DNA of 57,730 nt from Oscillospiraceae bacterium (GTDB taxonomy: Bacteria; Bacillota; Clostridia; Oscillospirales; Ruminococcaceae): positions 1 to 57,730 of the forward strand of contig JAFYSU010000030.1 in NCBI GenBank assembly GCA_017559185.1. The letters are read 5' to 3'. Under the pieces are notes generated by a model. That model made no database searches and had not been told where the DNA came from. It saw nothing but the letters and a program-made list of their open reading frames with translations. The position numbers and the translations under genes were made by a program. Position 1 is the first letter of the stretch. Each line of letters opens with the position of its first letter. Positions 1 through 57,730 of this stretch are shown here, in pieces.

Positions 1-1123
1 AGATTACTCATACATGTGGTGTATGGTTGAACTGGACGGTAACTGGTACCATGTGGATGTTCTGCAAAACGATGTTCAGGGCAATCAGGATGCTGTTCTT
101 CTTGCAGGCTCCAACAGCTGTACATATGTTCCTACCCCTATGGGTGATTACTCTACCCCTATAGTTTCTGAAACTGACTATGTTTACAGCAACGGTACTC
201 CTGAATCTCCTGCTGCTACCCCAAATGCATACTACTACGACCAGCTCTCCGACGAAGAAAAACAGGCATATGATGCTTTGTATGCTGCTTACGCCAATGT
301 ATGCGATGATAATTACGACGGCAGTGCTTCCTGCTATGTTCCAACAGGTATCATGATTGGTGATACTGCTATTACATCCATGAACAACGCATACTTTGCA
401 TTCAACCTTGACCACCAGGACCTTATGTCGTGGCATGACGGTCAGTTGTACTTTGACCTTATCCTTGAAAACGATTACACCTGCAGCTACTACCTTGCAC
501 CTTTGAGCGAATACCAAAACACTGCCGGCGATACCCACGGTGTATTTGTGGGTGTACAAGGCTTCCCGGGACTTCAAAACAATTTAACTCCGGACGATTC
601 TAAAACCATTTACACTGTAAAAGGTACTGCCGAAGTAAACGCAGATGAATTGGCTATTATTAATGAAATCCTCGAAACTGCCGAAGGTTACGACGATTAC
701 AACAAAATTAAATATTTCAGTCAAGCTATTTCCGACTATGCAAATGTTGCTCGCGAATATCCATCAAACGCAGATAATTATTCCGTTGAATCTTCCTTGA
801 TTTTCTCGCCTTTTATGAACTCGGATGTTCCTCTTAGCTGTGGTGCTTACAATAAAGCTTTCTACTACCTCTGCAAAGAATCAGATATTAACTGCGTTCT
901 TATTGAAGGTAAAATGATTGATGACCCAAGCCATGAAGATTACTCATACATGTGGTGTATGGTTGAACTGGACGGTAACTGGTACCATGTGGATGTTCTG
1001 CAAAACGATGTTCAGGACAATCAGGATGCTGTTCTTCTTGCAGGCTCCAACAGCTGTGCGTATGTTCCTACTCCTATGGGCGGTTACGATACTCCTACAG
1101 TTTCTGAAACTGACTATGTCTAC
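1..1123 (+). repeat. Direct repeat of 936-bp period (bases 1-187 and 937-1123)
   Basis: Bases 1-187 recur at 937-1123 with about 11 differences counted by eye, the first 79 bases being identical. The offset of 936 bp is exactly 312 codons, so whole protein units are duplicated in frame. The first visible copy is cut by the window edge, so more copies may lie upstream. The near identity points to a recent duplication or ongoing gene conversion. Confidence 0.9.
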
Positions 1124-3751
1124 GACATTAATGTTGGCATTGCTACCTCCGACAAAAACGCCCTTAAACTGCAGGTTGCAAAATCCTATTACGAAGGTTT
1201 GCTTGACAATGTAAGCGTTACAGTTAAAGACGCTTCTTCCAACGCACAGGCACTTGCTTTGGGTGAAATTACAAGCGACGAAAGCTACTACTACATCCCT
1301 GCTAACTTCACCACTCCGCTTGTTGCCGGCAGCTACACTGTTGAAGTAGGCTTTGGTACAAACAACCTTACCGCTAACCTTGCTTCTAATTCCTTCACTG
1401 TTGAAGCTGATGAACCAACCGTTACCGATGTAACCGTTACTGTTGACGAAGCAAACAAATCCACTGTTATTGTTACATTGGGCAACTCCTACGAAGGCGC
1501 TGCTCTTGAAGCTTCCGCTCTTACACTTACAGGTGCTGCTAATGTTACTGCAAGTGCTGTAAGCGTAGAAGGCAGCACTTACACATTCACCTTTGAAGAA
1601 GACCTTGCTGCAGGTGATTACACCATTGCCCTGAACCTTGGTGAAAACTACAACGCAGTACTTTCCGACGACGAATTTACCGTTGAAGCTGATACCCCTG
1701 TTGTTCCTGATGAAGACGAAGGTATTTTCGCTGCTAAGCTTGCACTCAGAAAAGATTACAAATACGCTGATGCAGGCATTACCTTTGAATTTGATGGCGA
1801 AGTAGGCGCAATCATTGTAGATGAAGAAACCTTCGATGAATTCATTGAAGATGAAAAGAACGAAGATGAAATCGAAGAAATGTGCAATGAAGGTAAGCTG
1901 TATGTAGGTGTTACTGCTGAAGCTCCTGAAGGTGCTAAACAGGTAAAAGCAACTGTTAACGGTGAAGCTCATGACGAGGCAATTGACCTTAGCAAAGATG
2001 GTGACCACGTACTCGACGGCAACTTCATCGAATACTTCCGTATTGCAGATGCTGACGGCAGTGCTCTTACCGAAAGAAGTGCTATTCCTGTTGAACTTGA
2101 ATGGCTTGATGCTGACGGTGAAGTAATATTCACAACCACATACGAAGTAAAAGTTGAAGTTGAATGGATTGAACAGGAAGAAGAAACCCCTGTATTCGAT
2201 GCAATGCTCGACCTCAGAGATGAATATGCTTACAAAGAAGCAGGCATTTCCTTTGACGACGGTGTTATTACCGTAAACAAGGCAGCATTTGAAAAAGCAG
2301 TTGCAGACAAAGCCGATATTATTTCCGACATGACACATGGCGAAAAACTGTATGTAGGTGTTACCGCTGAAGCTCCTGACAAGGCAGTAAATGTTTACGC
2401 TACTGTAGATGGAAAAGCAGTTGGCGACTTCGATTTGGATGATGAAGGTGACTATGTACACGATGGTATGTTCATTGAGTACTTCAGCATTGCAAATGTT
2501 GACGGTACAGGTCTTGCAGATAGAAAAGCTATTACCATTGAGCTCGAATGGTATGGTGAAGATGATGAACTTATCGCAACAACCGAATACGAAGTAAGCG
2601 TTAAAGTTGATGAAACCATAACCGACGAACCAGGTAATGAACCAGGCGACGACGACACTGATGATGTTTTTGCTCCTGCACTTGCTTTGAGAAGCGGTTA
2701 TGCATATGCAAAAGCAGGTATTACCTTTGATGCTGAAACCGGAGTAATCACAATAGACAAAAAAGTATTTGATGCTTTTGTAAAAGACAAAGCAAACAGT
2801 GATGAAATTGATGCAATGACTGAGGAATATGAAGACTACGGTTCTTGCATTGCGGTAGCGGTTACTGCAGATGCTCCTAAGGGTGCAGTGCGTGCAAAAG
2901 TAGAAATGTTTGATGACGAATTCGTTACAGACTTGGAAACTGACGGCGACAAAGCATTCTATACCGAATATTTGGCAATTACAAAGGCTGGCAGCACTAC
3001 TCCTAAAAATGTAGCACCTGAAACCTGCACAATCACATGGATGGATGAGTCTGGCATAGGCTTTTCAACCACAACCTTTGAACTGAGTGCAGAAGTTAAA
3101 AATGACAATGCAAGCAAACCAAGCGGCGGCAACAGACATGAACACTCCAGCAACCGCGGTGGCGGCGGTTCTTCCGCAGGTGGCAGCAGCTCTGCAAGTT
3201 CTTCCAACAGCGGCGGTACAACTCATGTTACCTCTTCCACCATTTCGTCTGCTGCTCGTGTAGGCAACAGTGTTGCAGTAAGTATTAACCCTAACTCTTC
3301 CACAACACCTTCCGAAATTGCTAAAGCAGCAGCAAGTCTTGCACAGGGCGAAACCCTTACATTTAGAAATGTTGTTGGTAATGTTGTTCAAGCACAAATT
3401 ACCGTTGACCCTGCTGCAGCTGCTAATTTGACAGCTTCCAATATCAGCTTGGGTATGAAGACAAACTATAATCCAACAAAACAGGCCTTTGAAAAATTCT
3501 TTAACAACAAGGTTTCCGTACTGGCACTTGACCAGAAAGGCAGCTTTGGTATGGAAGTAAAACTGGCTGCTAAATTGGATATTACCGGTATGAACACAAC
3601 TACCTTGCAGGCATACAGCTACAATCCTGAAACAAATACATACTATGCTATTTCTGCAAAACCTACTGTTGATGCTAACGGTTATGTTCATCTCACAACA
3701 TCCGCAGCAGGTCATATCGTTATTACCGACAGTCCTTTGACTCTTAAATAA
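2..3751 (+). CDS. Large repetitive surface protein with transglutaminase-like units, 5' end missing
   Basis: The frame is already open at base 2, so the N-terminus and any signal peptide lie outside the window. At least two copies of a unit of about 312 residues are present. Each ends in a transglutaminase-core-like stretch: SCGAYNKAFYYLC with the Cys, then YSYMWCMVELDGNWYHVD with the Asp. The His expected in the usual HAW motif is Tyr (YMW) in both copies. Then follow two Ig-like/X2-like beta modules (about 1100-1700), three repeats of about 150 residues starting near 1722, 2190 and 2662 (pattern LALRxxYxYAxAGITF), a Gly/Ser-rich linker (about 3100-3250) and a C-terminal beta-rich domain. 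There is no LPxTG sorting signal or membrane anchor at the C-terminus, so cell association is unexplained. A secreted adhesin or scaffold role is inference; catalysis is doubtful. Confidence 0.75.
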   Translation, partial: DYSYMWCMVELDGNWYHVDVLQNDVQGNQDAVLLAGSNSCTYVPTPMGDYSTPIVSETDYVYSNGTPESPAATPNAYYYDQLSDEEKQAYDALYAAYANVCDDNYDGSASCYVPTGIMIGDTAITSMNNAYFAFNLDHQDLMSWHDGQLYFDLILENDYTCSYYLAPLSEYQNTAGDTHGVFVGVQGFPGLQNNLTPDDSKTIYTVKGTAEVNADELAIINEILETAEGYDDYNKIKYFSQAISDYANVAREYPSNADNYSVESSLIFSPFMNSDVPLSCGAYNKAFYYLCKESDINCVLIEGKMIDDPSHEDYSYMWCMVELDGNWYHVDVLQNDVQDNQDAVLLAGSNSCAYVPTPMGGYDTPTVSETDYVYDINVGIATSDKNALKLQVAKSYYEGLLDNVSVTVKDASSNAQALALGEITSDESYYYIPANFTTPLVAGSYTVEVGFGTNNLTANLASNSFTVEADEPTVTDVTVTVDEANKSTVIVTLGNSYEGAALEASALTLTGAANVTASAVSVEGSTYTFTFEEDLAAGDYTIALNLGENYNAVLSDDEFTVEADTPVVPDEDEGIFAAKLALRKDYKYADAGITFEFDGEVGAIIVDEETFDEFIEDEKNEDEIEEMCNEGKLYVGVTAEAPEGAKQVKATVNGEAHDEAIDLSKDGDHVLDGNFIEYFRIADADGSALTERSAIPVELEWLDADGEVIFTTTYEVKVEVEWIEQEEETPVFDAMLDLRDEYAYKEAGISFDDGVITVNKAAFEKAVADKADIISDMTHGEKLYVGVTAEAPDKAVNVYATVDGKAVGDFDLDDEGDYVHDGMFIEYFSIANVDGTGLADRKAITIELEWYGEDDELIATTEYEVSVKVDETITDEPGNEPGDDDTDDVFAPALALRSGYAYAKAGITFDAETGVITIDKKVFDAFVKDKANSDEIDAMTEEYEDYGSCIAVAVTADAPKGAVRAKVEMFDDEFVTDLETDGDKAFYTEYLAITKAGSTTPKNVAPETCTITWMDESGIGFSTTTFELSAEVKNDNASKPSGGNRHEHSSNRGGGGSSAGGSSSASSSNSGGTTHVTSSTISSAARVGNSVAVSINPNSSTTPSEIAKAAASLAQGETLTFRNVVGNVVQAQITVDPAAAANLTASNISLGMKTNYNPTKQAFEKFFNNKVSVLALDQKGSFGMEVKLAAKLDITGMNTTTLQAYSYNPETNTYYAISAKPTVDANGYVHLTTSAAGHIVITDSPLTLK

Positions 3752-3789
3752 TGATAGCTTGTTATACTTATAGCTTCCAAAACTAAGAA

Positions 3790-3838
3790 GAAACTCTGCG
3801 TACATCTTTTGTGTGCGCAGAGTTCCTTCTCTTTTTAA
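3790..3838. terminator. Convergent terminator, surface protein / spoIVA
   Basis: A 12-bp stem (AACTCTGCGTAC at 3792-3803 with GTGCGCAGAGTT at 3813-3824, one G-U pair) is followed by a T-rich run on the + strand. It lies between the ends of two convergent genes and touches the spoIVA stop codon. Confidence 0.75.
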
Positions 3839-5307
3839 AGTATAATGCAAATAAGACCGGAACATCCCTCGTTTATTATTCTTTCAATGGTTTCTTGCAG
3901 TCTTATTCTTGCCTCACCCGGCATACGGTAAAGCTTGTTGTGCAACCCCTCGTTTACAAGCTCATGCAGTGATTTACCAAATATATTGCTTTCCCATATC
4001 TTTTTGGGGTTTTCTTCAAATTCATCAAGCAGATACCGCACAAGCTCCTCCGATTGCTTTTCAGACCCCACAATCGGAGCTACCTCGGCAGTTATGTCTG
4101 CACGCATCATGTGTATGCTTGGTGCAGACGCCCGCAGCTTCACCCCGTATCTGCCGCCCTGTTTTACTATTTCGGGCTCTTCAAGCGACAATTCTTCCAT
4201 TGTCGGCATAACTATGCCGTAACCTGTTGCCTGCACCTCCTCCATTGCACCTTTAATTTTGTCGTACTCTCGTTTTATTGCCGCAAGCTGAGTCATACAC
4301 GGCAGCAGGTCTTCCTCGCCACACAGCTCAAGTCCTGTTGCCTCGCCAAGAATCCTGTAAAACAATGACGGGTCAACCTCTACGCTTAAATTTGCACTTC
4401 CCACACCCAAGTCTGCACCACTTACAGCACAGCGTTTTATGTACTCGCATTTTTCCAAAGCCTCGGTACATTCTTTAAGGCTGCTTATGTAATTAAGCCC
4501 TTCGCAGGCTTGAATAATGTTTTCGTAGCACGCCTTTTTAAGCCAATGCTCTTTTTTCAGCGCAATTATCCACTTGGGTATTTCTACCTCTATTTCCTTT
4601 ACAGGGAAACGCAGCAGCACTTTGGAAAGTATCTCGTTTATATCGGCTTCGCTTAAATCCATACAGCTTACAGGCATAACGGGCACATCATATTTTTCCT
4701 GCATTGATTGTGCCAGCTGCTGTGCGGGTGTGCTTTCAGGATAAAGGCAGTTGAGCAGCACTATAAACGGCTTGTCGATTTCTTTAAGCTCATTTATCAC
4801 CCGTTCCTCCACCTCGGCATATTCATTGCGCGGAATGTCGCTTATGCTGCCGTCGGTGGTAACAACCAAGCCAATTGTGCTGTGCTCGGTTATTACTTTG
4901 CGTGTGCCTATCTCTGCTGCCATGTTAAATGGTATTTCTTTATCGAACCACGGAGTCATTACCATTCGCGGATTATTGTTTTCGATATATCCCAATGAGC
5001 TTGGAACAATATATCCTACACAATCTATGAGCCTAACATTCATTGCTGTGTTTTCGCCAATATGAATTCGCACGGCTTCCTCGGGTATGAATTTTGGCTC
5101 GGTTGTCATTATGGTTTTTCCTGCTGCCGACTGCGGAAGCTCATCCTTTGCGCGTTCACGGCGAAAGTCGCTTTCAATGGACGGAATAACCGCCTTTTCC
5201 ATAAACCGTTTAATAAAAGTGGATTTTCCGCTTCTTACAGGTCCTACAACACCAATGTAAATATCGCCTTGTGTACGGCGCGCTATATCCTCGTAAATAC
5301 CTACCAT
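3835..5307 (-). CDS. spoIVA: SpoIVA, spore coat morphogenetic ATPase
   Basis: This is the mother-cell ATPase that polymerises on the forespore surface and forms the basement layer on which the spore coat assembles. The protein has 490 residues, against about 492 for the Bacillus protein. It carries a Walker A motif GPVRSGKS at residues 22-29 and a Walker B-like RLIDCVGY around residue 95, plus the characteristic conserved C-terminal region. In the family SpoVM anchors SpoIVA to the membrane, and in Clostridioides SipL binds it; both partners are encoded just upstream here. It starts 23 bases after the sipL stop, so the two are very probably one transcript. Identification is firm. Confidence 0.97.
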   Translation of the reverse strand: MVGIYEDIARRTQGDIYIGVVGPVRSGKSTFIKRFMEKAVIPSIESDFRRERAKDELPQSAAGKTIMTTEPKFIPEEAVRIHIGENTAMNVRLIDCVGYIVPSSLGYIENNNPRMVMTPWFDKEIPFNMAAEIGTRKVITEHSTIGLVVTTDGSISDIPRNEYAEVEERVINELKEIDKPFIVLLNCLYPESTPAQQLAQSMQEKYDVPVMPVSCMDLSEADINEILSKVLLRFPVKEIEVEIPKWIIALKKEHWLKKACYENIIQACEGLNYISSLKECTEALEKCEYIKRCAVSGADLGVGSANLSVEVDPSLFYRILGEATGLELCGEEDLLPCMTQLAAIKREYDKIKGAMEEVQATGYGIVMPTMEELSLEEPEIVKQGGRYGVKLRASAPSIHMMRADITAEVAPIVGSEKQSEELVRYLLDEFEENPKKIWESNIFGKSLHELVNEGLHNKLYRMPGEARIRLQETIERIINEGCSGLICIIL

Positions 5308-5330
5308 ATATTAATTCCCCTCCTTTTCGT

Positions 5331-6860
5331 TTACATCGTTGGTATTAACAACATTCTGCGGGCGGTCATTATATCCTGCTGAAGATTATTTTCTTCCATT
5401 ATGCTGTCGGGAACAGTGTTGTAGCGCCGAGCAATATTCCATACACTTTCACCCTTGTCGGCATAGTATATGGTAAGCGGACTGCGCTTTCTTGTATGTT
5501 TTGGGTTTTCGGCATCCACTTCTATATTTTTGAGCATTGGGTATGCCTGTACGGTATAAATTCCACCGTGCAGCAGCAAATCACAGCGTATTTCAAGTCT
5601 GTCGCTTGAAGTTATACCGTATGATGCACTGACTGTATACGCATTACCCATGAACATTGCACCGGCAGCTGCTGCCTCTGTTGGAATTTCGAAGCCTATA
5701 TCCTCGGTTCTTTCATACAGTTCGGGAGAACCGCTTTCGTCAAAGCTGAGCAGACATATATTCATTTTAACCGCCGAAAGCATTTTTTCGTCTTTCCATT
5801 CGGTCGCTATATCCTCGACAGTACACCAAACATCACCTACCGCCGTAACCTTTTCGGGCAGTGTAATGGTTTCCCTGTACAAATGCCTTTGTTCTATCCT
5901 TTTTTCAAGTGCCGCCAAGCTTACCGCCTTCAAATCTGCACGGCTTTCGTATAGTGTGCTGAAGCAATCGGTAACTGCCAAATACTCCTGCATTTTGTGT
6001 GCCGCAATGTCGCACCGTATTTTACATTCAACGCTTACTCTGCGGCTTTCACCATCGGGGGACGGCTGAATTTCGGCACTGCATTCCACTACCTGATATA
6101 CTGCACTGCACGAGGTATCCTCCGACATTTTTTCAATATCGCAAATACTGCTTACAGGTATGCTGTGTTCCAAAAACTGCAGCTTGCCTTCGGTGCAGTA
6201 ATAGCTTAATTGAAGTTGAAGCTCACCCTTGGTTATTACTTTGTTTGCAATAGGTTTAAAGTCGCTCACCTGTGCTTCGGCACGGCAATCCAAAATTTCA
6301 GCAGCGGAAGGCTTGCCGTAACCAAGCTCCAGCGTTTCCTGAACTATAAATACTCCGCTGCCCGTTTTCATTGGCTGGTTAACCCTGTATGGTGTTTTTT
6401 TAAGCTGTATTCCCATTTCGTGCGAATCAGCCACGAATTCTTCGGCAGTGCTGCCAAGTGCTTTAACACTAAGTGACAAAGCTCCCTTTATTTCCAAGCG
6501 ACGGCTGCTTACTGCACGGCAGTTTACATAGTCTGTTTTCGGCATAACATGAACTATGCCATCTTCACAGCTGTGTTTAAGCTCGATATTTTTTTGAAAC
6601 GGCACAGACGAACGATAACAAAACACCTTGTTTTCCTGCGTGCAGTAAAAAACCTTTACCTGTGCCGAACCGTCAATAATAATTCTGCCTGCATTAAGCT
6701 GTGCCGATTCTATTTTAGGCTGTACCGAACATTTGAGTATTCTTACTATGTCGGGGCAGTAGTCGGCAAGCAAAACATCACTTTCAATGCTTTGCTCCGC
6801 ACACCCGTTGAATATAATTTCATTTATTGTTACGGACTGCCTGTTTATACTCAGTTCCAT
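5331..6860 (-). CDS. sipL: SipL-like SPOCS/LysM spore coat protein
   Basis: The product has 509 residues with DUF3794 (SPOCS) domains through the body and a C-terminal LysM domain (from about residue 455, core KGESVWNIARRYNTV). This is the architecture of SipL, the SpoIVA-interacting protein that tethers the coat to the forespore in Clostridioides difficile. I place the start at ATG 6860 (MELSINRQ) because GGAGAGGTG lies just upstream; the frame stays open further upstream but only as non-homologous sequence. Its position directly before spoIVA supports the assignment. A sigma-E-like promoter precedes it (6937-6965). A general SPOCS/LysM protein with another coat role is the alternative. Confidence 0.87.
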   Translation of the reverse strand: MELSINRQSVTINEIIFNGCAEQSIESDVLLADYCPDIVRILKCSVQPKIESAQLNAGRIIIDGSAQVKVFYCTQENKVFCYRSSVPFQKNIELKHSCEDGIVHVMPKTDYVNCRAVSSRRLEIKGALSLSVKALGSTAEEFVADSHEMGIQLKKTPYRVNQPMKTGSGVFIVQETLELGYGKPSAAEILDCRAEAQVSDFKPIANKVITKGELQLQLSYYCTEGKLQFLEHSIPVSSICDIEKMSEDTSCSAVYQVVECSAEIQPSPDGESRRVSVECKIRCDIAAHKMQEYLAVTDCFSTLYESRADLKAVSLAALEKRIEQRHLYRETITLPEKVTAVGDVWCTVEDIATEWKDEKMLSAVKMNICLLSFDESGSPELYERTEDIGFEIPTEAAAAGAMFMGNAYTVSASYGITSSDRLEIRCDLLLHGGIYTVQAYPMLKNIEVDAENPKHTRKRSPLTIYYADKGESVWNIARRYNTVPDSIMEENNLQQDIMTARRMLLIPTM

Positions 6861-6936
6861 TTGGACACCTCTCCTTTTTTCTGATATTTCAGCACGGTGT
6901 CTCCCTGTGGTATGAGGCAGACACTCCCTCATCAGA

Positions 6937-6965
6937 AATATATGCAGGTGCAAACAGTAAAATAC
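6937..6965 (-). promoter_or_regulatory. Sigma-E-like promoter for sipL-spoIVA
   Basis: On the - strand GTATTTT (6959-6965) and CATATATT (6937-6944) are separated by exactly 14 bases. The -10 matches the sigma-E pattern CATACANT at all but one fixed position. The -35 overlaps the base of the spoVM terminator stem. Mother-cell expression is what these genes need, but the assignment is by motif only. Confidence 0.55.
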
Positions 6966-6989
6966 CCTCAAAACCGTAAGTTTTGAGGG
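6965..6989 (-). terminator. Terminator after spoVM
   Basis: A perfect 10-bp stem (CCCTCAAAAC at 6965-6974 with GTTTTGAGGG at 6980-6989) has a 5-base loop and a TATTTT tail on the - strand. It would separate the spoVM transcript from sipL, in line with spoVM being monocistronic in Bacillus. Confidence 0.7.
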
Positions 6990-7008
6990 CGTTTATTATT
7001 CCTATGTA

Positions 7009-7095
7009 TTAATGCTGTTCTTCTTTTTCTATTTTAAAAATAAGCCGAAGTATTCCGGATAAAATCCGCGGGCTTTTCCAAACTACTATTTTCAT
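7009..7095 (-). CDS. spoVM: SpoVM-like 28-residue amphipathic sporulation peptide
   Basis: This is a 28-codon frame starting MKIVVWKSPRILSGILRL and ending in acidic/basic residues. Aligned without gaps to Bacillus SpoVM from memory, it matches at M1, K2, K7, P9, L12, G14, I15 and R17, with conservative changes at 10 and 16. Pro9, which interrupts the helix and is needed for curvature sensing in Bacillus, is kept. SpoVM is a membrane-surface peptide that recognises the convex forespore membrane and recruits SpoIVA. A strong Shine-Dalgarno AAGGAGG (7104-7110) sits 8 bases before the ATG. A terminator follows, then sipL and spoIVA. The gene is shorter than usual annotation cut-offs and easily missed. 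Homology is a by-eye alignment, but the context makes it strong. Confidence 0.85.
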   Translation of the reverse strand: MKIVVWKSPRILSGILRLIFKIEKEEQH

Positions 7096-7119
7096 CCGCT
7101 GCGCCTCCTTTTGGTCGCT

Positions 7120-7145
7120 TGTTAGTACGCTTTACTAACACTATA
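7120..7145 (-). promoter_or_regulatory. Dyad at presumed spoVM transcription start
   Basis: A perfect 8-bp inverted repeat TGTTAGTA-N5-TACTAACA spans 7120-7140. On the - strand a -10-like TATAGT (7140-7145) shares its last T with the first base of the dyad. No good -35 is visible. It could be an operator or a 5' mRNA hairpin. Confidence 0.5.
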
Positions 7146-7200
7146 CGCAGCAAAAATGTTTTTTGTTAATCTGCTGTTTTAAAACTGAATTACGCAAACA

Positions 7201-7227
7201 AAAAAGCAGGCAATCCGCCTGCTTTTT
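7201..7227 (-). terminator. cobO terminator
   Basis: The stem AAAAAGCAGGC / GCCTGCTTTTT has a 5-base loop and directly overlaps the cobO stop codon. A T run follows on the - strand. Confidence 0.8.
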
Positions 7228-7753
7228 AATACTCTATTCCTTTTCGTGCGGCCTCGCCTTTTTCGTAAGGGTGGCGCAGCTTTTTCATTTCGGTAATATA
7301 ATCGGCAAGTTCGGCAATTCGCTGTGACGGTTTTCGTCCTGTAAGAACCACCTCAAGCTGCTGCGGTCGATTACGCAGAAATTCATACAATTTGCCTTCG
7401 TCCAGCATACCGCACTCCACCGCATCAAGAACTTCGTCCATAACAAGCAGTCTTGCGTTGGTTTTTCCCGCCAGATTTACAGAGTCTTTAAAAAGCTCAT
7501 CACACAAATCGGCAGTTAGGCGTTTTTCCTCGTCATTCATTTGGAAAATGAACTTCATTTTTTCAGGTCCTTTTACCACAGCTACATTTTCCGACAGTGA
7601 AAGCAACTTAAATTCCGCCGCACCTCCTGCCTTTAAAAACTGTACTGCTGCAACATTGTATCCGTTTCCTGCCATTCGTGCAGCAAGTCCTGCGGCAGCG
7701 GTGGTTTTTCCCTTGCCGTCACCACAGTAGATGTGTACTTTGCCTTTTTCCAT
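7226..7753 (-). CDS. cobO: Cob(I)alamin adenosyltransferase, CobO/CobA type
   Basis: This enzyme transfers the adenosyl group of ATP to cob(I)alamin or corrinoids to make adenosylcobalamin. The product has about 175 residues with P-loop GDGKGKTTAAAG at residues 11-22 and the family motif VMDEVLDAVECG. The C-terminus TGRKPSQRIAELADYITEM with the following KHPY-like element is typical. I chose ATG 7753 because GAGGTG precedes it by 7 bases; the frame stays open upstream into thiN. It is the last gene of the rsgA-thiN-cobO string, 10 bases after thiN. No other cobalamin genes are visible, so it may serve corrinoid salvage. Confidence 0.92.
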   Translation of the reverse strand: MEKGKVHIYCGDGKGKTTAAAGLAARMAGNGYNVAAVQFLKAGGAAEFKLLSLSENVAVVKGPEKMKFIFQMNDEEKRLTADLCDELFKDSVNLAGKTNARLLVMDEVLDAVECGMLDEGKLYEFLRNRPQQLEVVLTGRKPSQRIAELADYITEMKKLRHPYEKGEAARKGIEY

Positions 7754-7763
7754 TACAAGCACC

Positions 7764-8393
7764 TCACAGTTTGCACAGCAGCACGGCAAGACAGCCTTTT
7801 TTAACCGAAACACGAATGTCTCCGTTTAAAAACTCATTGCTTACCCCCAGTGGAAAATCGCCTCGTAAAACTGCATTTTCAAGCGGATACTGCGCATTTT
7901 CCACCGTTACTCCGCTGCATTGTTCATCCATACTGAATATAGAAAAACTATACCCTTTTCGGTTTTTAACCACCAATTCCGTTTCACCGCAAAGCATATG
8001 TATCTCTTCGCGCTCGTCAAGCAGGGCTGCCTTAATACCGCTTTGTGCAAGACTGCGCAGCAGCTGCATATTGGCTAATGTGTGGTCAAGCCTTCCACCT
8101 GTCATTCCGAACAGCAAAAACTCATTGCAGCCGTATTTTTGTCCCAAGCGCACCGCCAATGCGGTATCGGTTTCATCTTTGTGGGGGGAGGCTTTTTCGA
8201 CTACACAGTCGGACGGTTCATCACCATTCCACGAATCAAAATCACCCACAACTGCAAACGGCTTTATGTTCATTCTTTGCGCGTGAGCATATCCGCTGTC
8301 GGCACAAATTACAATGTCATCGGGTTTTATTTTGTCCATTACAAAATTATCCGCTGTTATCTCTCCGCCGCCAAAAATAATGCCGCGCTTCAT
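7764..8393 (-). CDS. thiN: Thiamine pyrophosphokinase
   Basis: This enzyme converts thiamine and ATP to thiamine pyrophosphate. The product has 209 residues with the family motifs GDFDSW (50-55), DETDT (73-77) and GGRLDH (99-104), which bind ATP and thiamine. The start ATG 8393 overlaps the rsgA stop as ATGA, with GGGAGC 7 bases upstream, so translation is probably coupled to rsgA. A start 5 codons earlier (8408) is possible but lacks a good ribosome site. rsgA-(rpe)-thiN is a common order in Gram-positive bacteria; rpe is absent here. Confidence 0.94.
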   Translation of the reverse strand: MKRGIIFGGGEITADNFVMDKIKPDDIVICADSGYAHAQRMNIKPFAVVGDFDSWNGDEPSDCVVEKASPHKDETDTALAVRLGQKYGCNEFLLFGMTGGRLDHTLANMQLLRSLAQSGIKAALLDEREEIHMLCGETELVVKNRKGYSFSIFSMDEQCSGVTVENAQYPLENAVLRGDFPLGVSNEFLNGDIRVSVKKGCLAVLLCKL

Positions 8394-9283
8394 TTGTTCA
8401 GCTCCCATTCTTTTATCTGTTTGGAAACCTCGTACATTGCAAGGTAGCTTTCGTGGCGTTCCTTTGCAATTTTGCCTTCTTCAACAGCCTGCAGTACAGC
8501 ACAGCCTTTTTCCTTGGTATGGCTGCATCCTGTAAAACGACAATCATGAATATATTCCTCAAACTCGCGGAAGCAATACTGCAGCTCGTCCTTTAAAATA
8601 ACCTCGTACCGTTCAAGTTCCACTGCCGAAAATCCGGGTGTATCGGCAATATATCCGCCGTTTTCCAGTTTGTACAATTCGGAATGGCGTGTTGTGTGTC
8701 GTCCGCGCCCAAGCTTTTCGCTTATGTGTGCTGTATCAATGGACAAACGGCTGTCGATTGCATTCAGCAGACTGGATTTGCCTACACCTGAATTTCCGCA
8801 AAATGCGCTTACTTTGCCTTGAAGCGCATTTTTTACATCTTCAACGCCTTCGCCTGTTTTGTTGCATACGGTGTATACCTCAAAGCCTGCATTGCGGTAC
8901 AGGTTTTCCATGTAGGAAGTATCGCCCAAATCAGCTTTTGTTATTACAATTATCTGCTCGATATTTTGGTGCTGGCATATTGCAATCATTTTATCCAGAA
9001 CCAAGAAATTAGGCTGTGGCTGTGCAATGGAGCTCACCAGTACAAGCTGGTCAAGATTTGCCACAGGCGGTCTTACAAGGCAGTTTTTCCTTGGCAGAAC
9101 TTCGGCAAGTGTCCCTGTTATACCATCTGCCGTTTCCACTATTACCCTATCACCAACACAGGGTTTGAATTTATCTTTTCTGAAAACGCCACGGGCGCGT
9201 GTTTCAATCTCTTTGCCGTCACACTCAACATAATAAAATCCGCCCAACAGCCTGATAACCAGTCCTTCTAACCTTTGCTCCAT
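8390..9283 (-). CDS. rsgA: Ribosome small-subunit GTPase RsgA
   Basis: RsgA is a circularly permuted GTPase that checks late maturation of the 30S subunit. The 297 residues show an N-terminal OB-fold, then G4 TKAD (115-118) before G1 GNSGVGKS (163-170) and G3 DTPG (214-217), the permuted order that defines the family. A C-terminal zinc knuckle carries C248, C253, H255 and C261. It lies downstream of prkC, with a hairpin between, and is overlapped by thiN. Confidence 0.97.
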   Translation of the reverse strand: MEQRLEGLVIRLLGGFYYVECDGKEIETRARGVFRKDKFKPCVGDRVIVETADGITGTLAEVLPRKNCLVRPPVANLDQLVLVSSIAQPQPNFLVLDKMIAICQHQNIEQIIVITKADLGDTSYMENLYRNAGFEVYTVCNKTGEGVEDVKNALQGKVSAFCGNSGVGKSSLLNAIDSRLSIDTAHISEKLGRGRHTTRHSELYKLENGGYIADTPGFSAVELERYEVILKDELQYCFREFEEYIHDCRFTGCSHTKEKGCAVLQAVEEGKIAKERHESYLAMYEVSKQIKEWELNK

Positions 9284-9300
9284 TCATTACAACCTTTCTG

Positions 9301-9333
9301 TTTTAAAACAAGGGGGCAAATTCATGCCCCCTT
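9301..9333 (-). terminator. Hairpin between prkC and rsgA
   Basis: The stem AAGGGGGCA (9310-9318) / TGCCCCCTT (9325-9333) is followed on the - strand by GTTTTAAAA. It looks like a partial terminator that sets rsgA-thiN-cobO below the kinase genes; no clear new promoter is seen for rsgA. Confidence 0.6.
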
Positions 9334-9341
9334 TAGTGTTT

Positions 9342-11333
9342 TTATACCTGTCTGTAGGTTCCGTTGTCAAAGTCCACTTCGTATATCGAATAAACGGTAT
9401 CCTCTACTCGCAGTGTTATTTCACGCTTACCGCTGCCCTTAAAGTTTACCACCCATTCACGAGACTGCTTTGGATTAAGCTCGTCGCCTACTACCTTTTT
9501 GTTTCCGTCGTATGCACCTATTTCGACAACCTCGTCAATGTTGCCCGGAAGTGTAAACACAACCTGTACGGTATTTGTTTCACCGCTTGCGCCGTCTGCG
9601 TTTTCGTCATTGTCGTAGTTCAAATATCCTCGTACAATGGTCAGTTCAACCGCCGAACCTTCGCGCACTTCGGTATCCGCTTCAGGATACTGCTCCAGAA
9701 CAATACCCGGTTCTTCATCGTCGGGAGCACGCACCTCGTTAACATAGCTTACACGAAGCTTGTAACTTGCAAGCAGTGCTTTTGCTTCGTCAAAGTTCAT
9801 GCCCGCAACATCAGGTATGCGTGTGTTTCTGTCCTGCGGACCACGGCTTACATAAACGGTAACCATTTCACCGCTTTGCACTTCACTTTTGCGCTCAGGG
9901 TCTGTTTTAACTACATAGCCATCGGCAATAGTATCGCTGAATATCATAAATTCATCGTAATCAAGCCCCTGCTCGCGCAGTTTTTTGTAAACCTCGGTAG
10001 CCTCCTGCCCCGAATAATCGGGCAATATAACAGTCTGTACACCGGCACTTACCTTTACACGAATGGTTGCACCCTGTTTTATGGTTTTTCCGCCTGCAGG
10101 CTGCTGCTTGAATATTACACCTTCGGGATATTCGCTGTTAAACTGTGTTTCCGCTACCTCGATTACAACTTGGTCACGATAGTCGCGGTTTCGTGCTGCG
10201 GTTTGATATTCCTGACCTACCAAGTCCGGTGCTGTTATTTCGGGCACATCGGCAAGCGGGTCGTTAATGATGAACATCATGGCAATAAAAAGCACCGCAA
10301 CAAGCGCAAATGCAAACGAAATACCCGCAAGCACAGGCAGCACGGGAAACGCCTTTTGAACAGGCGCTTTTTCACCGCTTGACTGCATTTGTGTTGATTT
10401 TTTTGTTGTAGGATTTGATGTCTTTTTCATGCTTTCCTGTTCCTGCCGCGCAGTTCTTTGTGCTGCGGGCGGCTCCTGAAGATATTTGTACTCAAAGCTT
10501 ATCGACGGATTTCTTTTAAATTCTGCGATGCCCTCAAGCATTTCTGCCGCAGACTGGTAACGGTAATTTACATCCTTTTGTGTTGCTTTTAAAACTATCT
10601 CCTCAAGACCTTCGGGAATTTCGGGGTTTATTTCTCTTGGCTTCACAATTGGCGACTGTATCTGCTTTATTGCTACCGAAACAGGCGAGTCCGCTTCAAA
10701 AGGTACTCTTCCCGTAAGCATTTCATACAGCATTACCCCAACAGAATATATGTCTGTTCTGGCATCAATTTCGGCACCGCTTGCCTGTTCAGGACTAATG
10801 TAATGCACCGAACCGATTGCTTTTTCGGTAAGTGTGCGTGTTTCGCTTCTGGAAAAACGCGCAATGCCAAAGTCGGTTATTTTTATTGTAGCGTCACGCA
10901 AAAGCATTATGTTCTGCGGCTTTATGTCACGGTGAACAATGCCCTTGTCGTGTGCGTGCTGAAGTGCACGCAGTATCTGCACAGTAAAATGTACAGCCTC
11001 GCGGTAACGCAGCACCTTTTGGTGTTCAATGTATTCTTTAAGCGTTATACCGTCGATATACTCCATTACAATGGAGTTCATTCTGTTTGAAAAGCTTACA
11101 TCGTAAACTTTTACTATATTGGGGTGATTAAGCAGCGATATTGCTTTTGATTCGTTTTTAAAGCGTCTTAAAAATTCTTCGTTGGCAGCAAATTCGTCTC
11201 GCAGTATTTTAACCGCAACAATGCGCTCCTCTATCACATCATAGGCCTTGTAGACATTAGCCATACCGCCAATGCCAATCAGTTCCCTGATTTCATAGCG
11301 GCCGTCTACCTTTTTGCCGATGTATTTATCCAT
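9342..11333 (-). CDS. prkC: PASTA-domain Ser/Thr protein kinase PrkC
   Basis: This membrane receptor kinase senses muropeptides or lipid II through extracellular PASTA domains. The 663 residues comprise a kinase domain (Lys42, HRD at 134-136, DFG at 154-156), a charged juxtamembrane linker, one transmembrane segment (about 331-355) and three PASTA repeats (about 362-572). A Ser/Gly-rich C-terminal beta domain follows. GGAGG precedes the ATG. The partner phosphatase prpC ends 18 bases upstream, the usual pair. In spore formers PrkC also acts in germination in response to peptidoglycan fragments; that role here is inference. Confidence 0.97.
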   Translation of the reverse strand: MDKYIGKKVDGRYEIRELIGIGGMANVYKAYDVIEERIVAVKILRDEFAANEEFLRRFKNESKAISLLNHPNIVKVYDVSFSNRMNSIVMEYIDGITLKEYIEHQKVLRYREAVHFTVQILRALQHAHDKGIVHRDIKPQNIMLLRDATIKITDFGIARFSRSETRTLTEKAIGSVHYISPEQASGAEIDARTDIYSVGVMLYEMLTGRVPFEADSPVSVAIKQIQSPIVKPREINPEIPEGLEEIVLKATQKDVNYRYQSAAEMLEGIAEFKRNPSISFEYKYLQEPPAAQRTARQEQESMKKTSNPTTKKSTQMQSSGEKAPVQKAFPVLPVLAGISFAFALVAVLFIAMMFIINDPLADVPEITAPDLVGQEYQTAARNRDYRDQVVIEVAETQFNSEYPEGVIFKQQPAGGKTIKQGATIRVKVSAGVQTVILPDYSGQEATEVYKKLREQGLDYDEFMIFSDTIADGYVVKTDPERKSEVQSGEMVTVYVSRGPQDRNTRIPDVAGMNFDEAKALLASYKLRVSYVNEVRAPDDEEPGIVLEQYPEADTEVREGSAVELTIVRGYLNYDNDENADGASGETNTVQVVFTLPGNIDEVVEIGAYDGNKKVVGDELNPKQSREWVVNFKGSGKREITLRVEDTVYSIYEVDFDNGTYRQV

Positions 11334-11351
11334 ATATTCCTCCGTACGAGT

Positions 11352-12095
11352 TTATCGGTCACTTTTTGCTACTACAACTGCGGTAACATTATCATGTCCG
11401 CCTTTGCCGTTCGCAAATTCAATCAGCGGTTCAGCCGACTTTGCTGCCTGAGCCTGTTTGAGCAGCATTGGCAGCTGCTGTACTCCAAGATAGTTTGATA
11501 GTCCGTCGCTGCACAGCAGCAAGGACATACCTGCATCAAAGCCTTCATAAAGGTCATAGTCAAACTTCATAACTGGGAACACCCCAAGCACATTTGTAAG
11601 GTGGTGCCTTTGCGGATGTATGCGTGCATCCTCGGCAGTTATTTCACCCTTTGAAAGTTTATCCTGAACTACGGTGTGGTCGGTTGTGAGCTGTGCGGCA
11701 ATTTCGCCGTCATTAACATATATGCGGCTGTCCCCCACATGTGCAAGGTAAACCTTTTTGTCATCGACAATTACAAGTGCAACGGTAGTTCCCATTCCAC
11801 GGTAATCATCGTTTTCGTTAGAAAGATTATATACCTTTTTGTTTGCCGACTGCATGGCACTTGAAATAATGTTTCGTACAGTTATTTCGCTAAGTCCCGC
11901 ACGAATGTTCTTTTTAAAGTGCTCGTCTATCACCGAACATGCGGCAGAGCTTGCCACATCTCCGGCTTTTGCACCTCCCATTCCGTCGCAAACTATTGCA
12001 TAACCTGTTTTTTCGTCTATAACACGAGTGACAAAGCAGTCCTGATTCTGTTCGCGAACCATGCCGCAATGGGTATTGCCGTAAATTTGAATCAC
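11352..12095 (-). CDS. prpC: PP2C-family protein phosphatase
   Basis: This metal-dependent phosphatase opposes PrkC. It shows the PP2C motifs DGMGG, the acidic DDYRGMGTT region, HVGDSR and GGHDNVTAVVV. About 247 residues result from a GTG start at 12095, where GGGAGG lies 7 bases upstream and the start overlaps the rlmN stop as GTGA. An upstream ATG (12143) would add about 16 residues inside rlmN without a family match. It is translationally coupled to rlmN. Confidence 0.94.
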   Translation of the reverse strand: MIQIYGNTHCGMVREQNQDCFVTRVIDEKTGYAIVCDGMGGAKAGDVASSAACSVIDEHFKKNIRAGLSEITVRNIISSAMQSANKKVYNLSNENDDYRGMGTTVALVIVDDKKVYLAHVGDSRIYVNDGEIAAQLTTDHTVVQDKLSKGEITAEDARIHPQRHHLTNVLGVFPVMKFDYDLYEGFDAGMSLLLCSDGLSNYLGVQQLPMLLKQAQAAKSAEPLIEFANGKGGHDNVTAVVVAKSDR

Positions 12096-13150
12096 TGCTT
12101 TTCCTCCCTTCTCATGCCTTCCTCGCGGCGAAGCTGTCCGCACGCCGCACTGATGTCCGAACCGAGCTCGCGTCGGATTGTCGCATTAAGCCCAAGTTTT
12201 CCCAATGTATTTTGAAAATCGCGTATCGCCTGTGCTCCGCTTCGTTTAAGACCTCGTTCCTTAACCTCGTTTACGGGTATAAGGTTAATATGGCAAGGAA
12301 GCCCTTTGAGCAAAGTGCTTAACTCTTCTGCCGCTTGAATACTGTCGTTAACACCTGCAATAAGCGCATATTCAAAGGTTATTCTTCGCCCTGTCTTTTT
12401 AAAGTAGTCACGGCACGCTTGAATAAGCTTTTCTATTGCGTAGCGGTCGTTTACAGGCATGGTTCTGCTGCGCATTTCATTGTTTGGCGCGTGCAGCGAC
12501 ACTGCCAATGTAAGCTGATAATCTTTATCGGCAAGGTCATATATTCTTTCAACCAAACCGCAGGTGGACAAGGTAACATGACGCAAGCTCAAATTGTAGC
12601 CTTCGGGACTTCTGAGCAGCTCCAAGAATTTTGTAACATTGTCAAAGTTATCAAGCGGTTCGCCAATGCCCATAAGCACAAGGCTGTCCACACGCTGTCC
12701 GCTGTCTTTAACAGCATAGTATATTTCGTCCAGCATTTCGGATGGGGTAAGGTTTCTTACCCAACCTGCCAAAGTAGATGCACAGAACTTACAGCCCATT
12801 TTACAGCCTACCTGTGTTGAAATACAAAGGCTGCTGCCATGCTTGTACTTCATTAAAACCGCTTCGACACAGTTGCCGTCCTTAAGCTCATACAAGTATT
12901 TTACCGTACCATCTATGGCAGATACAAGCTTTCTTTTTATACTAAGCGAATTTATGTAATATCTTTCCGCCAGTTTTGCTCGTAAATCTTTGGAAAGGTT
13001 GGTCATTTGCTCGAAATCGTCAACATAAAAACAGTGCAGCCATGAATAGACCTGTCCTGCACGAAATGCAGGCAGACCCAGTTCTTTCATCTGTTGTTTC
13101 AGTTCATCCAGACTCATGGACTTTATATCCAGTTTTTCCAAAGCTAACAC
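12092..13150 (-). CDS. rlmN: 23S rRNA (A2503-C2)/tRNA (A37-C2) methyltransferase RlmN
   Basis: This radical-SAM enzyme methylates C2 of A2503 in 23S rRNA and of A37 in some tRNAs. The 352 residues carry the cluster motif CKMGCKFC (C116, C120, C123) and the C-terminal catalytic Cys in GSDISAACGQL. It lies between rsmB and prpC, the conserved Gram-positive order. Identification is firm. Confidence 0.97.
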   Translation of the reverse strand: MLALEKLDIKSMSLDELKQQMKELGLPAFRAGQVYSWLHCFYVDDFEQMTNLSKDLRAKLAERYYINSLSIKRKLVSAIDGTVKYLYELKDGNCVEAVLMKYKHGSSLCISTQVGCKMGCKFCASTLAGWVRNLTPSEMLDEIYYAVKDSGQRVDSLVLMGIGEPLDNFDNVTKFLELLRSPEGYNLSLRHVTLSTCGLVERIYDLADKDYQLTLAVSLHAPNNEMRSRTMPVNDRYAIEKLIQACRDYFKKTGRRITFEYALIAGVNDSIQAAEELSTLLKGLPCHINLIPVNEVKERGLKRSGAQAIRDFQNTLGKLGLNATIRRELGSDISAACGQLRREEGMRREEKQ

Positions 13151-13176
13151 CTCATTTTTATTATGTCAACAAGGGT

Positions 13177-14484
13177 TTACCCCTCTTTTTTTCGCATTGT
13201 CGCAAAGAAAAATCCGTCGGTTTGTTCATCCTGCGGCAGCAATGTTGTGTGCCAGCCGGATTTGTGCAGCTTGTTTTCCAGCGGTTCAAAATCCGGATGC
13301 TCCTGCAAAAACCGCTGTGCCACTGCAAGGTTTTCATCTTTTGCCAATGTGCATGTGGAGTACATAACAACACCGCCCGGCTTACAGTATTTTGACGAGT
13401 TTTCAAGGATTTTATACTGCAGCTGTGCAAGGTCTTTTATGTCTTCGGGAGCTTTGTAGCGTATTTCGGGCTTTTTACCCATAACACCCAAGCCCGAACA
13501 AGGCACATCACACAATACACGGTCAAACTGACCCAAGCTTTCGTTATAAACGGTACCGTCATTCAGCATAGGTTTGATTATGGATACACCTAAGCGTTTT
13601 GCACCGTCAGCAATTAAGCCTATTTTGTGTTCATGCACATCGCACGAAATTATCTCGCCGCAGTTTTCCATGAGCTGTGCCATGGTAAAAGACTTTGAAC
13701 CCGGTGCGGAACATGCATCAAGCACTCGTTCACCCTTTTGCGGTCCAAGCAATGACGCCGCCATCTGGCAGGACTTGTCCTGAATGTGAAAAAGTCCCTG
13801 TTCAAAGGCTTCAATATTTTCAATCGAACCTGTGCCTGTCAAAGCAACACAGCCGTCAAGCTTTTCATCCTTAACACAGCCTATACCCGCCGCTTCAAGC
13901 TTGCTGCACAGTTCGTCCGGTGTTATTTTCAAAGTGTTTACTCGTGCATAAAGCACAGGTCTGCCCAAAAACGCTTCCATTGTTCCTATTGCTGCCTGCT
14001 TGCCGTAATCGTCAACAAGCTGTTTTACCAGCCATTCGGGACAGGAATATTCAATGCTGAGTTTTTTTGTTTCATTGCCCTTTACAGGCGGCAGTTTACC
14101 GCCGTCACGCAAGAACGAACGAAGTACACCGTTAACAAAACCCGATGCACTTGTGCATTTGAACTGGCGTGTTAAACCTACACTTTCGTTTACCACTGCC
14201 GACGACGGAACCTTGTCCATGTAAAGCAGCTGGTAAAATGCTGTGCGAAGTATCTGCACAACTGCCGGAGTAAGCTTTTTAATTGGCTTTTTGGTGTAAT
14301 GGCATATAACAAAATCAAGTGTGATTTTTCGTTCAAGAACGCCATAAAACAGGACAGACGCAAATGCGCCGTCCTGTTTGGATAATTTACCCTTATTTAA
14401 TGCGCCGGCAAGAACAAGGTTGGAATAACCGCCCTGTGTTTCTACCGCCAGCAAAGCCTGTACTGCAAGCTGTCTTGCTGTCAT
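13177..14484 (-). CDS. rsmB: 16S rRNA (cytosine-967-C5) methyltransferase RsmB
   Basis: The 435 residues combine an N-terminal NusB-like RNA-binding domain (about 1-135) with a C-terminal Rossmann methyltransferase. The SAM motif is DACSAPGSK, and the two catalytic cysteines lie in DVPCSGLG and YSTCTL, as in m5C RNA methyltransferases. It sits 26 bases upstream of rlmN and just downstream of the zinc metallopeptidase gene. Confidence 0.96.
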   Translation of the reverse strand: MTARQLAVQALLAVETQGGYSNLVLAGALNKGKLSKQDGAFASVLFYGVLERKITLDFVICHYTKKPIKKLTPAVVQILRTAFYQLLYMDKVPSSAVVNESVGLTRQFKCTSASGFVNGVLRSFLRDGGKLPPVKGNETKKLSIEYSCPEWLVKQLVDDYGKQAAIGTMEAFLGRPVLYARVNTLKITPDELCSKLEAAGIGCVKDEKLDGCVALTGTGSIENIEAFEQGLFHIQDKSCQMAASLLGPQKGERVLDACSAPGSKSFTMAQLMENCGEIISCDVHEHKIGLIADGAKRLGVSIIKPMLNDGTVYNESLGQFDRVLCDVPCSGLGVMGKKPEIRYKAPEDIKDLAQLQYKILENSSKYCKPGGVVMYSTCTLAKDENLAVAQRFLQEHPDFEPLENKLHKSGWHTTLLPQDEQTDGFFFATMRKKEG

Positions 14485-14505
14485 AAATATATCTCCATTT
14501 TCGGT

Positions 14506-15198
14506 TTAATCGTCGTTTCTTCTTCCACCAAACAGCAGTACCAATCTTAAAAGCTGTGCAGCGGAGGTTATGAGTGCAGCTACATATGTCATTGCAGCAG
14601 CCGAAAGCACTTTCTTTGCTCCGTCAAGCTCTTCGGCTTCCAAAATGTAGTCCTGTTCCAAAATTGCCAACGCTCTTGAGCTTGCATTAAATTCAACAGG
14701 AAGAGTAACAAGCTGAAAAACTGTCATTGTGGAAAACAGTATAATTCCCAAATTTACAAGCGATGGTGCCGAAAAAAGTATCCCTGCCAAAAGCAGCGGC
14801 ATAGACAGATTAGACCCCAAATTGGTTATTGGAATAATGGCTGTTCGCACCTTTATTGGGAAATATCCGTGTGCGTGCTGTATTGCGTGACCTACCTCGT
14901 GTGCGGCAACCCCAATCGAAGCTATCGAGGTGCTGCCGTAAACCGAGTCGGATAAACGAACAACATTGGTTGTTGGGTCATAGTGGTCGGACAAATTGCC
15001 CGCTATATGCTGTATCTGCACATGGTTAAGACCGTAGGCATCCAAAATTCTTCGCGCTGCCTGTGCACCTGTTATACCGCGTCTGCTTGCAACACGGCTG
15101 TACCTTTGAAATGACGACTGCACTCTGGACTGCGCTATCATTGCAATAATCATTGCAGGCAGTATGAGTGTTAAATAATATTGATCCATGTAAAACAT
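14506..15198 (-). CDS. YugP-family membrane zinc metallopeptidase
   Basis: This is a neutral zinc metallopeptidase of the YugP type, about 230 residues, with the zinc motif HEVGHAIQH and three or more hydrophobic membrane segments (N-terminal, middle LSMPLLLAGILF, and LVNLGIILFSTM). I chose ATG 15198 (MFYMDQYY), downstream of GGAGG; the frame extends 14 codons further but would run into a dyad. The substrate is unknown. The location between fmt and rsmB is usual in Clostridia. Confidence 0.88.
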   Translation of the reverse strand: MFYMDQYYLTLILPAMIIAMIAQSRVQSSFQRYSRVASRRGITGAQAARRILDAYGLNHVQIQHIAGNLSDHYDPTTNVVRLSDSVYGSTSIASIGVAAHEVGHAIQHAHGYFPIKVRTAIIPITNLGSNLSMPLLLAGILFSAPSLVNLGIILFSTMTVFQLVTLPVEFNASSRALAILEQDYILEAEELDGAKKVLSAAAMTYVAALITSAAQLLRLVLLFGGRRNDD

Positions 15199-15221
15199 GA
15201 TCGTTAATTCCTCCGAATTCA

Positions 15222-15245
15222 TTGGTAATGTTTTTACCAAGTATA
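15222..15245 (-). promoter_or_regulatory. Dyad at presumed yugP transcription start
   Basis: A perfect 7-bp inverted repeat TTGGTAA-N5-TTACCAA (15222-15240) begins at the last T of a - strand TATACT (15240-15245). No convincing -35 is visible. The geometry is the same as at the spoVM dyad (7120-7145). Confidence 0.4.
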
Positions 15246-15311
15246 AACCCGCTATTTGAATTGGTTGTTAATAAAGTGTAACATAATAAATTCGGTTTAT
15301 TCTTTTATTAA

Positions 15312-16232
15312 CTAATTACCGAAAATTGTCCCTTTTGCCAACTGGCGGCCACGCAGAAAAACATCCGCAGTCATTCTTTTTGAACCTGCCAGCTGTACTT
15401 CGGTAAATTCCAAAGCACCTTCACCGCAAGCTACTATCATTCGTTTTTCGTCGATAAGCTCGCCCGGTTTGCCCTTGCCTTCACTGAGTTTTGCGGAATG
15501 AACCTTCAGGTTTTTGTCACCCAATGTAGTATATGCCCCCGGCCAAGGCGAAACACCTCTGATAAGGCAGTGAAGCTCTTTTGCAGAACGAGTAAAGTCA
15601 AGCTTTCCTGTTTCCTTGCTGAGCATTGGCGCATACGAGGACAAGCTGTCGTCCTGTGGTTCACGAGGCGCTTTACCCTGTGCGATAAGTTCAATAGTCT
15701 GGCTTATGCACTCTGCACCCAATACTGCAAGACGGTCGTAAAGCTCGCCCGCAGTTTCTTCTTCCCCAATCGGTGTGGACATCTTCAAAATCATGTCCCC
15801 TGTATCCAAACCTTCTGCCATGTACATGGTGGTAACTCCGGTTTCCTTTTCCCCGTTTATTACACTCCACTGGATAGGACCTGCTCCACGGTATTTTGGC
15901 AGCAAGGACGCATGAACATTAACACAGCCGTACTTTGGAAGCTCCAGTATTTCCTTTGGCAGTATTTTGCCGTATGCTACAACAACAATAAGTTCCGGTG
16001 CAAGCTCTTTTAAAATTTCCAAAGCCTGACCGTCACGCATTTTTTCGGGCTGGTAAACAGGTATACCCTTTTCCTGTGCAAGCACCTTTACAGGAGGCGG
16101 TGTTAGGGTGTAGTGTCTGCCCTGCGGCTTGTCCGGTTGGGTAAGAACTCCCACTACCTCATGACCGTCATTTATAATGCGGTCGAGCATTGGTACGGCT
16201 ATATCAGGTGTACCCATAAAAACTATCTTCAA
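15312..16232 (-). CDS. fmt: Methionyl-tRNA formyltransferase
   Basis: This enzyme formylates initiator Met-tRNA with 10-formyl-THF. The 306 residues contain the catalytic set Asn105, His107 and Asp143 in NVHASLLPKYRGAGP and GLDTGDMI. A C-terminal OB-like domain follows. The neighbour def encodes the deformylase that removes the same formyl group, and a 5-formyl-THF cyclo-ligase lies elsewhere in the window (29389). Confidence 0.98.
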   Translation of the reverse strand: MKIVFMGTPDIAVPMLDRIINDGHEVVGVLTQPDKPQGRHYTLTPPPVKVLAQEKGIPVYQPEKMRDGQALEILKELAPELIVVVAYGKILPKEILELPKYGCVNVHASLLPKYRGAGPIQWSVINGEKETGVTTMYMAEGLDTGDMILKMSTPIGEEETAGELYDRLAVLGAECISQTIELIAQGKAPREPQDDSLSSYAPMLSKETGKLDFTRSAKELHCLIRGVSPWPGAYTTLGDKNLKVHSAKLSEGKGKPGELIDEKRMIVACGEGALEFTEVQLAGSKRMTADVFLRGRQLAKGTIFGN

Positions 16233-16273
16233 GGTTTTTCCTCCTATTGACTTTTATAGCTGGTCTTTAATGC

Positions 16274-16741
16274 TTACAGCTCGTCATCTTTAAGCATGCG
16301 AATAACCTTATCCTTAAACAAATGACCGTCAAGGTGGTCATTTTCGTGGCAGATTGCCTGAGCGAGCAAAAGGTCTTCGGTAGTAAGTGTAAATTCTTCA
16401 CCGTTGCGGTCGGTTGCGGTAACCGTAACCTTTGTAGGGCGGATTATTCTGCCGAATTCACCTGGGCTGGACAAACAGCCTTCGGTGCGTTCTTCTTCAC
16501 CCGATGTTTCGATAATTTTAGGATTTATAAAAACCAGCGGGCTTTCACCGTCTGTATCAATTATAAACAAACGGCGGATTATTCCAACCTGCGGTGCAGC
16601 AAGACCTACACCATTTGCAGCGTACATGGTTTCAAACATGTCATCGATAAGTGTTTGGATTTTTTCGTCAATTTTTTCAACAGGACGGCAAACCTTGCGC
16701 AGACATGGGTCGTCGTCTTTTCTGATTTCTCTTGTCGCCAT
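16274..16741 (-). CDS. def: Peptide deformylase
   Basis: Removes the N-formyl group from nascent proteins. All three motifs are present: GVGLAAPQ (44-51), EGCLS (87-91) with the metal-binding Cys89, and HENDH (132-136), a variant of the common HEIDH that keeps both His and the Glu. With start ATG 16741 it has 155 residues, normal for the family; a GGGGG run precedes it. An in-frame GTG at 16828 overlaps the priA stop as GTGA and would add a very basic 29-residue extension, so the start is open. Confidence 0.93.
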   Translation of the reverse strand: MATREIRKDDDPCLRKVCRPVEKIDEKIQTLIDDMFETMYAANGVGLAAPQVGIIRRLFIIDTDGESPLVFINPKIIETSGEEERTEGCLSSPGEFGRIIRPTKVTVTATDRNGEEFTLTTEDLLLAQAICHENDHLDGHLFKDKVIRMLKDDEL

Positions 16742-16824
16742 TTTTTTATTCCCCCGTTCAAGTTTTGCTCTCCTGCTTCTTCGCAGCGGATTTCTTCCTT
16801 TATTTCTTTTATTTTCCATAGTAT

Positions 16825-19263
16825 TCACATCGAATGGTCGTAATACGGGTCAGCAAAGAATGTAACACCTTTATTTGCCTTGTCCCGACCAAACTCCTCC
16901 ATAACTTCACGCAAAAGCTTGAAAAATCTGCGCTCTTTGCGGTATTTAAGCAATAGCTTGCTGCGATATTTACCCGCTACACGGTTTATTGCAGGCTCGC
17001 ACGGACCAAGCATTCTAAGCGGAATGCCGTCGTACTTTTCCTTTGCCCGCTGTGCCAGTGCAGCAGTAAATCTTTTTGCCGACAGCTGAACCTTTTTTTG
17101 GTCTTCGCCCACAAAGCCCACCAACGCTATTGAACAATACGGCGGATAAAAGCCAAGCTCACGCCCCGCTATTTCTTCGTTGTAAAACGAATCGTAATCC
17201 TGTGCCGCTGCCTGTGCTATAACTGTACTTTCGGGCGTATGCGTTTGAATTATTGCCCTACCCGAAATACTGCCCCTGCCGCTTCTTCCCACTACCTGTG
17301 TTATAAGCGAAAATGTGCGTTCAAAGCTTCGGAAATCTTCACTGTAAAGTGAGCTGTCCGCATTAAGTACACCAACAAGGGTAACATTTGGAAAATTATG
17401 TCCCTTGGCTACCATTTGCGTACCTATCATTATATCATATTTTCCCTGTAAAAACTCATTAAAATATCTTTCATGTGCAAATTTTGAAAGAGTTGTGTCT
17501 GTATCCATGCGAAGAACCGAAGCTTCAGGGAAAATTTCTTCCAAAATCTCCTGTGCTCTCTGCGTTCCCATGCCGGTATAGCGCACATACCCGCTGCCGC
17601 ATTCAGGACACTGCGACACTGCCGGAACAAAGTACCCACAGTAATGACACATAAGCTGTCCGTTTGTTTGATGGTAGGTAAGCGGTATGGAACAGTGCGG
17701 ACATTGTGCCGCTTCGCCGCATTCACCGCATTTAATAACCGTACTGTGTCCGCGGCGGTTAAGCAGCAGTATGGTTTGCTCACCTTTTGCAAGGTTTAGC
17801 CTTATGTTTTCCTCCAGCTCCTCACTAAGCAGAGTTCCCGGAGAGCAGTCACGCATATCAACAATGTAAACATCGGGCAGTGTCGCACCCGAATATCTTT
17901 CGTCCATACGCACAAGCTCATATCTGCCCTGCTGTGCATTATAAAAGCTTTCTATACTCGGTGTTGCCGATGCCAAAAGCAGCATGGCATTATTTCTTCG
18001 GCACCTTGCCCTTGCAATATCCTTTGCATGATAGCGCGGGCTTTGCTCGGACTTGTAGGTGTGCTCCTGTTCTTCGTCTATAACAATAAGACCTATGTTT
18101 TCAAGCGGTGCAAAAACCGCCGACCTTGTTCCGACTACCAAGCGCACCTTGCCTTCGCGTATGCGTTTAAACTCGTCGGCTCTTTCACCAAGCGAAAGGC
18201 TGCTGTGAAGAACCCCCACCTGCTCGCCCAGTGCCTGTTTAAACAGCTGTATGGTCTGCGGAGTAAGTGATATTTCCGGCACAAGCAGAATTGCGTTTTT
18301 GCCGTCATTTATTGTTTTTTGTATCAGCTTCAAAAAAACCTGTGTTTTTCCGCTGCCTGTAACACCATAAAGCAGCGAGGTAACAAACCCCTGCTTCATA
18401 AATTCGCTTAATTTATCATATGCTGCTTGCTGCTGTGCATTAAGGCATACCTCACCTGCGGTTGACCGAGTGTGTGCCGACGGAGTTCTGTATACAGTGC
18501 GTTCAAAAAGCTCTGCCGCACCTTTTTTTACCAGTGTATCAACAACGCCCCTTGTTACCGAGCAAAGGTAACACAACTCCCGCAAATCAGCACATCCTAC
18601 CTGCGACAAAAGCGATACTACCGCAGACTGCTTTGGAGTAAGCGAAAACGAAATCTCACCTTCCTCCCACGCTGCGGTAAGCCTTACCATACTAACTGTT
18701 TTTGCACCGATTTTTTCCTTTGCATATTCTTCGGTAAAAATTATTCCCCGATTTATAAGCTCGGTTATTTCGGGACTTTCGGCAGTTAGTCCGAACGCTT
18801 CGGCAAGCTTTGAAATGTCAACCCAGTCTTTTTTCTTTCGCAGCCAATCAAGAATGCTTTTTTGTGTATCGGTAAAGCTTTCGCCGTCATCGTCAAAGTG
18901 GCGGTTAAGGGAGCATCTTGTTGTGAGTTTTATTCCAATTCCCGCAGGTACAAGCACACGCAGCGCATCGTAGTATGTGCAGCAGCTTGTTTCGCGCAGT
19001 ATTTCCAGCATCCACAGCATTTCATTGTTAAGCAGCGGTTCTTCATCCAGCTGCGATATTACTGCTTTTAGTCCCGTTGTATCTTCAATTTCTTCAAATT
19101 TCACCACAACACCTTGGCGGTGTGAATTTGCTCTGCCGAAAGGAACGGTTACCCTGCAGCCTGCACACAGCGTATTTTCCAACTGCTGCGGTACGGCATA
19201 GCTGTATAAGCCGTCAAAAGCTATTGTAGTTTTTTCAAGACACACCAATGCTGCTTTTGCCAC
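16825..19263 (-). CDS. priA: Primosomal protein N' (replication restart helicase PriA)
   Basis: PriA is the 3'-5' DNA helicase that reloads the replisome at stalled forks. The 812 residues show an N-terminal DNA-binding region, the Walker A motif GVTGSGKT, the Walker B-like DEEQEHTYK, and four paired CxxC zinc motifs (CGECG, CPHC, CHYCG, CPECG) inside the helicase core. The start is GTG 19263 with GAGGTG upstream. coaBC, often found between rpoZ and priA, is absent. Confidence 0.97.
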   Translation of the reverse strand: MAKAALVCLEKTTIAFDGLYSYAVPQQLENTLCAGCRVTVPFGRANSHRQGVVVKFEEIEDTTGLKAVISQLDEEPLLNNEMLWMLEILRETSCCTYYDALRVLVPAGIGIKLTTRCSLNRHFDDDGESFTDTQKSILDWLRKKKDWVDISKLAEAFGLTAESPEITELINRGIIFTEEYAKEKIGAKTVSMVRLTAAWEEGEISFSLTPKQSAVVSLLSQVGCADLRELCYLCSVTRGVVDTLVKKGAAELFERTVYRTPSAHTRSTAGEVCLNAQQQAAYDKLSEFMKQGFVTSLLYGVTGSGKTQVFLKLIQKTINDGKNAILLVPEISLTPQTIQLFKQALGEQVGVLHSSLSLGERADEFKRIREGKVRLVVGTRSAVFAPLENIGLIVIDEEQEHTYKSEQSPRYHAKDIARARCRRNNAMLLLASATPSIESFYNAQQGRYELVRMDERYSGATLPDVYIVDMRDCSPGTLLSEELEENIRLNLAKGEQTILLLNRRGHSTVIKCGECGEAAQCPHCSIPLTYHQTNGQLMCHYCGYFVPAVSQCPECGSGYVRYTGMGTQRAQEILEEIFPEASVLRMDTDTTLSKFAHERYFNEFLQGKYDIMIGTQMVAKGHNFPNVTLVGVLNADSSLYSEDFRSFERTFSLITQVVGRSGRGSISGRAIIQTHTPESTVIAQAAAQDYDSFYNEEIAGRELGFYPPYCSIALVGFVGEDQKKVQLSAKRFTAALAQRAKEKYDGIPLRMLGPCEPAINRVAGKYRSKLLLKYRKERRFFKLLREVMEEFGRDKANKGVTFFADPYYDHSM

Positions 19264-19295
19264 AGTACCACCTCACTCTTACGCAGAATATTACA

Positions 19296-19328
19296 AAAGC
19301 CCGTCCTGAAAAATCGGGACAAGGCTTT
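19296..19328 (-). terminator. Hairpin between rpoZ and priA
   Basis: AAAGCC...GTCC pairs with GGAC...GGCTTT, followed by TTTTGTAAT on the - strand. It is an imperfect terminator that may lower priA expression relative to gmk-rpoZ. Confidence 0.5.
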
Positions 19329-19336
19329 GCATTGTT

Positions 19337-19564
19337 TTACATATCTTTAAGCTTTGCAATATCGTCTACACGAACTTTGCCCTGTGCAAACTCATCAACA
19401 GCAATATTTACCGGTTTTACTTCCAGTGGTTCGCAGTTTTCTTCTGCTTCCTCTGCAATTTCTCTTGCGCGTTTTGCAACTGCAACTACAAAAGCGTAAT
19501 GGCTTTCGTCCTCTCTCAAAATCTGAGCCATTGCCGGTCTGAGCATGGTCTGTTCACTCAACAT
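19337..19564 (-). CDS. rpoZ: RNA polymerase omega subunit
   Basis: A small subunit that assists RNA polymerase assembly. The 75 residues contain the hallmark HYAFVVAVAKRAREI helix. The ATG at 19564 overlaps the gmk stop by one base (TAATG), with GAGGTG 8 bases upstream; a Met six residues in (MLRPAMAQIL) matches the typical family start but has a poor ribosome site. gmk-rpoZ is a conserved pair. Confidence 0.95.
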   Translation of the reverse strand: MLSEQTMLRPAMAQILREDESHYAFVVAVAKRAREIAEEAEENCEPLEVKPVNIAVDEFAQGKVRVDDIAKLKDM

Positions 19565-20172
19565 TATTTGTTCACCTCATCTAAAAATTTTTTCATTGAC
19601 TTAACGCTGCAGTGACTTGCCGCAATAACTGCTTTAAGCTCATCCACAGCTTGCTCCAAATTGTCGTTTATTATTACATAATCGTAATTATACGCAGCCT
19701 TCAGTTCCTCGCGTGCTATTGCCATTCTGCCGCAAACAAGCTCGGCAGATTCGGTGTTTCTTCCGCAAAGGCGATTTTCAAGCACCTCGATTGAAGGCGG
19801 CATTACGAATATCATTAAAGCATCGGGACACAGCTTTTTAACCTGAAGTGCACCCTGTACCTCAATTTCAAGAACGACATCTATGCCCTGTTCAAGCAAT
19901 TCCTCGCAATACGCTTTGGGCGTACCGTAGTAGTTGCCGTTATATTCGGCATATTCCAGCATTCCGCCGTTTTCGGCCATATTCTGAAATTCTTCCCTTG
20001 ACATGAAGTAATATTCCCTGCCGTGCTGTTCACCCTCACGCGGCGGGCGTGTTGTTGCCGAAACAGAATATCTAAGGTTCGGCAAGGATTCCAGACAGCT
20101 TTTCAGCATAGTACCCTTGCCCACACCGCTGGGGCCGGAAAAGATGATAAGATTTCCACTCTTATTCCTCAT
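19564..20172 (-). CDS. gmk: Guanylate kinase
   Basis: Phosphorylates GMP to GDP. The 202 residues have the P-loop [10 protein letters not shown] (12-21), the GMP-binding [14 protein letters not shown] segment (here [19 protein letters not shown]) and EVQGALQV. Its start lies inside the last codons of remA (11-base overlap), and it is followed by rpoZ, so the three are coupled. Confidence 0.98.
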
Positions 20173-20422
20173 TGTCCATCTCCTCCTCTTCCGTACTCAA
20201 ACGATTTGCCACAGTTTCGGGCTGCACTGCCGAAAGTATTACATGGTCGCTGTCCATAATAATAACGGCTCTGGTTCTTCTTCCGTAGGTAGCATCAATT
20301 AAAACACCTTTGTCGCGTGCATCGCTTATTATTCTTTTTATAGGTGCTGACTCCGGACCTACTATAGCAACCAGTCTGTTAGCCGATACCATATTACCAA
20401 AACCGATGTTTATAAGCTTCAT
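20162..20422 (-). CDS. remA: RemA-family extracellular matrix regulator (DUF370)
   Basis: The 86 residues begin [30 protein letters not shown] in two blocks typical of RemA: the NIGFGN start and the RLVAIVxPxSAPIKR core. In Bacillus RemA is an oligomeric DNA-binding regulator of matrix and osmoprotection genes. The C-terminus after residue 70 is acidic and variable. The position between yicC and gmk is the conserved one. A matrix role in this organism is not shown. Confidence 0.93.
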
Positions 20423-20443
20423 TGTGCTTTCCTCCGTCGGCGG

Positions 20444-21322
20444 TTATTCAATATTCTGTATCTGCTCGCGAATCTTTTCAATGTCGGATTTTATGTCGAC
20501 AACGATTCTTGCAACAGCAACATCCTGCGCTTTCGAGCCTATTGTATTGGCTTCACGGTTAAATTCCTGAACCAAAAAGTCCAGCTTTCTGCCAATAGGT
20601 TCACTGCTGTCAAGAATTTCCCTGAACTGCTTTATGTGACTGCCCAGACGCACAGTTTCTTCGGCAACTGCTATTTTTTCGGCAAATATTGCTGCCTCGG
20701 TAAGAATGCGCTGTTCATCAATTGCAGTATTGTTCAAAACTTCGGAAAGCTTTGCATAAAGTCTTGCACGGTAATTCTCAACAGTTTTTGGGGACTGTTC
20801 TTCAACAAGAGCCACATTCTTTTCAATGCTTACAAGGCGGTTCAGCAAATCTTCCTTCATGCGCTGACCTTCACGCTCACGCATGCCCACAAATGCTTCC
20901 AACGCCTTGTCCGCTACCTGACGAACGGCGTCCCAAATAACATCTTCGTCTTCCTGCACACGGCTTACGGTAAAAATATCGTTAAAGCGTGCCAAAGAGG
21001 TTATTGTTACATCGTCTTGAAGCCCAAGTTCCTTACCCATGGAACGCAGTGAATTAAGATACGCTGCTGCAAGGTCGGTGTTTATTTGAACATCGGCACC
21101 TGCACCGTTAAGGTTGATTACGGTTACACCCACCTCAACCTTGCCGCGGGATATTCCCGACTGAAGATAACTTTTGAGTTTTTCATCCAAATAGCCATAC
21201 ACTCTTGGCACACGAGACGAAAATTCAAAATAACGATGGTTTACCGAACGAATTTCAACCGTTATGTCACGGCCGTCTATCACTTCTTGGCAGCGTCCGT
21301 ATCCGGTCATACTCCTTATCAT
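20444..21322 (-). CDS. yicC: YicC-family endoribonuclease
   Basis: The 292 residues start MIRSMTGYGR, with the family-defining SMTGYG motif and an N-terminal YicC domain, then the C-terminal DUF1732 segment (KIAVAEETVRLGSHIKQF and KLDFLVQEFNREANTIGSK). YicC proteins are RNases acting on small RNAs and mRNAs. It heads the yicC-remA-gmk-rpoZ-priA operon, behind a consensus promoter (21447-21475) and a leader hairpin (21383-21421). Confidence 0.93.
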   Translation of the reverse strand: MIRSMTGYGRCQEVIDGRDITVEIRSVNHRYFEFSSRVPRVYGYLDEKLKSYLQSGISRGKVEVGVTVINLNGAGADVQINTDLAAAYLNSLRSMGKELGLQDDVTITSLARFNDIFTVSRVQEDEDVIWDAVRQVADKALEAFVGMREREGQRMKEDLLNRLVSIEKNVALVEEQSPKTVENYRARLYAKLSEVLNNTAIDEQRILTEAAIFAEKIAVAEETVRLGSHIKQFREILDSSEPIGRKLDFLVQEFNREANTIGSKAQDVAVARIVVDIKSDIEKIREQIQNIE

Positions 21323-21382
21323 GTTTGAGCATCCCTTTCATTAAACATTGTTTGATTTGCCGTGAAAAATATAAACCATTAA

Positions 21383-21421
21383 AAAGCCGGAGCAGTTTTT
21401 CGTTCCCTTTTCTCCAGCTTT
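21383..21421 (-). terminator. Attenuator-like hairpin in yicC operon leader
   Basis: AAAGCTGGAG / CTCCGGCTTT (10 bp with one G-U pair, 19-base loop) ends in CTTTTTAATGG on the - strand. It lies between the yicC promoter and start codon, so it would stop transcription early rather than end a gene. Confidence 0.6.
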
Positions 21422-21446
21422 AATCTTCATTTATGTATACCCAATC

Positions 21447-21475
21447 ATTTTACTATTTTCATTGTCCAATGTCAA
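21447..21475 (-). promoter_or_regulatory. Sigma-A promoter of the yicC operon
   Basis: On the - strand TTGACA (21470-21475), 17 bases, TAAAAT (21447-21452). The -35 is perfect. Confidence 0.8.
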
Positions 21476-21531
21476 TAAGCGGGGCAACGGCTCCCCCCCC
21501 TTGAAAACAGCCTTTATTTTGCCTTTATTTC

Positions 21532-21560
21532 TTGCAAAAAGCCGTTTATTATGCTACATT
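21532..21560 (+). promoter_or_regulatory. Sigma-A-like promoter of the amidohydrolase gene
   Basis: TTGCAA (21532-21537), 17 bases, TACATT (21555-21560), about 35 bases before the ATG. Confidence 0.55.
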
Positions 21561-21594
21561 TAGTTATCACTTCAAACAGGCAGGATTTTAAATT

Positions 21595-22752
21595 ATGTTA
21601 ATTACAAATGCAAAAATAATAACTATGGCAGACCGCGACATTGAATGCGGCTTTATCCATGTTAAAGACGGCAAGATACTCCAAACAGGCGAAATGACTG
21701 TACTCACTGTTGAGGACAGCGAAACCGTAGACTGCAGTGGGCTGACAGTTTACCCCGGCTTCATTGATGCGCACTGCCACTTGGGAATGTGGGAGGAAGG
21801 CTTGGGCTTTGAAGGCGACGACGGCAACGAAATGACCGACCCCATAACCCCGCACCTGCGTGCCGTTGATGCGGTAAATCCAATAAACATCAGCTTTGAC
21901 GAGGCTGTTCGTGCCGGAGTTACCACAATAGTTACCGGCCCGGGAAGTGCAAACCCCATAAGCGGGCAGTTCTGTGCAATGAAAACCTACGGACGCTGTA
22001 TCGACAAAATGCTCTTAAAAGAACCCGTTGCAATGAAGTTTGCACTGGGCGAAAATCCCAAGGGCTGTTACAACGACAAAGGTCAGCAGCCAACCACCAG
22101 AATGGCAACTGCTGCACTTATACGCGAAACACTTCACAAAGCAAAACGATATATGCAGGAACTTGATGCTGCGGCTCAAGACAGCGAACTTGACCCGCCC
22201 GATTATGATGCTAAGCTTGATGCACTTGTACCTGTTCTTCGCAAACAGGTAAAGGCTCATTTTCACTGCCACCGTGCCGACGATATTTTTACTGCGCTTC
22301 GCATTTCCAAGGAGTTCGACCTTGACACAGTGCTTGTTCACTGCACCGAAGGACACATGATAACCCCCGAGCTTGCCGAAATTGGCGCAAAAATAATTTG
22401 CGGCCCAATGATTTGCACACGAACCAAACCGGAACTCAGCAACTACACCACCCGCACCCCGGGCATACTTTCTCAAAGCGGACTTGAAGTTGCAATCTGC
22501 ACCGATTACAGTGAAATTCCAATCGAATTTCTTGCAGTAAGCGCAGGCGTAGCAGTGCGCGAAGGCATGGATCACCGCGAAGCATTAAAATCCATCACCA
22601 TAAACGCAGCAAAAATATGCGGAATAGATGACCGCACAGGCTCTTTGCAGGCAGGAAAGGATGCCGACATTGTAGTTTTTAAAGGCGACCCGCTTTCGCT
22701 GTACGAAAAACCTGTAATGGTTTTCGCAGCAGGAAAACAAATAACACTTTAA
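21595..22752 (+). CDS. Metal-dependent amidohydrolase, substrate unknown
   Basis: A 385-residue amidohydrolase-superfamily enzyme. It shows the N- and C-terminal beta-sandwich (VKDGKILQTGEM at the start, AGKDADIVVFKGDPL at the end) and the metal ligands: DAHCHLG, HFHCHRADD, HCTEGH and the Asp in ICTDYSE. The overall pattern resembles imidazolonepropionase-like and related cytosolic amidohydrolases. The gene stands alone with its own promoter and terminator, so the context gives no substrate. A cyclic amide or dipeptide-like substrate is only a guess from the family. Confidence 0.88.
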   Translation: MLITNAKIITMADRDIECGFIHVKDGKILQTGEMTVLTVEDSETVDCSGLTVYPGFIDAHCHLGMWEEGLGFEGDDGNEMTDPITPHLRAVDAVNPINISFDEAVRAGVTTIVTGPGSANPISGQFCAMKTYGRCIDKMLLKEPVAMKFALGENPKGCYNDKGQQPTTRMATAALIRETLHKAKRYMQELDAAAQDSELDPPDYDAKLDALVPVLRKQVKAHFHCHRADDIFTALRISKEFDLDTVLVHCTEGHMITPELAEIGAKIICGPMICTRTKPELSNYTTRTPGILSQSGLEVAICTDYSEIPIEFLAVSAGVAVREGMDHREALKSITINAAKICGIDDRTGSLQAGKDADIVVFKGDPLSLYEKPVMVFAAGKQITL

Positions 22753-22754
22753 AC

Positions 22755-22795
22755 AAAAAAGCCGTTCCGAACAACCCTTTCGGAACGGCTTTTTA
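22755..22795 (+). terminator. Amidohydrolase terminator
   Basis: The 10-bp stem GCCGTTCCGA / TCGGAACGGC (22761-22770, 22780-22789) is flanked by an A run and a T run. Confidence 0.85.
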
Positions 22796-22836
22796 TGGTA
22801 ATACTCACAGCTTTCGGAGTTTTTACAATGTCATTG

Positions 22837-22866
22837 TTGGAATTTTTCACGAAAATGTGTTATAAT
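22837..22866 (+). promoter_or_regulatory. Sigma-A promoter of pcrA
   Basis: TTGGAA (22837-22842), 18 bases, TATAAT (22861-22866). The predicted transcript starts near 22873 and leaves a leader of about 140 bases. In that leader GCAGGG (22948) can pair with CCCTGC (22974), or GGTG (22963) with CACC (22972), which exclude each other. Confidence 0.65.
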
Positions 22867-23014
22867 CGGCTTGCATATGTGTGGCTGCAAAGTCACTCAA
22901 AAAACAAAATGCACAGCTGACAGAAGCGGCATTTTTACATATTTCAAGCAGGGCTTACGACCGGTGGCTTTCACCCTGCAGAATTTATTTTCCACCGGAG
23001 AAACGGCGGCTGAT

Positions 23015-25408
23015 ATGACTACTGCATCACAACAGTTCACCATGCTCAAACAAAAAGCCATGGAAAAATATTTTTCCCGTATGAATCCACGCCAACAGCA
23101 AGCGGTGTTCACCCTTGAAGGGCCATTGCTTATACTTGCAGGTGCAGGAAGCGGCAAAACAACTGTAATTGTAAACAGAATTGAAAATCTTATTGAATTC
23201 GGCAATGCCTATCACAGCACCGAGCTGCCCTTTGGCGGTGTTTCGGATGATGATGTGAATTTCCTTGAAGATTTTGCAAATGGCAGCAGCAGCGACACCG
23301 CACGCCTTAAAAACCTTATTGCTCATCATCCGGTGAACCCTTGGCAGATACTTGCAATAACCTTTACCAACAAAGCAGCCGGCGAGCTTAAAGAACGCCT
23401 GTCGCTAAAGCTTGGCGAAAAAGCTCAGGATATTATGGCTGCAACCTTTCATTCCGCATGCATACGCATTTTGCGCGGTCGTGCAAGGGATATGGAAAAA
23501 AGCAACCTTGAGCTTTTGGGCTACCAAAAAAACTTTGCAATTTACGATACCGACGATTCCCTTAGGGTTATTAAGGAAGGCATAAAACAGGCAGGCGAAA
23601 GCGATAAATCGTTCCCTGCACACATGGTTTTAAACGAAATAAGCCGTGCAAAAGACCATTCCGTAACTCCAAACGAATATCTTGCCGCTGCAAAGGGCGA
23701 TTTCCGCAAAGAGGTAATAGGCAAAATATATGCTTTTTACCAAAAAACGCTTAAATCGTCCAATGCCATGGATTTTGACGACATAATAGTTCAAACGGTA
23801 CGCCTTTTCGAAGAAAACCCGCAGGTTTTGGCGTATTACCAAAACCGCTTCCGCTACATAATGGTAGATGAATATCAGGATACAAACGCCTGCCAATACC
23901 GTCTTGTAAGCCTTTTGGCAAATTCGCACCGCAACATCTGCGTAGTGGGTGACGATGACCAAAGTATATACAAATTCCGCGGTGCTACAATAGAAAACAT
24001 CCTCAGCTTTGAAAACAGCTTCCCCGGTGCCGTATCCATAAAACTGGAGCAAAACTACCGCTGCAGCCAGAATATTCTTGATGCAGCAAACAGTGTTATT
24101 TCAAACAACACTCAGCGCAAGGGCAAAACACTTTGGACCGACAACGGTACAGGTGAAAAAATCCATTTTTTCCGCGGAATGAGCGAATCCGACGAAGGTG
24201 AATTCATTGTAAACACCATACTCGACAATGTAAAAAACGGTGAGGCTTTTAGTGACCATGCCGTTTTATACCGCATGAATGCACAATCAAACATAATTGA
24301 GAACTGCATGATTCGTGCCGGAGTTCCTTACAAAATAATCGGCGGAACACGCTTTTACGAACGCAAGGAAGTAAAAGATGTAATGGCATACCTGAGCATT
24401 ATAAGCAACTCCAGCGACAGCACACGACTTAAACGCATAATAAACGAACCTAAACGCGGCATAGGCGCTGCAACAATTGCAAAAGCCGAAGAAATTGCCG
24501 ACACACTTGGTTTAAGCCTGTTTCAGGTGCTTCGTGAGGCTGACAATTATCAGGCTTTGGCATCAAAATCATCCTCGTTGCTGGCATTTACAAGCATGAT
24601 AGATAACATTGCAGAGCTTCAGGACGAGCTGTCGCTTGACGAGCTTATGGACCGTCTGCTTGAAGACAGCGGGTACATTAAAATGCTTGAAGCATTGGGA
24701 GTGGACGGTGCTTCCAGAATTGACAATGTAATGGAGCTTAAATCGAACATGGTAAGCTACGAGCAAAATGCGGACGAACCTTCGCTTGCAGGTTTTTTGG
24801 AAGAAGCTACCCTTTACACTGACCTTGACAGCTACGACGAAAGCGGAAACAATGTAGTAATGATGACAATGCATTCCGCTAAGGGTCTTGAGTTTCCAAA
24901 TGTTTTCATGTGCGGTGCCGAAGAGGGCATTTTCCCGGGTATTCAGTCCATGTACAATCCCGAACAAATCGAAGAGGAACGCCGTCTGGCATATGTTTGC
25001 ATCACTCGAGCAAAAAAACGCTTGTATGTTTCCACCGCCATGCAGCGAATGCTGTTCGGGCACACCTCCCGCAACAAGCTTTCACGCTTTGCGGCTGAAA
25101 TACCTGCCGAGCTGTGCAGCATAACCGATAAAACCATCAATCATACCCCTCAGCAGCTTTTGCGCCGACAGCCGCAGGCACCCGCCAAGCCTTCTGCCGG
25201 TGCAAGCATTGGAATAGGCAAGCAGGCAGTTCCGAAAACAGGTTCTTCAAATCTGGCATCGGGTGACCGTATTCGTCACCGCACATTCGGTGACGGTGTG
25301 GTAATAAGCGTTTCGCCAATGGGCGGCGACACCCTTGTTGAGGTTTCGTTTGACAACGGAACTCGCAAAAAAATGATGCAGACCTTTGCCCGCCTGCAAA
25401 AAATTTAA
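23015..25408 (+). CDS. pcrA: ATP-dependent DNA helicase PcrA/UvrD type
   Basis: A superfamily 1A 3'-5' helicase for repair and displacement of proteins from DNA. Motifs run in order: Q-motif NPRQQQAVF, Walker A GAGSGKTTVIVNR, DEYQDTN, GDDDQSIYKFRGA, EQNYRCSQNIL, MTMHSAKGLEFPNVF and YVCITRAKKRLY. The tail carries a C-terminal RNA-polymerase-binding-like module (GDRIRHRTFGDGVVISV). I chose ATG 23015; the frame is open back to a TTG at 22871, but that lies at the predicted transcription start and the extra 48 residues match nothing in the family. The ribosome site (GGAG, 14 bases away) is weak, so the start is uncertain. The first helicase domain has an acidic insert after motif I (residues about 70-100). 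Confidence 0.93.
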   Translation: MTTASQQFTMLKQKAMEKYFSRMNPRQQQAVFTLEGPLLILAGAGSGKTTVIVNRIENLIEFGNAYHSTELPFGGVSDDDVNFLEDFANGSSSDTARLKNLIAHHPVNPWQILAITFTNKAAGELKERLSLKLGEKAQDIMAATFHSACIRILRGRARDMEKSNLELLGYQKNFAIYDTDDSLRVIKEGIKQAGESDKSFPAHMVLNEISRAKDHSVTPNEYLAAAKGDFRKEVIGKIYAFYQKTLKSSNAMDFDDIIVQTVRLFEENPQVLAYYQNRFRYIMVDEYQDTNACQYRLVSLLANSHRNICVVGDDDQSIYKFRGATIENILSFENSFPGAVSIKLEQNYRCSQNILDAANSVISNNTQRKGKTLWTDNGTGEKIHFFRGMSESDEGEFIVNTILDNVKNGEAFSDHAVLYRMNAQSNIIENCMIRAGVPYKIIGGTRFYERKEVKDVMAYLSIISNSSDSTRLKRIINEPKRGIGAATIAKAEEIADTLGLSLFQVLREADNYQALASKSSSLLAFTSMIDNIAELQDELSLDELMDRLLEDSGYIKMLEALGVDGASRIDNVMELKSNMVSYEQNADEPSLAGFLEEATLYTDLDSYDESGNNVVMMTMHSAKGLEFPNVFMCGAEEGIFPGIQSMYNPEQIEEERRLAYVCITRAKKRLYVSTAMQRMLFGHTSRNKLSRFAAEIPAELCSITDKTINHTPQQLLRRQPQAPAKPSAGASIGIGKQAVPKTGSSNLASGDRIRHRTFGDGVVISVSPMGGDTLVEVSFDNGTRKKMMQTFARLQKI

Positions 25409-25411
25409 AGT

Positions 25412-25454
25412 AAGGTCCGACAGCATATAAAACTGTCGGACCTTGTAATTTTTT
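25412..25454 (+). terminator. pcrA terminator
   Basis: The 12-bp perfect stem AAGGTCCGACAG / CTGTCGGACCTT is followed by GTAATTTTTT. Confidence 0.85.
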
Positions 25455-25490
25455 AACTATTCAAAAGGCGGTTTTCGCCCTTATTTTGGT

Positions 25491-25519
25491 TTGCCCGCTG
25501 CATAAAAATGTGCTATAAT
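25491..25519 (+). promoter_or_regulatory. Sigma-A promoter of thyX-tmk
   Basis: TTGCCC (25491-25496), 17 bases, TATAAT (25514-25519). Confidence 0.7.
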
Positions 25520-25584
25520 TTTTATGTTTGCGACAGACATGCTTTGAGTGTTCTGTCAAATAATTTTTTAAAAGGATGGGAAAG

Positions 25585-26358
25585 ATGATAAAGGTAACAC
25601 TTTTGGCTCACTCTCCAATGCCGGAAAAAATCGTTGCTTCAGCGGCGAAGCTTTGCTACAGTCCAAGCTCCATTGACGCTTTGCTGGACGGACTTGACGA
25701 CGATAAGGCTGCCGGATTTGTTGAAATGCTTGGCGAAATAGGCCATGAAAGCCCAATTGAACACGCCAGCTTTACATTTGGCATTGAAGGTGTTTCCCGC
25801 TCTTTCCTTGCACAAATAACACGCCACCGCATTGCTTCGTACAGTGTGCAAAGCCAGCGTTATGTTCACCCAAAAAGCCTTGAATATGTTACACCTCCGC
25901 AGATTGCCGAAGACCCCGAGGCTCTGGAACTTTATACAAAAGCCATGCAGCAGGCTGCCGAAAGTTATCAGGCAATAACACAGATACTGCAAAAAAAGAA
26001 CGAGCAGGAAATGCTGGCTGCCGGAATGGACGAAAAAACAGCCAGAAGAAATGCCGAAAAAAAATCCATTGAGGATGCTCGTTTTGTACTTCCAAATGCT
26101 GCCGAAACAAAAATGGTGGTAACAATGAACGCACGCAGCCTGCACAACTTTTTTGCTTTGCGCTGCTGCAACCGTGCTCAATGGGAAATACGCGAAGCCG
26201 CTAACCAAATGCTTGCGCTTGCAAGTCAGGCTGCACCTCATCTTTTTGCAAAAGCAGGTCCGTCCTGCGTACGCGGCGGCTGCAAAGAAGGTAAAATGAC
26301 CTGCGGAAAAGCAGCCGAAGTTCGCGAAACTATTAAGAAACTGAAGGGATTGGCATGA
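25585..26358 (+). CDS. thyX: FAD-dependent thymidylate synthase ThyX
   Basis: Makes dTMP from dUMP with methylene-THF, FAD and NADPH, without making dihydrofolate. From start MIKVTLLAHS (25585, preceded by AAGGATGGGAAAG) the product has 257 residues. The ThyX signature RHR-X7-S is R80-H81-R82...S90 in RHRIASYSVQSQR. An earlier ATG at 25576 abuts its ribosome site and is less likely. No thyA is seen. The stop overlaps the tmk start as ATGA, so synthesis and phosphorylation of dTMP are encoded together. Confidence 0.97.
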   Translation: MIKVTLLAHSPMPEKIVASAAKLCYSPSSIDALLDGLDDDKAAGFVEMLGEIGHESPIEHASFTFGIEGVSRSFLAQITRHRIASYSVQSQRYVHPKSLEYVTPPQIAEDPEALELYTKAMQQAAESYQAITQILQKKNEQEMLAAGMDEKTARRNAEKKSIEDARFVLPNAAETKMVVTMNARSLHNFFALRCCNRAQWEIREAANQMLALASQAAPHLFAKAGPSCVRGGCKEGKMTCGKAAEVRETIKKLKGLA

Positions 26359-27029
26359 AAGGTAAACTGATAGTTTTGGAGGGGCTTGACGGAAGCGGAA
26401 AAGCTACTCAGACAAAATTTTTATTCGATAGATGCTGTCAAAAACGCATACCTGTTACAAAGGTTTCGTTCCCTAACTATGACAGCAATTCGTCCGCACT
26501 GGTAAAAATGTATCTCCGCGGACAGATGGGCAAGGTTGACGAGGTAAACGCCTACGCAGCTTCCACCTTTTACAGCGTAGACCGCTACGCTACCTACAAC
26601 TCGCTTTACAAAGACCAGCACGAACAAGGCACGCACATTATTGCCGACCGCTACACAACCTCCAACATCGTTCATCAGGCACCCAAGCTCCCTGCTGAAG
26701 AACGCGCAGGTTATATACAGTGGTTGGAAGACCTTGAATATACAAAAATGGGACTTCCCCGCCCCGACATGGTAATTTATTTGGACATGGACCCCAGCGT
26801 TTCCCGCCATCTTTTGGACAAACGCTACATGGGTAATTCCGACAAGCTGGACATTCACGAAGCGGATTTTGAATATCTCATGCACTGCCGAAAAGCAGCA
26901 CTTAAAGCAGCCGAATACTGCGGCTGGACCGTAATAAGCTGCTGCGACGAAAACGGTCTGCTTGGCACCGACCAAATCTCCGACATGATATGGGATAAGG
27001 TGAAAACACTTTTTGAGTCTGCCGAATAA
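26355..27029 (+). CDS. tmk: Thymidylate kinase
   Basis: Phosphorylates dTMP to dTDP. The 224 residues have the P-loop EGLDGSGKATQ (9-19) and the DRY element (ADRYTTSNIVHQ). They are somewhat divergent: the canonical DRYxxSxxAYQ reads DRYTTSNIVHQ, and the LID contains DKRYMGNSDKLDIHE. Translation is coupled to thyX by a 4-base overlap. A deoxynucleoside-monophosphate kinase of related specificity is the alternative. Confidence 0.9.
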   Translation: MKGKLIVLEGLDGSGKATQTKFLFDRCCQKRIPVTKVSFPNYDSNSSALVKMYLRGQMGKVDEVNAYAASTFYSVDRYATYNSLYKDQHEQGTHIIADRYTTSNIVHQAPKLPAEERAGYIQWLEDLEYTKMGLPRPDMVIYLDMDPSVSRHLLDKRYMGNSDKLDIHEADFEYLMHCRKAALKAAEYCGWTVISCCDENGLLGTDQISDMIWDKVKTLFESAE

Positions 27030-27080
27030 TTATATTTTGCAGACATATCTGCAAAAACTTCATCCGATGGAGGAATTTTT

Positions 27081-27980
27081 CTGATTTTCAAAGATGTAAC
27101 TCTGCAGGACAAACCTTTAATGGAAGAATATTTTTCGCAAAGCAATTTGCGTTCCTGTGAGTTTTGCTTTTCCAGTACATTCAACTGGCGCAATGTTTAC
27201 GGCGCAGCTATTGCCGAAAAGGACGGTTGTTTGGTCATACGCTGTTCAAAACCTGTTATGACCTATTCATATCCCGTTGGTTTGGGCAATTTAAAATCCG
27301 CCGTAGATGCAATAATTGCCGATGCCCAAAAAAACGGCACCGCCCCCATAATAAACTGTATTCCCAAAGAAGGCGTTGAAAAGCTTGAAGCCTTGTATCC
27401 CAATAAATTCGATTTTGTTTTCAGCCGCGACACCTGCGACTACATTTATACCACCGAAAGCCTTGCGACATTAAAAGGCAAAAAGCTTCATGCAAAACGA
27501 AATCATATAAACAATTTTAAAAAGGCAAACCCCGACTGGGTTTACGAAAACATTACTCCCGAAAATCTTAAAGATTGCTGGGAAATGAATGTAAAATGGA
27601 ACGAGCTCAATGCCGCTTCCGATGACACAGGTCTCAGCAGCGAACGCCGTGCAGTTGAAAACGCATTCAATTTTTTTGAAGAGGAAGGCTTGCGCGGAGG
27701 ATTGCTCCGTCTTTCCAAAGATTCCCCGGTAATTGCCTACACCATGGGGCGTCCGCTTAACAGCGACACCTTTATAGTTCACATTGAAAAGGCGTTCCAT
27801 GACATTCAAGGTGCATACCCGATGATAAACCAGCAGTTCGTGCTTAACAACTGCATGGATTTTGCATATATAAACCGTGAAGACGACGCAGGTGCCGAAA
27901 ACCTGCGCAAAGCAAAGTTAAGCTATTATCCCGAAATACTGCTTGAAAAATACCACGCAGTTCCAAAGGAGAAGCCATGA
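27081..27980 (+). CDS. DUF2156 (phosphatidylglycerol lysyltransferase C-terminal-like) protein, probable non-AUG start
   Basis: About 300 residues of a double-GNAT DUF2156 protein related to the catalytic part of MprF/LPG synthase, without the membrane flippase part. It may transfer an aminoacyl or acyl group; the substrate is unknown. The family N-terminus appears as LIFKDVTLQDKPLMEEYF, but the only ATG is at 27120, 13 codons in, without a ribosome site. A good GGAGGA (27069-27074) lies 6 bases before an in-frame CTG (27081) and 9 before ATT (27084). No ATG, GTG or TTG occurs between the upstream stop (27027) and 27120. I place the start at CTG 27081. The stop overlaps the next gene as ATGA. 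Confidence 0.8.
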   Translation: MIFKDVTLQDKPLMEEYFSQSNLRSCEFCFSSTFNWRNVYGAAIAEKDGCLVIRCSKPVMTYSYPVGLGNLKSAVDAIIADAQKNGTAPIINCIPKEGVEKLEALYPNKFDFVFSRDTCDYIYTTESLATLKGKKLHAKRNHINNFKKANPDWVYENITPENLKDCWEMNVKWNELNAASDDTGLSSERRAVENAFNFFEEEGLRGGLLRLSKDSPVIAYTMGRPLNSDTFIVHIEKAFHDIQGAYPMINQQFVLNNCMDFAYINREDDAGAENLRKAKLSYYPEILLEKYHAVPKEKP

Positions 27981-28819
27981 TACGAACAGCAGCAGCTTCC
28001 GATAAAGCGGCAATCTCCGCCCTTTTGCACGAAGCATTTGGCGATGCCCTTGAATACATCAGCCTTTTCCTTGATAAACGCATGAATCCCGACCACACAT
28101 TACTGTATTTCATTGATAATACACTTGCCGCACAGCTTTTTATTCTTGAATGTGAGCTGGTTTTTAACGGCACCGCACACAAATGCGGGTACATTTATGC
28201 GGTATCCACTGCCAAAGCATTCCGCAGACAGGGCATAAGCACAAGGCTGCTTGAATACTGTCACGATTTTCTTTTAAACAAAGGTTTTTCTGCTGCCGTA
28301 CTTGTACCAAGCAGTGCCGAGCTTGCTTCATTTTATGCAAAGCGTGGTTACCATGCACAGGGGGTTATCTCCCTTGCGGAATTTGAATTTTCCGCACAGC
28401 CGCAAAACCGCAATGCTGTTAAACTGTCACCGTTAACCGCAAATGAACTTTATCGCCTTCGCGAAATGTGGTTCGGCAGCGGATATCTGCGTTGGGATAT
28501 TCCTTCACTTGAATACATCCTTGATGAAACACGGTTTTTAAAGGGTAATTTCTACCGTTTTTCGTGGGGCAACAAGGATTGTTTTGCAAGCTGTGTGCCT
28601 TTGCAGGACTCGCTTTTAATAAAGGAGCTTGCCTGCCCCGAAAACGCAGTGCCGCACCTGCTTACGGCATTGGGCAGTATATATCAAAAAAACAAATTCA
28701 GCCTCAGGCTTTCACCGGAGCTTTTTTCAGCGGGAAAAACCGTTCCTGCCGGAATGTGCCGTCTGCTGAAAGACGACGCTGCAAACGGTCAATTTTATCT
28801 TTCACATTTCTTGGATTAA
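27977..28819 (+). CDS. GNAT-family N-acetyltransferase
   Basis: The 280 residues have an N-terminal GNAT fold, with the acetyl-CoA motif YIYAVSTAKAFRRQGISTRLL (Q/RxxGxG/A-like RRQGIS at about 85) and motif B in LASFYAKRGY. A C-terminal region of about 130 residues is family-specific and of unknown function, somewhat like Eis-type two-part acetyltransferases. It is coupled to the DUF2156 gene by overlap, and the two probably act in one pathway. No substrate can be named. Confidence 0.85.
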   Translation: MIRTAAASDKAAISALLHEAFGDALEYISLFLDKRMNPDHTLLYFIDNTLAAQLFILECELVFNGTAHKCGYIYAVSTAKAFRRQGISTRLLEYCHDFLLNKGFSAAVLVPSSAELASFYAKRGYHAQGVISLAEFEFSAQPQNRNAVKLSPLTANELYRLREMWFGSGYLRWDIPSLEYILDETRFLKGNFYRFSWGNKDCFASCVPLQDSLLIKELACPENAVPHLLTALGSIYQKNKFSLRLSPELFSAGKTVPAGMCRLLKDDAANGQFYLSHFLD

Positions 28820-28840
28820 AATCTGACAGGAGGTCATACC

Positions 28841-29401
28841 ATGACATATGTATTTTTAGCTGACGGTTTTGAAGAAATCGAAGCACTTACCACAGTGGAC
28901 ATTCTGCGTCGAAGCGGTATTCAGGTAACAATGGTAGGCGTAGGCGGTGAACAGATAACAGGTGCACACGGCATTCGTGTTCAGTGCGATATAATCCAGG
29001 AAAGAGCAATCCCTTCCACTGCCGAAATGGTTGTTATACCTGGTGGTATGCCGGGAGTTTCCAACCTTGCAAAATCAAGCGTTTTGAAAGAATTCATCAA
29101 CCTTACCATACTTGGCGGCGGTTATGTTGCCGCTATCTGCGCAGGTCCTGCAATTCTTGGCGAAATGGGTGTGCTGCAAGGCAAAAACGCCACCTGCTTC
29201 CCCGGATTTGAAAGCGAGCTTAAAGGCGCACTCCTTTCCGATGAGCCATTGGTTCACGACGGACAGTTTATAACCGCAAAAGGTCCGGGTATGTCCATGG
29301 AATTCGCCCTTTACCTTGCACAGCTTTTGTGCAAACAGTACGGCGGTTCCCATTGGGAAAACTTCCCCGAAATGAAGGAAGGTCTCCAATGCCGAAAATA
29401 G
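28841..29401 (+). CDS. DJ-1/PfpI-family protein
   Basis: The 186 residues of the DJ-1 type begin MTYVFLADGFEEIEALTTVD, with the conserved Glu pocket residue, and carry the nucleophile Cys in AAICAGPAILG. Members act as glyoxalase III, deglycase or chaperone-like proteins, and the substrate cannot be read from sequence. A ribosome site GACAGGAGG precedes the ATG. Its 3' end overlaps the next gene by 13 bases. Confidence 0.92.
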   Translation: MTYVFLADGFEEIEALTTVDILRRSGIQVTMVGVGGEQITGAHGIRVQCDIIQERAIPSTAEMVVIPGGMPGVSNLAKSSVLKEFINLTILGGGYVAAICAGPAILGEMGVLQGKNATCFPGFESELKGALLSDEPLVHDGQFITAKGPGMSMEFALYLAQLLCKQYGGSHWENFPEMKEGLQCRK

Positions 29402-30033
29402 ATTTGAGAGAATACAAAAAGCTGCTTCGCTGCAAAATGCGTACCATCCGCCGCGAAATGCCGCCTGAAATAAAGCAAAAGCGGGACGAACGCATTTTTG
29501 AGCAGCTTATTGCTCTGCGCGAATACCGTGATGCAAAAATGATTGTTACTTATGTTTCAACCGATATTGAAGTGGACACAATGCGGCTTATTCGCCACAG
29601 CCTTGAAGCAGGCAAGCAGGTAGCCGTTCCGCGCTGCGATGAAACAATAAAAGGCAAAATGACCTTTTACATCATCGACTCTTTCGACAAGCTCGAGATT
29701 GGAAAATACGGTTTGCTTGAGCCGTCTCCCGAACGCTGCCCCGAAGTTGCCGATTGGTCGGACAGTATATGCATAGTTCCTGCCCTTTGCTACGACAGCA
29801 TGGGTTATCGCCTTGGTTACGGCGGCGGATATTACGACAGATTTTTAAGCTGCTACAAAGGCAGAAAAATTGGAATTGTGTATTCCTCCTGCATGACAAG
29901 CAAGCTTAATCCCGGTCGTTACGATGTCCCTGTTGATACCATTGTAACCGAACGGTTCATTAAAAATCCTAAAGCTTCGGCAAGAGCATTTCGTGGCAGG
30001 CGTTCATTTAACCGCAATATTACAGCAAGATAA
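29389..30033 (+). CDS. 5-formyltetrahydrofolate cyclo-ligase
   Basis: Converts 5-formyl-THF to 5,10-methenyl-THF with ATP. About 214 residues start at MPKIDLREYKK (29389, AAGGAAGG upstream), inside the end of the DJ-1 gene. The conserved signature GYRLGYGGGYYDRFL is present. It returns folate to the one-carbon pool used by fmt and thyX in this window. The C-terminus has an extra basic tail (ARAFRGRRSFNRNITAR). Confidence 0.95.
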   Translation: MPKIDLREYKKLLRCKMRTIRREMPPEIKQKRDERIFEQLIALREYRDAKMIVTYVSTDIEVDTMRLIRHSLEAGKQVAVPRCDETIKGKMTFYIIDSFDKLEIGKYGLLEPSPERCPEVADWSDSICIVPALCYDSMGYRLGYGGGYYDRFLSCYKGRKIGIVYSSCMTSKLNPGRYDVPVDTIVTERFIKNPKASARAFRGRRSFNRNITAR

Positions 30034-30071
30034 AAACACCCTTTTCCAAAATTGGAAAAGGGTGTTTTTTT
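30033..30071. terminator. Convergent bidirectional terminator
   Basis: A perfect 17-bp stem (30033-30049 / 30052-30068) with a 2-base loop and A/T runs on both sides lies between the cyclo-ligase gene (+) and the ZIP gene (-). Confidence 0.9.
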
Positions 30072-30903
30072 AATGGTGATGATGAAACATATGTGTTATA
30101 GGCATTAAGCATATTCCCGCAATGGTTGACCATAGTGCCAGTTTTGGCATACCGCAGGAACGAGATGCCGGAATGAGCTCATAAAGCGAAATATACATCA
30201 TAATCCCGCCAACAAAAGCGTTAGCAAGTGCAGGCAGTGCCGAACCCGCAAACGGAGCTAAAACAAACCACGCTGCCAACGCACCCAACGGCATTGTCAG
30301 CCCTGCCGCTGCAGTAAATGCAAACGCTTTCAGCTTACTTCCCGTTGAAAGATACACAGGCATCGCAACAGCTGCACCTTCGGGTATGCTGTGCAGTGCA
30401 ACGGCTGCCGCCATGGTAATTCCCACAGACAAATTTTCGTTTGCTGCAACAAACAGCGCCGCACCTTCGGGAAGATTGTGCAGTGCCAAGCTTGCCATGG
30501 TTGCAAGTCCGGTATGGAACAATGCTCCTTCCCCGCAATTTTTGTGTTCATGAGCATGGTCGTGGTTATGGTCATGATGGTTTTCATTTTCTTCTTCCGT
30601 ATGTGCACAGCTGTGATTAGGCATTATCTTGTCTATCAAAAAACCGCAAGCCGCACCTGCCGCCATAGCCGCCGCAGTAAGCAAAATTGCTGTAAATTCC
30701 GAATAATTCTCTTTCATATGCAGCAGCGAATGCGGAAACAATTCCAAAATCGAAACACACATTGTAAGTCCCGCTGCAAAACCAAGCGATATGGTAACCG
30801 TTTTTCTTGTATCTGCTTTTATAAAAATCGAAAACGCTCCCACTACCGCCGAAAGTCCTGCAAAAACCGCTGTCAAAAACGCTGCTGTTACTGTTTCGTG
30901 CAT
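30070..30903 (-). CDS. ZIP-family metal transporter
   Basis: About 277 residues with eight hydrophobic segments and the ZIP metal-site motifs HNLPEGAALFVA and HSIPEGAAVAMPV in the central helices. A cytosolic loop before them is His/Glu-rich (HHDHNHDHAHEH), as in zinc and manganese ZIPs, and the C-terminus ends HMFHHHH. Start at ATG 30903 with AGGAG upstream; a longer frame would overlap the previous gene. Likely import of zinc or another divalent metal. It is the last gene of the dehydratase-activator transcript. Confidence 0.92.
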   Translation of the reverse strand: MHETVTAAFLTAVFAGLSAVVGAFSIFIKADTRKTVTISLGFAAGLTMCVSILELFPHSLLHMKENYSEFTAILLTAAAMAAGAACGFLIDKIMPNHSCAHTEEENENHHDHNHDHAHEHKNCGEGALFHTGLATMASLALHNLPEGAALFVAANENLSVGITMAAAVALHSIPEGAAVAMPVYLSTGSKLKAFAFTAAAGLTMPLGALAAWFVLAPFAGSALPALANAFVGGIMMYISLYELIPASRSCGMPKLALWSTIAGICLMPITHMFHHHH

Positions 30904-30923
30904 AATTTCTCCTATTCTGGTCT

Positions 30924-31739
30924 TTAATTTCGTCCGTGCTTTGTCTTCCATTCCAACCTAAGGGCAGCAAGCTGTACCCTGTATTTTTTATGCTTCATGT
31001 TTGGGAATGCCTCAATCAAGCGCCTGTGCAAAAAGTGATTTTCCGAAAGCTTTTTCCAACGGTCTTTGGCATTTCGATGTAAGTCAACCCTGTCACTGTT
31101 ATTTTGCGTGTTAACAGTCTCCAAAGCCGCTTGTATTCGGTTTTCATAATACCATCTTTTTGCCTGTGTGCTGTATTTAAGCTCCTCGGCAAGAGCTCTG
31201 AGCTCTTCAAGCTTAATTTTAAGGGTTACTGCCGCATGTACCGTTACAGCCGCATCCGCAAGCATAACCACAGCAGAAGCACAAGCAAGCACTGCTGCCG
31301 CATCACGCGGCAGTGCCAAAACAAATCCACTTACAAAGGGGTGTATCCACTGCATAAGCAGCACACACATCACGCCAAACAGCACTCCGTTTAAAAGGCA
31401 AACTCTGCCGTGGATATGAAATCGATAGTTTGAATAATCCCACCATCTTGCGTCAAACAGCTGCTCCATAAGCCAGCTTGTAAAATACTCCAATGCACAG
31501 GTAATTGCCGTTCCCAACAAAAACACTGCAATAATGCTATTTTTCACAGGCAGCAAAAACATTATAACAAGTATTGCACCTGTGCCGTAAATAGGACAAA
31601 CGGGGCCATTTAAAAAGCCCCGATTGACCAATTTTTTGTCCAATACCGAACAGTAAACACACTCACAAAGCCAACCTCCAACGCTGTAAGCCATAAAAAA
31701 CAAAACGGTATAATACCACTCGTAATAATGGACTGCCAA
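30924..31739 (-). CDS. CmpB-like putative ABC transporter permease membrane protein
   Basis: About 271 residues. The N-terminal half has five or six membrane helices and the family pattern FMAYSVGGWLCECVYCSVLDKK followed by NRGFLNGPVCPIYGTGAI, as in the putative ABC-transporter type IV (CmpB) family. The C-terminal third is soluble, basic and probably helical. No ATP-binding partner is adjacent. The start is uncertain: AAAGGAG (31752-31758) directly abuts a TTG at 31751 and lies 12 bases before the TTG at 31739 chosen here. Confidence 0.8.
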   Translation of the reverse strand: MAVHYYEWYYTVLFFMAYSVGGWLCECVYCSVLDKKLVNRGFLNGPVCPIYGTGAILVIMFLLPVKNSIIAVFLLGTAITCALEYFTSWLMEQLFDARWWDYSNYRFHIHGRVCLLNGVLFGVMCVLLMQWIHPFVSGFVLALPRDAAAVLACASAVVMLADAAVTVHAAVTLKIKLEELRALAEELKYSTQAKRWYYENRIQAALETVNTQNNSDRVDLHRNAKDRWKKLSENHFLHRRLIEAFPNMKHKKYRVQLAALRLEWKTKHGRN

Positions 31740-31761
31740 CGCAAAGGTCAACTCCTTTTAT

Positions 31762-33006
31762 TTATTTTGCAGCTGCAAGCATAAGCTTTATACGGTTTTC
31801 CTGATTTATTCTGGATGCACCCGGGTCATAGTCAATGCTGATTATGTTTACACCGGGGTTTTTCTCTTTAATTTGTCTTATCATGCCTTTACCTACAATG
31901 TGGTTAGGCAGACAGCCGAAAGGCTGAGTACAAATGATGTTGCGCACGCCGCTGTGTGCAAGTTCAACCATTTCACCCGTAAGCAGCCAGCCCTCACCCA
32001 TTTGAGCACCCAAATTGATGTAAGGTTTAACGCCTCGGCGTGTTTCCTCGAAATCGGTCATATTTCTAAATCTTGGATGCCCTTTGAGCTTTTCAAGCAC
32101 TCTGCGCTGTTTGCTGAGTATAAACTTGTAAATTGCTTTGCTTGCTACCGCAGCTTTAAGGCTGCGTCCGTAAAGACGGCGGTCCTGTATATCCCCATAA
32201 ATGCAGTACAGGCAGAAATCCAAAAGTCCGGGCATTACTACCTCGGCATTTTCGGAAAGCAGGAACTCCTCAAGGTTATTATTGCCAAGAGGCGAAAATT
32301 TAACATATATTTCGCCAACAATTCCAACCTTTACCTTGCTTTCACCTGTAAGCTTTATAGCAGAAAATTCACCAATAACCCTGTCATAAAGCTTATCCAT
32401 AAGTCTTGAACCAAACGCTGTGCGCCCGTTAAATTCCTTGGATATAACGCTTATGCAGTTATCTACGGCTTTTTGCGATGCACCGGTTTGAACCTCGTAA
32501 GGTCTTGTTTGGTGGTAAAGGTGCATTATAAGGTCTCCCAAAATTAATGCATACAGTATTTGGTACATCATCTGCGGTGTAATTTTAAATCCGGGCGAGC
32601 TTTCCAATCCCATTGTATTCAGCGATATAACAGGTATATGCTCAAGTCCGTTGTTTTTAAGCGCTTTTCGCATAAGATGTATGTAATTGGAAGCACGGCA
32701 GCCGCCGCCTGTTTGCGGAAGTATAAGCGCAACCTTGTTAAGGTCGTACTTGCCGCTGTGAAGTGCATCAATAAGCTGACCTATTACAAGCAAAGCAGGG
32801 TAACAGGTGTCGTTGTGGACATTTTTTAAGCCGTATTCTACAATTGACGGACCTTCGGTTTCCAATAGCTCCATTTTGTAGCCGTAGTTTTCAAGTATTG
32901 CAATCATCAGCTTTAACTGAATAGGAAGCATATTTGGCACAAGAATGGTGTGTGTCTGCTTCATTTGTTCCGTAAAAACGGCACTTTTAGTGTTTAATGT
33001 CTGCAT
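31762..33006 (-). CDS. 2-hydroxyacyl-CoA dehydratase-like protein (C-terminal part of a split activase/dehydratase)
   Basis: About 414 residues resembling the C-terminal part of the large acyl-CoA dehydratase activase-related proteins. Conserved Cys candidates for an iron-sulfur cluster lie in NDTCYPA, QTGGGCRASNY, DFCLYCIYGD and ICTQPFGCLPNH. Start ATG 33006 (MQTLNTK), with GGAGGG 8 bases upstream, overlaps the upstream gene by 20 bases. In many Clostridia one protein of about 1,400 residues covers both genes. The function is unknown; ATP-driven low-potential electron transfer is inferred from the family. Confidence 0.85.
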   Translation of the reverse strand: MQTLNTKSAVFTEQMKQTHTILVPNMLPIQLKLMIAILENYGYKMELLETEGPSIVEYGLKNVHNDTCYPALLVIGQLIDALHSGKYDLNKVALILPQTGGGCRASNYIHLMRKALKNNGLEHIPVISLNTMGLESSPGFKITPQMMYQILYALILGDLIMHLYHQTRPYEVQTGASQKAVDNCISVISKEFNGRTAFGSRLMDKLYDRVIGEFSAIKLTGESKVKVGIVGEIYVKFSPLGNNNLEEFLLSENAEVVMPGLLDFCLYCIYGDIQDRRLYGRSLKAAVASKAIYKFILSKQRRVLEKLKGHPRFRNMTDFEETRRGVKPYINLGAQMGEGWLLTGEMVELAHSGVRNIICTQPFGCLPNHIVGKGMIRQIKEKNPGVNIISIDYDPGASRINQENRIKLMLAAAK

Positions 33007-35941
33007 TCTTTTCACCCTCCGCTACTGCCTCCAACAGGCTTCGTATTCTGATTTTTACAGCACCCAGATTGTTTATATCGTCTATTTTAAGCTGGGTGTA
33101 TATTTTTCCGCCTCTTTCCACAATTTCGCGGTTTTCGTCGGTTGTAATTGCATCAATACCACAGCCGAACGAAACAAGCTGAATAAGCTGCGCCCCCGGT
33201 GTTTCTACCGCAAATTTGGCAGCTTTGTACATTCTTGAATGGTAGGTCCACTGGTTAAGAACATTTACCTTTTGGTTTTCGGTAAGTTTGCACACGCAGT
33301 CCTCGCTCAGCACTACCATGCCGTACGAAGTAATAAGCTGGTTTATGCCGTGGTTTATTTCAGGGTCAATGTGGTAAGGTCTGCCCGCCAAAACAGCTAT
33401 CGGCAGATTGTTTTCCTTGGCATATTCCAAAGTTTTGCGTGCTGCATCCGTAATGTCGTTCTGCCATGCCTGCTGCGCCTTGTACGCTTCATCTACTGCT
33501 TTTTTAATGTCTGTGCGGGATACTGCCGGCAGATATTTGGAAAAATAATTATAAGCGGTAGCTGCCAATGCCTTAGGGTCATTCAGTTCAAAATAAGGCA
33601 TAAGGAAGCGAATGCTCTTAAGGCATTTCATATTTGCGCTAAGAAGCTCCGGATAATACGCAACAACCGGACAGTTATAGCAGTTATCGCTGTGGCCTTC
33701 GTTAAAGTTATAGGTCATGCATGGGTAGAAAATAGTGTCGACACCCTTTTCCGCAAGCAACTCAACATGACCATGCACCAGTTTTGCAGGATAACAAACA
33801 GTATCCGACGGAATGGAGTTTTGCCCTTTGTTGAATACCGCACGGTTGGAAACACCCGACACAACAACATCATATCCCAGAACATCAAAAAATCTGTACC
33901 AGAATGGCAGAAGTTCAAATAAATTAAGTACAAGCGGAATACCCACCTTCGGGCGATTTCCCAAAGTAGGCATATCTATGTACTCTTTAAGCCTGTTCAT
34001 CTTGTACGCATACATGTCAGGCAGCTGTTTGCTTTCACCTTTTCCAAGCGGTTTTTCACAGCGGTTGCCCGAAATATAGCGTCTGTTTTCGGAAAAAATG
34101 TTTATTGTAAGGTTACAGTGGTTTGTACATCCACCGCAGCGAACACTTTTTGCGGAATGTGTAAATTCAAGTGTTTGCTGCTGCGAAAGCATTGTGGAGC
34201 TGCCGCTTGTGTGTTCCTTTGCGTAAAGTGCAGCACCGTAAGCACCCATAAGTCCTGCTATGGACGGACGAATAACTTCTTTTTTCAGTTCCTTTTCAAA
34301 GCTGCGCAAAATTGCATCGTTCAGGAATGTACCACCCTGTACAACAACATTTTCGCCCAAATCGTCTGCCGAATTAACTCGTATAACCTTGTAAAGCGCA
34401 TTTTTTACAACACTAACCGAAAGCCCTGCCGAAATGTCCTCAAGCGGTGCGCCATCTTTTTGTGCCTGTTTTACCGATGAATTCATGAACACCGTACAGC
34501 GTGAGCCAAGGTCTATCGGTCTTTTTGCCATGATACCCCTTTTGCAGAACTCCTGTACTGTGTATCCCATAGATTTTGCAAAGGTTTCAATAAACGAACC
34601 GCAGCCCGACGAGCACGCTTCATTAAGCATTATGTTATCTATGCAGTTGTTATGTATTTTAAAGCACTTCATGTCTTGCCCGCCAATGTCGATAATAAAA
34701 TCAACATTAGGGCAGAAATGCTTTGCCGCACGGAAATGGGCAACGGTTTCAACCAAACCGAAGTCCATGTGAAAAGCATTTTTTATAAGCTCTTCGCCAT
34801 ATCCTGTTGCTGCACATCCTTTAATGCGTACTCTGTCCCCGCAAAGGCGGTATATCTCAAGAAGCTGCTCACGAACAATTACCAGCGGATTTCCTTTGTT
34901 GGAACTGTAATAGCTGTACAGCAGCTGGTTATCCTCGCCTATAAGTGCCATTTTGGTGGTGGTGCTGCCGCAATCCACACCCAAATATGCCGCACCGCTG
35001 TATTCTTCAAGGTTTTGATGAATAACATCGCTTTTTTTATGGCGTTCAACAAACTCCCTGTACTGCTGTTCGTTTTCAAAAAGCGGTTCAAGATGATGTG
35101 TTGTGTTTACCTCACCTGCGGTTTTTTGCAGTGCCTGCAGCAAGCTTTCGTAGGAGTATGTTTCATTGGTGTTTGATGCGTGATACGCCGCACCCAATGC
35201 TACGGCAAACGGAGCTATTTCAGGAAATCTTGCTGTTTTTTCGTTAAGGTCAAGTGTTTCGTAAAAACGCTTTTGCAGTCCCTTGAAAAAGTGCAGCGGA
35301 CCACCCAAAAACAGTACATTGCCTGTAATTTCACGACCCTGCGCCAAGCCTGTCAGGGTTTGGTCTACCACCGCTTGGAATATACTTGCGGCAATATCCT
35401 CCTTTTTTGCGCCCTGATTAAGCAACGGCTGAACATCGGTTTTTGCAAATACACCACATCTGCTGGCAATGGTGTAAAGGCGTTCGGCTTTAAGGCTAAG
35501 CTCATCCATTTCCGCAGGAGTAACATCCAAAAGAACAGCCATCTGGTCAATAAATGCACCTGTACCGCCTGCACAGGTACCGTTCATTCTTTCTTCCAGT
35601 TCTCCGCTGAGGTAGATTATTTTTGCATCTTCGCCGCCAAGCTCGATAACAACATCAGTGTCGGGCATCATTTCCTCGACAATTTTGCGGGTGGCAAAAA
35701 CCTCTTGAATAAAGCTTATGCCTCCTGCTTTTGCAACACCCAGTCCTGCCGAACCCGTCAGTGCAACCTTGATGAGCTTATCTTTAAGGCAATCCTTTGC
35801 AGCCGAAAGCATTTCGCAGGCTTTTTCACGAACCTTTGAATAATGTCTTTCGTATTTTTTATACACGATTTTTTGTTCTTCTACCGCCACCAGCTTAACG
35901 GTAGTGGAACCGATGTCGATTCCCAAAAAAAGTTCTTTCAT
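32987..35941 (-). CDS. BadF/HgdC-type acyl-CoA dehydratase activase with DUF2229 domain
   Basis: 984 residues. Two ASKHA ATPase domains begin at LGIDIGSTTVKLV (residue 6) and LGVDCGSTTTKMAL (about 325). The second has the cluster Cys in NEACSSGCGSFIE; the first has GTCAGGTGAFID. A four-Cys patch follows (RCGGCTNHCNL...GNRCEK, about 635-665), then a DUF2229 region with Cys-rich SDTVCYPAKLVHGH, FYPCMTYNF and SDNCYNCPVVAYYP. HgdC-type activators use ATP to push electrons onto a dehydratase at very low potential. No separate dehydratase alpha/beta genes are adjacent; the downstream gene probably is the partner. Oxygen-sensitive, cytosolic, substrate unknown. Confidence 0.9.
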   Translation of the reverse strand: MKELFLGIDIGSTTVKLVAVEEQKIVYKKYERHYSKVREKACEMLSAAKDCLKDKLIKVALTGSAGLGVAKAGGISFIQEVFATRKIVEEMMPDTDVVIELGGEDAKIIYLSGELEERMNGTCAGGTGAFIDQMAVLLDVTPAEMDELSLKAERLYTIASRCGVFAKTDVQPLLNQGAKKEDIAASIFQAVVDQTLTGLAQGREITGNVLFLGGPLHFFKGLQKRFYETLDLNEKTARFPEIAPFAVALGAAYHASNTNETYSYESLLQALQKTAGEVNTTHHLEPLFENEQQYREFVERHKKSDVIHQNLEEYSGAAYLGVDCGSTTTKMALIGEDNQLLYSYYSSNKGNPLVIVREQLLEIYRLCGDRVRIKGCAATGYGEELIKNAFHMDFGLVETVAHFRAAKHFCPNVDFIIDIGGQDMKCFKIHNNCIDNIMLNEACSSGCGSFIETFAKSMGYTVQEFCKRGIMAKRPIDLGSRCTVFMNSSVKQAQKDGAPLEDISAGLSVSVVKNALYKVIRVNSADDLGENVVVQGGTFLNDAILRSFEKELKKEVIRPSIAGLMGAYGAALYAKEHTSGSSTMLSQQQTLEFTHSAKSVRCGGCTNHCNLTINIFSENRRYISGNRCEKPLGKGESKQLPDMYAYKMNRLKEYIDMPTLGNRPKVGIPLVLNLFELLPFWYRFFDVLGYDVVVSGVSNRAVFNKGQNSIPSDTVCYPAKLVHGHVELLAEKGVDTIFYPCMTYNFNEGHSDNCYNCPVVAYYPELLSANMKCLKSIRFLMPYFELNDPKALAATAYNYFSKYLPAVSRTDIKKAVDEAYKAQQAWQNDITDAARKTLEYAKENNLPIAVLAGRPYHIDPEINHGINQLITSYGMVVLSEDCVCKLTENQKVNVLNQWTYHSRMYKAAKFAVETPGAQLIQLVSFGCGIDAITTDENREIVERGGKIYTQLKIDDINNLGAVKIRIRSLLEAVAEGEKNADIKH

Positions 35942-35983
35942 AAAATTAGGCCCTTCATACTTTTACAGATTAAAACAAAACGC

Positions 35984-36014
35984 CCCCAAAAATGGTCTTA
36001 CTTGCCATTTGGGG
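35984..36014 (-). terminator. Leader hairpin of the dehydratase-activase operon
   Basis: CCCCAAATGG (36005-36014 on the - strand) pairs with CCATTTTTGGGG (35984-35995), two bases bulged. GCGTTTTGTTTT follows on the - strand and ATAGTTTTTT on the + strand. It lies between the promoter (36061-36089) and the start codon (35941), so it may act as an attenuator. Confidence 0.5.
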
Positions 36015-36060
36015 ATAGTTTTTTACCTATTTAATATTATAGGCTTCGTTTCAATTTTAT

Positions 36061-36089
36061 ACTATACCATTCAGGTGACATTCAGTCAA
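36061..36089 (-). promoter_or_regulatory. Sigma-A promoter of the dehydratase-activase operon
   Basis: On the - strand TTGACT (36084-36089), 17 bases, TATAGT (36061-36066). The leader is about 110 bases. Confidence 0.75.
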
Positions 36090-36185
36090 CGAAAAACCGG
36101 CGCACATTTACATAATTCAACAAAAATTAACAAAATGTCCTTTTTGGTCAGTTTTAATTTTTTCATATTTTTTCAAAAAAAGCTA

Positions 36186-36214
36186 TTGACAAACAGCTTA
36201 ACTTAGACTAAAAT
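36186..36214 (+). promoter_or_regulatory. Sigma-A promoter of rplJ-rplL
   Basis: TTGACA (36186-36191), 17 bases, TAAAAT (36209-36214). Near-consensus. Confidence 0.85.
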
Positions 36215-36221
36215 ATATGAA

Positions 36222-36361
36222 GCTGTCACGGAAGTACCAAAGACAGCAGGTGTCTTCGGACATAATGGGGAAACCCGCCTGCCGAGGGAATGAACCGTAG
36301 TTTCAATTTTATTAATTGTAATTACTGGGTTTTTCATCGGTTTGGTGAAAAACCCTTTTTT
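36222..36361 (+). ncRNA. Ribosomal protein L10 leader with attenuator
   Basis: The leader before rplJ contains the family-typical segment AAAGACAGCAGGTG near 36239, pairing with CCCGCCTGCCGAG near 36271. In this leader class L10(L12)4 binds a kink-turn structure mimicking its 23S rRNA site. A 10-bp terminator follows (GGGTTTTTCA 36327-36336 / TGAAAAACCC 36346-36355, then T6). Autoregulation by premature termination is the established mechanism for the family. The remaining leader up to 36444 holds only the ribosome site. Confidence 0.85.
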
Positions 36362-36444
36362 GTTTTTCCCTTTTGCTTTCTTGGACAGTACAAAGGGACT
36401 CAGACACTGTTTTGCAGTGTCAATTTCTCAGGAGGTGAATAGAC

Positions 36445-36966
36445 TTGGCTAGTGAAAAGATTTTGCTCGAGAAACAGGCATATGTTGCTCAGCTCAAAGA
36501 GAAAATCGGCGCTTCTGTTGCTGGTGTTCTCGTAGACTACAAGGGTATCAATGTTGCTGATGACACAAAGCTCCGTAAGGAACTTCGTGAAGCTGGCGTA
36601 GAGTACAAGGTTATCAAAAACACCATGCTCCGTCTGGCTCTGAACGGTACAGATTACGAAGGTCTGTCCGAACATCTGTCCAACACTACTGCTCTTGCTG
36701 TAAGTGCTGAGGATCCAATTGCTGCTGCAAAAATCCTGAACAAATACGCTGAAGCATCCAAAGGCAAATTCAGCCTGAAAGCTGGCTTCATGGAAGGTAA
36801 AGTTCTGGACGAAGCAGGCGTTAAACAGATTGCTACTCTGCCTGGCAGAGAAGAACTTCTGTGCATGCTGTGCAGTGCTCTTAACGGCAACATTCGCGGT
36901 CTTGCTGTTGCTCTTAACGCAATCGCTGAAAAAGGCGAAGGCGAAGGCGAAGCTGCTGCTGAATAA
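36445..36966 (+). CDS. rplJ: 50S ribosomal protein L10
   Basis: Base of the ribosomal stalk, binding L7/L12 dimers through its C-terminal helix. The 173 residues show KNTMLRLALNGT and the C-terminal helix REELLCMLCSALNGNIRGLAVALNAIAEK, followed by an acidic Ala/Gly/Glu tail. The start is TTG 36445, 6 bases after a strong AGGAGGTGA (36430-36438). rplK-rplA are not upstream and rpoB is not downstream, unlike the usual order. Confidence 0.98.
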   Translation: MASEKILLEKQAYVAQLKEKIGASVAGVLVDYKGINVADDTKLRKELREAGVEYKVIKNTMLRLALNGTDYEGLSEHLSNTTALAVSAEDPIAAAKILNKYAEASKGKFSLKAGFMEGKVLDEAGVKQIATLPGREELLCMLCSALNGNIRGLAVALNAIAEKGEGEGEAAAE

Positions 36967-37037
36967 TTCCGAATTAGCATCCCGTAAATCGGGATACCAA
37001 ACCACAAAAAATATGATATTTTAGGAGGTAAGCTACC

Positions 37038-37412
37038 ATGGCTTCTGAAAAAATTACTAAATTTGTAGAAGAAATCAAAACCCTCACCGTTCTGGAACTC
37101 TCCGAACTGGTTAAAGCTATCGAAGAAGAATTCGGTGTATCCGCTGCTGCTCCTGTTATGATGGCAGGTCCAGTTGCAGGTGCTGCTGCTGCTGAAGAAA
37201 AAACTGAATTTGATGTTGTTCTGACTTCCGCTGGCGCAAGCAAAATGGGCGTAATTAAACTCGTTAAAGACCTCTGCGGCCTCGGTCTGAAAGAAGCTAA
37301 AGAAGTTGTTGACAACGCTCCAAAAACCCTCAAAGAAGGCATCAGCAAAGCTGAAGCTGACGAACTCAAAGCTAAGCTCGAAGAAGCTGGCGCTTCTGTT
37401 GAAGTTAAATAA
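37038..37412 (+). CDS. rplL: 50S ribosomal protein L7/L12
   Basis: Stalk protein that recruits translation factors. The 124 residues have the N-terminal dimerisation helix region, an Ala-rich hinge ([10 protein letters not shown]) and the conserved C-terminal domain ([14 protein letters not shown]-like [28 protein letters not shown]). AGGAGG lies before the ATG; a single transcript with rplJ ends at the terminator at 37443. Confidence 0.98.
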
Positions 37413-37442
37413 TTTCAGCATAATTTTATCTACTGAGAAAAA

Positions 37443-37473
37443 AGCCGTTCCGTTTCGGGGCGGCTCTTTTTTT
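37443..37473 (+). terminator. rplJ-rplL terminator
   Basis: The 9-bp stem AGCCGTTCC / GGGGCGGCT (two G-U pairs) has a 5-base loop and a T7 tail. Confidence 0.8.
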
Positions 37474-37568
37474 GTTTATACAGGCTTTTTCGGTATACTG
37501 TGCCATTTTGTTCTTATCTTATTTACAAATAATTGACAAAAAATTATCTTTCTCCCCACAGTCCTGCA

Positions 37569-37597
37569 TTGACATTGTTAATAAAAGATGTTAATAT
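37569..37597 (+). promoter_or_regulatory. Sigma-A promoter of hpf
   Basis: TTGACA (37569-37574), 17 bases, TAATAT (37592-37597). In the leader TTGCTGA (37633-37639) pairs perfectly with TCAGCAA (37660-37666), giving a stem-loop 15 bases upstream of the ribosome site. Confidence 0.7.
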
Positions 37598-37695
37598 AAA
37601 GTCACAAAATATATTGACTTTGTTCAATAAGCTTGCTGATTTGTGAGAACACTCTTTTTTCAGCAACAAACGCTAACAGCAAAGGGGTTGTATCT

Positions 37696-38214
37696 ATGAA
37701 CATTACCATCTCCGCAAGAAAAACTACTGCGAAAGAAAGCTTCAAAAATCGTGCAGAACAAAAACTTGCCAAACTTGACCGTTTCTTTGACGATGAAGCT
37801 ACTGCCGTAATCACAGTAACCAACGAAGGAGAGCGCGAAACCGTAGAGGTCGCAATCCAATCCAGAGGTTACAGCTATCGTGCGGAAAAAACAACCTCCG
37901 ACCGTCTCACCGCTTTGGACGCTGTTGTTGACTCCCTGTTTAAACAGATTGTTAAAAACAAAGAAAAACTTAAACAGCGCCTGCGCTCCAATGCATTTGA
38001 AGCTCCGGATGCTATGATGGACTACGAGCCGGAAGACTACAAGGTTGCAAAAGTAAAACGCTTCACACTTAAACCAATGACTGTTGACGAAGCTATCCTG
38101 CAAATGAACATGATAGGACATGAGTTCTATGTTTTCCGCAACAGCGAACAGGATGCTATAAATGTTGTTTACAAACGCCGCGACGGTCAGTACGGTGTAA
38201 TTGAACCTGAATAA
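37696..38214 (+). CDS. hpf: Long-form ribosome hibernation promoting factor
   Basis: The long HPF (RaiA/YvyD family) binds 30S and dimerises 70S into inactive 100S ribosomes. About 172 residues: N-terminal HPF fold (MNITISARKTTAKESFKNRA) and the C-terminal dimerisation domain (KPMTVDEAILQMNMIGHEFYVF). Start ATG 37696 with AAAGGGG upstream; the frame is open further up but inside the leader. Single gene with its own promoter and GAAA-loop terminator. Confidence 0.96.
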   Translation: MNITISARKTTAKESFKNRAEQKLAKLDRFFDDEATAVITVTNEGERETVEVAIQSRGYSYRAEKTTSDRLTALDAVVDSLFKQIVKNKEKLKQRLRSNAFEAPDAMMDYEPEDYKVAKVKRFTLKPMTVDEAILQMNMIGHEFYVFRNSEQDAINVVYKRRDGQYGVIEPE

Positions 38215-38226
38215 AGTATAATTTTA

Positions 38227-38255
38227 AGCGGCAGACGAAAGTCTGCCGCTTTTTG
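38227..38255 (+). terminator. hpf terminator
   Basis: The perfect 10-bp stem AGCGGCAGAC / GTCTGCCGCT has a GAAA tetraloop and a T5 tail. Confidence 0.9.
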
Positions 38256-38367
38256 CATTTTGTTAAAACCGACTGTTTTCAACCTTGTCAAAGCCATGTA
38301 TTTGGTCAGCTCAAACTATTAGCACAAGCCGCTTTCATTTGTTTTTTTCCTGTCAAGACAATCTCTA

Positions 38368-38396
38368 TTGATTAGCTAATTTTCCTGTGATATGAT
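38368..38396 (+). promoter_or_regulatory. Sigma-A promoter of the unknown gene at 38452
   Basis: TTGATT (38368-38373), 17 bases, TATGAT (38391-38396). In the short leader GGCGGT-ACTTG-ACCGCC (about 38415-38431) forms a compact hairpin just before the ribosome site AGAGAGGGA. Confidence 0.65.
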
Positions 38397-38451
38397 TAAA
38401 TCACTAAGGGGTTAGGCGGTACTTGACCGCCTTGGAAAGAGAGGGACAAAC

Positions 38452-38928
38452 ATGTCTTGGATGGACATCAAACAATCTGCGCTGATGTATTATCGCGAAT
38501 ATTACTCGCGCAAAGAAAAGCTGACCGATGAACATCAGGAAGCTTTGGAAACTATCGACCACACTATCCTTGCCAATGCAGGAAAAGAAGTTCTTGCCGA
38601 ATACAAACGACTTTTCCAGCGTGAAAAAGAGCTTGAAGAGCTCGCAAGAACATACGGCACTGTACGCTACAAAGACGAAATCATTCCACTGTGTGCAAAA
38701 CCCAGAATGAGAATGAATGCCGTTACCGGAAAACCTGAATTTTTCTCCACCGCAATTGATATTGCCGACAAAGAATACACCGTACATTGGGATTGCACCA
38801 AAGATTTTTCTCCGGAAACATCCGAAGGCAGCTTCCAGCAAGGTTTAGACCCAGACTCGGTAGTGGTTACCCCCTACAAAACAAGGGGTATGAAAGAAGA
38901 TGAATTAAGTTCCCTTATGGGCTATTAA
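38452..38928 (+). CDS. Protein of unknown function, 158 residues
   Basis: I do not recognise this family. The protein is soluble and has a helical, charged N-terminal half (RKEKLTDEHQEALETID and YKRLFQREKELEELARTYGT) and a beta-rich C-terminal half (PRMRMNAVTGKPEFFSTAIDIADKEYTVHWDC). There is no signal peptide, membrane helix or metal motif. It has a good promoter, a leader hairpin, a GAGAGGGA ribosome site and a strong terminator, so it is an independent, expressed unit. Codon use looks like its neighbours. Confidence 0.85.
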   Translation: MSWMDIKQSALMYYREYYSRKEKLTDEHQEALETIDHTILANAGKEVLAEYKRLFQREKELEELARTYGTVRYKDEIIPLCAKPRMRMNAVTGKPEFFSTAIDIADKEYTVHWDCTKDFSPETSEGSFQQGLDPDSVVVTPYKTRGMKEDELSSLMGY

Positions 38929-38936
38929 GCTTCGTT

Positions 38937-38982
38937 TGTAGAATGGATTTTTGTTTGACGAAAATCCATTCTACATTTTTTT
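38937..38982 (+). terminator. Terminator of the unknown gene
   Basis: A perfect 15-bp stem (38937-38951 / 38961-38975) has a 9-base loop and a T7 tail. Confidence 0.9.
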
Positions 38983-39064
38983 GAAGCATTTTACAGCATT
39001 GTGACGAAATTTGCAAAAAAATGCTTTTTCAGCTGTTAAGCTATGGAATTTGTTGTTTTGTCTA

Positions 39065-39073
39065 TGTTATAAT
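39065..39073 (+). promoter_or_regulatory. Extended -10 promoter of the sortase gene
   Basis: TGTTATAAT is an extended -10; no good -35 is visible. In the leader GTCAAATA (near 39098) can pair with TATTTTGAC (near 39114) with one bulge. Confidence 0.45.
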
Positions 39074-39154
39074 TTTATGTGCAAACTGATTGATATGTGT
39101 CAAATATCTTGTAGGTATTTTGACGCAAATTGTATAATTTGAGGAGGAGTTCCA

Positions 39155-39982
39155 ATGGTTAAATTTTTCCGCAGCAAACTTGCTCTGGCTGCTTTGTGTG
39201 TATCCATGATGGCTGCAATGTCTGTAACTGCTATGGCAGAAGACGCTGCACCTGCACAGCAGACTGTTACCGCTGAAGCTGCTAAACCAAAATTCTTTAT
39301 CGCTGCTACTTCCGGTCGTGAAAACATTGCAGAATGGCAGGCTAAAAACAGTGATGTTAAAGCTTGGATAAAAGTACCCGGCACAAACATTGACTACGCT
39401 GTTGTTCAGGGTCGCGACAACCTTGAATATCTTGAGCTTGGCTACAACAAACAGTACAGCTACAACGGCGTTATTTGGGCTGACAGCGGTTCCAAATTCG
39501 GTTCCCGCGACAACCTGACCAAAAACAATGTTGTTTACGGTCACAACTGGACTAACTACGCACAGCCACTGCGCATTACAAACGCTAACGATGTAATGTT
39601 TGCTCAGCTGCCATCCTACCATTATCTTGAATTTGCTCAGCAGCATCCTTACATCTACTACTCCACTGCTGAAGAAGAAATGATTTGGCAGGTATTTGCA
39701 GTATTCTATGTAGAAGAAAGCTTTGACTACATTTCTTCCAACCCAAGCGATGCTAAATTCGCTAACATCATCAGCGAAGCTAAAGCACGCAGCCTGCATG
39801 ACTTTGCAGTTCCTGTTACAACAAACGATAAAATCCTTACCATGTCCACCTGCACACGCGTGTACGGCAGACGCTCCGACCAGCGTTTCGTTGTAATGGC
39901 TAAACTTATGCCAAAAGGTGCTAAACTTACATCTGTTGGTGTAACAGCAAACCCTGACTTCAAAGCACCAATTCTTCCATAA
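39155..39982 (+). CDS. Class B-type sortase
   Basis: Transpeptidase that links surface proteins to the wall or to each other. The 275 residues hold the catalytic His130 (VVYGHNW), Cys233 (LTMSTCTRVYG, the TLSTC motif) and Arg244 (SDQRFVV). The N-terminus (1-28) is a classic signal peptide ending AMA before EDAAPAQQ, which looks cleavable; most sortases keep an uncleaved anchor. GAGGAGG lies before the ATG. No protein with an LPxTG-like sorting motif is in the window, and the surface protein at 2-3751 lacks one. Confidence 0.9.
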   Translation: MVKFFRSKLALAALCVSMMAAMSVTAMAEDAAPAQQTVTAEAAKPKFFIAATSGRENIAEWQAKNSDVKAWIKVPGTNIDYAVVQGRDNLEYLELGYNKQYSYNGVIWADSGSKFGSRDNLTKNNVVYGHNWTNYAQPLRITNANDVMFAQLPSYHYLEFAQQHPYIYYSTAEEEMIWQVFAVFYVEESFDYISSNPSDAKFANIISEAKARSLHDFAVPVTTNDKILTMSTCTRVYGRRSDQRFVVMAKLMPKGAKLTSVGVTANPDFKAPILP

Positions 39983-39995
39983 TTAAAAAAATATT

Positions 39996-40026
39996 AAGGG
40001 AAAAGGCAGTCGCCTTTTCCCTTTTG
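39996..40026 (+). terminator. Sortase gene terminator
   Basis: The 12-bp stem AAGGGAAAAGGC / GCCTTTTCCCTT has a 4-base loop and a TTTGTTG tail. Confidence 0.85.
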
Positions 40027-40043
40027 TTGTTTGTAAAAAATTA

Positions 40044-40063
40044 GGACTTCCTTACGGAAGCCC
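40044..40063 (-). terminator. Terminator of the dehydrogenase gene
   Basis: On the - strand GGGCTTCC-GTAA-GGAAGTCC (one G-U pair) is followed by TAATTTTTT. Confidence 0.65.
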
Positions 40064-40075
40064 CATTTTTACCGA

Positions 40076-41032
40076 TTAAAGATGTTTATCTGCAATTTCT
40101 ATAAAACCTTTCATCGCTTCACAAGAAGCTGCAAATGCTGCCATTTCATCTTCGGTCATTTCAATTTCGACTATCTCCTCAACACCGTTTCTGCCTATTA
40201 CAGCAGGAACGCCCGCATACAAGCCCTCCTGACCATATTCACCGTTAAGGTAAGCCGACACCACCATAACACGCTTTTCATCGTGGAATATGGCTTTTAC
40301 AAGGTCACACAAAGCCATACCAATACCAAACTCTGTACAGCCCTTCCCCTTTATAATATCCTGTCCTGCTGTTTTTACTCCGTCTGCAATCACCTGCAAA
40401 TCAAGTCTGCCGTAAGTATCGGGATAGCGCTTCATTAAATCAAGCAGTTTTTTGCCTCCAATGGTAATGTTGGAGTAAGGTATCATCTGACTTTCGCCAT
40501 GCTCACCCATTACATAAGCATGTATCGAGTTTCTGTCTACACCGGTTGCGTTGGAAAGAAATCTTTGCAGTCGTCCGCTGTCCAGTGATGTACCTGTGCC
40601 AAGCACACGGCTTTTGGGGTATCCTGTCTTTTTTGCAATATAATCGGTCATTATGTCTGCCGGGTTGGAAATGTTTATCAAAAATCCCTGAAAACCGGAT
40701 TCAACTATCGGGTCAACAATTGAATTCATCACCCTAATGCAGCCTTCCATCATATCTGTGCGTGTTTCACCCGGCCGTCTTGCACGACCTGCCGATATAA
40801 CAACAACATCGGCATCCTTACATTCATCATATTCACCGTCGCGAACGCTTACCCTTTGATTAAGGAAAGACAACGAATCATCAAGGTCCATTGCCTGCGA
40901 ATGAGCCTTTGGCTTATCCACATCAATAAAAACTATCTCATCCGCCTGACCGTGAAACGCAAGGCTTAGCCCGCAATGTACACCAACATTACCTGCTCCT
41001 ATTATTACAACTTTTCTGGGTTTAATTGCCAT
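40076..41032 (-). CDS. L-lactate/malate dehydrogenase family protein
   Basis: An NAD-dependent 2-hydroxyacid dehydrogenase of 318 residues. The Rossmann GAGNVGVHC (13-20) is present, with catalytic His178 (GEHGES), Asp151 and substrate-binding Arg91 and Arg154. At the position that separates lactate (Gln, as in ARQKPGETR) from malate (Arg) enzymes the sequence is RARRPGETR, with Arg85. That residue favours a dicarboxylate such as oxaloacetate, while the rest of the loop (PGETR) is LDH-like. A database would probably call it lactate dehydrogenase; I consider the substrate open. Single gene with its own promoter, leader hairpin and terminator. Confidence 0.9.
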   Translation of the reverse strand: MAIKPRKVVIIGAGNVGVHCGLSLAFHGQADEIVFIDVDKPKAHSQAMDLDDSLSFLNQRVSVRDGEYDECKDADVVVISAGRARRPGETRTDMMEGCIRVMNSIVDPIVESGFQGFLINISNPADIMTDYIAKKTGYPKSRVLGTGTSLDSGRLQRFLSNATGVDRNSIHAYVMGEHGESQMIPYSNITIGGKKLLDLMKRYPDTYGRLDLQVIADGVKTAGQDIIKGKGCTEFGIGMALCDLVKAIFHDEKRVMVVSAYLNGEYGQEGLYAGVPAVIGRNGVEEIVEIEMTEDEMAAFAASCEAMKGFIEIADKHL

Positions 41033-41124
41033 TAAAATTGCCCCCTGTATTTTTAAAAATTCAGCTTAATTTATCTGATAAAAATGCGCTCTGCAAAACA
41101 AAAGCTTTTGCAGAACTTGTGCTA

Positions 41125-41154
41125 ATTTTATCATGCCTATTGTTTAAGTGTCAA
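41125..41154 (-). promoter_or_regulatory. Sigma-A promoter of the dehydrogenase gene, with leader hairpin
   Basis: On the - strand TTGACA (41149-41154), 18 bases, TAAAAT (41125-41130). Just downstream TCTGCAAAA (41090-41098 on +) and TTTTGCAGA (41106-41114) form a perfect 9-bp dyad near the transcript start; it does not match the Rex consensus. Confidence 0.75.
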
Positions 41155-41232
41155 AGACTACAATACCCCTGCTTTTATTTTCTACCATTTACTCAAAACT
41201 TATATTCGCAAATGTTCAGCTTTACCAAAACC

Positions 41233-41261
41233 AAAAGGGACGGCATAAAACCGTCCCTTTT
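41233..41261 (-). terminator. rluB terminator
   Basis: A perfect 11-bp stem AAAAGGGACGG / CCGTCCCTTTT has a 7-base loop just past the rluB stop codon. Confidence 0.75.
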
Positions 41262-41271
41262 TTATTAAAAA

Positions 41272-42216
41272 TTATCTTTTGCCGAAAGATTTGTTAAAGC
41301 TTTTTTCAATTTGTGCAAAGGAACCTCTTGGAGCATTCTTTTTGCCGCTGCGGTTTTTAGGCTGAAAATCGCCTTTTTTGCCTTCCTGCTGTGAACCGCC
41401 GTTTTTCTTTTGAACGGGACGACCAAAGTTTTTAGCCATTGTACGGTTCTGACGAATTTTTTCCTGTCTGATAGCTTCGCCTTCAGGAGTGTTTCCGCGC
41501 AGAGCATTGCGTATAGCCGCAATTTCACCTGTTGTAAGCTCGCGCCATTCACCCGGCTGCAGCATACCCAGTTTTACAGGGCCAATGGAAACTCGTTTAA
41601 GACGAGCAACCTCGAGTCCAACTGCTTCACACATTTTGCGTATCTGGCGGTTGCGTCCTTCGTAAATGGTCATCTGAAGAACTACTCTGCCGTTTTCTTT
41701 TTCCAGCACCTTTACCTGCGCAGGCGCAGTCATTCTTCCGTCAATTTCAACACCGGAAGCAAGCTGTACCATCTGGTCATCCTTAATGTCAGGACGAACA
41801 GTTACACGGTAGGTTTTGGAAATGTGGTGGCTTGGGTGCATAATCATGTTGGCAAATTCGCCGTCATTTGTAAACAGCAGCGCACCTTCACTGTTTTTGT
41901 CCAGTCTGCCAATTGGGTAAACCTTTACAGGAGTTTCAGCCATCAAATCGGCAACGCAGCGTCTGCCCATTTCGTCGCTTTGAGTAGTGATGTAACCCCT
42001 TGGCTTGTTGAGCATAAAGTAGTATTTCTGGACATTTTTTCTTACTGCCAAATTTTCCCCGTCAATCGAAATAATATCTTTTACAGGGTCTACCTTATCG
42101 CCCAATTTCACAGGACGGCCGTTTACTTTTATTCTGCCTTCCTCAATCATCTGTTCTGCTTTACGGCGAGAAGCAATACCATTGTCCGAAAGCACTTTCT
42201 GAATTCTGATTTCCAT
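41272..42216 (-). CDS. rluB: Pseudouridine synthase, RluB/RsuA family
   Basis: Converts a specific uridine of rRNA to pseudouridine (U2605 of 23S for RluB). The 314 residues comprise an N-terminal S4 domain (RIQKVLSDNGIASRRKAEQMI), the catalytic Asp in GRLDKNSEGALLFTNDG, and RNRQIRKMCEAVG. An unusually basic, Gly/Asn/Lys-rich tail of about 60 residues follows. Start ATG 42216 with AAGGAG upstream. 16S-specific RsuA-type activity is the alternative. Confidence 0.9.
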   Translation of the reverse strand: MEIRIQKVLSDNGIASRRKAEQMIEEGRIKVNGRPVKLGDKVDPVKDIISIDGENLAVRKNVQKYYFMLNKPRGYITTQSDEMGRRCVADLMAETPVKVYPIGRLDKNSEGALLFTNDGEFANMIMHPSHHISKTYRVTVRPDIKDDQMVQLASGVEIDGRMTAPAQVKVLEKENGRVVLQMTIYEGRNRQIRKMCEAVGLEVARLKRVSIGPVKLGMLQPGEWRELTTGEIAAIRNALRGNTPEGEAIRQEKIRQNRTMAKNFGRPVQKKNGGSQQEGKKGDFQPKNRSGKKNAPRGSFAQIEKSFNKSFGKR

Positions 42217-42327
42217 ATTTTTTCTCCTTGTCTGTCTCACGACGGTCAGGCCTTTTTTCAAAGGCACGGCATACGAGGTATTAGTCCATTGGACGAACCT
42301 CTTTTTTTGAACGACTAACAGTTTACC

Positions 42328-43491
42328 CTAAAATAAAGCCTTTGTAAAGGCTTTTATCCTTTGTAAAATATTATTTTTTGCTTTTGGCGGCATAATGGAA
42401 ACCGCATCCTCCGCTGCTGCTATTGGCGTACTGAAAATTTCCTTACCGTCCATGAATAATTTGTATTCTCCAAGATATTCTCCCCGGCTTACAGGTGCAA
42501 ATTCAAGGCGTGAAAGCTCGAGCCTTTGCTGTATGCGTTCGGCTTCCCCTGCCTTTAGGGGGATAACAGGCTTTTCCATACATTCTGCCCTAACCTTTAA
42601 AACATTTCCGCCTATAACCGAAACCTGCATTTCATCATCATGCGGTGTAAAATCCTTTGCCGAAAGCTGTGCAAAATACCTGTCGTACAAATTGGAATGT
42701 ATATTCCAATCATCTGCACAGTTCAGTGTTACACATATCAGCGTAACATTGTTCCTTTCGGCAGCCGAAACCAAGCAGCGGTATGCAGCATCGGTAAAGC
42801 CTGTTTTCACCCCAACACACCCGTCATATCGTTCAAGCAGCTTGTTTGTATTGCTAAGCCAACGCTTATATGGCGGATTACCAAATTCAAGCCGTGCATC
42901 ACTCATGCTTGCTATTCGTGTAAATTCGGGATTCTGCATTGCATAGGCAGTCAACACCGCCATGTCGTAGGCTGTGGAATAATGGTTGTCATCGTCAAGA
43001 CCCGACACCGTTACAAAGTGTGTATTTTCAAGGCCAATCTCCTGCGCACGCAAATTCATTTGCTGCACAAAGTCAGGTATACTGCCCGCTATTCGCACCG
43101 CTGCGGCATTTGCAGCATCGTTTCCGCTTGGCAGCAGCATGCCATACACCAACGCTCGCAAAGTTACGCTGTCGCCCTCCTGCAGCCCCATGGACGAGCC
43201 TTCGACATGTATTGCACCACTGTCCACAGTAAACCATTCGTCCAGCTTTGGCTGCTCAAGAGTTAGCATAGCTGTCATTATCTTTGTTGTGCTTGCCATT
43301 GGCAGCCTGTCGTGAGCTGAACAGGCATACAATATTCTGCCTGTGTTCTTTTCTATAACAACACAGCCTTTAGCCTTTACGGGGTCAATGTCAGGCTGAG
43401 GCCATGCCGCTGCCTGCACTGTCATTGCTGCAGCAGCAGTTAACACCGCAATTAGGTGTAAAATCTTAAAACAAAATCGTTTGCCAAGCAT
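42328..43491 (-). CDS. D-alanyl-D-alanine carboxypeptidase (DacF/PBP5 family)
   Basis: A class C low-molecular-weight penicillin-binding protein. The signal peptide (about 1-28, ending VQAAA) is followed by the motifs SxxK (Ser67, MASTTK), SGN (122-124) and KTG (VGVKTGFTD). The C-terminal beta domain and an amphipathic tail (NNILQRIKAFTKALF) fit membrane attachment. About 387 residues from ATG 43491, which follows GGGAGG; the frame opens 8 codons earlier. The position after ytfJ matches the dacF/dacB place in spore formers, so a role in spore cortex trimming is possible. Confidence 0.92.
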   Translation of the reverse strand: MLGKRFCFKILHLIAVLTAAAAMTVQAAAWPQPDIDPVKAKGCVVIEKNTGRILYACSAHDRLPMASTTKIMTAMLTLEQPKLDEWFTVDSGAIHVEGSSMGLQEGDSVTLRALVYGMLLPSGNDAANAAAVRIAGSIPDFVQQMNLRAQEIGLENTHFVTVSGLDDDNHYSTAYDMAVLTAYAMQNPEFTRIASMSDARLEFGNPPYKRWLSNTNKLLERYDGCVGVKTGFTDAAYRCLVSAAERNNVTLICVTLNCADDWNIHSNLYDRYFAQLSAKDFTPHDDEMQVSVIGGNVLKVRAECMEKPVIPLKAGEAERIQQRLELSRLEFAPVSRGEYLGEYKLFMDGKEIFSTPIAAAEDAVSIMPPKAKNNILQRIKAFTKALF

Positions 43492-43564
43492 AGCCGCTAC
43501 TACCTCCCATATCATTTAACAAGCTGTAATCAGCTTATGCCTCATACCAACGGTTTTATGTATC

Positions 43565-43597
43565 AAAAAAGCAGCATCTTTCACGATGCTGCTTTTT
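43565..43597 (-). terminator. ytfJ terminator
   Basis: GCAGCATC-TTTCAC-GATGCTGC (43571-43592), flanked by A6 and T5, lies just after the ytfJ stop on the - strand. Confidence 0.85.
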
Positions 43598-43606
43598 CAT
43601 AAATTA

Positions 43607-44002
43607 TTAAAGTGTTTCGGAGTTTGCTGTATCGGTATTTTTATTTTTGTTGAACAGACTGCTTACCTTGTCCACCATTTCAGGCATCATGTCCACCGCT
43701 TTGTCTGCGGAGGTTACATTTTTGCTGGTTTGAAGCAGACGAACATTACCGTCCTTAACAACAAGAAAAGCAATTGGTGTAATGCTTATTCCGCCGCCGC
43801 CGCCACCGCCGAAATTATCCTTCGGTTTGGAGGACGCAAAGTCGGAGCCACCACTTGCAAAGCCTACATTTACCTTTATTACAGGAATAATTGTAGTACC
43901 GTCGGGAGTGGTAATTGGGTCACCCACAACAGAATTAATATCAATAAAGTTTTTAAGGTTGCCCATTGTGGTATTCATTATGTTATTTATCTGTTCGCTC
44001 AT
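43607..44002 (-). CDS. ytfJ: YtfJ/GerW-family sporulation protein
   Basis: The 131 residues begin with a conserved helix (IMNTTMGNLKNFIDINSVVGDPI), followed by TTIIPVIKVNVGFASGGSDF, a Gly-only run (GGGGGGG, about residues 65-71) and ISITPIAFLVV. This is the GerW/YtfJ pattern. In Bacillus GerW is a spore protein needed for L-alanine germination. The gene lies between the D,D-carboxypeptidase and an HD-domain gene. Confidence 0.93.
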   Translation of the reverse strand: MSEQINNIMNTTMGNLKNFIDINSVVGDPITTPDGTTIIPVIKVNVGFASGGSDFASSKPKDNFGGGGGGGISITPIAFLVVKDGNVRLLQTSKNVTSADKAVDMMPEMVDKVSSLFNKNKNTDTANSETL

Positions 44003-44026
44003 TTTATTATCCTCCGTTTTTTTATG

Positions 44027-44605
44027 TTATAAAGACTGCATTTCGTTGTTAACTCGTTCTTCGCACGAACGCATTGCAAGTATTGTTTGCTCCAGCAGAT
44101 AATCAAGTTCCCAGCCAAGCATTTCGGCACCTTGTATTATAACATCACGCGAGCAGCCTGCTGCAAATTTTTTATCCTTAAATTTCTTTTTAAGACTGGA
44201 AAGCTCCATATCAGACACACTTTTTGAAGGACGCATTCTTGCTGCCGCACCAATAAGCCCTGTAAGCTCATCGCAGGCAAAAAGCACCTTTTCCATTTGA
44301 TGTTCGGGTTTAACATCACTGCACAAACCGTATGCATGACTGCACACCGCATGTATCATTTCGTCAGATGCACCCGCTTCCTTTAAAATACGCGGAGCTT
44401 CCTGACAGTGACGGTCGGGATAACATTCAAAATCCACATCGTGCAAAAGACCCACCATGCTCCAAAAATCCGCTTCACCGCCATATCCAAGCTGTTCGGC
44501 AAACCATCCCATTACCCCCTCCACAGTAAACCCATGGAGCAGATGAAACGGTTCTTTATTGTACTCTTTAAGCAGAGCAAGCGCCTGCTGCCTTGTCATT
44601 GTCAT
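44027..44605 (-). CDS. HD-domain (HDIG-type) phosphohydrolase-like protein
   Basis: About 192 residues with a metal-type HD pattern: HGFTVEGVM with the first His, LLHDVDFE with the HD pair, HAVCSHAYG and LFACDELTG. Such small cytosolic HD proteins hydrolyse phosphate esters or nucleotides; the substrate is unknown. Start ATG 44605 with GGAGG 9 bases upstream, overlapping the end of the DUF2953 gene by 38 bases. It is inserted between DUF2953 and ytfJ, which are direct neighbours in many spore formers. Confidence 0.87.
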   Translation of the reverse strand: MTMTRQQALALLKEYNKEPFHLLHGFTVEGVMGWFAEQLGYGGEADFWSMVGLLHDVDFECYPDRHCQEAPRILKEAGASDEMIHAVCSHAYGLCSDVKPEHQMEKVLFACDELTGLIGAAARMRPSKSVSDMELSSLKKKFKDKKFAAGCSRDVIIQGAEMLGWELDYLLEQTILAMRSCEERVNNEMQSL

Positions 44606-45239
44606 TAGCTGCCGCCTCCTGTGTTTTTTGTGTTTTCTGCCGTTTGAGTATGCTTCGTACAAAACCGAAAGCGAATACCGCTGCCGCTGCAAGCAGTACA
44701 GCAGGTCTTACCTTAAGTTTTGCGCTTACATTAAACGAACTTTCGGCATCGGGTGTAAAATCCGAAACCAAGCAAATTTTTGTATCTTTAACCTTTATCA
44801 TATTTTTTACGGTAGCCATTGCACCGTAAACATAGCCATTCATTCTGCCGTAAGAAATTGCGGCTTGGTCGGGGTCTTCATCGCATATGCGCATATCAAG
44901 CCTTACTTGGTACAGTGTAAAGCCTTTGAGTATCATCCTCAGCGGCTTTCCCGCATTGTGCACAGCATCCATTATTAGCGGAAGCAGTTGCTTGATGTCC
45001 TGTTTCTTTTGAGGTTGTGGCTGTTCGGCTTGCTTTGGTGCCGGTTTTTTCGTTTTTTGCTTTTGCGGAGCTTTTTTCTTTTTTTCTTCCGTTGGGTAAA
45101 TATTCAGCCAAAAGCAAAATAACCTAAGCCGCACAAGCCATTTTTCGCCGCTGCCCTGTACAAAAAGCACTGTCGGAACTATCATTAACGCGACAAGCAG
45201 CACCAACATCGCCAGCAAAATCAGCTTTATTACCGACAT
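44568..45239 (-). CDS. DUF2953 (YtfI-like) membrane protein
   Basis: 223 residues. An N-terminal membrane helix (residues 4-27) is followed by a Lys/Gln/Pro-rich linker (45-85), the DUF2953 core (MRICDEDPDQAAISYGRMNGYVYGA) and a second hydrophobic segment (about 180-195). A Lys/Gln-rich tail follows. In Firmicutes this family sits between scpB and ytfJ and is linked to sporulation by context. The function is unknown. Confidence 0.85.
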   Translation of the reverse strand: MSVIKLILLAMLVLLVALMIVPTVLFVQGSGEKWLVRLRLFCFWLNIYPTEEKKKKAPQKQKTKKPAPKQAEQPQPQKKQDIKQLLPLIMDAVHNAGKPLRMILKGFTLYQVRLDMRICDEDPDQAAISYGRMNGYVYGAMATVKNMIKVKDTKICLVSDFTPDAESSFNVSAKLKVRPAVLLAAAAVFAFGFVRSILKRQKTQKTQEAAANDNDKAAGACSA

Positions 45240-45262
45240 CGCTTTAGTCCCTCCCGATAAGC

Positions 45263-45808
45263 TTACTCTTCCTCGATAGCAAAGCCTTCAGCCGAACGCT
45301 CTGCCGAAGGAACTGCCGGAAGGTCCGCCAGACTGCTTATACCAAAGGTCCTCAAAAAGTGCGGACTTGTAGCGTAGGCAAGGGGTCTTCCCGGAAGCTC
45401 AAGGCGCCCCGCTTCATCCACAAGACCTTTTTCCACCAAAGAGTTTACAACGCTTGAGCTGTCCACACCTCGTACCTGCTCTATGAATGATTTTGTAACA
45501 GGCTGGTTATAGGCAATTATTGCAAGAACCTCCATTGCTGCCTGACTTAACGGTGCTGCTCTTCGGCTTTCCAACGCACTGCGCACAACACCGCTGTATG
45601 CGTCGCCAACTACCATTTGGTAGCTGCTTCCCAATGTCAACACCGTAAAGGGAAATGCCTCGTCAAGCATATCATTGACTGCCAAAAATGTTTTGTAAAC
45701 CGTTTCCTCGTCAACATTCATCGCTGCAGCTATTCTTGCTGCTTCAACCGGTTCACCTGCTGCAAACAAAATAGCAAGCATTTCTTTTTTTAACTGTTTT
45801 AAGTTCAC
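45263..45808 (-). CDS. scpB: Segregation and condensation protein B
   Basis: Winged-helix subunit of the SMC-ScpAB condensin complex. The 181 residues show the family motifs LAIIAYNQPVTKSFIEQVRGVDSSSVV and LVDEAGRLELPGRPLAYATSPHFLRTFG. GTG start, one base after the scpA stop. Identification is firm. Confidence 0.97.
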   Translation of the reverse strand: MNLKQLKKEMLAILFAAGEPVEAARIAAAMNVDEETVYKTFLAVNDMLDEAFPFTVLTLGSSYQMVVGDAYSGVVRSALESRRAAPLSQAAMEVLAIIAYNQPVTKSFIEQVRGVDSSSVVNSLVEKGLVDEAGRLELPGRPLAYATSPHFLRTFGISSLADLPAVPSAERSAEGFAIEEE

Positions 45809-45809
45809 C

Positions 45810-46574
45810 TTAAGCGTCTTCCCCTTCCTCTGATGTTATTTCCATCGGGCGTTTCCATTCATCGTCTGTTTTCATGGACGACAGCAAAACATCCTCGCCG
45901 TTTTCACGCACCGCCATGGCACGCTTGTCCTTTACCAGTTCAAGTATTGCTAAAAATGACGCTACCAAATCGGAACGGCTGCCGCCTTCCTTGTAAATAG
46001 CCGCAAATCTTAGCTTTTTGTGTTTGTAAAGTCTGTTTAAAATAAGAGTAAGCTTACTTCCTACCGAAACTACCCTGCGTGTTACCAACGGCTCAAAGGT
46101 TTCGGCAGGCGGCGGTAAGCGACGCACATTTTTGACCGCTACACCTTTATACGCCTGCAAAAGCTCGTCCACTGTGTGGGATCGTGAATACAAAAGCATT
46201 TCAGGCGGCATTTTTTCGGGAGGCTTTACCACTATGTCCATACCGGTGCACATTTCCCTTAAAAGAAGTGAAACCTGCTTGCATACACTGTATTCTATAA
46301 GCTGACCTGTAAGCTCTTTTTTAAGTTCCTCAAGCTCTTCTTGACGCGGCAGCAAGCTTAACGACTTAATGTAAACCAAGCGTGATGCCATCTGCAAAAA
46401 TTCGCTTGCAACCTCCATGTTTTGTTCCTGCCACTCTTGTATCTTGGCAAGATACTGCTTTAGCAGTTCGGAAATATCAATATCAAAAATATCAAGCTTG
46501 TGCTTGGCTATAAGCTGCAATATCAAGTCAAGCGGCCCTTCAACCTCTGCAACTTTAAACGAAAGATGCTCCAT
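45810..46574 (-). CDS. scpA: Segregation and condensation protein A
   Basis: Kleisin subunit bridging SMC heads. About 254 residues with the N-terminal SFKVAEVEGPLDLILQLIAKHKLDIFDI and the C-terminal winged-helix region FVAIYKEGGSRSDLVASFLAILELVKD-like (here FAAIYKE). I chose ATG 46574 (MEHLSFKV), 6 bases after AGGAGG; TTG and ATG codons just upstream are too close to that site. It nearly abuts the M50 gene stop. Confidence 0.97.
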   Translation of the reverse strand: MEHLSFKVAEVEGPLDLILQLIAKHKLDIFDIDISELLKQYLAKIQEWQEQNMEVASEFLQMASRLVYIKSLSLLPRQEELEELKKELTGQLIEYSVCKQVSLLLREMCTGMDIVVKPPEKMPPEMLLYSRSHTVDELLQAYKGVAVKNVRRLPPPAETFEPLVTRRVVSVGSKLTLILNRLYKHKKLRFAAIYKEGGSRSDLVASFLAILELVKDKRAMAVRENGEDVLLSSMKTDDEWKRPMEITSEEGEDA

Positions 46575-46576
46575 CA

Positions 46577-47296
46577 TCAACCTCCTGCAATCATTCTGGC
46601 AAAGGGGTCAATAAATTCCGTCATTAAAAGCAGCAGGTCAAAAACATGGCCTGCAAGCCACGACAGCGGTACACTTACCAAATCCGTAAGGAAGATAACT
46701 GCCATCATTACAAGCGATATCATTTCGGAATGTTCTTCTATCCATCTGTTGCAGTGCGTTGGAAGAAAATACGCCAGTATTCTGCTGCCGTCCAGCGGAT
46801 GCACAGGTAAAAGATTAAACAATGCAAGCGATACATTGATTATAACAAGCGTTTGCAGTATAACAAAAACAGGCTCTGCCCACCATGCTCTGTTCAGTGC
46901 GTAAGGATAATAAGCAAAGCGCAGCATTACGGTTGCAATAAAAGCCATTATCAAATTGGCAAGCGGACCTGCAAAAGCTGTCATTGCCATTCCTGCGCGT
47001 TCATTTCGGAAATATCTTGGGTTAACAGGCACAGGCTTTGCCCAACCAAAGCCCATGAACAATATCATTATAGTACCAACAAAATCAAGATGTGCAAAAG
47101 GGTTAAGTGTTAAACGCCCTTGCATTTCCGCTGTGGGGTCGCCCAATTTATTTGCCATGTAGCCATGTGCAAACTCATGAACGGGCAAACAGGTAAACAC
47201 TACCAACGCACCGCAGAAAACCTGTAAAAAATCCATCTGCATAATGCTTTTCGCAATAAGCACTAAAATTAAAACTGTAAACCAATTTATTCTCAA
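46577..47296 (-). CDS. M50B site-2-type membrane metalloprotease
   Basis: About 239 residues with zinc motif HEFAH (His40, Glu41, His44), the second motif NLLPVHPLDGSR and at least four membrane segments. It belongs to the short YwhC/FtsH-unrelated site-2 protease group often found before scpA. Start TTG 47296 (MRINWFTVL) with GGAGG 8 bases upstream; no ATG gives a plausible start. The substrate is unknown. It shares a promoter with scpA-scpB. Confidence 0.9.
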   Translation of the reverse strand: MRINWFTVLILVLIAKSIMQMDFLQVFCGALVVFTCLPVHEFAHGYMANKLGDPTAEMQGRLTLNPFAHLDFVGTIMILFMGFGWAKPVPVNPRYFRNERAGMAMTAFAGPLANLIMAFIATVMLRFAYYPYALNRAWWAEPVFVILQTLVIINVSLALFNLLPVHPLDGSRILAYFLPTHCNRWIEEHSEMISLVMMAVIFLTDLVSVPLSWLAGHVFDLLLLMTEFIDPFARMIAGG

Positions 47297-47340
47297 AAAT
47301 GCTACCTCCAATAAAGCTGTACAACAAACAGCATTGTTCG

Positions 47341-47376
47341 ACATTTTGTATAGTTCACTTTTATTATACAAAATGT
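47341..47376. promoter_or_regulatory. Perfect 12+12 bp inverted repeat upstream of the M50-scpA-scpB operon
   Basis: ACATTTTGTATA (47341-47352) and TATACAAAATGT (47365-47376) are exact reverse complements separated by 12 bases. On the - strand the dyad lies between the promoter (47437-47465) and the TTG start, and it contains a second -10-like TATAAT (47363-47368). It may be an operator or an mRNA hairpin. Confidence 0.7.
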
Positions 47377-47436
47377 TTAATATTTGTGTGTTCATGTGTA
47401 TTGCATGAATCTGCACTCGATGCTATAATATACTAA

Positions 47437-47465
47437 ATTATACAGCCACCAAGGCTTAATTACAA
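47437..47465 (-). promoter_or_regulatory. Sigma-A promoter of the M50-scpA-scpB operon
   Basis: On the - strand TTGTAA (47460-47465), 17 bases, TATAAT (47437-47442). Confidence 0.7.
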
Positions 47466-47536
47466 GAAAAAACCCCCGAACGGACAGGAAATTCACCTTT
47501 TTTTAATATTTCCTTAAAATAGTCCGAAAAAAAAGC

Positions 47537-47565
47537 TTGCTTTTCTTTTAAAAATCTGATAGAAT
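47537..47565 (+). promoter_or_regulatory. Sigma-A promoter of rpmB
   Basis: TTGCTT (47537-47542), 17 bases, TAGAAT (47560-47565). Confidence 0.6.
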
Positions 47566-47653
47566 ACCAATGTTGACTTTGCATGGGTTATTCTCTCATG
47601 CATTTAAATTTTTTCGGGTTATTAAATTGCCCAAATCAAGGAGGTGCAGACAC

Positions 47654-47842
47654 ATGGCAAAATGCGACATCTGCGGTAAAGGTGTCACTTTCGGAATTAG
47701 GGTTTCCCACTCTCACAGACGTTCTAACAGAACATGGAAACCAAATGTTAAGCGCGTTAAGGCGATTGTAGACGGCTCACCTCGCCACATCCACGCCTGC
47801 ACCCGCTGCTTGCGTTCCAACAAAGTTACACGTGCTATCTAA
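47654..47842 (+). CDS. rpmB: 50S ribosomal protein L28
   Basis: 62 residues beginning MAKCDICGKGVTFGIRVSHS. Cysteine pairs CDIC and CTRC make it the zinc-binding (C+) form. AAGGAGGTG lies 6 bases before the ATG. It is a single gene, divergent from the M50-scp operon, with its own promoter and terminator. Confidence 0.97.
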   Translation: MAKCDICGKGVTFGIRVSHSHRRSNRTWKPNVKRVKAIVDGSPRHIHACTRCLRSNKVTRAI

Positions 47843-47861
47843 TTTCAAATTATGATACAGC

Positions 47862-47895
47862 AAAAAAAGCTCTGTCGTTTGACAGGGCTTTTTTT
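47862..47895. terminator. rpmB / gpsA convergent terminator
   Basis: GCTCTGTC-GTTT-GACAGGGC (one G-U pair), flanked by A7 and T7, lies between the convergent gene ends. Confidence 0.85.
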
Positions 47896-47906
47896 GTTTT
47901 TACAAT

Positions 47907-48944
47907 TCACAGCTGAATGTTAATGTATTCTTTTTTGTCGTCACCAATCCAAGTTGGTTCGCTTTCACTTTTACCGGGACGGCCCATAAGCTCTTTTACT
48001 GCATCTCTTGCAGATTTATTTTCAAATATAACCTTGTACATCTGCTGGGTTATTGGCATTTCAACACCCATTTTTTCCGCCAACAGGTATGCGGTTTTGG
48101 TGCTTCCTATTCCTTCAACGGTCATTCCCACCTGCTCCACAGCCTGTTCAGCAGTTGCACCTTTGCCTATCAAAATACCTGCACGGCGGTTACGGGAATG
48201 CATACTTGTGCAGGTAACAATCAAATCACCTACACCGCTTAATCCTGCAAAGGTTTCCTGCTTGCCGCCCATTGCAACACCCAATCTTGCTATTTCCGCA
48301 AGTCCGCGTGTCATCAATGCCGCTTTTGCATTGTCACCCAAACCCAAACCGTCACATATACCCGCTGCAAGTGCGATAACATTTTTAAGGCTTCCGCCAA
48401 GTTCAACACCAACAACATCGTCGCTTACATAAATGCGGAACACATTGTTCATGAGTGTATGCTGAATATATTCGGCAGCTTTGCGGTTTTTTGAAGCCGC
48501 CACAACGGTAGTAACCTCACCTCTGCCCACTTCTTCGGCATGCGACGGGCCGGACAGTATTACCGCATGGCAGGAAAGCTCCTCCGTCATTATTTCGTAC
48601 ATATCCTTCAGTGTTTCCTGCTCAAGACCTTTGGAAATACACACAGCGGTTGTGTTTTTGTCCAGCAGCGGTGCTATGAGCTTGCAGGTTTCGCGAACGG
48701 CTTTGGATGGCGTAGCAATAACAACTATGTCCTTATGCGCTGCACAGGCAATATCGCCTGTTATAACTATGTCGTCAGGTATTCTTATTCCCGGCAGAAG
48801 TTTTTTGTGTTCCCTTTCACTAACAAGCATTTCCACCGCCTGTGCACGATGCGACCAAATACTTACCTCGTGACCTTCGCTGTTAAACAAAACACCGAGC
48901 GAAATACCAAATCCGCCTGCACCCAATATAGCAATTCTTGCCAT
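47907..48944 (-). CDS. gpsA: Glycerol-3-phosphate dehydrogenase [NAD(P)+]
   Basis: Reduces dihydroxyacetone phosphate to sn-glycerol-3-phosphate for phospholipid synthesis. The 345 residues have the Rossmann GAGGFGISLG (8-17) and the substrate motif GGSLKNVIALAAGICDGLGLGDNAKAAL. The next step, acylation of glycerol-3-phosphate, is done by PlsY, encoded just upstream. Confidence 0.98.
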   Translation of the reverse strand: MARIAILGAGGFGISLGVLFNSEGHEVSIWSHRAQAVEMLVSEREHKKLLPGIRIPDDIVITGDIACAAHKDIVVIATPSKAVRETCKLIAPLLDKNTTAVCISKGLEQETLKDMYEIMTEELSCHAVILSGPSHAEEVGRGEVTTVVAASKNRKAAEYIQHTLMNNVFRIYVSDDVVGVELGGSLKNVIALAAGICDGLGLGDNAKAALMTRGLAEIARLGVAMGGKQETFAGLSGVGDLIVTCTSMHSRNRRAGILIGKGATAEQAVEQVGMTVEGIGSTKTAYLLAEKMGVEMPITQQMYKVIFENKSARDAVKELMGRPGKSESEPTWIGDDKKEYINIQL

Positions 48945-48984
48945 TTACTCTGTTCTCCTTTACAATAGTTTTTTATACAAACTT

Positions 48985-49011
48985 CCCCCTGTGGTCATCT
49001 GCCGCAGGGGG
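48985..49011. repeat. GC-rich hairpin between plsY and gpsA
   Basis: The 10-bp stem CCCCCTGTGG / CCGCAGGGGG has a 7-base loop. A T run follows only on the + strand, so it is not a good - strand terminator. It could tune plsY-gpsA mRNA stability. Confidence 0.55.
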
Positions 49012-49021
49012 AGTGATTTTT

Positions 49022-49657
49022 TTATTTCTTTTTAAAACTCGACTCCGTGCCGTTCATAAGACGCTTTATGTTGCTTCTGTGCTTTATTAATACGATAATA
49101 CCAAACACTGCTGCAAATATTGTGTCATAAAAAGGCGGCTTGTTCATTATAACGCAAGAAATAAAGGTAAATATTGGGAACAGCACTGCTCCTGTTACCG
49201 AAACCAACGAAACTATCTTTTTAATGAACAGCAGCGGCAGCAAAACAACAAGCAAAGCCACAAATACCATTGGGTTTACAATAAAAATTATACTGAGCGA
49301 AGTAAGAACACCTTTACCACCCTTAAAACCAAAATATAAAGGATACAAATGCCCAAGTAAAGCAAACAAACCTGCAATGTATGCAGGGTCAAAAGGCAGA
49401 CCTTCAACCCCTTGGAAGAAGTAACGGCAGCAAGCCACAGCAAGCAAGCCTTTTGTAAAGTCACCCAATGCTGTCATGTAGGCAGCTGTTTTTCCGTAGG
49501 TACGCATCATATTGGTAGCTCCGGCATTTCCGCTTCCATGACGGCGAATATCATCTTTTTCTTTCAGGCGGGACACTATTATTGCAAAGTTTACGCTCCC
49601 AAGCAGGTAAGCGACTACCGCAGTAAACAACAGCGGCTTCCAAATTGCAAAAAACAT
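49022..49657 (-). CDS. plsY: Acyl-phosphate:glycerol-3-phosphate acyltransferase PlsY
   Basis: Membrane enzyme that makes lysophosphatidic acid from acyl phosphate. About 211 residues with five membrane segments and motifs LLGSVNFAII, GSGNAGATNMMRTYG and KGGKGVLT. Start ATG 49657 or the preceding GTG 49660; GGAGG is 12 or 9 bases away. It ends with a basic tail (IKRLMNGTESSFKKK). Its own promoter lies at 49696-49724. Confidence 0.96.
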   Translation of the reverse strand: MFFAIWKPLLFTAVVAYLLGSVNFAIIVSRLKEKDDIRRHGSGNAGATNMMRTYGKTAAYMTALGDFTKGLLAVACCRYFFQGVEGLPFDPAYIAGLFALLGHLYPLYFGFKGGKGVLTSLSIIFIVNPMVFVALLVVLLPLLFIKKIVSLVSVTGAVLFPIFTFISCVIMNKPPFYDTIFAAVFGIIVLIKHRSNIKRLMNGTESSFKKK

Positions 49658-49695
49658 CACTAAATTCCGCCTCCTTTCAAACATAGCGTGCGTTT

Positions 49696-49724
49696 ATTGT
49701 AGCATGCCGTACACATATTTTCAA
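49696..49724 (-). promoter_or_regulatory. Sigma-A promoter of plsY-gpsA
   Basis: On the - strand TTGAAA (49719-49724), 17 bases, TACAAT (49696-49701). Confidence 0.7.
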
Positions 49725-49864
49725 GAAATATTACATTATTCGGCTGCATACAAGGTAAATCTGCACTAAAATTTTCAGGCAAATCAGACGAAATTCCCCC
49801 TTAAACACCGCATAATATTGTTGTTTTCTTCCCGCGAGTTTGTGTATATTTTGTAAATTTTTGC

Positions 49865-49897
49865 AAAAAAGCAGGGAACAGCACAGCCGTTCCCTGC
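49865..49897 (-). terminator. der terminator
   Basis: GCAGGGAAC / GTTCCCTGC with a 9-base loop and T6 on the - strand, just after the der stop. Confidence 0.85.
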
Positions 49898-49903
49898 TTT
49901 GGA

Positions 49904-51241
49904 TTATTTATTAAACTTTTCGCCCTTTTCGCGGGTTATCATTCTTACAGGTGTACCTGTAAGGTCAAAGGTTTCCCTGATTTGATTTTCAAGATAACGC
50001 TTGTAGGAGAAGTGGAACAGCTCCGCCTTGTTTACAAAGCAAACAAATGTAGGCGGTTTTGTTGAAGCCTGAGTCATGTAATAAATCTTCAGACGCTTGC
50101 CCTTGTCGGAAGGCGGCTGTACTCGTGCAGTTGCGTAGGAAAGCATATCGTTAAGCATACCTGTGGAAACACGAATAGCGTTCTTTTCATGCACAAATTT
50201 AATCATTTCGTACAGCTTGTTTACACGCTGTCCTGTTTTTGCGGATATGAAAAGGAACGGAACATAGGACATAAAGGAAAAATCCTGTTCCAGTTTTTTG
50301 CGGTATTCGTCCATGGTACGGCCGTCTTTATCCTCAACAGCATCCCATTTGTTTACAACTACAATGCTTGCTTTGCCCTGCTCGTGAGCATAACCTGCAA
50401 TTTTGCTGTCCTGCTCGGTAAAGCCTTCGGTAGCATCTATCATAATTACGCAAACATCCGAACGGTCAATTGCCATGTAAGAACGCAGTACGCTGTAACG
50501 CTCAATGCTTTCTTCAACCTTGTTTTTACGGCGAATACCCGCAGTGTCAATAAACACATATTTGCCGAATTCGTTGTCGATAACAGTATCGGTAGCATCA
50601 CGGGTAGTACCTGCAATGTTGGAAACTATAACCTTTTCTTCGCCTGCAATTCTGTTTACAAGGGAGGATTTTCCTACATTAGGCTTGCCAATAACAGCAA
50701 CCTTAATGTATTCGTCGTCGTATTCTTCTTCCTTGTCAAAGTCAATCAGGTCGTAAACTGCATCCAGCAAATCGCCTGTTCCATGACCATGAGTGGACGA
50801 AACGGCAATTGGGTCACCAAGACCAAGATTGTAAAATTCATAGTATTCAGGCGGAACATCGCCCAAGCCGTCAACCTTGTTTACACACAAAACAATCGGT
50901 TTTCCGCTTTTAAGCAGCATTGTAGCTACTTCTTCGTCGTTTGCGGTAACACCTGTGCGAACATCGGTAACAAGGATTATTACCTCTGCACTGTCAATTG
51001 CAAGCTGTGCCTGACGGCGCATCTGCGAAAGGATTATATCATCGGAAAACGGTTCAATACCGCCTGTATCAACCAGCATTATTTCCTTGCTGCGCCATTC
51101 GCATGGTGCATAAATACGGTCACGGGTAACACCCGGTGTGTCTTCCACTATGGAAAGACGCTGACCAATCAATTTATTGAACAAGGTGGATTTGCCCACA
51201 TTCGGACGACCTACCACCGCTACTATTGGTCTGTTAGCCAT
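49904..51241 (-). CDS. der: GTPase Der (EngA)
   Basis: Double GTPase for 50S subunit assembly. The 445 residues hold two G domains with P-loops GRPNVGKST (about 10-18) and GKPNVGKSS (about 186-194), DTGG/DTAG switch motifs, NKVD/NKWD, and a C-terminal KH-like domain. der-plsY-gpsA is the common Firmicute order. Starts 24 bases after the preceding gene, so probably co-transcribed with it. Confidence 0.98.
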   Translation of the reverse strand: MANRPIVAVVGRPNVGKSTLFNKLIGQRLSIVEDTPGVTRDRIYAPCEWRSKEIMLVDTGGIEPFSDDIILSQMRRQAQLAIDSAEVIILVTDVRTGVTANDEEVATMLLKSGKPIVLCVNKVDGLGDVPPEYYEFYNLGLGDPIAVSSTHGHGTGDLLDAVYDLIDFDKEEEYDDEYIKVAVIGKPNVGKSSLVNRIAGEEKVIVSNIAGTTRDATDTVIDNEFGKYVFIDTAGIRRKNKVEESIERYSVLRSYMAIDRSDVCVIMIDATEGFTEQDSKIAGYAHEQGKASIVVVNKWDAVEDKDGRTMDEYRKKLEQDFSFMSYVPFLFISAKTGQRVNKLYEMIKFVHEKNAIRVSTGMLNDMLSYATARVQPPSDKGKRLKIYYMTQASTKPPTFVCFVNKAELFHFSYKRYLENQIRETFDLTGTPVRMITREKGEKFNK

Positions 51242-51265
51242 AATGTACCTCCTTTTCCCTGCGTC

Positions 51266-52576
51266 TTAAAAATCTTTTATTGTAACGGCATCCAAGAACA
51301 GATATCCGTCATTTTCTATAACCTGAATGGGAACTCCCAGCTTTTCTTCGGCTTCTTCCAAGGTCATGTCATCCAAAAATCTGTCCTGCTCATGACGAAG
51401 CATACAGCTTGGTATGATAACCTTTTCGCCAAGCTCTTTTCCTGCCAGCTGTGCGGTAAGGTCACGCCCTGTAACAAGACCAGCAACCGTTACCTCATGC
51501 CCAAAGAAGTCGTTGGTTATTGCTTTTACCTGAACATTACAGCCCGTAAATTTTTCCTTAGCGCGTTCAACCAGACCGCAGATAAAATCATAAGCTGCCG
51601 TGCCTGTGGCAACGGTAGCATTAACAATTTCACCGCTGTCCTCGGCATCCTCAAGTGCCGCGGTAAATTCATCGTCCATCAGTGCCATCATCCCAACACC
51701 GTTTTCAAGCTGAGCAAATTCTCCGTAAAATTCTGCCGTTGGAATTGGCAGCTGCGCTTTAAGGTAAAATTCATCCGCAGCATAGGTAATTCGTTCACCA
51801 TGCTCCTTCAAAAATCTTTCACCGTACGCTTCAACCGTTTCAACAACGCGTTTTGCGCCTTCCTTGTCGTAAACTGTAAGCGGGAACAATCCTTCACGGT
51901 GTTTTGTTATGCCAACAGGAACAACCGCTATGCTTTGCAGGTTTGGTGTAAGCTGTGCCAAATCAGCCATGCTTCGTTCAAGCTCTTCACCGTCGTTTAT
52001 TCCGGGACACAGCACCAACTGGCTGTTAACCTTTATACCGCCGTCAGTAAGCATCTTAATAAATCTCAGCTTTTCGCCGGCAGTTTTATTCCCCATCATT
52101 TTTACACGCAGTTCGGGGTTTGTTGTGTGTACGGAAATGTTTATGGGGCTTATTTTCATTTTTATAATCCTGTGAATATCCTCTTCTTTAAGGTTGGTAA
52201 GCGTGGTATAGCTTCCGAACAAGAATGACATTCTTGTATCGTCGTCCTTAAAGTAAAGGCTTTTTCGCATACCCTTTGGAGTTTGGTCCACAAAGCAGAA
52301 TATACACTTGTTATGGCAGCCCATCTGCTTGTCCATTAGGAATGTTTCAAATTCCAGTCCCAAGTCGTCATATTCTTCCTTGTCCAACTCCACTGTACGA
52401 AGCGAACGGTCCTGCCCCATAAGCAGCAGTGACAGATGACTGTCGAACATATAAAAACGATAATCCAGAACATCCGTAATAGGATTCTGGTTGATGCTCA
52501 CCAGCGTTTCTCCGGCTTTTACTCCTGCCTTTTCCGCAGGCGAGCCTGCATCTATACCTGTAATTTTAACTGCCAA
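51266..52576 (-). CDS. DUF512 protein with PDZ and radical-SAM-like cluster motif
   Basis: 436 residues. An N-terminal PDZ domain (about 1-65, GSPAEKAGVKAGETLVSINQ) precedes a radical-SAM-like CHNKCIFC (C87, C91, C94). A TIM-barrel-like middle (PINISVHTTNPELRVKMMGN) and the C-terminal DUF512 region follow. This family is found beside der in most Clostridia. Its reaction is unknown; a redox or ribosome-related role is only suggested by the neighbourhood. The start is TTG 52576, with AAGGAG 8 bases upstream. Confidence 0.9.
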   Translation of the reverse strand: MAVKITGIDAGSPAEKAGVKAGETLVSINQNPITDVLDYRFYMFDSHLSLLLMGQDRSLRTVELDKEEYDDLGLEFETFLMDKQMGCHNKCIFCFVDQTPKGMRKSLYFKDDDTRMSFLFGSYTTLTNLKEEDIHRIIKMKISPINISVHTTNPELRVKMMGNKTAGEKLRFIKMLTDGGIKVNSQLVLCPGINDGEELERSMADLAQLTPNLQSIAVVPVGITKHREGLFPLTVYDKEGAKRVVETVEAYGERFLKEHGERITYAADEFYLKAQLPIPTAEFYGEFAQLENGVGMMALMDDEFTAALEDAEDSGEIVNATVATGTAAYDFICGLVERAKEKFTGCNVQVKAITNDFFGHEVTVAGLVTGRDLTAQLAGKELGEKVIIPSCMLRHEQDRFLDDMTLEEAEEKLGVPIQVIENDGYLFLDAVTIKDF

Positions 52577-52664
52577 GTCATCATCTCCTTCCTGCTTTAG
52601 AACCCATATTTTTTACTGAGCCAACAATAAAAATTGTATCCCCGCACAGTCCATATCATACATA

Positions 52665-52699
52665 AAAAAAGCAGAGGGGGATTGCTCCTCCTCTACTCC
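52665..52699 (-). terminator. rpmF terminator
   Basis: On the - strand GTAGAGGAGG-AGCAAT-CCCCCTCTGC (one mismatch, one G-U pair) is followed by T7. Confidence 0.7.
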
Positions 52700-52719
52700 T
52701 TAGTCAAGTGAAACCTTGA

Positions 52720-52902
52720 TTATGCTTCTTTGTTGATGATCTGTCTGCCGTTGTAGTAACCGCAGTTGCCGCATACTCTGTGAGGAGCTTTCAGCTCGCC
52801 GCAATGGCTGCAGGTAGAGAAAGCAGGTGTGTCAAGTTTCCAAACACTGGAACGTCTTTTGTTTTTACGAGCATGAGAAAGTTTTCTCTTTGGTACTGCC
52901 AT
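52720..52902 (-). CDS. rpmF: 50S ribosomal protein L32
   Basis: 60 residues starting MAVPKRKLSHARKNKRR, with the zinc ribbon CSHCG...CGNCG. AAGGAGTG precedes ATG 52902. It is the partner of the upstream yceD gene, a near-universal pair. Confidence 0.97.
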   Translation of the reverse strand: MAVPKRKLSHARKNKRRSSVWKLDTPAFSTCSHCGELKAPHRVCGNCGYYNGRQIINKEA

Positions 52903-52954
52903 TTTCAGCACTCCTTAATCTTAATTAATATTATTTTTTGGGTTTTCCACCCTA

Positions 52955-53452
52955 TTACTGCTTCAGCAGTTGGTCCAACACATCCCAACGGGAATCGGTT
53001 GGCTTTTTGCATCCGCATGACTTTTCATTCAGGTTGGTACCGCAGTGCGGACACAGCCCTTTGCAGCCTTCTGAGCAAACATTCTTGATTGGTAGCTCAA
53101 GTATAATGTCTGATGTCGCCAGTTCATCCAAATCCAAAAGCCCGTCGGGCAAAACAACATAGTCATCGTCATCAGCTTGATTAAGCTCACGCACAACGGT
53201 ATGTTCAAAGCTAAGCTCTTGGTCTTTGTGCTCAATCGGAACAAGGCAGCGGTCACAAGGGATTCGATAACTGAGGTAAGCCGTATACTCCAGAGTAACA
53301 ACTCCGGCTCTGTTCTTCACAGTACCTTCAATGCGTACCGGCTGAACAAAAGGCTTTACACCCCACTCCGTTACATCGCTCATGTCAAGGGACTCATTAA
53401 TGGTCACCTTTGAACCAACGGTGTCAAAGAGTCTTTTCAAGTCAATCTTCAT
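52955..53452 (-). CDS. YceD/DUF177-family protein
   Basis: About 165 residues with the DUF177 pattern: the internal CDRC pair (SYRIPCDRCLVPIE) and the C-terminal zinc-like CSEGCKGLCPHCGTNLNEKSCGC. YceD proteins are tied to 23S rRNA or ribosomal protein accumulation and almost always precede rpmF. Start ATG 53452 (MKIDLKRL). Perfect consensus promoter upstream. Confidence 0.92.
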   Translation of the reverse strand: MKIDLKRLFDTVGSKVTINESLDMSDVTEWGVKPFVQPVRIEGTVKNRAGVVTLEYTAYLSYRIPCDRCLVPIEHKDQELSFEHTVVRELNQADDDDYVVLPDGLLDLDELATSDIILELPIKNVCSEGCKGLCPHCGTNLNEKSCGCKKPTDSRWDVLDQLLKQ

Positions 53453-53543
53453 TATAGGATTTCCTTTCATGGGGAGTGATTTACCCTGTAAAAATCGCCA
53501 TAAGGGCGTACTATCCCCTCATAACCATTTCGTCACAGACAAT

Positions 53544-53572
53544 ATTATAAAGCCCCGCCCCGTGTTTGTCAA
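53544..53572 (-). promoter_or_regulatory. Consensus sigma-A promoter of yceD-rpmF
   Basis: On the - strand TTGACA (53567-53572), 17 bases, TATAAT (53544-53549): both hexamers perfect. Confidence 0.9.
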
Positions 53573-53636
53573 TAATATTTTTGCTGTTTTTTGCGATAGC
53601 TTTCAGCTTTTTTTAGTCTGCAAATATGTGCAAAAA

Positions 53637-54188
53637 TTACAGTGGTCCATACAGCACAACTCCAGCTGCCCCACTTGCTGCAATTAATGCGATTGGGTGT
53701 ATCTTCCTAAATCTTGTTACTAAAAACAGAGCTGCAAATATAACTACCGCTTTTATATCAGGTGAGCCATTCAAAACACCGTTGGGAAAGAATGTCGGCC
53801 CCGCTATGGACAGCACCGCAGATGCAATCATACCAACCATAAGCGGACGCAAACCATACAATCCATGCTGCACATACTTGTTTTTTTGAAATTTTTCGTA
53901 TCCTCGGGCAATAAGCAGTATTATTATGAACGACGGCAGAATAACTCCTGCTGTTGCACAAAATGCTCCCGCAATACCCGCCTGACTTACACCGACAAAA
54001 GTTGCTATGTTAACCGCAAAAGGCCCCGGTGTGGACTCCGCAACCGCAATAAAGTTTACAAGCTGCTCCAAGCTCATCCAGTTGTGTGCCTGAACCTCTG
54101 CGCTTATCATTGGTATCATTGCGTAACCGCCGCCAAATGTAATTGCGCCTATTTTAAAGAAGGTAAGAAATAACTCAAGATAAATCAT
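53637..54188 (-). CDS. Chromate transporter family protein, half-size subunit 2
   Basis: 183 residues and about six hydrophobic segments, with the ChrA half motifs KIGAITFGGGYAMIPMI and AVAESTPGPFAVNIATFVG. Short-chain ChrA proteins come as pairs that together equal one long ChrA. The start overlaps the stop of the partner (ATGA). The natural substrate may be chromate, sulfate or another anion and cannot be read from the sequence. Confidence 0.92.
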   Translation of the reverse strand: MIYLELFLTFFKIGAITFGGGYAMIPMISAEVQAHNWMSLEQLVNFIAVAESTPGPFAVNIATFVGVSQAGIAGAFCATAGVILPSFIIILLIARGYEKFQKNKYVQHGLYGLRPLMVGMIASAVLSIAGPTFFPNGVLNGSPDIKAVVIFAALFLVTRFRKIHPIALIAASGAAGVVLYGPL

Positions 54189-54760
54189 CCTTTATCCCCC
54201 TCTCCTCCATTTGCAGCAAACGCATTGTAAACAATGCCAGCTATTACTGCTGCCACTATAAGAAGTACAAATTCCACATCGGTAAAGGTTGCAAGTAAAA
54301 ACGCCGCTGCAAGCATTACCGCACCAAACATATTGCGCGGACAGTTTTTGGATAAGCGTTTAACCGCATTCAGCGTAAGCAGTACAACTCCTGCCCTTAT
54401 CCCAGAAAATGCAGCATTAAGCCAAGGGTTCGAACTGAATGCCGCAAGGAAGTAAGATACTATAATAATTATTAATGTTGGGGGAAGTGCAAGTCCAACG
54501 GTAGCAGCCGCCGCACCGCCAAAGCCCGCAACACGACACCCCACAAATGTTGCGGTGTTAACCGATATAGGCCCCGGTGTCGATTCTGAAATGGCTATCA
54601 TATCAAGCAGCTCGGTTTCGGTTATCCAATGTTTTTTATGCACAGTTTCTTCCTCGATAAGCGGTATCATGGCTATTCCCGCACCAAAGGTAAATGCGCC
54701 TATTTTACCAAAAACACTGAACAGCTCCCACATGAGCTGTGCTTTTGTTTTTTCTTTCAT
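54185..54760 (-). CDS. Chromate transporter family protein, half-size subunit 1
   Basis: About 191 residues with KIGAFTFGAGIAMIPLIEEE and AISESTPGPISVNTATFVG. It is homologous to the following gene and coupled to it by a 4-base overlap. Start ATG 54760 (MKEKTKAQ); a TTG six codons upstream is less likely. Paired half-sites lie in front (54784-54824). Confidence 0.92.
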   Translation of the reverse strand: MKEKTKAQLMWELFSVFGKIGAFTFGAGIAMIPLIEEETVHKKHWITETELLDMIAISESTPGPISVNTATFVGCRVAGFGGAAAATVGLALPPTLIIIIVSYFLAAFSSNPWLNAAFSGIRAGVVLLTLNAVKRLSKNCPRNMFGAVMLAAAFLLATFTDVEFVLLIVAAVIAGIVYNAFAANGGEGDKG

Positions 54761-54783
54761 TACTGCACTGCCTTTCAATTTTT

Positions 54784-54824
54784 AACGGTTAAATGTTTTA
54801 TAAAAGTTTACTTCATTAACCGTT
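54784..54824. promoter_or_regulatory. Inverted half-sites in front of the chromate-transporter pair
   Basis: AACGGTTAA (54784-54792) and TTAACCGTT (54816-54824) are perfect reverse complements, 23 bases apart and about three helical turns centre to centre. A -10-like TATAAA lies between them on the - strand. They look like paired regulator sites. Confidence 0.45.
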
Positions 54825-54868
54825 TGTGTTCAACATTTTTCTTCAAAAGTTTATTGGACTAAGCAATA

Positions 54869-54891
54869 AACCCGCAGCAGTGCTGCGGGTT
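54869..54891. terminator. hydE terminator
   Basis: ACCCGCAGCA and TGCTGCGGGT (54870-54879, 54881-54890) form a strong palindromic hairpin just past the hydE stop. T-rich flanks lie on both sides. Confidence 0.75.
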
Positions 54892-54897
54892 TTGTTT

Positions 54898-55941
54898 TTA
54901 TTTGTCTACATGGTCGCCGCGTTCGGAAACCACTTGGTATCCTATTCTTTCCATTCTTGCTTTAAGCACTGCACAGCTTTCGGCTGCTTCATCACCGGTG
55001 CAAAGCTTGTTGTCGTAAAGCATGTATTTTTTTCTTACATCGACAGGCGAAAGGTTAGGCATAACTACATTTGCTCCCGCAAGCACTCCAAGCTCTCGTC
55101 CTCCGTCTTGAATTGTTCCCAAAGCCGTTGTAGCAGGGATAAGTGCTTTTGGATTCATCAAACGCAAAATACCCATAAGGAACAGTGTCATTCCCACAGT
55201 GCCGTTGGCACAATCTTTAAAAGGAGTATCCTTATGCGAAATAAACGGGCCTATACCTATCATTTCAGGCTGAAGCTTTTGTATAAACTCCAAGTCGTTG
55301 AGAAGGTTATCGGTTGTTTGATACGGAGAACCAACCATAAATCCAGTACCTACTTGATAACCTATATCCTTGAGGTCGTACAGACATTTTATTCTGGTGG
55401 ACAGCAGCTGGTCTTCCGGATGCAGACGGCTGTAATGGCTTTCGGTAGCGGTTTCGTGTCTTAACAGGTAGCGGTCGGCACCTGCATCGAACATTCTTTG
55501 ATACGATTCACGGCTGCGTTCCCCCAACGAAAGGGTTACTGCACAATCGGGGTATTGAGATTTTATTGCAGAAATTATATCGCACATATAATCGTCGGTA
55601 TATTTTCCGTCTTCACCGCCCTGCATAACAAATGTGCGGAAACCCCATTCATAGCCAGCCTTGCAGCATTCCAGTATATCCTCCTTGTTCAGGTGATAAC
55701 GCTGCACATTTCGGTTGCTGCGGCGTATTCCGCAATAGATACAGTCATTTTTGCAGTAGTTGGATATTTCAATTAAGCCGCGTGTAAACACCTTGTTGCC
55801 ATAGTACTGCAGCTGCCTGCGGCGTGCAAGCGCAAAAAGGTATTCCCTGTCTTCGGGGGTATAATTTTCAAGAAGTGTTCGCATCTCCTCACGAGGCAGT
55901 GTGCGCTCATCGTACAATTTGTCTATCAAATTTTTCATCAT
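54898..55941 (-). CDS. hydE: [FeFe]-hydrogenase maturase HydE (radical SAM)
   Basis: A radical-SAM enzyme that takes part in building the dithiomethylamine-bridged 2Fe subcluster of [FeFe]-hydrogenase. 347 residues with CKNDCIYC (C63, C67, C70) and the HydE/BioB-type run GYEWGFRTFVMQGGEDGKY, HETATESHYSRLHP and QVGTGFMVGSPYQT. HydF, HydG and a hydrogenase are not in the window. A structured RNA lies upstream on the same strand. Confidence 0.93.
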   Translation of the reverse strand: MMKNLIDKLYDERTLPREEMRTLLENYTPEDREYLFALARRRQLQYYGNKVFTRGLIEISNYCKNDCIYCGIRRSNRNVQRYHLNKEDILECCKAGYEWGFRTFVMQGGEDGKYTDDYMCDIISAIKSQYPDCAVTLSLGERSRESYQRMFDAGADRYLLRHETATESHYSRLHPEDQLLSTRIKCLYDLKDIGYQVGTGFMVGSPYQTTDNLLNDLEFIQKLQPEMIGIGPFISHKDTPFKDCANGTVGMTLFLMGILRLMNPKALIPATTALGTIQDGGRELGVLAGANVVMPNLSPVDVRKKYMLYDNKLCTGDEAAESCAVLKARMERIGYQVVSERGDHVDK

Positions 55942-56020
55942 AACGGTTATTTCCTTTCCTTCGGCTGATTTTCAGCCTTTTTTCAAAAGGGCAGGCAAAA
56001 AAATCAGAACACCTGCAAAC

Positions 56021-56206
56021 AAAAAGCTCCCCGTACCCGCATAGGCACAGGGAGCTGCTAAGTCATTATGTCCTATCAGCCGCAATCGCCTTGTTTTTCG
56101 GGTAATTCCCATATTTTTCAGAACGACACCGTTGGGTATTAACGCTGTCATCCTTAATACATTGGAAAACCCGAAGCTTCAGCAATAACAGCACTCGCTT
56201 ATAGGT
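56021..56206 (-). ncRNA. Structured RNA upstream of hydE (6S-like or cis leader)
   Basis: About 185 nt between a good promoter and a strong terminator (10-bp stem AGCTCCCTGT / ACGGGGAGCT, one G-U pair, then T5). By-eye pairing gives a rod-like form: an outer stem CCTAT / ATAGG, a large two-sided internal loop, an inner stem TTCGGGT / ACCCGAA, and apical hairpins including GTATTAA / TTAATAC. Length and central bubble resemble 6S RNA, which binds the sigma-A holoenzyme. No coding frame, T-box, cobalamin or SAM signature is seen. It could also be a riboswitch-type leader of hydE, whose start is about 80 bases downstream. The remainder (55942-56020) holds a small hairpin GGCTGA / TCAGCC before hydE. 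Confidence 0.5.
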
Positions 56207-56208
56207 TC

Positions 56209-56237
56209 AGTATACCACAGGCATACATTCATTTCAA
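56209..56237 (-). promoter_or_regulatory. Sigma-A promoter of the structured RNA
   Basis: On the - strand TTGAAA (56232-56237), 17 bases, TATACT (56209-56214). Confidence 0.75.
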
Positions 56238-56276
56238 CGGAATGTATACAATATTGGTAGTTTATTTTTTATCATT

Positions 56277-57416
56277 CTACGCAATAATCAAATCGCTTTT
56301 ACTAAGCCTTTGACCTGCACCATAAAACTGCTGCTGGTCGTTAAAGTCATTATAAATTCCAAGGTGTACTACCTTTTGTATTTCATCCTCAGCCGACTGC
56401 AAGCACTCAAGCAAAACAGGGTTGAACACACCGCATTCTCCACGGAAAATCATCTGCATTGCTTGCTGATGTGAAAATGCTTTTTTGTAAACGCGTTCAC
56501 TGGTAAGTGCATCGTAAACATCGGCAATCGAAACTATTTGCGCAGAAATAGGAATTTCGCCGCCAGCCAAGCCGTCTGGGTAACCCGAACCGTCAAAACG
56601 CTCATGATGCCAACGGCATATTTCCTGAGCAGTTTTTATGAGTGGCTCGTCCTTGTAAAAAGGAAGGTCAAGCAAAATGCTGGCACCCATGTTGGAATGA
56701 GTTTTCATTATTGAAAATTCGTCATCGGTAAGTCTGCCGGGTTTATTGAGTATCTTGTCCGGTATGGCTATTTTACCAATGTCGTGCAGCGCTGAAGCTG
56801 TGCTTATAAGCGATGCTGTTTTTTCATTTATTTGATACTGACCTGTTTTTGACGCAAGTATTTTGAGCAGCACCTCGGTAATGCCGTGAATGTTCATAAC
56901 ATGCATTCCGCTTTCGCAGTTGCGAAACTCTACAATATGGCTCAAAATGGAAACAAGCATGTTGCTCATCTTTTCGTTTTCGGCAACATTAAGCTCAACC
57001 AAGGTCTCCATTTTTCTTTGTCTTTTTGTAAGTGCTATTGTATTTCTTATTCTGCATTTGACCATGTACTCGTCAAAAGGCAACCCTATGAAATCCGCCA
57101 CACCCAGCTCGTACGCTTTTTCAAGCTCGTACGAAGTTTGAGCTGACGAAATAATCACAACAGGCACTTTGCCCATTAAACCGTAACGACGCATCTGCTC
57201 GATAATTTTAAATCCGTGCATATCAGGCAAGACGATATCCAACAGAACTAAATCGAGCGTTCTTCCATACTGAAGCAGCATGGTACCGGCAAGTGTTCCG
57301 CTCGATGCTTCAAGCAGTTCGTAATCTTCCTTCAGCATATTTTTAAGAAAGTTACGGTCATCCTCGCGAGCAACAGCAATCAAAATTTTATTTCTTACTG
57401 CACCCTCACTATTCAT
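56277..57416 (-). CDS. HD-GYP response regulator (putative c-di-GMP phosphodiesterase)
   Basis: 379 residues. The receiver domain (about 10-125) has acidic Asp19/Asp20, phospho-acceptor Asp60 (LVLLDIVLPD) and Ser90/91, but Leu112 (GLPF) where the conserved Lys (KPF) is expected. A helical linker follows, then an HD-GYP domain with HDIGKIAIPD, HHERFDGSGYPDG and DVYDALTSERVYK, the motifs for metal binding and c-di-GMP hydrolysis. GGAGAGG precedes the ATG. No sensor kinase is adjacent. Confidence 0.92.
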   Translation of the reverse strand: MNSEGAVRNKILIAVAREDDRNFLKNMLKEDYELLEASSGTLAGTMLLQYGRTLDLVLLDIVLPDMHGFKIIEQMRRYGLMGKVPVVIISSAQTSYELEKAYELGVADFIGLPFDEYMVKCRIRNTIALTKRQRKMETLVELNVAENEKMSNMLVSILSHIVEFRNCESGMHVMNIHGITEVLLKILASKTGQYQINEKTASLISTASALHDIGKIAIPDKILNKPGRLTDDEFSIMKTHSNMGASILLDLPFYKDEPLIKTAQEICRWHHERFDGSGYPDGLAGGEIPISAQIVSIADVYDALTSERVYKKAFSHQQAMQMIFRGECGVFNPVLLECLQSAEDEIQKVVHLGIYNDFNDQQQFYGAGQRLSKSDLIIA

Positions 57417-57730
57417 TTTTTCCTCTCCACTCTACTGTAAGCTGACCGAACACATACAATTCAAATTTAGGCTTTTTTAATTTAATCCGCACTTTAAGCC
57501 TAAACCCACTCTATTACACTTACAGTATAAAAATTTAACTCTTAAATTATACATTACTCTATATTAAAAATCTACCGTGCAGATGCACTTTCTTACATTT
57601 TTTATACATACAACTAATCCGCTTGCTTTTGTTGGTAATTTTTACAATTAACTCTACAAAAAGAATACCTTTTACTCATTTTTCCCCTTCAACAACTGAC
57701 TTTTTTAGTATCTGCGATACAGGTTTTTTA
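57417..57730. other. AT-rich upstream region of the HD-GYP gene
   Basis: No coding frame is seen. A perfect 9-bp inverted repeat TTTAGGCTT (57466-57474) / AAGCCTAAA (57496-57504) lies 50 bases before the start codon. Several -10-like TATAAT/TATACT hexamers occur on the - strand, but none has a convincing -35. Confidence 0.5.

Follow-up and report, generated by a model that had tools for sequence, protein, structure and literature searches.

A 28-codon frame on the minus strand (7095–7009) of the window, i.e. the whole stretch of 57,730 nucleotides analysed here (contig JAFYSU010000030.1 of the Oscillospiraceae assembly GCA_017559185.1), is, as judged from its sequence, spoVM, a newly recognised gene of an already known family. 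The gene adjoins sipL and spoIVA, and this linkage is a recurrent minority gene order in part of Oscillospirales, not peculiar to this organism. The gene order, of which no description was found in the open-licence literature searched, merits a brief report and not a claim to a new mechanism. To our knowledge, genome annotations seldom recognise SpoVM.

Identity of the spoVM frame and its neighbours

The 28-residue peptide encoded by the frame (MKIVVWKSPRILSGILRLIFKIEKEEQH) was matched by NCBIfam NF033436 (SpoVM_broad), the NCBI equivalog model for SpoVM with a cut-off of 31 bits, at 41.2 bits (E 1.2e-10) and over model positions 1–26 of 26, in agreement with the original prediction of a SpoVM-like gene. 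A whole-genome scan of the 1.58-Mb assembly returned the frame as the sole NF033436 match at E ≤ 10 (38.9 bits), and no second spoVM was thus detected in the assembly by this model. No match to the frame was obtained at E ≤ 10 with Pfam PF08183, the single match of which across the same genome lay at another site and, at 10.4 bits, below the cut-off. Of 14 control genomes, one gave a PF08183 match over the cut-off; this model appears narrow, and NF033436 is the one that matches the frame.

When the peptide was used as a single sequence in a phmmer search of the PDB, no match was found. A profile built from the frame and 16 relatives retrieved B. subtilis SpoVM (2MVH) with an E of 5.9e-9, and the family profile aligns with this protein without gaps over residues 1–21. 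The identities with Bacillus SpoVM that had been proposed from the sequence (M1, K2, K7, P9, L12, G14, I15 and R17) were all confirmed over these residues, and the features of family membership seen in the peptide on comparison with 2MVH comprise the Pro9 kink, K2, K7, I15 and R17. The two proteins differ in length (26 residues in B. subtilis and 28 here) and in the presence of Val4-Val5-Trp6 in place of Tyr-Thr-Ile. Likewise, the good ribosome-binding site claimed for the gene was located as AAAGGAGG, 8 nt ahead of the ATG. The features of the locus are collected in Table 1.

Table 1. Features at the spoVM locus, in window coordinates
Feature	Position	Strand	Basis or remark
spoIVA	3835..5307	-	TIGR02836, 728.8 bits
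sipL	5331..6860	-	SPOCS detected in two stretches, LysM at the C-terminus; start probably the ATG at 6860, preceded by GGAGAGGTG
terminator-like hairpin between spoVM and sipL	6964..6990	-	predicted; 12 pairs; fold z -4.06
spoVM	7009..7095	-	NF033436 over cut-off; frame kept in relatives
spoVM ribosome-binding site AAAGGAGG	7104..7111	-	sequence; ends 8 nt before ATG
perfect 8-bp inverted repeat TGTTAGTA-N5-TACTAACA	7120..7140	.	spoVM leader
promoter-like TTAACA-N18-TATAGT ahead of spoVM	7140..7169	-	10 of 12 matches
terminator-like hairpin after cobO	7204..7220	-	predicted
cobO-type corrinoid adenosyltransferase	7226..7813	-	PF02572, 1.1e-51; between thiN and spoVM
thiN, thiamine pyrophosphokinase	7764..8408	-	TIGR01378, 157.3 bits

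Downstream of spoVM lie sipL (PF12673 and LysM) and spoIVA (TIGR02836), so that the reported position beside the genes of its likely partners stands. Upstream are found cobO, thiN and rsgA and, further upstream beyond rsgA, prkC, prpC, rlmN and rsmB, the last four being named from their translations only. The domain matches of SipL (PF12673, 2e-31; PF01476, 5.4e-5) were obtained on a longer frame, 5331–6971, and the start of the gene is probably the ATG at 6860 rather than 6971; the true start of cobO probably lies inside the frame given in Table 1. No relatives of cobO were found by tblastn in the other loci (E 1e-6, or 1e-5 for added loci, many of which span only 3 kb), and the gene is therefore most simply regarded as an insertion of this lineage. 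On the other side of the trio, spoIVA is adjoined by a large frame, 14–3751, which starts near the window start and carries an internal near-identical repeat (MWCMVELDGNWYHVDVLQND...).

In genomes G008, G020, G024, G030, G031 and G059, rsmB-rlmN-prpC-prkC-rsgA-thiN likewise precede sipL and spoIVA, spoVM standing between thiN and sipL. More broadly, thiN and spoVM are less than 4 kb apart in 18 of the 44 genomes having both genes, and of 28 spoVM loci from across the class, each about 3 kb long, 13 gave a thiN match. B. subtilis presumably also has thiN upstream of spoVM, in the same gene order. In this arrangement spoVM seems to occupy its customary site downstream of thiN, with sipL and spoIVA adjoining that site.

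Linkage and transcription of spoVM, sipL and spoIVA

The three genes lie together in 13 of the 43 genomes of the order in which all three were detected, the organism itself included, when each gap is limited to at most 3 kb. In the same 43 genomes, spoVM is within 3 kb of sipL in 17 and sipL within 3 kb of spoIVA in 32; the trio is far apart on one contig in four (G002, G013, G039 and G044), and in 26 at least one of the three genes is on another contig, so that linkage is not fully judgeable in these. The count used 49 of 50 SpoVM-positive genomes, the sole weak match of G033 being left out together with the weak second SpoVM matches of G022, G027, G030 and G036, and each genome was entered with a single SipL stretch and a single SpoIVA piece. 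In a survey of those 80 of 267 SpoIVA loci that are closest to the present SpoIVA, a sipL match was found directly upstream of spoIVA in 72, and a spoVM match near the pair was present in 12 and absent in 68 (a SpoVM match requiring more than 12 bits, such that L063, at 11.9, scored none; several loci were short). Adjacency of sipL and spoIVA is thus the rule and spoVM beside the pair a recurrent minority. In C. difficile, sipL and spoIVA are, we assume, scattered; here they are adjacent.

Outside the order, 26 genomes of a class-wide sample (n = 147) gave a SpoVM match at E ≤ 0.001, and, with positions read by eye, spoVM and spoIVA are less than 5 kb apart in one of them (G168). In the other 25, read in the same way, the two genes are about 19–23 kb apart in four, farther apart on the same contig in four and on different contigs in 17, which are unjudgeable. 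Such linkage consequently looks rare outside the order, and to this extent the original prediction, in which a compact coat-anchoring module was held to be unusual, survives (one of 26, with 17 unjudgeable); within the order the arrangement is not special to this organism, as the 13 of 43 genomes and 12 of 80 loci attest. No description of the linkage was found in the portions of the open-licence literature available to us. In two loci, L145 (G025) and L148 (G006), spoVM is on the strand opposite to sipL-spoIVA and still nearby, the site being kept and the gene reversed.

The shared strand and order of the three genes, with 266 bp from the spoVM match to the first SipL domain match in this genome, might be taken to indicate a single co-transcribed coat-anchoring operon. 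This appears quite improbable, since the predicted terminator-like hairpin at 6990–6964 (z -4.06) splits spoVM from sipL, which makes one transcript unlikely, and spoVM is sometimes opposite in strand to sipL in relatives (G006, G025, G041 and G042). Rather, we predict that spoVM, sipL and spoIVA, though adjacent, are transcribed from separate promoters and do not constitute one operon.

Within the 4.5 kb scanned, 12 promoter-like sites were counted against 7.8 in shuffled sequence (sd 2.9), that at 7169–7140 being the best of the 12, and six terminator-like sites against a shuffle mean of 5.6, i.e. no excess. Given these numbers, the single predicted sites rest on their position and strength. 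The site at 7169–7140 is readable also as a weak sigma-E-like AACA-N16-CGTATAGT, the score of which was equalled by 9 of 200 shuffles. Among 29 spoVM leaders, a site of the ACA-N15/16-ATA type was matched by none of 200 shuffles in six, and in 19 more than 10 of 200 shuffles score equally high for a sigma-E-like site. The weights used for this motif were derived from a general sigma-E consensus and chosen after viewing the same leaders; the leader motif is for this reason suggestive only, and the sigma-E-like site ahead of spoVM is assigned tentatively. A sigE above the cut-off was not found in the assembly, which is 86% complete, the best match being a SigK-type factor; Spo0A exceeded its cut-off in the same genome.

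The perfect inverted repeat at 7120–7140 may form a hairpin in the leader or serve as a lone operator. Its core occurs at one exact site in this genome and at no other in the loci scanned, and a role as regulon operator was rejected on finding one exact and two one-mismatch sites against 11 for a control pattern. Nested inverted repeats are present also in the sipL leader (6878–6938), where a long hairpin fold is obtained (z about -2.2). Known RNA elements were searched for at 6800–7300 and discarded, all 14 Rfam matches being below the gathering score of their family. No Rfam match over threshold was found at 6878–6938, and the one such match in the window lies elsewhere, at 36219–36370, where a ribosomal protein L10 leader is found (RF00557, 67.7 bits).

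Position 6 and selection on the peptide

According to the available part of PMC5607322, Ile6 of B. subtilis SpoVM is required for SpoIVA binding, and the I6A variant is rescued by SpoIVA G486V. The occurrence of Trp at this position had led to the proposal of a re-tuned interface, in which either the SpoIVA contact is altered or SipL is contacted directly. The residues found at position 6 of 81 SpoVM peptides are Val (35), Ile (19), Trp (11), Phe (7) and Leu (6), with Met, Ala and Lys occurring once each. The 11 Trp6 peptides, three of which (L073, L080 and L086) are near-identical, are spread over five labelled families (f1, f3, f7, f9 and f32); G062, G121 and G165 (≤ 8 bits) were left out of the set, and G037 and G054 yielded no peptide. 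The residue of SpoIVA equivalent to Gly486 is Gly in all 80 of the best 80 of 267 loci and in 43 of 43 genomes, and is retained with Trp and non-Trp SpoVM peptides alike.

Although the need for Ile6 in B. subtilis (PMC5607322, in the part available) speaks for the proposal, the recurrence of Trp6 across families and the glycine kept in these loci and genomes make a re-tuned interface very unlikely, and Trp6 is not supported as a sign of a changed SpoVM-SpoIVA or SpoVM-SipL contact. Trp6 as a change matched in SpoIVA was likewise rejected, no accompanying change being seen at the Gly486-equivalent, the residue that was examined. Trp6 is, on the evidence of the aligned peptides, one of several hydrophobic residues apparently tolerated at position 6. 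The acceptance of bulky residues there limits what can be inferred from Ile6 of Bacillus. In C. difficile, Ile6 is found together with Asn at the SpoIVA Gly486 position (PMC5607322, available part), unlike the combination of Trp6 and a retained Gly observed here.

A SpoVM match at E ≤ 0.1 was obtained in 50 of 61 genomes (that of the organism and 60 relatives), 36 of the 61 being over the cut-off, and 11 were without a match at this threshold. Conservation of the frame in relatives, which had been put forward as a check on the gene, was observed: 29 of the 30 fetched spoVM frames, that of the organism included, are open across 25–31 codons, and the 30th is truncated by a contig end. Two of the 29 open frames start with GTG or TTG. 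Across the 29 sequences, a mean pN of 0.245 was found against a mean pS of 0.847, with pN < pS in 406 of 406 pairs, and mismatches at codon positions 1, 2 and 3 amounted to 37%, 14% and 64%, respectively; these patterns show purifying selection on the peptide. Pro9 is present in 80 of the 81 peptides. The frame is very short and was missed by Pfam, as a chance open reading frame might be, but with the NCBI cut-off exceeded and a conserved frame under purifying selection such an origin has a negligible probability.

Proposed role in the spore coat

The assignment as SpoVM follows from the family match, the kept frame, the purifying selection and the gene neighbourhood. With high confidence, we propose that the frame encodes SpoVM, predicted to act as an amphipathic helix of the outer forespore membrane that recruits SpoIVA, with SipL joining, the genes being neighbours with putatively separate promoters. 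The steps of this assembly are drawn from the available parts of PMC5607322 and PMC6436350 and from general background. By analogy with work on Bacillus and C. difficile, SpoVM would be made in the mother cell and from that side would enter the outer forespore membrane as an amphipathic helix. SpoIVA, recruited there by SpoVM, would form a polymer around the forespore, and SipL, binding SpoIVA through the LysM domain of SipL, would likely be brought in as well, giving the basement layer of the coat. On the simplest reading, spoVM occupies its customary place downstream of thiN, and in part of Oscillospirales this place is adjoined by sipL-spoIVA. That the three genes are linked would favour the inheritance of interacting proteins as a set; one transcript does not follow from it.

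A stronger version, in which in part of the order the linked genes form a co-inherited SpoVM-SpoIVA-SipL basement module at the old thiN-spoVM locus and SpoVM is a non-dispensable partner of SipL, is considered doubtful. If true, it would amount to a three-part coat scaffold unlike the schemes of Bacillus (with SpoVID) and C. difficile (in which SpoVM is dispensable). SpoVID is named as the counterpart of SipL in B. subtilis in the part of PMC6436350 available. The control genomes, which included B. subtilis, yielded no SipL match. A Bacillus-type role of SpoVM in Clostridia is left open by PMC3533761, in the available text. The present locus and the relatives sharing its linkage, with the anchor gene beside both partners, would be a natural place to test such a role.

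One comparison is with C. difficile, in which, according to the available part of PMC5607322, SpoVM occurs with SipL and SpoIVA, as here, and binds SpoIVA in vitro, and spoVM is largely dispensable. The C. difficile gene differs in its surroundings, being located near rpmB and co-transcribed with CD25622 (same source), whereas here its neighbours are sipL and spoIVA. The two partner proteins are of the same type, a SPOCS-plus-LysM SipL and a full SpoIVA (PMC6436350, available part). As regards SipL itself, two SPOCS stretches are detected by Pfam in the present protein (5331–6860) and mostly two in Oscillospirales; elsewhere in the class there are mostly three among the genomes listed, and the third has perhaps diverged.
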